Source of the DNA: a virus
Reading direction: 5' to 3' (one strand)
Length of the DNA: 20,068 bases
IMG/VR virus record: IMGVR_UViG_3300049484_000138
Span: 1 to 20,068 of that record
Shown: positions 1-20,068 of the stretch, in pieces
How positions within the stretch are numbered: the stretch's first letter is position 1
Layout of the letters: every line of letters starts with the position of its first letter
Position numbers and translations under genes: made by a program
The notes under the pieces: generated by a model
Told to the model about the DNA's origin: nothing
The model's database searches: none
What the model saw: the letters and a program-made list of their open reading frames with translations, nothing else

Positions 1-374
1 TGTTAAGATAGATAAACATCAATGTTGAAATAAATCAACATCAGACTATGCCAGCAACGTGCCTGGTCAAGCTCTGTACGAGTGCGTACTCTGTCCAGTA
101 CATTCCCATGTGACCAGATGGAACGTTGAATATTAGCGCAATAATGCACATATTAGGCATGTAATAGCACATAAACAAGGCTATGTTAAGGCATGAGCAG
201 AGCATAAGATTGATTGATTATTAAGCATTCTTTTCCCCCAAAACTGATCCAAGCCCCCCACCCGGGTCGACTTCTGGAGTCTCAGATACCTCTTAAAATC
301 TCAATGTGAAATTTGGAATGTCACTATATGATATATGTTATAGACAGTTGATTATGTTTTTCGTGGAGAAAAGA
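1..374. other. AT-rich leader without a convincing gene
   Basis: I see no supported gene here. Most of the stretch is AT-rich with many short stops in all frames. It holds a small hairpin (22-41) and a short, abruptly C-rich island at about 233-275. On the minus strand the island opens a run of about 23 sense codons ending in TAA, reading EVSETPEVDPGGG then LGSVLGEKNA. A TAA lies directly upstream of that run, so it could at most be the remnant of a protein C-terminus. No tRNA cloverleaf was found. Confidence 0.5.
22..41. repeat. small inverted repeat (7-bp stem)
   Basis: ATGTTGA (22-28) pairs perfectly with TCAACAT (35-41) across a 6-nt AT loop. There is no U-tract, so it is not a typical intrinsic terminator. 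It could be a binding site for a dimeric regulator or chance in AT-rich DNA. Confidence 0.3.
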
Positions 375-557
375 ATGGAAATTGATATTGTGGGGTTTAA
401 GGAGAGGGAGATTAGGTTGAGGAATGAGTTTATAGTTATCGGGGATTGTTATAAGAGGGGAACGGCTACCCGGGATGAATTTCTTAGTGCGCATGCTGAC
501 TGGTGTGAGGCGAAGGGAATTTGCAGGCTAATGGAGCGGGTTAAGGGGATAGGATAG
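375..557 (+). CDS. small hypothetical protein (60 aa)
   Basis: I do not recognise this protein. The reading frame is open from 306, but I chose the ATG at 375 because GGAG lies six bases upstream (365-368), while the earlier ATGs have no ribosome-binding site. The product is charged, begins MEIDIVGFKERE and ends RLMERVKGIG. It contains two Cys and no membrane segment. It is the only plus-strand gene left of the divergent promoter region, and it converges on the C5 methyltransferase gene with the two 3' ends overlapping by 17 bases. A small regulator or anti-host protein is possible, but nothing in the sequence shows it. It could also be non-coding. Confidence 0.45.
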   Translation: MEIDIVGFKEREIRLRNEFIVIGDCYKRGTATRDEFLSAHADWCEAKGICRLMERVKGIG

Positions 558-1251
558 GGTGGGAGAGGAATTGGATGGCGATATATCTGGAGTAATTCGG
601 TGGGATAGCCTGGCTTAGTTCATTCCCTGTCATCCATTGAATATTCATAGCGTCTCTTCGGTCTTGAGTGGTGAAGCAGGAAAAATCGAGAGAATCTCTT
701 TTGCTTGAGCCGCCGCCATGACCATAGACGCCGATTGTATCAGGTATTCTTCTCCGTTGTGGATGTTGACCGCCGCCATAGACTCCGATAGCATTTCCTG
801 ACTTCTTATGATTGCATTTTGGCTGTAATACCGGAAAAGAGCATTCGAATATTCTATGCCGTCTCAATTGTGATCCTTGCTTAGTTTGAAGGTTGAACAT
901 TGAACCACAGAGTATAACAGTTATGTTTAGTGGGGCACCGACAACGTTTTCGATGCAGTAAGGGCGTCCGGATTCGATTAGTAGTTTTCTGGTTAGCGGT
1001 ATCCAGTCCTGATGTTCGCGGTCCTGCCAGCGTCCTTTACGCATAATAGAATGCGCCTGGCATGGCGGAGATGCCCAGACGAAGTCAAACTGTCTTAGGA
1101 AGTCCGGCTCAAGTAATCCCACGTTGGTTTGAATAAAAGTGTAGGGGTAGTGTTTCTGGGGGAATGCGTCTATTCCGGTTACTTCAAAGCCGGCGTCCGC
1201 GAGACCTTTACTGGCTCCGCCGGCTCCTGAAAATAAGTCAAGTGCTTTCAT
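541..1251 (-). CDS. C5-cytosine DNA methyltransferase, short phage type
   Basis: Predicted to transfer a methyl group from S-adenosylmethionine to carbon 5 of cytosine in DNA. Visible C5-MTase motifs in order are motif I DLFSGAGG (residues 5-12), motif IV SPPCQ (61-65, nucleophile Cys64), motif VI ENV (101-103), motif VIII QLRRHR (128-133) and a motif X-like IPPNYSRYIAIQ near the C-terminus. At 236 aa it is far shorter than the 320-450 aa of typical restriction-modification enzymes. The target-recognition region is reduced to roughly residues 140-190 and contains a repeated IGVYG motif. The start has AGGAG just upstream. It is the last gene of the minus-strand operon and has no restriction-enzyme partner, so self-modification of phage DNA against host restriction is the likely role. 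Family assignment is firm; the recognition site is unknown. Confidence 0.92.
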   Translation of the reverse strand: MKALDLFSGAGGASKGLADAGFEVTGIDAFPQKHYPYTFIQTNVGLLEPDFLRQFDFVWASPPCQAHSIMRKGRWQDREHQDWIPLTRKLLIESGRPYCIENVVGAPLNITVILCGSMFNLQTKQGSQLRRHRIFECSFPVLQPKCNHKKSGNAIGVYGGGQHPQRRRIPDTIGVYGHGGGSSKRDSLDFSCFTTQDRRDAMNIQWMTGNELSQAIPPNYSRYIAIQFLSHPILSP

Positions 1252-1299
1252 AATGCTCCTTTTACTGAAAGAGTGGTTTTTGTCCTTGTTCGATTTCGT

Positions 1300-1611
1300 T
1301 CATAATTGACGTTCCTCTACCATGGCTTCGAGCAGGATCATGTAGTTGATGATGTCACCGATTTTCTCTTTCCACTGCTGGAGAGGCATGTTCTTTTGCG
1401 GTAAGTCCTGGATAAAATCATCGAGGGCTACGATATGCTTGACTACAAGCCCCATAAGAGCTTCTTCTTGTGTTTTGTTACGGAAGGCTGCTATCTTCTT
1501 AAAGTTGCTCAGTCTATCACCACGTGCGTATTCAGCGGCTTTAGTTATGAGCAAGGCTTTGATTGTTTCGAGACGAGCTTCTACTAATTTGTTAAAATCG
1601 TTTGTGTTCAT
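1300..1611 (-). CDS. Nmad1/DUF1599-like, MazG-like small protein
   Basis: This 103-aa, mostly alpha-helical protein resembles the small phage family described as nucleotide modification associated domain 1 (DUF1599), which looks MazG-like. The recognisable pattern is FNKLVEARLETI at the start, a KAAEYARGDRLSNF segment, EEALMGLVVKHIVAL in the middle, and a C-terminal EKIGDIINYMILLEA helix with the Glu/Asp residues that metal-binding all-alpha nucleotide enzymes use. The start ATG overlaps the stop of the upstream methyltransferase as ATGA (1608-1611), and GGAG lies upstream, so translation is probably coupled. Its place between two DNA methyltransferases fits a role in nucleotide or modified-base metabolism, but the reaction has not been deduced. 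Family call from memory of motif pattern. Confidence 0.7.
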   Translation of the reverse strand: MNTNDFNKLVEARLETIKALLITKAAEYARGDRLSNFKKIAAFRNKTQEEALMGLVVKHIVALDDFIQDLPQKNMPLQQWKEKIGDIINYMILLEAMVEERQL

Positions 1612-2969
1612 TGAAATAACGCTCCTTGTCCGGTTTCCTGTTCTGCCATTGATATTCCTGTCTCGGACTCTGCTATTCTCAATACGGCCTGATTATCGAG
1701 ATAGTCCTTACTCAACTCCGAACCGCAATAGTTACGGCCTAATCGGGTGGCTACGGCGGCCACGGTGCCGCTTCCCATGAACGGGTCATAAACTATGCTG
1801 GGTATTGGCTCACCTGCGTTGCAATCGCACGTAGCACGCCAGCCGAGGGTTGTAGATTCCACACCAGCAACCGTATTACCGCAACTATTAACTCCTTCAC
1901 CCTGATTATGCCTGTCTGTTTTATCGTTTGGCCGCTCGCGTTTAATCTGCCTGCTATCGATTACCCTACACCACGGACTGCCGCACTTCGGACAGCAACC
2001 CTTCTGGCTTGTAGCGACCTTGATAATCGGCTCAACTAACTTCTCAGGGAATGTTGCGTAGTGCGCCCGTCCCCACGGCTGCGGATTGATTACCCAGACA
2101 TCACGGAGATTGCGGTTGCCATATTCAGGTCTATCATATCGACGAGATTGTGCGCCTGCCTGTTTAGCTCCTTCATCCTGACTGCCAAAACAAGAACCAC
2201 CACCGACTCCACTTCCTTTCTCACGAACGCTGTCCATATCGCAGAAATAGCCCTGCTGCTTAGCAAACTGGAATAGGTACTCATGCCCCTTCGTTGGCCG
2301 CCATGAACCTTTGCGAAGGACGTACCCGCCGTTAGGCTCGCACTTGGAACAGCCTGGACAATCCTGATATTGAGCTTGATTTTCTGGACGGTAACATTCA
2401 TTTTGTAATTGTGGGGCTGATGTAATATTCGCTTGACCACTTTTATATTTCCCGCTTTTTATTTTCACCCTGCACTTTTCCCAACGCCAGCCGTTCACAC
2501 TTTCCGGCATGACCGAGCCGGAATAACTCTCACAGAACGATAAGCCCTTCGCCCATATAATATCCGAGCGTAAAATCCAGCCATCGCTTTGCAATGCCAA
2601 CGCCAGCCGCCACGCAAGGCCAAGAAGATTGCCGGAGTCGAGATTAGTTTTTTGAGAATTGACAGTTCCCTTCTTTATGCCTTTAGAAAAGTTATCATTT
2701 TCACCACCACTCCCAGCGTATTTATCACCATAGTTCACCCAAAGCGTACCATCGTCCCTAAGCACTCGGCGAAGTTCCCTGAATCCGGCAACTAACTTTT
2801 CAATATGCAAATCTGGATTAGGTTCAAGGCCAAGCTGACCATCAACCCCGTAATTCCGCTGACCCCAATATGGCGGTGAAGTTATAATTGTATGCACAAA
2901 TCCGTCCGGTAGAGTTTTAGCCGCTTCAATCCAGTCTTTATTTATGATTTTATTTACAGGCAATTCCAT
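1608..2969 (-). CDS. DNA methyltransferase, beta class (N4-cytosine or N6-adenine)
   Basis: An SAM-dependent amino-methyltransferase acting on DNA bases. The catalytic motif IV TSPPYW (residues 30-35) comes first and the SAM-binding motif DPFMGSGT (395-402) is near the C-terminus, the order that defines the beta class (N6_N4_Mtase family). SPPY rather than DPPY is more usual in N4-cytosine enzymes but also occurs in N6-adenine ones. Between the motifs lies a long insert with Cys clusters, CPGCSKC around residue 200 and CCPKCGSPWC plus CDC around 340-385. These look like zinc-ribbon inserts that could form the recognition domain. At 453 aa it is of normal size. There is no cognate nuclease, so it is probably an orphan phage enzyme. 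The ATG lies just downstream of the stop of the 61-aa gene; the ribosome-binding site is weak, suggesting coupling. Confidence 0.92.
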   Translation of the reverse strand: MELPVNKIINKDWIEAAKTLPDGFVHTIITSPPYWGQRNYGVDGQLGLEPNPDLHIEKLVAGFRELRRVLRDDGTLWVNYGDKYAGSGGENDNFSKGIKKGTVNSQKTNLDSGNLLGLAWRLALALQSDGWILRSDIIWAKGLSFCESYSGSVMPESVNGWRWEKCRVKIKSGKYKSGQANITSAPQLQNECYRPENQAQYQDCPGCSKCEPNGGYVLRKGSWRPTKGHEYLFQFAKQQGYFCDMDSVREKGSGVGGGSCFGSQDEGAKQAGAQSRRYDRPEYGNRNLRDVWVINPQPWGRAHYATFPEKLVEPIIKVATSQKGCCPKCGSPWCRVIDSRQIKRERPNDKTDRHNQGEGVNSCGNTVAGVESTTLGWRATCDCNAGEPIPSIVYDPFMGSGTVAAVATRLGRNYCGSELSKDYLDNQAVLRIAESETGISMAEQETGQGALFQ

Positions 2970-2971
2970 AT

Positions 2972-3157
2972 TTATCCTATGCTATCGTTCATGTACCTTT
3001 CGTAATGTTTGATGTGTTCCTGTAGTGTCTTCTCAAACTCTTCCTTTGAATTGAAGGTGGAAATAATTAGATTGCACCATCCTAACGGCTCTATAACGGC
3101 TTTATGTTTGCGGCAAAGCTCGAAGTATTCTGTTATAAACTGCGCCTTACTATCCAT
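2972..3157 (-). CDS. small hypothetical protein (61 aa)
   Basis: I do not recognise the family. The open frame extends upstream to 3214, but the ATG at 3157 is the likely start. It has a near-perfect GGGAGGAAT ribosome-binding site, and this choice cuts the overlap with the J-domain gene to 8 bases. The product (MDSKAQFITEYFEL...) is helical and charged, with a C-terminal amphipathic segment EEFEKTLQEHIKHYERYM, and has no membrane helix. It lies in the minus-strand operon between the J-domain protein and the N4/N6 methyltransferase and is surely co-transcribed with them. It may be a small partner of either neighbour; no function can be read from it. Confidence 0.65.
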   Translation of the reverse strand: MDSKAQFITEYFELCRKHKAVIEPLGWCNLIISTFNSKEEFEKTLQEHIKHYERYMNDSIG

Positions 3158-3440
3158 AAATTCCTCCCGAATCTGTATATGTTGTAGAAGTCCAGTCACA
3201 GTCATAACATACACGAATCACACAAACCCAACCGCTTCTTTGTGCCGGCATAGGTCTTCTTCTTTCAATTACCTTGCCTGTGAGGGTTTCGTATGCAGCC
3301 TGGACTTTAAGGAAATCTTCGAGAACACCCCCCTTGTCTGGATGATGCTTGAGAGCAAGATGTCTGTGAGCGGTTTTAATTTCATCCTTGGTAGCGTTAC
3401 TACTGAGACCGAGAGTTATTAATGCTTCCTGTGTTGTCAT
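3150..3440 (-). CDS. small J-domain (DnaJ-like) protein
   Basis: A minimal J-domain cochaperone. Residues 5-55 show the J-domain pattern, with the invariant HPD tripeptide at 33-35 (LKHHPDKGG) between helix II (TKDEIKTAHRHLAL) and helix III (LEDFLKVQAAYETLTG). Such domains stimulate the ATPase of a DnaK/Hsp70, here presumably the host's. After the J-domain there is only a short tail carrying Cys73, Cys78 and Cys81, perhaps a small metal-binding knob. There is no G/F region or DnaJ zinc finger. I use the ATG at 3440 (96 aa) rather than 3473. It overlaps the stop of the upstream gene as ATGA and has AGGAG just before it. Phage J-proteins usually recruit host Hsp70 for replication-complex or virion assembly; which applies here is unknown. 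Confidence 0.88.
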   Translation of the reverse strand: MTTQEALITLGLSSNATKDEIKTAHRHLALKHHPDKGGVLEDFLKVQAAYETLTGKVIERRRPMPAQRSGWVCVIRVCYDCDWTSTTYTDSGGIYG

Positions 3441-4246
3441 AGCCTCTCCTGAACTCTTAAATCTTCCGGCCATTCAGACGTATCATGGTTAACCTTTTCA
3501 TTGACTTCAATCTGTTTGACAAAGCAAGCCACTCCAGCGGTTCTGCACTGGCCAACTATCGACCTGACCCACTCTAACTTGCATGGCCGCCGCTTCGGTC
3601 CTGATTCACAGCCAATAACGACATGGCTAATTTGTCCTGGTTCATAAGGCAAATGTTTTGTTCCCCATAAATGAAATGGGTTTATTTCTTCCAGTAATGG
3701 CTCATAACTAATCCATCTTTTCGCCGCTGGTATCTGCAATAGTATCGGGATTCGCTCATCGGCTGCTTTCTGGTTTTCGCAGGTGACACCAAGCCATAGA
3801 TTTTTGAGAGGCCATTGAGTTTGGTTTAATTCTGAACCGTACACCGCTCTCCAGGCATCCCATAAAGCCATATCTCTTTCACTTTCAATCTCCAAATTTT
3901 CAATGCTGTCGGAGTATTCCAACATCCGTTCAGGGCGTTTCGTAAGAAGTAGAAACGAATGTTGTGGATGAAAGGCTACCATCCTCACAACTTTGTCAAT
4001 CCACTCAAACGGAACAGACTCATGGAATAAATCTCCCATAAACTGAACGCCAATAACAGCAGGTTTTCTCAAGTGCAATGGCGCTTCAAGTTCTCTGAGA
4101 TTCAGTTCCGGCTTTTCGGGTTTGTTCTTAAAACGCTTATTCATAGCGATTGACCAGCAATTCTGACATCCTGCTGATACAGGAGTACACTTCATTGAGA
4201 TAGGATTCCAGGTGTGCGTCAAGTATTGGATTTTGGTTCGTTGCAT
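3437..4246 (-). CDS. Gp37/Gp68-family phage protein (DUF5131)
   Basis: Matches the widespread phage Gp37/Gp68 family by three signatures. The first is an N-terminal WNPISMKCTPVSAGCQNCW region with Cys20, Cys27 and Cys30 (CX6CX2C). The second is a central FMGDLFHESVPFEWIDKV / LLLTKRPERM block. The third is LGVTCENQKAADERI followed by RWISYEPLL and the VIGCESGPKRRP segment. The overall layout and the three-Cys cluster recall radical-SAM barrels, so an iron-sulfur cluster is plausible, but I know of no proven reaction. At 269 aa it is of ordinary length for the family. The ATG has AGGAG upstream. The stop overlaps the next start as ATGA, so it is translationally coupled to the J-domain gene. In context it probably belongs to the DNA-modification and takeover group. 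Confidence 0.85.
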   Translation of the reverse strand: MQRTKIQYLTHTWNPISMKCTPVSAGCQNCWSIAMNKRFKNKPEKPELNLRELEAPLHLRKPAVIGVQFMGDLFHESVPFEWIDKVVRMVAFHPQHSFLLLTKRPERMLEYSDSIENLEIESERDMALWDAWRAVYGSELNQTQWPLKNLWLGVTCENQKAADERIPILLQIPAAKRWISYEPLLEEINPFHLWGTKHLPYEPGQISHVVIGCESGPKRRPCKLEWVRSIVGQCRTAGVACFVKQIEVNEKVNHDTSEWPEDLRVQERL

Positions 4247-4262
4247 TAGATTCTCCTTAAAC

Positions 4263-4294
4263 TATGCGGCGCCGGTACAGGCCAGCGCCGCATA
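4263..4294 (-). terminator. strong GC-rich hairpin between lipoprotein and DUF5131 genes
   Basis: TATGCGGCGC (4263-4272) and GCGCCGCATA (4285-4294) form a perfect 10-bp stem with a 12-nt loop. It lies in the gap after the lipoprotein stop and before the DUF5131 ribosome-binding site. Read on the minus strand it is followed only by a short GTTT, so termination is probably partial. It may lower expression of the distal operon or act as an mRNA 3'-end stabiliser. Confidence 0.55.
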
Positions 4295-4304
4295 AAAGTT
4301 ACTA

Positions 4305-4769
4305 TTACGCCGGCTTGTCCACCGGCAAACCTCGTAATTCCCGCAGGAATGCCTCTATAGATGGAGCCGTCTTTAACATATCAGTATAAATCGGCTTGAG
4401 CTTTTCCCAACTGTCCGGGGAAATCCTTTTAAGTTCCTCAATACCATCGACGGTAGTTTGGGCGGCCGCTGTAGCCAAGGCTTCTTTTCTTTCAGCCTCA
4501 TTCGCCTTTTGCTGAGCCGCTACAATCTTGGGTTTCAATCCCTTCCATATACCCACGGCGCCAGTAATTATACCGCCGACAGCAGGTAAGCCCATCAGAG
4601 CCAATATGCCGCCTAAGCCTTCAGCAGCTACCTCGGCACTAATTAGCGTAGGATTGTTCGGGTCAAGAACCCTTCTCGTCCCAACATTCGGATCGCCGTT
4701 TATCGGAAGGGTCGCACAACCTGCCAAAATAAACATCATTACTGACACTGTTACAATTACTCTTCTCAT
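4305..4769 (-). CDS. predicted lipoprotein with glycine-rich hydrophobic segment
   Basis: The protein (154 aa) starts with MRRVIVTVSVMMFILAGC, a positively charged, hydrophobic signal ending in an LAGC lipobox. It should be exported, lipidated on that Cys and anchored in a membrane. After it come a short polar stretch, a Gly/Ala-rich hydrophobic segment (GGILALMGLPAVGGIITGAVGI) and a charged alpha-helical part (AAQQKANEAERKEALATAAA) that could form a coiled coil. I chose the ATG at 4769 because GGAAG lies upstream; an in-frame TTG at 4784 would place that site inside the gene. It is the first clear gene of the minus-strand operon. A lysis-associated (spanin-like) or superinfection-exclusion lipoprotein is possible, but no family is recognised. 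Confidence 0.75.
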   Translation of the reverse strand: MRRVIVTVSVMMFILAGCATLPINGDPNVGTRRVLDPNNPTLISAEVAAEGLGGILALMGLPAVGGIITGAVGIWKGLKPKIVAAQQKANEAERKEALATAAAQTTVDGIEELKRISPDSWEKLKPIYTDMLKTAPSIEAFLRELRGLPVDKPA

Positions 4770-4780
4770 TTTGCTTCCTT

Positions 4781-4978
4781 TCAAGAAACGTGTAATTGGG
4801 TCTGGGTAATTTCAATAATAACCCCTGCAAACGATGAATCCCTTTGTGTATCAGGCGCAGGGATAACAAGGAGTGCAGGGGTATCCAATCGGATTGTAAG
4901 TGATGACGTTTTATTATTTGCCTGATACATGCGATTAAAATTACACTTCTTTTCGGAATGGTCAATAAAAATATTCAT
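4781..4978 (-). CDS. possible small protein (65 aa) heading the minus operon
   Basis: Low-certainty gene. The frame ends with TGA at 4781, only 11 bases before the lipoprotein ATG, which is the spacing expected inside an operon. Its C-terminal half (SLTIRLDTPALLVIPAPDT, then FAGVIIEITQTQ) has alternating hydrophobic residues like a real beta-rich protein. The ATG at 4978 lacks a good ribosome-binding site; a second ATG at 4930 would give about 49 aa and also lacks one. The N-terminal part is Asn/Lys-rich and could be non-coding. I do not recognise it. Confidence 0.35.
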   Translation of the reverse strand: MNIFIDHSEKKCNFNRMYQANNKTSSLTIRLDTPALLVIPAPDTQRDSSFAGVIIEITQTQLHVS

Positions 4979-4997
4979 AGAAAATAAAGTATTTTGT

Positions 4998-5067
4998 TTG
5001 ACAGACCACATTATTAGTTTTACTTATACTAACATACTTATAAGTAATTGCTTATAATGTTATAAGC
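4998..5067. promoter_or_regulatory. divergent control region with phased operator-like repeats
   Basis: This AT-rich stretch separates the minus-strand accessory operon from the plus-strand virion operon. It has a consensus TTGACA (4998-5003) and a consensus TATAAT (5053-5058), but they are not at -35/-10 spacing. TATACT (5025-5030) follows the TTGACA after 21 bp, longer than usual. CTTATA occurs at 5023, 5037 and 5051, exactly 14 bp apart. ACTTATAAGT (5036-5045) is a perfect palindrome, and GCTTATAA/TTATAAGC (5050-5057 and 5060-5067) are arms of an 18-bp palindrome with a 2-bp centre. The TATAAT lies inside the last palindrome, so a bound dimer would block it. The layout suggests a repressor- or activator-controlled promoter for the terminase side. 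Confidence 0.6.
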
Positions 5068-5080
5068 TACAGCTAATACT

Positions 5081-5524
5081 ATGAGAGCTACCAATGAACC
5101 AGAAATAGATGAAATTGAGACCGAGCCGGAAATTGAGATACCGAAGGAATATGCTTCGAGAGAATCTTTCCTCAGCTCTGTCAGTACCGAGAACAATCCT
5201 ATTGAGGATATTCGATGGGTATTTCATGCCCTCGGTGCAAAAGGATTGAAGCCGCAAGATGCACCGAGTACCGGGGCATGGAATCTGCTTCAAACACTAC
5301 AGGGCGATGATATAGCTCTTAAATCTTTTTATACAACCGTTTACCCAAAATTATTACCAACCCGGGCACAACTCGAAAAAGGAGAAAATAATCGTGCTGA
5401 GGATGGAAGAAAACAGTTTGACCTCATTGATCAAATCCTACGAGAGCCCGATACAGTTGCCCCTATACTCTCGCATACCGAAAAGCGTGCGAGAAAACTT
5501 GCTGTATCGAAAAAATATTCTTGA
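5081..5524 (+). CDS. putative terminase small subunit
   Basis: First gene of the virion operon, directly before and overlapping the large terminase, which is where a small subunit is expected. The small subunit recognises phage DNA and regulates the packaging motor. The 147-aa product has an acidic N-terminus with repeated EPEI (residues 7-20). A central folded part follows (PIEDIRWVFHALGAKG, APSTGAWNLLQ, FYTTVYPKLLPTRAQLE), and the C-terminus is basic (HTEKRARKLAVSKK). I recognise no classical helix-turn-helix by eye, so the call rests mainly on position, size and overall style. The ATG at 5081 has no Shine-Dalgarno sequence. If TATAAT at 5053 is the -10 element, the transcript would start only about 16 nt upstream. 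The last 131 bases also lie within the assigned large-subunit frame. Confidence 0.65.
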   Translation: MRATNEPEIDEIETEPEIEIPKEYASRESFLSSVSTENNPIEDIRWVFHALGAKGLKPQDAPSTGAWNLLQTLQGDDIALKSFYTTVYPKLLPTRAQLEKGENNRAEDGRKQFDLIDQILREPDTVAPILSHTEKRARKLAVSKKYS

Positions 5525-7286
5525 GGCCGGATACCGTTCGCCGGAAGCGGCTAAAGAATTGTGGATCGCGTGCAAGCGAGACCCGCTGTTCTGGATAAAT
5601 ACCTTCGTCTGGACTTACAATCCCAAGATGATACCCCTATGCACTACCCGCCCGATGATTACTTATGAGTTCCAGGATAACGCAATCTGGAAAACAATAT
5701 GCTGCATCGTCAATCAACTTGACCTTCATATCGAAAAATCACGTGAAATGACCGCTACATGGAACCTCTTAATGGTTTACCTGTGGTTTGCTCAGTTTCA
5801 TAAGGGTATGAGTTTCAGGGTATGCAGCAGAAACGCAGACCTTGTTGACAGCACTGAAGACCCGGATGCACTATTCAATAAGATTGATTTCATGCTCCAG
5901 AATCAGCCGGACTGGATAATAAATCAAAGCCAGTATAACCGTACAAACATGCACATATTCTTTTATGAGACAGAATCCGGCATTGACGGCTCAAGCACAA
6001 CAAGCGATGTAAGCAGGGGCGGTCGAACCACTTCGATAGGACTTGACGAGTTCGCGTTTGCACCGGAAAGCTACGCAATGCTCAGGGCTTGCCGTGCTTC
6101 ATCGAACTGCCGTATTTATAACTCGACACCTAATGGCACAGGAAACGCCTTTTATGACCTGAAAAAAGCGAAAATACAGCATATAAGGCTCCATTGGTCA
6201 GAACACCCTGAAAAGAGAAAAGGGATGTATCGCAGTATAGATGGCGAACTTAGAATTATCGATGATGAGTTTAAGGGCAAAGTCGTAGATTCCGAAGGCA
6301 CTTCTTATAACTTCCCATTCGATTACCCGTTCAGGCTTGACGGTAAGCTGAGAAGCCCGTGGTATGACAGAGAATGCGACAGGGCGGCACACCCGATGGA
6401 GATTGCACAGGAACTTGATATTGACTACCTCGGAAGCTCATACCAGTTCTTTGTACCGTCCGTTATAGACAGGATACAGGCAGAGGATGTGCGAGAACCG
6501 CTTGTCTGCGGAGAACTTGAATTTGACCCCATAACAGCCAACCCGATAAAATTCGTACCATTTCCCGATGGCAGGATAAGACTGTGGATAAACCTCAGCC
6601 CGGAAGGAAACTTCCCGGAAAAACTTGAGTGCGTACTCGGCGGCGATGTATCTGCGGGAACAGGTGCATCGAATTCAGCTCTCTCCGGCGTGAATAAGGA
6701 AACAGGGGAAAAGGTTCTTGAATTCGCGGAGCCGACTATAAGCCCGGAAGATTTCGGGATTTACTCAGTTGCAATAGCCAAGTGGATGAATGAAGCCTTT
6801 ATGATCTGGGACGCATCGGGACCGATGGGAAGAATATTTGGTAACCGCGTCATGGACTTGAAATATACCTACGTATATTGGAAAACGGCGTTAAACAGGA
6901 TTAACCGCAAGCCGTCCGAGACGCCCGGATTCTTTATGAACCCCGGCGATAAGGCAGAGTCTTTCGGCAGATACCGCAGGGCATTGAAGGAAAGCACGTT
7001 CATTCAGCGAAGTTATGAGGCAAACCATGAATGCCTCTTTTATATCCAGGTCGTAGGCGGTAAGGCAATCGAACATGTGAACGCCATAAATAATCAAGAC
7101 CCGACTGGAGCAAGAGATAATCACGGTGATAGGTGCATCGCGGACGTACTGGCAAATTACGCCCTGTATGTAATGAAGTCGAATGTTATCAATCCTGTCG
7201 AGCCGGAGATACCATTAAACTGTTTTGCCGCTCGCAGACTGGCTTACGAAGCCAAGATACGGAAAGAAGAAGAGGTGTGGGTATGA
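5394..7286 (+). CDS. terminase large subunit (packaging ATPase-nuclease)
   Basis: The motor that pumps DNA into the procapsid through the portal and cuts it. The ATPase half has a deviant Walker A-like SREMTATW, a Walker B with catalytic Glu in SIGLDEFAFAP, and a coupling motif STPNGTGNAFYDL. The nuclease half has the RNase H-fold acidic motifs GGDVSAGTG (I), IWDASGPMG (II) and HGDRCIADVLANYAL (III). I start at GTG 5394 (630 aa), which has GGAG ten bases upstream, although this overlaps the small-subunit gene by 131 bases. ATG 5403 is the next in-frame start. The convincing domain begins at about residue 40 (KNILEAGYRSPEAAKELW), so the true N-terminus could be shorter. The stop overlaps the next start as ATGA. 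Confidence 0.93.
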   Translation: MLRMEENSLTSLIKSYESPIQLPLYSRIPKSVRENLLYRKNILEAGYRSPEAAKELWIACKRDPLFWINTFVWTYNPKMIPLCTTRPMITYEFQDNAIWKTICCIVNQLDLHIEKSREMTATWNLLMVYLWFAQFHKGMSFRVCSRNADLVDSTEDPDALFNKIDFMLQNQPDWIINQSQYNRTNMHIFFYETESGIDGSSTTSDVSRGGRTTSIGLDEFAFAPESYAMLRACRASSNCRIYNSTPNGTGNAFYDLKKAKIQHIRLHWSEHPEKRKGMYRSIDGELRIIDDEFKGKVVDSEGTSYNFPFDYPFRLDGKLRSPWYDRECDRAAHPMEIAQELDIDYLGSSYQFFVPSVIDRIQAEDVREPLVCGELEFDPITANPIKFVPFPDGRIRLWINLSPEGNFPEKLECVLGGDVSAGTGASNSALSGVNKETGEKVLEFAEPTISPEDFGIYSVAIAKWMNEAFMIWDASGPMGRIFGNRVMDLKYTYVYWKTALNRINRKPSETPGFFMNPGDKAESFGRYRRALKESTFIQRSYEANHECLFYIQVVGGKAIEHVNAINNQDPTGARDNHGDRCIADVLANYALYVMKSNVINPVEPEIPLNCFAARRLAYEAKIRKEEEVWV

Positions 7287-7471
7287 TACTTATACCAATA
7301 GGAGAGAAACTCATCCGTTCGCGGAATTTCAGAATTAATACTTATCCCACTGTGTCTGACAGATATTATTACACAATGATTAAGAACGCTAAAGGCAGGA
7401 AAGAACGTGTTGAGGAACTGCGGAGATATTACCAGGCACAGGAAAAGGCAATGCAAAGGAGTGTAAGATAA
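7283..7471 (+). CDS. small basic hypothetical protein (62 aa)
   Basis: A small gene fitted between terminase and portal. It begins at the ATG overlapping the terminase stop (ATGA, 7283-7286) and ends in a TAATG overlap with the portal start. That double coupling argues it is real and virion-related. The product starts MILIPIGEKLIRSR, is rich in Arg, Lys and Tyr, and ends in a helix (KERVEELRRYYQAQEKAM). I do not recognise a family. A head-completion or packaging accessory role is possible from position alone. The upstream extension of the frame inside the terminase gene is taken as a shadow. Confidence 0.7.
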   Translation: MILIPIGEKLIRSRNFRINTYPTVSDRYYYTMIKNAKGRKERVEELRRYYQAQEKAMQRSVR

Positions 7472-9231
7472 TGGCTAAACCAAGTCTTAGTGAGATAAAA
7501 CGTTTGCAGGAAGCCATTAACTGGTCCTTTAAGCAGCTTGAGCCGTTCCGTAAGAACGATAAATACGCTATGGAGCAATATGTAGGCTCGCACTATTCCA
7601 ATAACGGTGCAAGCAAGAAAGTACCGTTCAGTCTGCTCGAACTTGCAGTATCGACATACACACAGAGATTGTCCGGCGGAAAGCCCAGGGCATTATTTAC
7701 CACTCCGCACGATTCGTTAATGCCTATGAAATCCAAGCTACAGGCCGCAACAAACAGGCTTCTTGACGAGATTGACTTCGGAGATACGCTGTCCGAGGCT
7801 GTTCAGGGCGGCTTCTTTTCACTTGGCATTATAAAGATAGGTCTCGATTCAAACGGTGAGGATTATCGAAACGGCTATTCATATAAGATGACAAGGCCGT
7901 TTGCCGCGTCTGTTACGCTCGACAACTGGGTGCATGATATGACTGCAACCAGAAAAGATAAGATGATGTTCTGCGGTGATAGATTGAGCCTGCTTTTAGA
8001 CGATGCGGCTGATTTATATGAGCATGGCGATAAGCTCAAACCAATGAAGGACACAGAAGGATACGGACAGGGTGCGGATAAACTTAAAGAGCTTAGCCAG
8101 GGCGGAGGCGCAAACAGGGAGTATTTTAGAGACCTTGCCGAGGTATGGGAAATCTGGGACGCGGTGGAAGGCAGGATAATTACACTTGCCGCCGGCGAAG
8201 CGGAGCCTTGCGATGTTACTGGGGAATATATAGATTGCAGGGATTGGTCGGGACCGGAAAAAGGACCGTACAAGTTTCTCGGTTTCAACCCGGTAAGAGG
8301 CAATATCATGCCACTGCCCCCGGTTAGCCTGTGGATTGATATGCACGAGCTTTCTAATAATGTCATGCGGAAACTCGAACGCCAGGCACAAAGACAAAAG
8401 ACCGTATTCGGAGTTCAGCCAGGCGGGGAATCGGACGGGCTTACTACTTTACAGGCTAATGACGGCGAGATGGTAAAGATTCTCAATCCCAAGGGCATTG
8501 CCAATATTTCATATCCGGGCGTTGAACCAGGCCAACTGGCGTTCTTAATCCAGTTAAAAGATATGGCAAGCTGGCTGTGGGGTAATCTTGACGCTCTCGG
8601 CGGTCTTAGCCCACAGGCCGATACTCTCGGTCAGGACAGGCTCTTAACGGCATCAGCCTCACAAAGATTAGTTAAGATGCAGAATCAAACCGTGCAGTTC
8701 GCACAGGAAGTTATACATGACCTTGCCGAACTACTTTATAACGAACCATCCATAACCATACCCCTAACCAAATCTTATGGCGATATTTCAATACCGAGAT
8801 ACTGGACGCCTAAAGACAGGGAAGTTGACTTCCTGCATTACAATATGACAATCGACCCGTATTCGCTTTCATACCGAAGCCCGTCCGAACGTCTTGAGAT
8901 TATCAGGCAGACCGTTTTGCAGCTTGTCGCTCCATTTGCTCAACAGATGCAGGCACAGGGCATCGTGGTCAATTATGAAAAGCTGTTTAAGATTGTTGGC
9001 GAATATACAGGTCTTGACGAACTGAAGCAAATCTTAACTTATACAAACCCGCGTGGTATGGAAGATGGTCCCGTAAGGGCTTTGCAATCTCCCAATACCA
9101 CGAGAACAAACGTCAGAGTGAACAGGCCGGGCGCTACATCACGAGGCAAGGATGAGGCTATGGTCGGTCAGTTACTGGGAATGAATCAGCAGACATCGGT
9201 AAGCAACCAGGTCGCAAGGCCGGTAGGCTAA
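7471..9231 (+). CDS. portal protein (podovirus-like)
   Basis: Predicted to form the ring at the unique capsid vertex that serves as DNA channel, terminase docking site and tail attachment site. Support comes from its place directly after the large terminase, its size (586 aa) and its mixed alpha/beta composition. A GNIMPLPPVSLWIDMHELSNNVMRKLERQAQRQKT-type region (given in part: LPPVSLWIDMHELSNN, then MRKLERQAQRQK) resembles the core of short-tailed-phage portals. A long helical region follows (LGQDRLLTASASQRLVKMQ and onward), with a helical tail near FAQQMQAQG. The C-terminal residues are low-complexity, Asn/Thr/Gln-rich and probably flexible. The ATG shares its A with the preceding stop and has GGAG upstream. 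Family assignment is from context and style. Confidence 0.8.
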   Translation: MAKPSLSEIKRLQEAINWSFKQLEPFRKNDKYAMEQYVGSHYSNNGASKKVPFSLLELAVSTYTQRLSGGKPRALFTTPHDSLMPMKSKLQAATNRLLDEIDFGDTLSEAVQGGFFSLGIIKIGLDSNGEDYRNGYSYKMTRPFAASVTLDNWVHDMTATRKDKMMFCGDRLSLLLDDAADLYEHGDKLKPMKDTEGYGQGADKLKELSQGGGANREYFRDLAEVWEIWDAVEGRIITLAAGEAEPCDVTGEYIDCRDWSGPEKGPYKFLGFNPVRGNIMPLPPVSLWIDMHELSNNVMRKLERQAQRQKTVFGVQPGGESDGLTTLQANDGEMVKILNPKGIANISYPGVEPGQLAFLIQLKDMASWLWGNLDALGGLSPQADTLGQDRLLTASASQRLVKMQNQTVQFAQEVIHDLAELLYNEPSITIPLTKSYGDISIPRYWTPKDREVDFLHYNMTIDPYSLSYRSPSERLEIIRQTVLQLVAPFAQQMQAQGIVVNYEKLFKIVGEYTGLDELKQILTYTNPRGMEDGPVRALQSPNTTRTNVRVNRPGATSRGKDEAMVGQLLGMNQQTSVSNQVARPVG

Positions 9232-9244
9232 GGGAAAGGACAAC

Positions 9245-9472
9245 ATGATGGCATTGACAGAACAAGACAGGGATTGGGTACAACTGACAGCAAGAGAGCT
9301 TACTTTCGAGGTAACAAAAGAAGTTCTCGCAGAACATATCAAGACCTGCCCTTTGAGCCAGAAACAGATTAACTATAAACATTTAATAATAGGGATTGTA
9401 ATTGGAGTAACAATCGTTACCGGCAGCGGCGGATTAACACTATTACTCAAGTTTCTTGGAGTGCCAGTATGA
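9245..9472 (+). CDS. small single-pass membrane protein, possible holin
   Basis: A 75-aa protein with a soluble N-terminal part (LTEQDRDWVQLTARELTFEVTK in part: TEQDRDWVQL, ELTFEVTKEVL) and one C-terminal hydrophobic helix, roughly residues 46-70 (LIIGIVIGVTIVTG then LTLLLKF). The shape fits small XhlA-type or class III-like holins, or a virion membrane-interaction protein. No endolysin is adjacent, so the lysis role is tentative. The ATG has an AAAGGA site upstream, and an adjacent second ATG at 9248 is an equally good start. The stop overlaps the next ATG (ATGA), so it belongs to the virion operon. Confidence 0.75.
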   Translation: MMALTEQDRDWVQLTARELTFEVTKEVLAEHIKTCPLSQKQINYKHLIIGIVIGVTIVTGSGGLTLLLKFLGVPV

Positions 9473-9867
9473 GATACGTGTACACCTGTGAATGTGGTAA
9501 TACGCTTGAAAAAGATATACCTCTAAGCAAATTCAGGCAGAGCACCCCCTGCAATAGTTGCGGCGGTAAGATGTTTATAGATGTTGTCAAGCAGCAAAAG
9601 AATGTAAGAAACATTACGAGCAAGAACTGGCCTATGGAAAGTGATGCGCTTGGCGTTCACCCTGAACAGGCTAAGGAGTTCAGTGAATTTTTGAAAAAAA
9701 GCGGTGTGCCTACGGAGGTGCTTCCAAACGGCAATCCCGTTTTAACAAGCAGGAAACACCGCAAAGAAGTCTGCGCCGCAACCGGGATGTATGACCGCAA
9801 CGCCGGATATGGCGATCAGGCACCGCAACATGTTAAACCGAAAATAAGGAGATGTTATGCCGGCTAA
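9469..9867 (+). CDS. zinc-ribbon phage protein (FmdB-like N-terminus)
   Basis: The N-terminus has a small zinc ribbon of the FmdB kind (YVYTCECGNTLEK then CNSCGGKM; Cys pairs at about residues 7/9 and 28/31). A phage-type segment follows (NWPMESDALGVHPEQ, then FSEFLKKSGVPTEVLPNGNP) and a basic C-terminal part (TSRKHRKEVCAATGMYDR). Many phages carry a similar small zinc-binding gene near the portal, with unknown role. It is coupled to the preceding gene by ATGA and overlapped at its 3' end by the next gene. DNA binding or scaffold assistance is a guess. Confidence 0.7.
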   Translation: MRYVYTCECGNTLEKDIPLSKFRQSTPCNSCGGKMFIDVVKQQKNVRNITSKNWPMESDALGVHPEQAKEFSEFLKKSGVPTEVLPNGNPVLTSRKHRKEVCAATGMYDRNAGYGDQAPQHVKPKIRRCYAG

Positions 9868-10036
9868 ATCGAAAAAACAAAGACAGGCTATGGCGATTGC
9901 TCTCCATCATCCGAGCAAACTGAATAAGAATAACAAAGGGCTTTTGAAAATGAGCAAGAGCCAACTTGAAGAGTACGCCTCAACTTCCGAAAAACATCTT
10001 CCGAACAGGAAGAAACTTAAACGATTGAAAAAATAA
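9857..10036 (+). CDS. small basic phage protein (59 aa)
   Basis: A short gene starting at the ATG at 9857 with GGAG (9848-9851) just upstream; it overlaps the zinc-ribbon gene by 11 bases and ends in TAA at 10036. The protein begins MPAKSKKQRQAMAIALHH and ends LPNRKKLKRLKK, so it is very basic. The middle reads LLKMSKSQLEEYAST. Small proteins opening with MPAKSKAQ-like sequence and carrying an MSKSQLRDFA-like segment are common in phage structural regions and have no known function. Its charge fits binding to DNA or to the acidic scaffold encoded next. Confidence 0.75.
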   Translation: MPAKSKKQRQAMAIALHHPSKLNKNNKGLLKMSKSQLEEYASTSEKHLPNRKKLKRLKK

Positions 10037-10059
10037 CCAAATTCAAAGGAGAATCACAG

Positions 10060-11136
10060 ATGGCTAAAGAAACAGACCAAACTCAGGAAACTATTGATAC
10101 GACCGAAGTAAAGGACGAAGTTCAGGCTGAACAGAAAGATACTAAGCCTGATGAGAACCATGCCAAGGCCGTTAAAACCAGTGAAGATTTCGATAAGAAG
10201 CTGGCCGAAGAGGGCGTAGATGATGATTCCTTGCCCGCTCCAAAAGATTCTAAATCGAAGAAAGATAAAGAGTCCGAGACCGAAGATGAAGCCCAAACCG
10301 ATGATAAAAATTCCGGCAAAGCAGACGATGAGGTCAAAGACGATGAAGTAAAGGATGAACAGACCCAAACCAAAGGCGATGAGCTTAAAGTCAGCGAAAA
10401 ACTTGCAAAAGAGGCTGTTGACCTGGGCTTGACGCCGGAAGAGGTTGCTGAATTCCAGAGCGATGATGAACTATCCAAAACTCTTGGCATTCTAAAGTCC
10501 GTGCTTTCCGATACCGAAGATGAGAAGCCTGTCTCTCAGCAGGAAACTCCACCCGTCAAAAAGGGTAAAGAAACTGAGCCTGAAAGTGTGTTCAAATTCG
10601 AGAACGAAGATGATCTCGACCCCGGCCTGCTTGCAGGTATTCGCAAGGGTGAGAAATTCTATCAGGACCAGATTAAGGCGCTGAGTGATAAAGTTGATGC
10701 CATGCAGAGTGGTGTTGTGCAGGAAAAGCAAAGAGAGTTTGTAAAACTGTTCGATGGAATGGTCAATGAACTCGGACTTGAATTCGCCGATGTATTCGGC
10801 AAGGGTTCGACGGCAGAACTGAGCAAGCGTTCCATGGCGTTCAAGAACCGCGATGCGGTGAGGGCGCACATGTACGCTTATGCAAGGGGATTGTCTGAGG
10901 CCGGATTGCCTGTACCTGATGAAAAGTCGCTTTTCAATGTCGCACTTCATAGTCTGCATGGTGAAAAATTGAAAGCAGTTGAAGGTCTGCGGACTTCCAA
11001 AAAGGGAGCCGATTACGCAAAAGGCGCTCGAGTAAGCAAGCCCGCGACCAGGAAAGCCGCCGGATTAAATCCGATGCAGAAGGCTATCGAAACAAGCAGA
11101 AAGTTTGATGACCTTATAGATACATCGGAATATTAA
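10060..11136 (+). CDS. scaffold-like acidic protein
   Basis: Located just before the major capsid gene, the usual place of the scaffolding protein that guides procapsid assembly and then leaves or is cleaved. The 358-aa product has a long, extremely acidic, low-complexity N-terminal half of Glu, Asp, Lys and Thr (about residues 1-165, including KDDEVKDDEVKDE-like runs). A helical middle follows (YQDQIKALSDKVDAMQSG) and then a basic C-terminal part (TSKKGADYAKGARVSKPATR). An acidic N-terminus plus a basic helical C-terminus is the standard scaffold architecture, with the C-terminus touching capsid protein. GGAG lies 5' of the ATG. No protease domain is seen, so the scaffold probably exits intact or is cut by another enzyme. 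Confidence 0.8.
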   Translation: MAKETDQTQETIDTTEVKDEVQAEQKDTKPDENHAKAVKTSEDFDKKLAEEGVDDDSLPAPKDSKSKKDKESETEDEAQTDDKNSGKADDEVKDDEVKDEQTQTKGDELKVSEKLAKEAVDLGLTPEEVAEFQSDDELSKTLGILKSVLSDTEDEKPVSQQETPPVKKGKETEPESVFKFENEDDLDPGLLAGIRKGEKFYQDQIKALSDKVDAMQSGVVQEKQREFVKLFDGMVNELGLEFADVFGKGSTAELSKRSMAFKNRDAVRAHMYAYARGLSEAGLPVPDEKSLFNVALHSLHGEKLKAVEGLRTSKKGADYAKGARVSKPATRKAAGLNPMQKAIETSRKFDDLIDTSEY

Positions 11137-11163
11137 GCGGTAATAAAGAAAGGATTATAAATT

Positions 11164-12195
11164 ATGCCACTTACAGATGCAGCGATTGCTGATATGCTTA
11201 CTACTACCCTTCACGATCTGGGCAGGGGAAGATTTTATCAGATCGCACAGGAAATGGCCGAATACTACGTCATGCCCCGTTTGCTTCGCGAAGGTAACGT
11301 GCGGATGCAGACGAGCGGTATCGGCATTAAAGAAACACTGATGACGAACATAGGCGGAGAATCCAGGTGGGTAGGTCTTAATGACCAAGATACCTACAAC
11401 TGGGAAGATATTCTCACTCAGCTCTCCGTTGTTTGGTGCCGCCTCAATGATAACATGATGTGGGAACGCAGGATGCTCCTTGAGAACAGAGGCGAAGACC
11501 GCATAAATGATGTTATCAAACCGCAGCGAGTAGCGATGATGCTTCGTATCGCAAAGGCGCTCGAGGCAGGGTTCTTCGGAGCACCGGACGCTTCCGATAC
11601 CAAAAAGCCATGGGGCTTGAAGTATTGGATCGTCAAGAACGCTACGACCGGCTTTAACGGCGGGCTGCCGAGCGGGTTCTCTACTGTCGGCGGTGTAAAC
11701 ATCACTACCTACCCGACGTTCAAGAACTATACTGCCCAGTACACATCGGTCAGTAAGAGCGACCTTATCAAGAAGATGAGAACCGCTCACAGGGCTACCA
11801 ACTGGAGAAGTCCTTACAAGACTTCCGAGATGGAGTCCGAGTTCGGGGCAAGACGCCAGATATTCATGAATGAGATTACAATCTCTGCATTCGAGGATAT
11901 CGGTGAAGCTCAGAATGAGAACCTTGGCCGTGATGTCGCTTCTATGGACGATCAGATATCGTTCAAGAGGCACCCACTTATCTACATCGAATATCTCGAT
12001 GATGATACCACAGACCCGGTCTATATGACCGATGTCGAAACCATTAAACCGATTGTGCTGAAAGGCGATTACCTGCGTGAGTCAGACGCGCATTCTCTGG
12101 TGCCTCTCAAACACAATACCTTTGCTGTCGATGTTGACCTGTCGATTAACTTCGTATGCGTCAACAGACGTGCAAACGCCGTATTCTCAAAGTAA
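11164..12195 (+). CDS. major capsid protein
   Basis: Predicted to form the icosahedral shell. The evidence is its position after the scaffold, its length of 343 aa (typical for HK97-fold capsid proteins) and the amino-acid make-up. The N-terminal part is helical (IADMLTTTLHDLGRG, FYQIAQEMAEYYVMPRLL). A loop region follows (GGESRWVGLNDQDTYNWED), then a long helix (RMLLENRGEDRINDVIKPQR). The C-terminal half contains TSEMESEFGARRQIFMNEIT and FKRHPLIYIEYLDDD, resembling the P-domain spine and edge strands. Ribosome-binding sequence AAAGGA lies upstream. The fold itself cannot be proven by eye. Confidence 0.82.
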   Translation: MPLTDAAIADMLTTTLHDLGRGRFYQIAQEMAEYYVMPRLLREGNVRMQTSGIGIKETLMTNIGGESRWVGLNDQDTYNWEDILTQLSVVWCRLNDNMMWERRMLLENRGEDRINDVIKPQRVAMMLRIAKALEAGFFGAPDASDTKKPWGLKYWIVKNATTGFNGGLPSGFSTVGGVNITTYPTFKNYTAQYTSVSKSDLIKKMRTAHRATNWRSPYKTSEMESEFGARRQIFMNEITISAFEDIGEAQNENLGRDVASMDDQISFKRHPLIYIEYLDDDTTDPVYMTDVETIKPIVLKGDYLRESDAHSLVPLKHNTFAVDVDLSINFVCVNRRANAVFSK

Positions 12196-12210
12196 ACGTT
12201 TGAACGTTTG
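12195..12210. repeat. tandem 8-mer AACGTTTG x2
   Basis: AACGTTTG occurs twice back to back right after the capsid stop codon (12195-12202 and 12203-12210), each containing the palindrome AACGTT. It is short and could be chance or a small regulatory element in the capsid-decoration gap. Confidence 0.35.
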
Positions 12211-12246
12211 AAACAGTAAAGCAACTACTTTTTAAGGGAAATAAAT

Positions 12247-13350
12247 ATGTCTTACAGAGCAATAGCAAGATTCGGAAATCAGGATCCTGTTTACAAAGAA
12301 AAGGTCTGGTTTACCGGATCAACGGCACTCAAGAAAGGTATGGGTGTCTGTTATGACCTTGATTACTATACCGCCAATTCAGGTGAGGCGGTAACAGATA
12401 ACTGGGGTCGAAGAGGCAATGTCGTGGCTGTGCCGAGTACCAGTAACAACCTCGCGTTTGCCGGTGTTACCACACAGGCTTATACGGCTGTTACAGGCGG
12501 ACAGGCAATAGAGATTTTCACACCCGGAAGCATCTGTGAAGTTGCGGTCGGTCTGGCAACTGTTATCAACAGTACGAGGCTTACATGCTCCGTCAATAGT
12601 GCCGATGCGGGAAGGTTCACATTGCAGGGACTTTCCGGCAGAGGTACGGCGCTGGCCTTGCAGACCAAAGCAAGGGCTACCGGCGGGGATATTACATTCT
12701 CGTCTATCGATGGTTCAGCGACCTTCGCAACTGCCACTCTTACAAAAACGGGAGTTGGAACTGCCTGCGGTTACGGCGATGCTACTATCGACCCGACTGA
12801 GTTCGTAGTTGTGGTTCTCGGCGGCGCAACTGCTGCTGATGGTGTAACTGCCATAACGACACAGGGCGAATATCCTGTCCTTACCGCACCGACAGCGGAT
12901 ACGATAACTATAGGAACGAATATCGGCACTACAGCCGTGACTTTCTATATTATCAAGAATACATATCCGACTGTTCGGTGTCTGCTTGAAGATGGCGAGG
13001 AAAGCGGTTTGCAGGAAGTGCTTACACCAAAGAATGCGGCTGCCATTCAGAGTATGGTTGGCGGAACTACATTCCTTGCAGGCGGATTGACATTAGCAAC
13101 TGATTCAACCGCCACTCTTGCCGATGGGCTTGTCGAAGGCCAGAAAAAGGCTTTTGCCGGGCTTGGCACACTTACTACCCAGGACTGGCTGCTTACAGTA
13201 ACGAGCGGCTTAAAAACCGTTGGTACTGCCCTTGCCACTATCGAAATCGATGCGGTAACTGACCAGGCTGTTCTTGAATGGCATGGCAATCTTGGCGGCG
13301 GCACGTCCGGATTGTGGAGAATCATAGAAGGAACTGCCACCGAAGCGTAA
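12247..13350 (+). CDS. probable capsid decoration/cement protein
   Basis: Follows the major capsid gene. The product (367 aa) is Gly/Ala/Thr/Val-rich with many predicted beta strands and no membrane segment. The first part (about 1-110) contains VVAVPSTSNNLAFAGVTTQAY and a PGSICEVAVGLATVI segment, resembling the DUF2190-type capsid cement barrel. The middle (about 110-250) has repeated TATLTKTG / TADTITIG strands that look like an inserted beta-sandwich. The C-terminal part (DWLLTVTSGLKTVGTALAT, then WRIIEGTATEA) is another beta-rich domain. Cement proteins stabilise the expanded shell from outside. Ribosome-binding AAGGGA lies upstream. The function is from position and composition. Confidence 0.7.
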   Translation: MSYRAIARFGNQDPVYKEKVWFTGSTALKKGMGVCYDLDYYTANSGEAVTDNWGRRGNVVAVPSTSNNLAFAGVTTQAYTAVTGGQAIEIFTPGSICEVAVGLATVINSTRLTCSVNSADAGRFTLQGLSGRGTALALQTKARATGGDITFSSIDGSATFATATLTKTGVGTACGYGDATIDPTEFVVVVLGGATAADGVTAITTQGEYPVLTAPTADTITIGTNIGTTAVTFYIIKNTYPTVRCLLEDGEESGLQEVLTPKNAAAIQSMVGGTTFLAGGLTLATDSTATLADGLVEGQKKAFAGLGTLTTQDWLLTVTSGLKTVGTALATIEIDAVTDQAVLEWHGNLGGGTSGLWRIIEGTATEA

Positions 13351-13373
13351 GTTCCATAACATTGGGTTTGGTT

Positions 13374-13404
13374 GAGGACGCGGGGCATCGTGTCCTGCGT
13401 CCTC
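13374..13404 (+). terminator. GC-rich hairpin after the decoration gene
   Basis: GAGGACGC (13374-13381) pairs perfectly with GCGTCCTC (13397-13404) around a 15-nt loop that can pair further. No T-run follows, so it is either a partial or factor-dependent terminator or a 3'-end stabiliser for the abundant capsid-decoration message. Confidence 0.5.
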
Positions 13405-13438
13405 TCCAATTAACTTCAATAAAGAAAGGGATTCTGAT

Positions 13439-13693
13439 ATGGCTATTCATAACCTGCCAGAAGAACTAATGTCGGCACAGGCAGATTTTCCCACGTCTGG
13501 GCGCGCACTATACATCGATACGATAGGCTTCATGCTTGCATGGGGCGTTACCGTACCGGGCGATGGTGCAACCGGATACGGGAAGGGATGTCTGTTCCAT
13601 CACACAGACGCAGCAACGGATGCAACGCTGCTCTATGTGAACGTGGGAGATAAAACATCATCCAACTTTGACGCTATAGGCGTTGTCGCATAA
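13439..13693 (+). CDS. small decoration-like protein, paralogue A
   Basis: An 84-aa beta-rich protein (MAIHNLPEELMSAQADFPTS...) with the core GYGKGCLFHHTDAATDAT followed by LLYVNVGDKTSSNF. Its whole length aligns without gaps to the first 80 residues of the next gene, with 48 identical positions by my count, so the two are tandem duplicates. AAAGAAAGGG precedes the ATG at good distance. Such compact LYVNxG domains occur in phage virion proteins near the capsid genes; capsid-surface decoration is the best guess. Unlike its partner it has no Ser/His tail. Confidence 0.72.
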   Translation: MAIHNLPEELMSAQADFPTSGRALYIDTIGFMLAWGVTVPGDGATGYGKGCLFHHTDAATDATLLYVNVGDKTSSNFDAIGVVA

Positions 13694-13712
13694 AGAAAGG
13701 CGGATGATAATT

Positions 13713-14354
13713 ATGTCCTTACACCAGTTACAAAATCAGTTTACCTCAGACCAGGCGGTATTTCCTACATCCGGGCGTATATTCTATGTCGAAGAGATAG
13801 GATTTCTGCGGGCATGGGGTACCACAAAACCAACGGACGGGACTACAGGCTATGCCAAAAGCTGTCTGTTTACGCACATTGACGCCACTACGGATGCGAC
13901 CTTGCTTTATGTGAACAAAGGCGATAATACTTCCTGCGAATTTATAGCGCTTAACGAAGCTGGAATATCGTCAAGCTCAAGCTCACATTCTTCATCGAGC
14001 CACTCAAGTTCAAGTCATTCGAGCTTGTCTTCAAGCCATTCGAGCTCAAGCCATTCGAGCAGTTCGCATAGTTCGAGCAGTCATTCAAGCAGCAGCCGCT
14101 CAAGCAGTCATTCGAGCAGCAGTCACTCATCGAGCAGCCATAGCTCAAGCTCCCATAGTTCAAGCAGCCGCTCAAGCAGCCACTCGTCAAGTAGCCACTC
14201 AAGCTCTTCTCATTCATCGAGCAGCCATTCATCGAGTAGCCATAGCTCGTCACATTCGAGCTCCAGCCATTCATCGAGTAGCCACTCCAGTAGAAGTAGC
14301 AGCCACTCTTCGAGTAGCCACAGCAGCCACTCGAGCCAGAGCAGTTCAAGTTGA
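13713..14354 (+). CDS. decoration-like protein, paralogue B, with long Ser/His-rich tail
   Basis: The first 85 residues are a paralogue of the preceding 84-aa protein (FPTSGR...IG, AWG, GYxK, CLF, DATLLYVN conserved). From Ser86 to the end (residue 213) the protein is almost only Ser with regularly spaced His, mostly SSSSH pentads, with rare Arg, Leu or Gln. The tail has no hydrophobic core and should be extended and flexible. If the head domain sits on the capsid, every subunit would display a His-bearing hydrophilic brush that could bind metal ions or respond to pH. I chose the ATG at 13713 because it aligns with the paralogue start; an ATG at 13704 is also possible. A good intrinsic terminator follows. 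Function is inference. Confidence 0.72.
   Translation: MSLHQLQNQFTSDQAVFPTSGRIFYVEEIGFLRAWGTTKPTDGTTGYAKSCLFTHIDATTDATLLYVNKGDNTSCEFIALNEAGISSSSSSHSSSSHSSSSHSSLSSSHSSSSHSSSSHSSSSHSSSSRSSSHSSSSHSSSSHSSSSHSSSSRSSSHSSSSHSSSSHSSSSHSSSSHSSSHSSSSHSSSSHSSRSSSHSSSSHSSHSSQSSSS
13968..14351 (+). repeat. Ser/His pentad repeat region 1
   Basis: The coding DNA of the SSSSH tail of paralogue B, 128 codons. Serine is written with both AGC/AGT and TCA/TCG/TCC/TCT codons in irregular order and His with CAT and CAC, so the protein repeat is much more regular than the DNA repeat. The block contains the word CATTCATCGAGCAG (14211-14224), which recurs exactly in the tailspike linker at 17541-17554. Confidence 0.9.
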
Positions 14355-14376
14355 AAGGGTTAATATGTTTTTGACA

Positions 14377-14408
14377 GGGGGCTTGGAATGTCCAGCCCCC
14401 ATGTTTTT
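14377..14408 (+). terminator. intrinsic terminator after paralogue B
   Basis: GGGGGC (14377-14382) pairs with GCCCCC (14395-14400), extended by TGGA/TCCA (14384-14387 and 14391-14394) with one bulged T and a 3-nt loop. A run of five T (14404-14408) follows. This is the best intrinsic terminator in the window and would separate head genes from connector and tail genes. Confidence 0.8.
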
Positions 14409-14435
14409 ATCAATCAAACTCGAAAGGTTAATACC

Positions 14436-14912
14436 ATGAATGAAACAGTAGAATCAATATTTACGCAGATGTTCGCACCGGCAGAGATACCGCAGGAAGT
14501 GAAAACTCTCTATGAAAAGGTAAGGTTCTATGCCGACAGGATAGACCAGCCGATTATGCGGCCTCTCGACCTTGTTCTTATAGCGGCAATGGCAACGCCT
14601 GCCAAAACAGACCTCGAACCGAAACAGGAGAAAGTAATTCCCCCTGCTGTCGATACTTCCGAACCCGAACAAACCGAAGAGGCGACGCAGGCTAAGACGG
14701 AAACAGTTGAAACACTTGCGCCGCTTGGTCCTATGGATGTTCCGGCGGTTGTTAAGCCGCCCCAGGAGATAGAGCTTCAAAGATTGACTTACCATGAACT
14801 TCGGACTTATTGCAGGGATTCTTTAGGCTGGAATCCGAAGTTTATGACGAAAGCCGATCTGATAAACATGGTTGTTTCAGGTGAATATCTGAAACTCAGG
14901 AAGAAGAAATAA
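14436..14912 (+). CDS. hypothetical protein with SAP/HeH-like C-terminal motif
   Basis: 158 aa. The start is the ATG at 14436 with GAAAGG upstream. The N-terminal part is helical (VESIFTQMFAPAEIPQEVK, then LYEKVRFYADRI). Residues about 60-110 form a Pro/Glu/Thr-rich disordered linker. The last 40 residues (LTYHELRTYCRDSLGWNPKF, then MTKADLINMVV) have the helix-extended-helix pattern of SAP/HeH/Rho-N-like nucleic-acid-binding modules. It sits two bases before the head-tail adaptor gene and after the terminator. A role at the portal-DNA interface or as a head-completion protein is conceivable. I cannot name the family. Confidence 0.65.
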   Translation: MNETVESIFTQMFAPAEIPQEVKTLYEKVRFYADRIDQPIMRPLDLVLIAAMATPAKTDLEPKQEKVIPPAVDTSEPEQTEEATQAKTETVETLAPLGPMDVPAVVKPPQEIELQRLTYHELRTYCRDSLGWNPKFMTKADLINMVVSGEYLKLRKKK

Positions 14913-14913
14913 A

Positions 14914-15933
14914 ATGGCTGAATCAACGCTTAACATCACGTTCACAGAATTGAGAACTGAAATCGGCAGATTCTTGGGACTCGACCGGAGTTATGCCAAC
15001 TGGTCAGCCGATGAAATTCTCGATGTAACCGCTTGCATTAAAAGGGGATTGAGGAACTTCTACTTCCCGCCCCGGACTGATAACGCACAAGCCGCCCACA
15101 GATGGAACTTCCTTAGACCGAGAAGTACGCTTGTTATCTGGCCGGATGTAGTAGCAGCCGATGCCAAGACAATCAGCACGGCTGTTTACGCCTCTCCCAA
15201 TACCACAATAACGACAACAACGGCAGCGTTTTACCCGTCTATGGAAGGTAAATCCCTCGTCTGCGCAACAAGCGGCAATTCCTATACGATTGTTTCCTAT
15301 ACATCCTCGACCGTTGTAGTTGTCTCCGGGGATGCACATTTAGAGACTGGAGTTATTACAATCGATTCCAACGATTCGTTCACCCTGCCGTGGGATTTCG
15401 GCGGAATGAGCGGCGAAGGAAACTTCGTTTATGACCGTGATAGTAATAAGTTGGAAGTTATTACCGTAACGAGCGAGCAGCAGATACGGAGATTGAGGCA
15501 GAATGATATAACAGCGGGAACGCCCTACTGTGCTGCCATTGTTCCAAAGACGATGGCCGGCACTTCAGGGCAGAGATGGGAAGTGATGTTCCATAATCCG
15601 CCTGATACAGTGCTTACCCTGCATTACAGGTACTATATCCTGCCGGATGCGCTGGTACTTACCACACTCGAATATCCTTATGGTTCTGCTGCCCACTCCG
15701 AAACGATTCTCGAAAGCTGCCTTGCTGTAGCTGAGAGCCGCGAAAAGGAAGGAGGCACGGGTGAGCATCAGGCAAGGTTTGGTGGATTGTTAGTTTCAAG
15801 TATAGACCATGATAAGGGTCTTGGTGAGGCGATTATTCATTACGGATATAACGGCGATTACAGCGATGAAACTCATAACATGGTCAATGAGCATGATCTG
15901 TTCGATGGGACAGCAACTTTTAACGGAGCCTGA
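14914..15933 (+). CDS. putative head-tail adaptor (T7 gp11 / P22 gp4-like position)
   Basis: 339 aa. The N-terminal part (FTELRTEIGRFLGLDRSYAN, then EILDVTACIKRGLRNFYFPP) and the C-terminal part (SETILESCLAVAESREKEGG onward) are helical and resemble adaptor proteins that form a ring below the portal. Between them is a beta-rich insertion, about residues 60-230 (STLVIWPDVVAAD, TVVVVSGDAH, VITIDSNDSFTLPWDF, WEVMFHNPPDTVLTLHYRYY). A two-helix base with a beta-rich insert fits connector proteins that also contact the tail. The gene is next to the fibre genes, as in short-tailed phages. The assignment is from architecture and position. Confidence 0.65.
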   Translation: MAESTLNITFTELRTEIGRFLGLDRSYANWSADEILDVTACIKRGLRNFYFPPRTDNAQAAHRWNFLRPRSTLVIWPDVVAADAKTISTAVYASPNTTITTTTAAFYPSMEGKSLVCATSGNSYTIVSYTSSTVVVVSGDAHLETGVITIDSNDSFTLPWDFGGMSGEGNFVYDRDSNKLEVITVTSEQQIRRLRQNDITAGTPYCAAIVPKTMAGTSGQRWEVMFHNPPDTVLTLHYRYYILPDALVLTTLEYPYGSAAHSETILESCLAVAESREKEGGTGEHQARFGGLLVSSIDHDKGLGEAIIHYGYNGDYSDETHNMVNEHDLFDGTATFNGA

Positions 15934-15938
15934 AGATT

Positions 15939-16001
15939 AGTTTTGAGTTTTGAGTTTTAAGTTTTGAATTTAACTAACAACTAAAGACTAATGACTAAAA
16001 A
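15939..16001 (+). repeat. nine in-phase heptamers, two repeat types
   Basis: The 86-bp gap between the adaptor and the next gene is nearly all 7-bp units. They run AGTTTTG, AGTTTTG, AGTTTTA, AGTTTTG, AATTTAA, then CTAACAA, CTAAAGA, CTAATGA, CTAAAAA, all in one phase from 15939. AAGTTTT (15959-15965) can pair with AAAACTT (15998-16004), giving a weak AT hairpin just before the ribosome-binding site of the next gene. Confidence 0.75.
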
Positions 16002-16019
16002 CTTCCTGAAAGGATAACT

Positions 16020-16307
16020 ATGGCAAAGCAGATTGAACAGCGAAGCATCGAGTTGGAGCCGCCTCTTGCCGGTGTATCAGAGAACCTGGCCTTTGAACAG
16101 AAGCCGCCGTTTACTACGCCCGTATGCATGAACATGAGGCCGTATGACCCGGATCAGGAAAGAGCGCGAATGGGTCAAAGGCCGGGTACTGTAAAGGCTT
16201 ATACAACGCAGATAGGCGGCGATTATCCTGTGGTAAAGATGACTTCAATATCGAACACGTTTATTCAGCCGGTAGAAGGTGAAGGCGGTGGGGGATTGCC
16301 AACGTAA
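16020..16307 (+). CDS. small tail-region protein (95 aa), possibly truncated nozzle-like
   Basis: Starts after a good AGGA site. The sequence contains PVCMNMRPYDPDQERARMGQ followed by RPGTVKAY. A similar NVRPYD...R.R.GQRPG element occurs, as I recall, near the N-terminus of large short-tail tube (nozzle) proteins of environmental phages. Here the protein stops after 95 residues in a Gly-rich end (EGEGGGGLPT) instead of continuing for hundreds of residues. It could be a shortened relative, a chaperone-like N-terminal piece, or an unrelated small fibre-attachment protein. No membrane segment or signal is present. Confidence 0.6.
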   Translation: MAKQIEQRSIELEPPLAGVSENLAFEQKPPFTTPVCMNMRPYDPDQERARMGQRPGTVKAYTTQIGGDYPVVKMTSISNTFIQPVEGEGGGGLPT

Positions 16308-16308
16308 G

Positions 16309-16995
16309 ATGCCTACGCCTGTTTATAAATTCCGAAACGTTCAGAATAATGGTATTTGGCCTGTCGGGGGGACTTATACTTTAGAAGTATGGGTATGGTA
16401 TCCTGATTTATCCCCAGCACTTCCTCCGTTAGACATCTTAAATGCCATGCGCTACGTTGGCGGATTAGAAATTGGCAACAAAGTTTTACTTCCAGCAGAT
16501 TATATCTTACCCCCGGAACAACCTCCTTATATTTTTGTAGAGTTAGACGAAACTGGTACTGAGGGTGTTGAGATTGTTGGTTTAGGTGAGGAAGGTGATT
16601 ATGAAACTGGTTTTTGGCAAGAAGTTCAGGTACATATTTCCGAAGGTACACCTCTTGGCGGTTACAAATTCGTTTATCGAGGGCTTTCAGGTGTAAATGT
16701 TGGTGGTTACTGGGTCTGGAGTGTGTATGACTATCAGACTCAATATATTGAAATTGCTTTAGCTGATTCAATACCACCACCCCCAGACCCTATCATTCCC
16801 CCTGTGCCTGAAGAAGACCCGGAAGTTGTGAACGATGATTTATTCTGGATTCCCGGACACTGGGACGGTGACGTTTATACACCGCCTACATGGGGAGAAA
16901 CGCCGGGTAATTACGTAGCGGCGGGCGGCGGTCGATACAACCAGAACCTTGTTGTTGCCGGTCGTAATCTTGTCTATTACGAGGAGTTCTCATAA
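16309..16995 (+). CDS. fibre-like tail protein with shared terminal tags
   Basis: 228 aa from the ATG at 16309; an in-frame GTG at 16279 overlapping the previous gene is the alternative. The N-terminus has YKFRNVQNNGIW, a tag repeated at the start of the gene entering at 20034. The body is rich in aromatic residues and beta strands (TYTLEVWVWYPDL, GGYWVWSVYDYQTQYIE). A Pro-rich linker follows (PPPPDPIIPPVPEEDPE). The C-terminus ends with GGGRYNQNLVVAG then RNLVYYEEFS, a tag shared with the end of the tailspike gene. The domain order suggests a modular virion fibre whose tags attach or fold it while the middle varies. The stop overlaps the next ATG by one base (TAATG). Confidence 0.7.
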   Translation: MPTPVYKFRNVQNNGIWPVGGTYTLEVWVWYPDLSPALPPLDILNAMRYVGGLEIGNKVLLPADYILPPEQPPYIFVELDETGTEGVEIVGLGEEGDYETGFWQEVQVHISEGTPLGGYKFVYRGLSGVNVGGYWVWSVYDYQTQYIEIALADSIPPPPDPIIPPVPEEDPEVVNDDLFWIPGHWDGDVYTPPTWGETPGNYVAAGGGRYNQNLVVAGRNLVYYEEFS

Positions 16996-19900
16996 TGGCT
17001 ATAGATGTAGGGTCAGAAGCAATTATCAGGTCGAATGCAGGATTAAATGCTCAGACTATTATAGATTTAGCTAATCCTGCAAATGCTTCTGGTGCGATTA
17101 CTTCTGTCGAGATATATCTGGCAACAGGTTGTTCAAACGCTAAAATTGGTACATTTTACAATACAGGGGGGAACAATTATAAATGTAGAGATTCAGCAGA
17201 TATAGCTTCGATAACGGGCGGGTCAAAACAAACCATAAGTGGATTATCTATAGATGTCCAATCTGGTGACTATATCGGAATGTATCTTCCAGAAGGAGCG
17301 ATACGCACTTCCCTTTCTGGTGGTTCTGGTGTTATGTATGTATCAGGGGAATATTCCGACGCAAACGATGAAACTACGTATTCATTATATTCTGGTTGGG
17401 CTATAAGCCTCTATGGTATAGGCACAGAAATAGCTTCATCTTCAAGCAGTAGTCGCAGCAGTTCATCCCATAGTTCAAGTTCCCATAGTTCGTCTCACAG
17501 CAGTTCGTCACACAGTTCCTCAAGCCGTTCGTCAAGCAGCCATTCATCGAGCAGTCATAGCAGTTCAAGCTCGTCGAGGTCGAGTAGCCATAGCTCATCG
17601 AGTCACAGTTCAAGCTCACACAGCAGCAGCTCGCAAAGTTCGAGTCACTCAAGCAGCTCACACAGCAGTTCAAGCCACTCCTCTTCGAGCCATAGTTCCT
17701 TGAGTAGCTCACATAGTTCATCATCACACAGTAGCAGCTCGCATTCGAGTTCGTCCCATAGTAGTAGCAGTCACAGTTCAGCACCGTCGAGCAGTCATTC
17801 ATCAAGTTCGCATTCGAGTTCATCGCATAGCAGTTCTTCGCATAGTTCAAGCAGTCGCAGCAGCAGCCATTCAAGTAGTTCACATAGTAGCAGTTCGGGT
17901 ACAGGTGCATATACTCCGCCTATTGGAATTCCCGCGCCTCCGTTCGGGATTGAAGAAACATACAGGATGTATGATGACCCTGCAAAATGGAATCCTGCTT
18001 TAGCAAGTGTCGGTGCATACCACGAAAGCGATTCCGGTGGATACTATACCCATTATATCGACTCAACTGCTCCCGGAGCAACGGATACAGGCCGTCCCTA
18101 CGGTACTAAAGCTGATCCGAGAAAAACCATACCACTATCTTTGCCTGCAGGAAGTATCTGTGAAGTACATTCAGCTAACGACAATAAAACAGGAATTAAT
18201 TGGTTGGGAGGTTTAGGCACTGAAGATTATCCTATTTTTTTAAGGGGTCTTGGGGCAAGTGTTACTCAGATTAATAGTTATTTCAAACTTGGAACATATA
18301 CAAACACAGATTATTTTATACTTGAAGGCATTAAGTTCAAAGGAGGTAGTCTTACAGGCAGGTTATATAATCAATCAACACATGTAAATAACCATATTGC
18401 AGTAAGAAACTGTGAGTTTGTTGGAGGTGGTTTACAGGCTAATACAGGTTCAAATCCAAATAGCCAAAACAATATTGTATTTTATAGAAATTCTATACAT
18501 GACTCCGGTGATTGGATGGCTATTTTTGGAGGGGATGAAGATATTGGAGGTATGCAGGTTGGAACTGATGGTTATGGTTGTACAAGTTATGTATGGTTCT
18601 TAGAGAATATATGCTATCATAATCAATATGATGCAATTCAAGTAAGGTCTGGTAATCAAACACCAGATAGTTCTCTCGTTAGTCATCATATCTATATTGG
18701 CCGGAATATTGCTTACGAAAATATCCAGCCTGCCTTTTGGACTAAGACGGCAAGGGACGTCGTATTCTCACAGAATATTGCATATAATCATAAGTACGAT
18801 ACTGATTGGGGTTCTGTTAATGCAGGTTTTGGACTTCAGTATGCACCTGTTCGTGTATGGTACTTATTCAATAGAAGTTATGGCAACCATAACGGATTTA
18901 GATTCGCTTCTTATGGTGGGCAAGATGGGTACAGAGATGAGATATATTGCATAGGTAATGTTGTTTATGATTGCAATGGTTATTCATATTCATCTAATCC
19001 AGATAAGCATGTTACAGAAGATTATGGAACGGGATTCTTACTTAATGCGGCTAAATCTGTAACAGGTCAACCAATATTCATGTTGAATACTATATATAAC
19101 GTCGCAAGCGGTTTTGGAAATCAATTTGGTAATTCTGAAGCTAATATCTTTAACAATATTATTGCTGCATATAATCAAACTGGAAGTCAGGAATCTGGGC
19201 CTGAAGTAGCAGATTACGATGATTATCAACCAGGGCATACAGCAGTGCATTTCGATATATCGGCAACGGCATTGGCATCGTATTTTGATTATAATCTTAT
19301 AGACGGCAGTGGCGGGATTCAATGGGGACAACCTGACGGAACAATGTATGCAAATCTCGCTGCTTTCATAGCCGGAACTACACAGGGAGACCACTGTGTA
19401 GAAGCAGACCCGTTGTTTGTTGACGCTGAAAACCATGATTTTAATTTACAGGCAACAAGTCCGGCTTTGAGTATGTCATTGAGCGAAGATGTTCAGACAG
19501 CACTCGACCGCTTCTTTGAATTATACGGGATAGATATAAGTTCTTATGTTGAGGCATTATTTACATCAGGTATTCAGTATGCACCGGATGAAGCAGGAAC
19601 ATCTTCCTCACAAGGCAGTTCAAGTTCACGGTCAAGCAGCCACTCATCATTAAGTTCGCGTTCGAGTTCGCACAGCAGCTCGTCGCATTCATCGAGTTCG
19701 CACAGCAGTTCGAGCAGTCATTCGTCATCAGGCAGTTCGAGGTCAAGTAGTCATTCATCATCGAGCCATTCAAGCTCGTCTCATTCGAGTTCTCATTCAT
19801 CAAGCTCTCATTCGTCCAGCTCCCAGAGCAGCTCGACAAGCCCGCTTGAGCCTGGGAATGTTTCAAACTTTCCTGCTACAAGAGCTGACGATTATGACCC

Positions 19901-20033
19901 TGACCTTGTATTCGACGAAATTACCGGGACGTGGGTTACGGACGAAGAGCTACTCTTAAAAGGCGGTTCAAGATACAGAACTCAGTTTGTTTGCGTAGGT
20001 AAGTCTCTTATCTATTATGAGGAGATAACTTAA
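16995..20033 (+). CDS. beta-helix tailspike with two Ser/His linkers
   Basis: 1012 aa. Domain order: residues 1-147, a beta-sandwich, carbohydrate-binding-like (SGAITSVEIYLATG, GTFYNTGGNNYKCRD, GLSIDVQSGDYIGMYL). Residues 148-301, Ser/His linker 1. About 302-868, a right-handed beta-helix of the pectate-lyase-like superfamily, with repeated short strands and Asn/His turns (NIVFYRNSIHDSG, VWFLENICYHNQYDAI, IYIGRNIAYEN, IFNNIIAAYN) and the end signature DPLFVDAENHDFNLQATSPA. Residues 870-949, Ser/His linker 2. Then a small C-terminal domain ending GGSRYRTQFVCVG then KSLIYYEEIT. Beta-helix tailspikes bind and often cleave surface polysaccharide; the catalytic residues cannot be picked out. The ribosome-binding site lies in the last codons of the preceding gene. 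Confidence 0.85.
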   Translation: MAIDVGSEAIIRSNAGLNAQTIIDLANPANASGAITSVEIYLATGCSNAKIGTFYNTGGNNYKCRDSADIASITGGSKQTISGLSIDVQSGDYIGMYLPEGAIRTSLSGGSGVMYVSGEYSDANDETTYSLYSGWAISLYGIGTEIASSSSSSRSSSSHSSSSHSSSHSSSSHSSSSRSSSSHSSSSHSSSSSSRSSSHSSSSHSSSSHSSSSQSSSHSSSSHSSSSHSSSSHSSLSSSHSSSSHSSSSHSSSSHSSSSHSSAPSSSHSSSSHSSSSHSSSSHSSSSRSSSHSSSSHSSSSGTGAYTPPIGIPAPPFGIEETYRMYDDPAKWNPALASVGAYHESDSGGYYTHYIDSTAPGATDTGRPYGTKADPRKTIPLSLPAGSICEVHSANDNKTGINWLGGLGTEDYPIFLRGLGASVTQINSYFKLGTYTNTDYFILEGIKFKGGSLTGRLYNQSTHVNNHIAVRNCEFVGGGLQANTGSNPNSQNNIVFYRNSIHDSGDWMAIFGGDEDIGGMQVGTDGYGCTSYVWFLENICYHNQYDAIQVRSGNQTPDSSLVSHHIYIGRNIAYENIQPAFWTKTARDVVFSQNIAYNHKYDTDWGSVNAGFGLQYAPVRVWYLFNRSYGNHNGFRFASYGGQDGYRDEIYCIGNVVYDCNGYSYSSNPDKHVTEDYGTGFLLNAAKSVTGQPIFMLNTIYNVASGFGNQFGNSEANIFNNIIAAYNQTGSQESGPEVADYDDYQPGHTAVHFDISATALASYFDYNLIDGSGGIQWGQPDGTMYANLAAFIAGTTQGDHCVEADPLFVDAENHDFNLQATSPALSMSLSEDVQTALDRFFELYGIDISSYVEALFTSGIQYAPDEAGTSSSQGSSSSRSSSHSSLSSRSSSHSSSSHSSSSHSSSSSHSSSGSSRSSSHSSSSHSSSSHSSSHSSSSHSSSSQSSSTSPLEPGNVSNFPATRADDYDPDLVFDEITGTWVTDEELLLKGGSRYRTQFVCVGKSLIYYEEIT
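17436..17897 (+). repeat. Ser/His pentad repeat region 2 (tailspike linker 1)
   Basis: 154 codons, nearly all Ser with His every fourth or fifth residue and occasional Arg, Gln, Leu, Ala or Pro. It joins the N-terminal beta-sandwich to the beta-helix. Serine codons of both the AGY and TCN kinds are mixed. It shares an exact 14-base word with repeat region 1. Confidence 0.9.
19602..19841 (+). repeat. Ser/His pentad repeat region 3 (tailspike linker 2)
   Basis: 80 codons of the same Ser/His type, with Arg, Gly, Gln, Leu and Thr interruptions. It joins the beta-helix to the short C-terminal tag domain. It shares an 11-base word (CATTCATCGAG, 19686-19696) with regions 1 and 2. Confidence 0.9.
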
Positions 20034-20068
20034 TTGAATCATATAAGAAACATCCAGAACGATGGTAT
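20034..20068 (+). CDS. start of another fibre-like gene (partial, runs off window)
   Basis: The frame opens with TTG at 20034, directly after the tailspike stop, with GAGGAG (20019-20024) nine bases upstream. The first residues are MNHIRNIQNDG, matching the FRNVQNNG tag at the N-terminus of the 16309 gene. It is probably a paralogous fibre component. Only 11 full codons are visible. Confidence 0.6.
   Translation, partial: MNHIRNIQNDG

Follow-up and report, generated by a model that had tools for sequence, protein, structure and literature searches.

Long, periodic Ser-X arrays, in which runs of Ser are interrupted by another residue (X), are built into two virion proteins of the phage described here and occur in many uncultured phages, where the longest reaches ~1,760 residues. 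The arrays are maintained at the protein level, their sites are conserved despite changes in the neighboring domains, and in other phages they are enriched near glycosyltransferase genes. Judged from these genes, the array serines are probably glycosylated by the phage's own enzymes, which would make the arrays long virion spacers and analogues of serine-rich-repeat glycoproteins (SRRPs). To our knowledge, few phages have glycosylated virions. The window, the whole stretch of DNA analyzed here, is the entire IMG/VR record IMGVR_UViG_3300049484_000138 (20,068 bases) and is possibly a fragment. Its mapped features are as follows:

5394..7286, + strand, terminase large subunit (PHROG 5989, E 2.7e-15; distant matches among isolates)
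11164..12195, + strand, major capsid protein (PHROG 9953, E 6e-4; 17 relatives)
12247..13350, + strand, virion protein adjoining the capsid gene, a decoration candidate by position (95% identity with L002; homologues in L003, L004, L012 and L015)
13439..13693, + strand, 84-residue untailed paralogue of the N-terminal domain of the Ser/His-tailed protein
13713..14354, + strand, Ser/His-tailed protein, a candidate head fibre or surface protein by position and variable C-terminal extensions
13968..14351, + strand, Ser/His segment 1 (128 codons, 101 Ser, 22 His), C-terminal tail of ORF 13713-14354
14914..15933, + strand, adaptor-like head-tail protein by position (88% identity with L002; homologues in other relatives of the capsid protein)
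16020..16307, + strand, nozzle-like tail protein, N-terminal part only
16310..16995, + strand, appendage protein with a C terminus related to that of the tailspike
16995..20033, + strand, tailspike-like protein (N domain 16995-17435, central domain ~17898-19601, C-terminal domain 19842-20033)
17436..17897, + strand, Ser/His segment 2 (154 codons, 122 Ser, 24 His), linker between the spike N and central domains
19602..19841, + strand, Ser/His segment 3 (80 codons, 61 Ser, 10 His), linker between the spike central and C-terminal domains

In agreement with a preliminary description of this DNA, which placed more than 360 codons in three long Ser/His segments of two virion proteins, the segments sum to 362 codons in two virion-gene products. 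The near-regular His spacing reported there is equally evident: for segments 1, 2 and 3, Ser-run length has a variance of 0.74, 1.06 and 1.35, whereas composition-matched shuffles give 15.5, 16.3 and 11.2. The observed values are 8 to 21 times lower, and no shuffle in 10,000 reached this regularity. The description needs correcting in that His accounts for only 72% of the non-Ser residues, the others including Arg (13%), Gln and Leu. The proteins have no LPXTG-type anchor; their ends are SSSS or a short C-terminal domain. Pfam searches with ten window proteins gave no match, carbohydrate-active domains included. In the tailed protein, whose start was chosen from an alignment with the closest relative, residues 1 to 84-85 share 60% identity with the preceding 84-residue ORF (13439-13693). 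A model of this 84-residue domain (pLDDT 75) has no PDB or BFVD match at E <= 0.001; a decoration or head-fibre fold was consequently dropped as an assignment, and the label "decoration-like" given earlier to the tailed protein finds no family or fold match behind it. The central domain of the tailspike is tentatively read as a probable beta-helix.

The closest relative is G001 (locus L002), with a capsid protein 95% identical to that of the window. In G001 all three Ser/His segments recur at the corresponding sites, and a different gene holds a fourth array of 605 residues. Between the two spikes, the N domain is 43% and the C-terminal domain 74% identical, whereas the central domain between segments 2 and 3 is unrelated. 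This central domain of the window had no relative among the loci fetched up to that comparison, and the spike N domain as sole query likewise returned none. In L004, the next relative (capsid protein identity 76%), a folded domain follows the 84-residue domain and a Ser-Pro-Ala linker follows a spike-like N domain; in L012, different repeats follow the 84-residue domain; and in L007 to L009 this domain has no extension. The segments therefore sit where extensions vary. The preliminary description had held that its reading would fail if the segments were missing from the same sites in close homologues or scattered among non-virion proteins; G001 retains all three sites, although L004 differs. 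Among sixteen capsid-seeded relatives, neither an array (by the fixed detector described below) nor a GT8-fold protein was found. An arrangement like that of the window is seen in L034 (G007), where, past an apparent capsid gene, a 62-residue protein precedes a paralogue with a Ser/His tail (878-1620); by profile comparison, the small protein of G007 shows no relation to the 84-residue domain.

To survey the arrays more widely, DNA encoding the pattern H-S4-H-S4-H was searched for. Long Ser/His arrays of up to 926 residues, with varied flanking domains, were found in ~12 IMG/VR contigs, and two further hits (L032 and L041) were rejected as chance matches without an array. Across 84,980 bacterial and archaeal genomes/species, the pattern occurs in eight stretches, in which Ser/His segments are short or absent. 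The X position is His in some phages and Glu, Lys/Arg, Gln, Ala or Pro in others, near related glycosyltransferase genes. While X changes between phages, the Ser content stays near constant (76-87%). In the phages of the H type, including that of the window, His makes up 41-88% of the non-Ser residues. Capsid, GT8-fold and GT9-like proteins have no match at the threshold used among 50,697 records of isolated phages, a search in which a terminase query, the positive control, did match. The literature searched, which largely left out subscription papers, contains no matching description of Ser-X arrays in phages, consistent with the earlier statement that no such phage system was known.

G001, G002 and G011 share a conserved set of genes next to their arrays. 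Pfam matches in the G001 cassette identify four kinds of domain (Glycos_transf_1, GT2-like, FkbM methyltransferase and GT9), and a fifth protein matches NDP-sugar transferases weakly. The AlphaFold2 model of this fifth protein (pLDDT 90) shows a GT8-type fold and matches LgtC, GlyE and A64R of chlorovirus PBCV-1. PsrP, a Ser-rich-repeat protein, is a target of GlyE (PMC12656782), and A64R is a glycosyltransferase (PMC4691112). Neither the GT8-fold nor the GT9-like protein has a PHROG match. A further cassette protein, of the GINVDTMDFFY type, is conserved (G001 25190-25834, G002 11791-12441, G011 15999-16676), and the member tested has no Pfam match. Glycosyltransferase genes are present in G001 and in other array-bearing phages, and in many relatives they form a cluster adjoining the arrays; several short contigs with arrays lack the cluster, as does the window contig. 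The window, which has no match to the cassette, stops at 20,068, before the place that the cassette occupies in G001, and we infer that its phage carries one.

The association was quantified from both enzymes. Searches seeded with the GT8-fold protein gave 15 loci, 12 of which contain giant Ser-X arrays with His, Glu, Lys/Arg or Gln/Glu/Thr as X; since L072 to L075 are near-identical, these represent nine distinct cases. In six of the nine, no more than 400 bp separate the GT8-fold gene from the start of a downstream array gene on the same strand. A stricter, fixed detector (Ser >=55%, array >=50 residues, longest frame at that place) recovers arrays in 9/15 of these loci, and two cassette loci (L079 and L080) have no array in their flanks. 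In the L080 record, G032, a 320-kb phage record whose cassette has no Ser array nearby, DNA reads as collagen-like Gly repeats (303925-307892). With the GT9-like protein as seed, arrays are found in 35/79 loci, or 22/43 clusters after clustering at 70% identity, versus 1/65 random phage loci (3/65 with a 40-residue cut-off). The random loci were drawn by an arbitrary 15-mer and total 580 kb, compared with 1,342 kb of GT9-seeded sequence. Comparing the random loci with those clusters whose GT9-like gene has an array no more than 4.5 kb away gives p = 2e-6. Per 100 kb, there are 5.45 arrays within 4.5 kb of this gene, 4.47 at 4.5-10 kb and 0.17 in random loci; because the near and far densities are similar, the linkage may be to the type of phage and not to the gene.

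The GT8-fold protein occurs in none of nine E-array contigs that were found by pattern (8-35 kb; six of the nine under 15.1 kb), three Pfam families tried on the same nine match in G035 only, and none of the three matches in G007 (a Ser/His-array contig of 12 kb). As these contigs are fragments, such absences count weakly. Glycos_transf_1 is matched in all eight array-bearing contigs of at least 30 kb that were checked, four of which had been found via the cassette. Among contigs of at least 20 kb not found via the cassette, the contrast is 4/5 vs 0/5 (p = 0.048).

These comparative data are best fitted by two of the options raised in the preliminary description, a flexible spacer and glycosylation, taken together. 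The (SSSSH)n segments would be long, extended, hydrophilic stalks on virion proteins. Segment 1 would hang from a small protein, a probable head fibre, whose gene adjoins the capsid genes, and segments 2 and 3 would hold the ends of the tailspike apart from an exchangeable central domain. Ser would be the functional core and most likely an acceptor of O-linked sugars, added by the phage's GT9-like, GT4, GT2 and GT8-fold enzymes together with an FkbM-type methyltransferase, and the product may be a mucin-like or SRRP-like rod. The X residue, which is His in this phage and Glu, Lys/Arg or Gln in others, would interrupt the poly-Ser and set charge and glycan spacing. With E-array contigs that have no GT8-fold protein, near and far densities that are alike and a window that has no cassette, the action of the cassette enzymes on array serines, like the stalk geometry, is put forward as a proposal drawn from gene content. 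The broader version, that a widespread mucin-like glycostalk system equips the head and tail proteins of phages with Ser-X arrays, across varied tail types and X residues, and that a mobile phage GT9/GT4/GT2/GT8/FkbM cassette glycosylates them, is evenly poised in our judgment; the two cassette enzymes tested have no match among current phage protein families. If the proposal is correct, uncultured phages use their own enzymes to make Ser-rich glycoprotein stalks that measure tens to hundreds of nanometres. Such stalks could influence how particles diffuse and attach to polysaccharide, how well they are protected and how receptor-binding domains are exchanged. A Ser-X array beside a GT9-like gene also provides a simple handle for finding such phages in sequence data.

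The arrays could instead be unmodified flexible spacers that hold receptor-binding domains off the particle and ease domain exchange, with the glycosyltransferases acting elsewhere. The main alternative of this sort comes from jumbo phages, whose glycosyltransferase gene clusters have been taken to alter the surface polysaccharide of the host (PMC7824862); DNA modification is another interpretation given to phage clusters of this kind (PMC12619734). Retention of the linkers around unrelated spike central domains, occupation of the same sites by a Ser-Pro-Ala linker or folded domain in L004 and by another type of repeat in L012, and the several array-bearing contigs with no glycosyltransferase match are all consistent with such a role. 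Against a plain spacer stand an array density ~30-fold higher in GT9-seeded than in random phage loci and the frequent position of the array gene directly 3' of the GT8-fold gene, and lengths of 600-1,760 residues at near-constant Ser content exceed what it would need. Unmodified spacers are thus considered rather unlikely.

More doubtful still is a function specific to His, in which the regularly spaced residues bind metal or make the chain switch near pH 6-7, both suggested in the preliminary description. His is the main spacer residue in the window and in other H-type phages, and in the window its regular spacing is kept. Arrays of the same architecture near related enzymes, however, carry Glu, Lys/Arg or Gln, and the three window segments lack HxH, the motif with which phage fibre tips bind metal. 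The variation in X led to the rejection of a His-specific role as the explanation for arrays in general; such a role could be confined to the H-type phages. The glycosylated-stalk reading needs neither metal nor pH sensing by His.

Codon-level comparison bears on how the segments arose. Of 40 SSSSH units, 39 are encoded by distinct DNA, and units share codons as often as independent drawing would give. In nucleotide-only alignments with G001 (gaps in 28-31% of columns), the amino-acid sequences of the segments are 90-96% identical, against 61-65% expected from composition, with many synonymous changes; length and register have drifted between the two phages, whereas composition and period are constant. 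The scrambling of Ser codons points to selection on the protein and not on a DNA repeat. Neutral expansion by replication slippage, or an assembly artefact, is barely credible and was dropped: segment lengths do differ among relatives and Ser-rich tracts tolerate indels, but the distinct, independently drawn codons exclude slippage, the conserved amino acids likewise speak against it, and the arrays recur across many independent contigs.

Several known systems resemble parts of the proposed one. In cluster O mycobacteriophages, an O-methyltransferase gene is followed downstream by three glycosyltransferase genes, with reported modification of capsid and tail tube proteins (PMC11600133), and glycans are reported at C-termini (PMC12619734); both papers cite Freeman et al. 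2023 on virion glycosylation in mycobacteriophages. Cassettes of the G001 type similarly combine clustered phage glycosyltransferases with a methyltransferase. The systems differ in that glycans were observed in mycobacteriophages, whereas here giant periodic Ser-X arrays on head-region and spike proteins are the presumed target; and the cassette proteins tested are, at the threshold used, matchless in the 50,697 phage records. The Gram-positive SRRPs such as PsrP share long Ser-rich repeats and dedicated glycosyltransferases, including the GT8 enzyme GlyE (PMC12656782). Unlike these, the arrays belong to phage virion proteins, have a regular S4-8X period and, in the window, come without a cell-wall anchor; homology of the repeats is not claimed. 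In polysaccharide-degrading enzymes of Saccharophagus degradans, polyserine linkers separate functional domains (PMC2386152), as poly-Ser does in the window tailspike. Those linkers lie between carbohydrate depolymerase modules, whereas the phage arrays are much longer, periodic and, in related phages, linked to glycosyltransferases. Finally, a capsid protein of PBCV-1 is glycosylated by virus-encoded glycosyltransferases (PMC7826918, PMC4691112), and the GT8-fold model resembles its A64R; PBCV-1 differs in being a eukaryotic virus with N-linked capsid-protein glycans and no Ser arrays.

Additional features were noted during inspection of the loci. By eye, the window and G001 are podovirus-like and G011 is siphovirus-like, and Glu-type arrays in L087, L091, L095 and L096 lie near sheath-like genes of contractile-tail appearance. 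In the Glu-type array proteins of L072 (10894), L091 (6332-11347) and L095 (1484-4876), Ser arrays alternate with acidic units such as FKDTDDVEW. The nozzle-like protein is a single ORF in L007 (15126-16904), L015 and L017, and is split into two genes with appendage genes between them in L002 (5534-9783) and L004 (12921-17762); in L002, the gene for the C-terminal part comes after the appendage genes. Tandem appendage proteins have a common C-terminal motif of the GGGRW.Q.LVVAG..L.YYEE type (window 16816-16992 and 19845-20030; L004 13758-15558), which suggests a common virion-anchoring end. On the minus strand of the window, two ORFs (541-1251 and 1608-2969) have the look of DNA methyltransferases.
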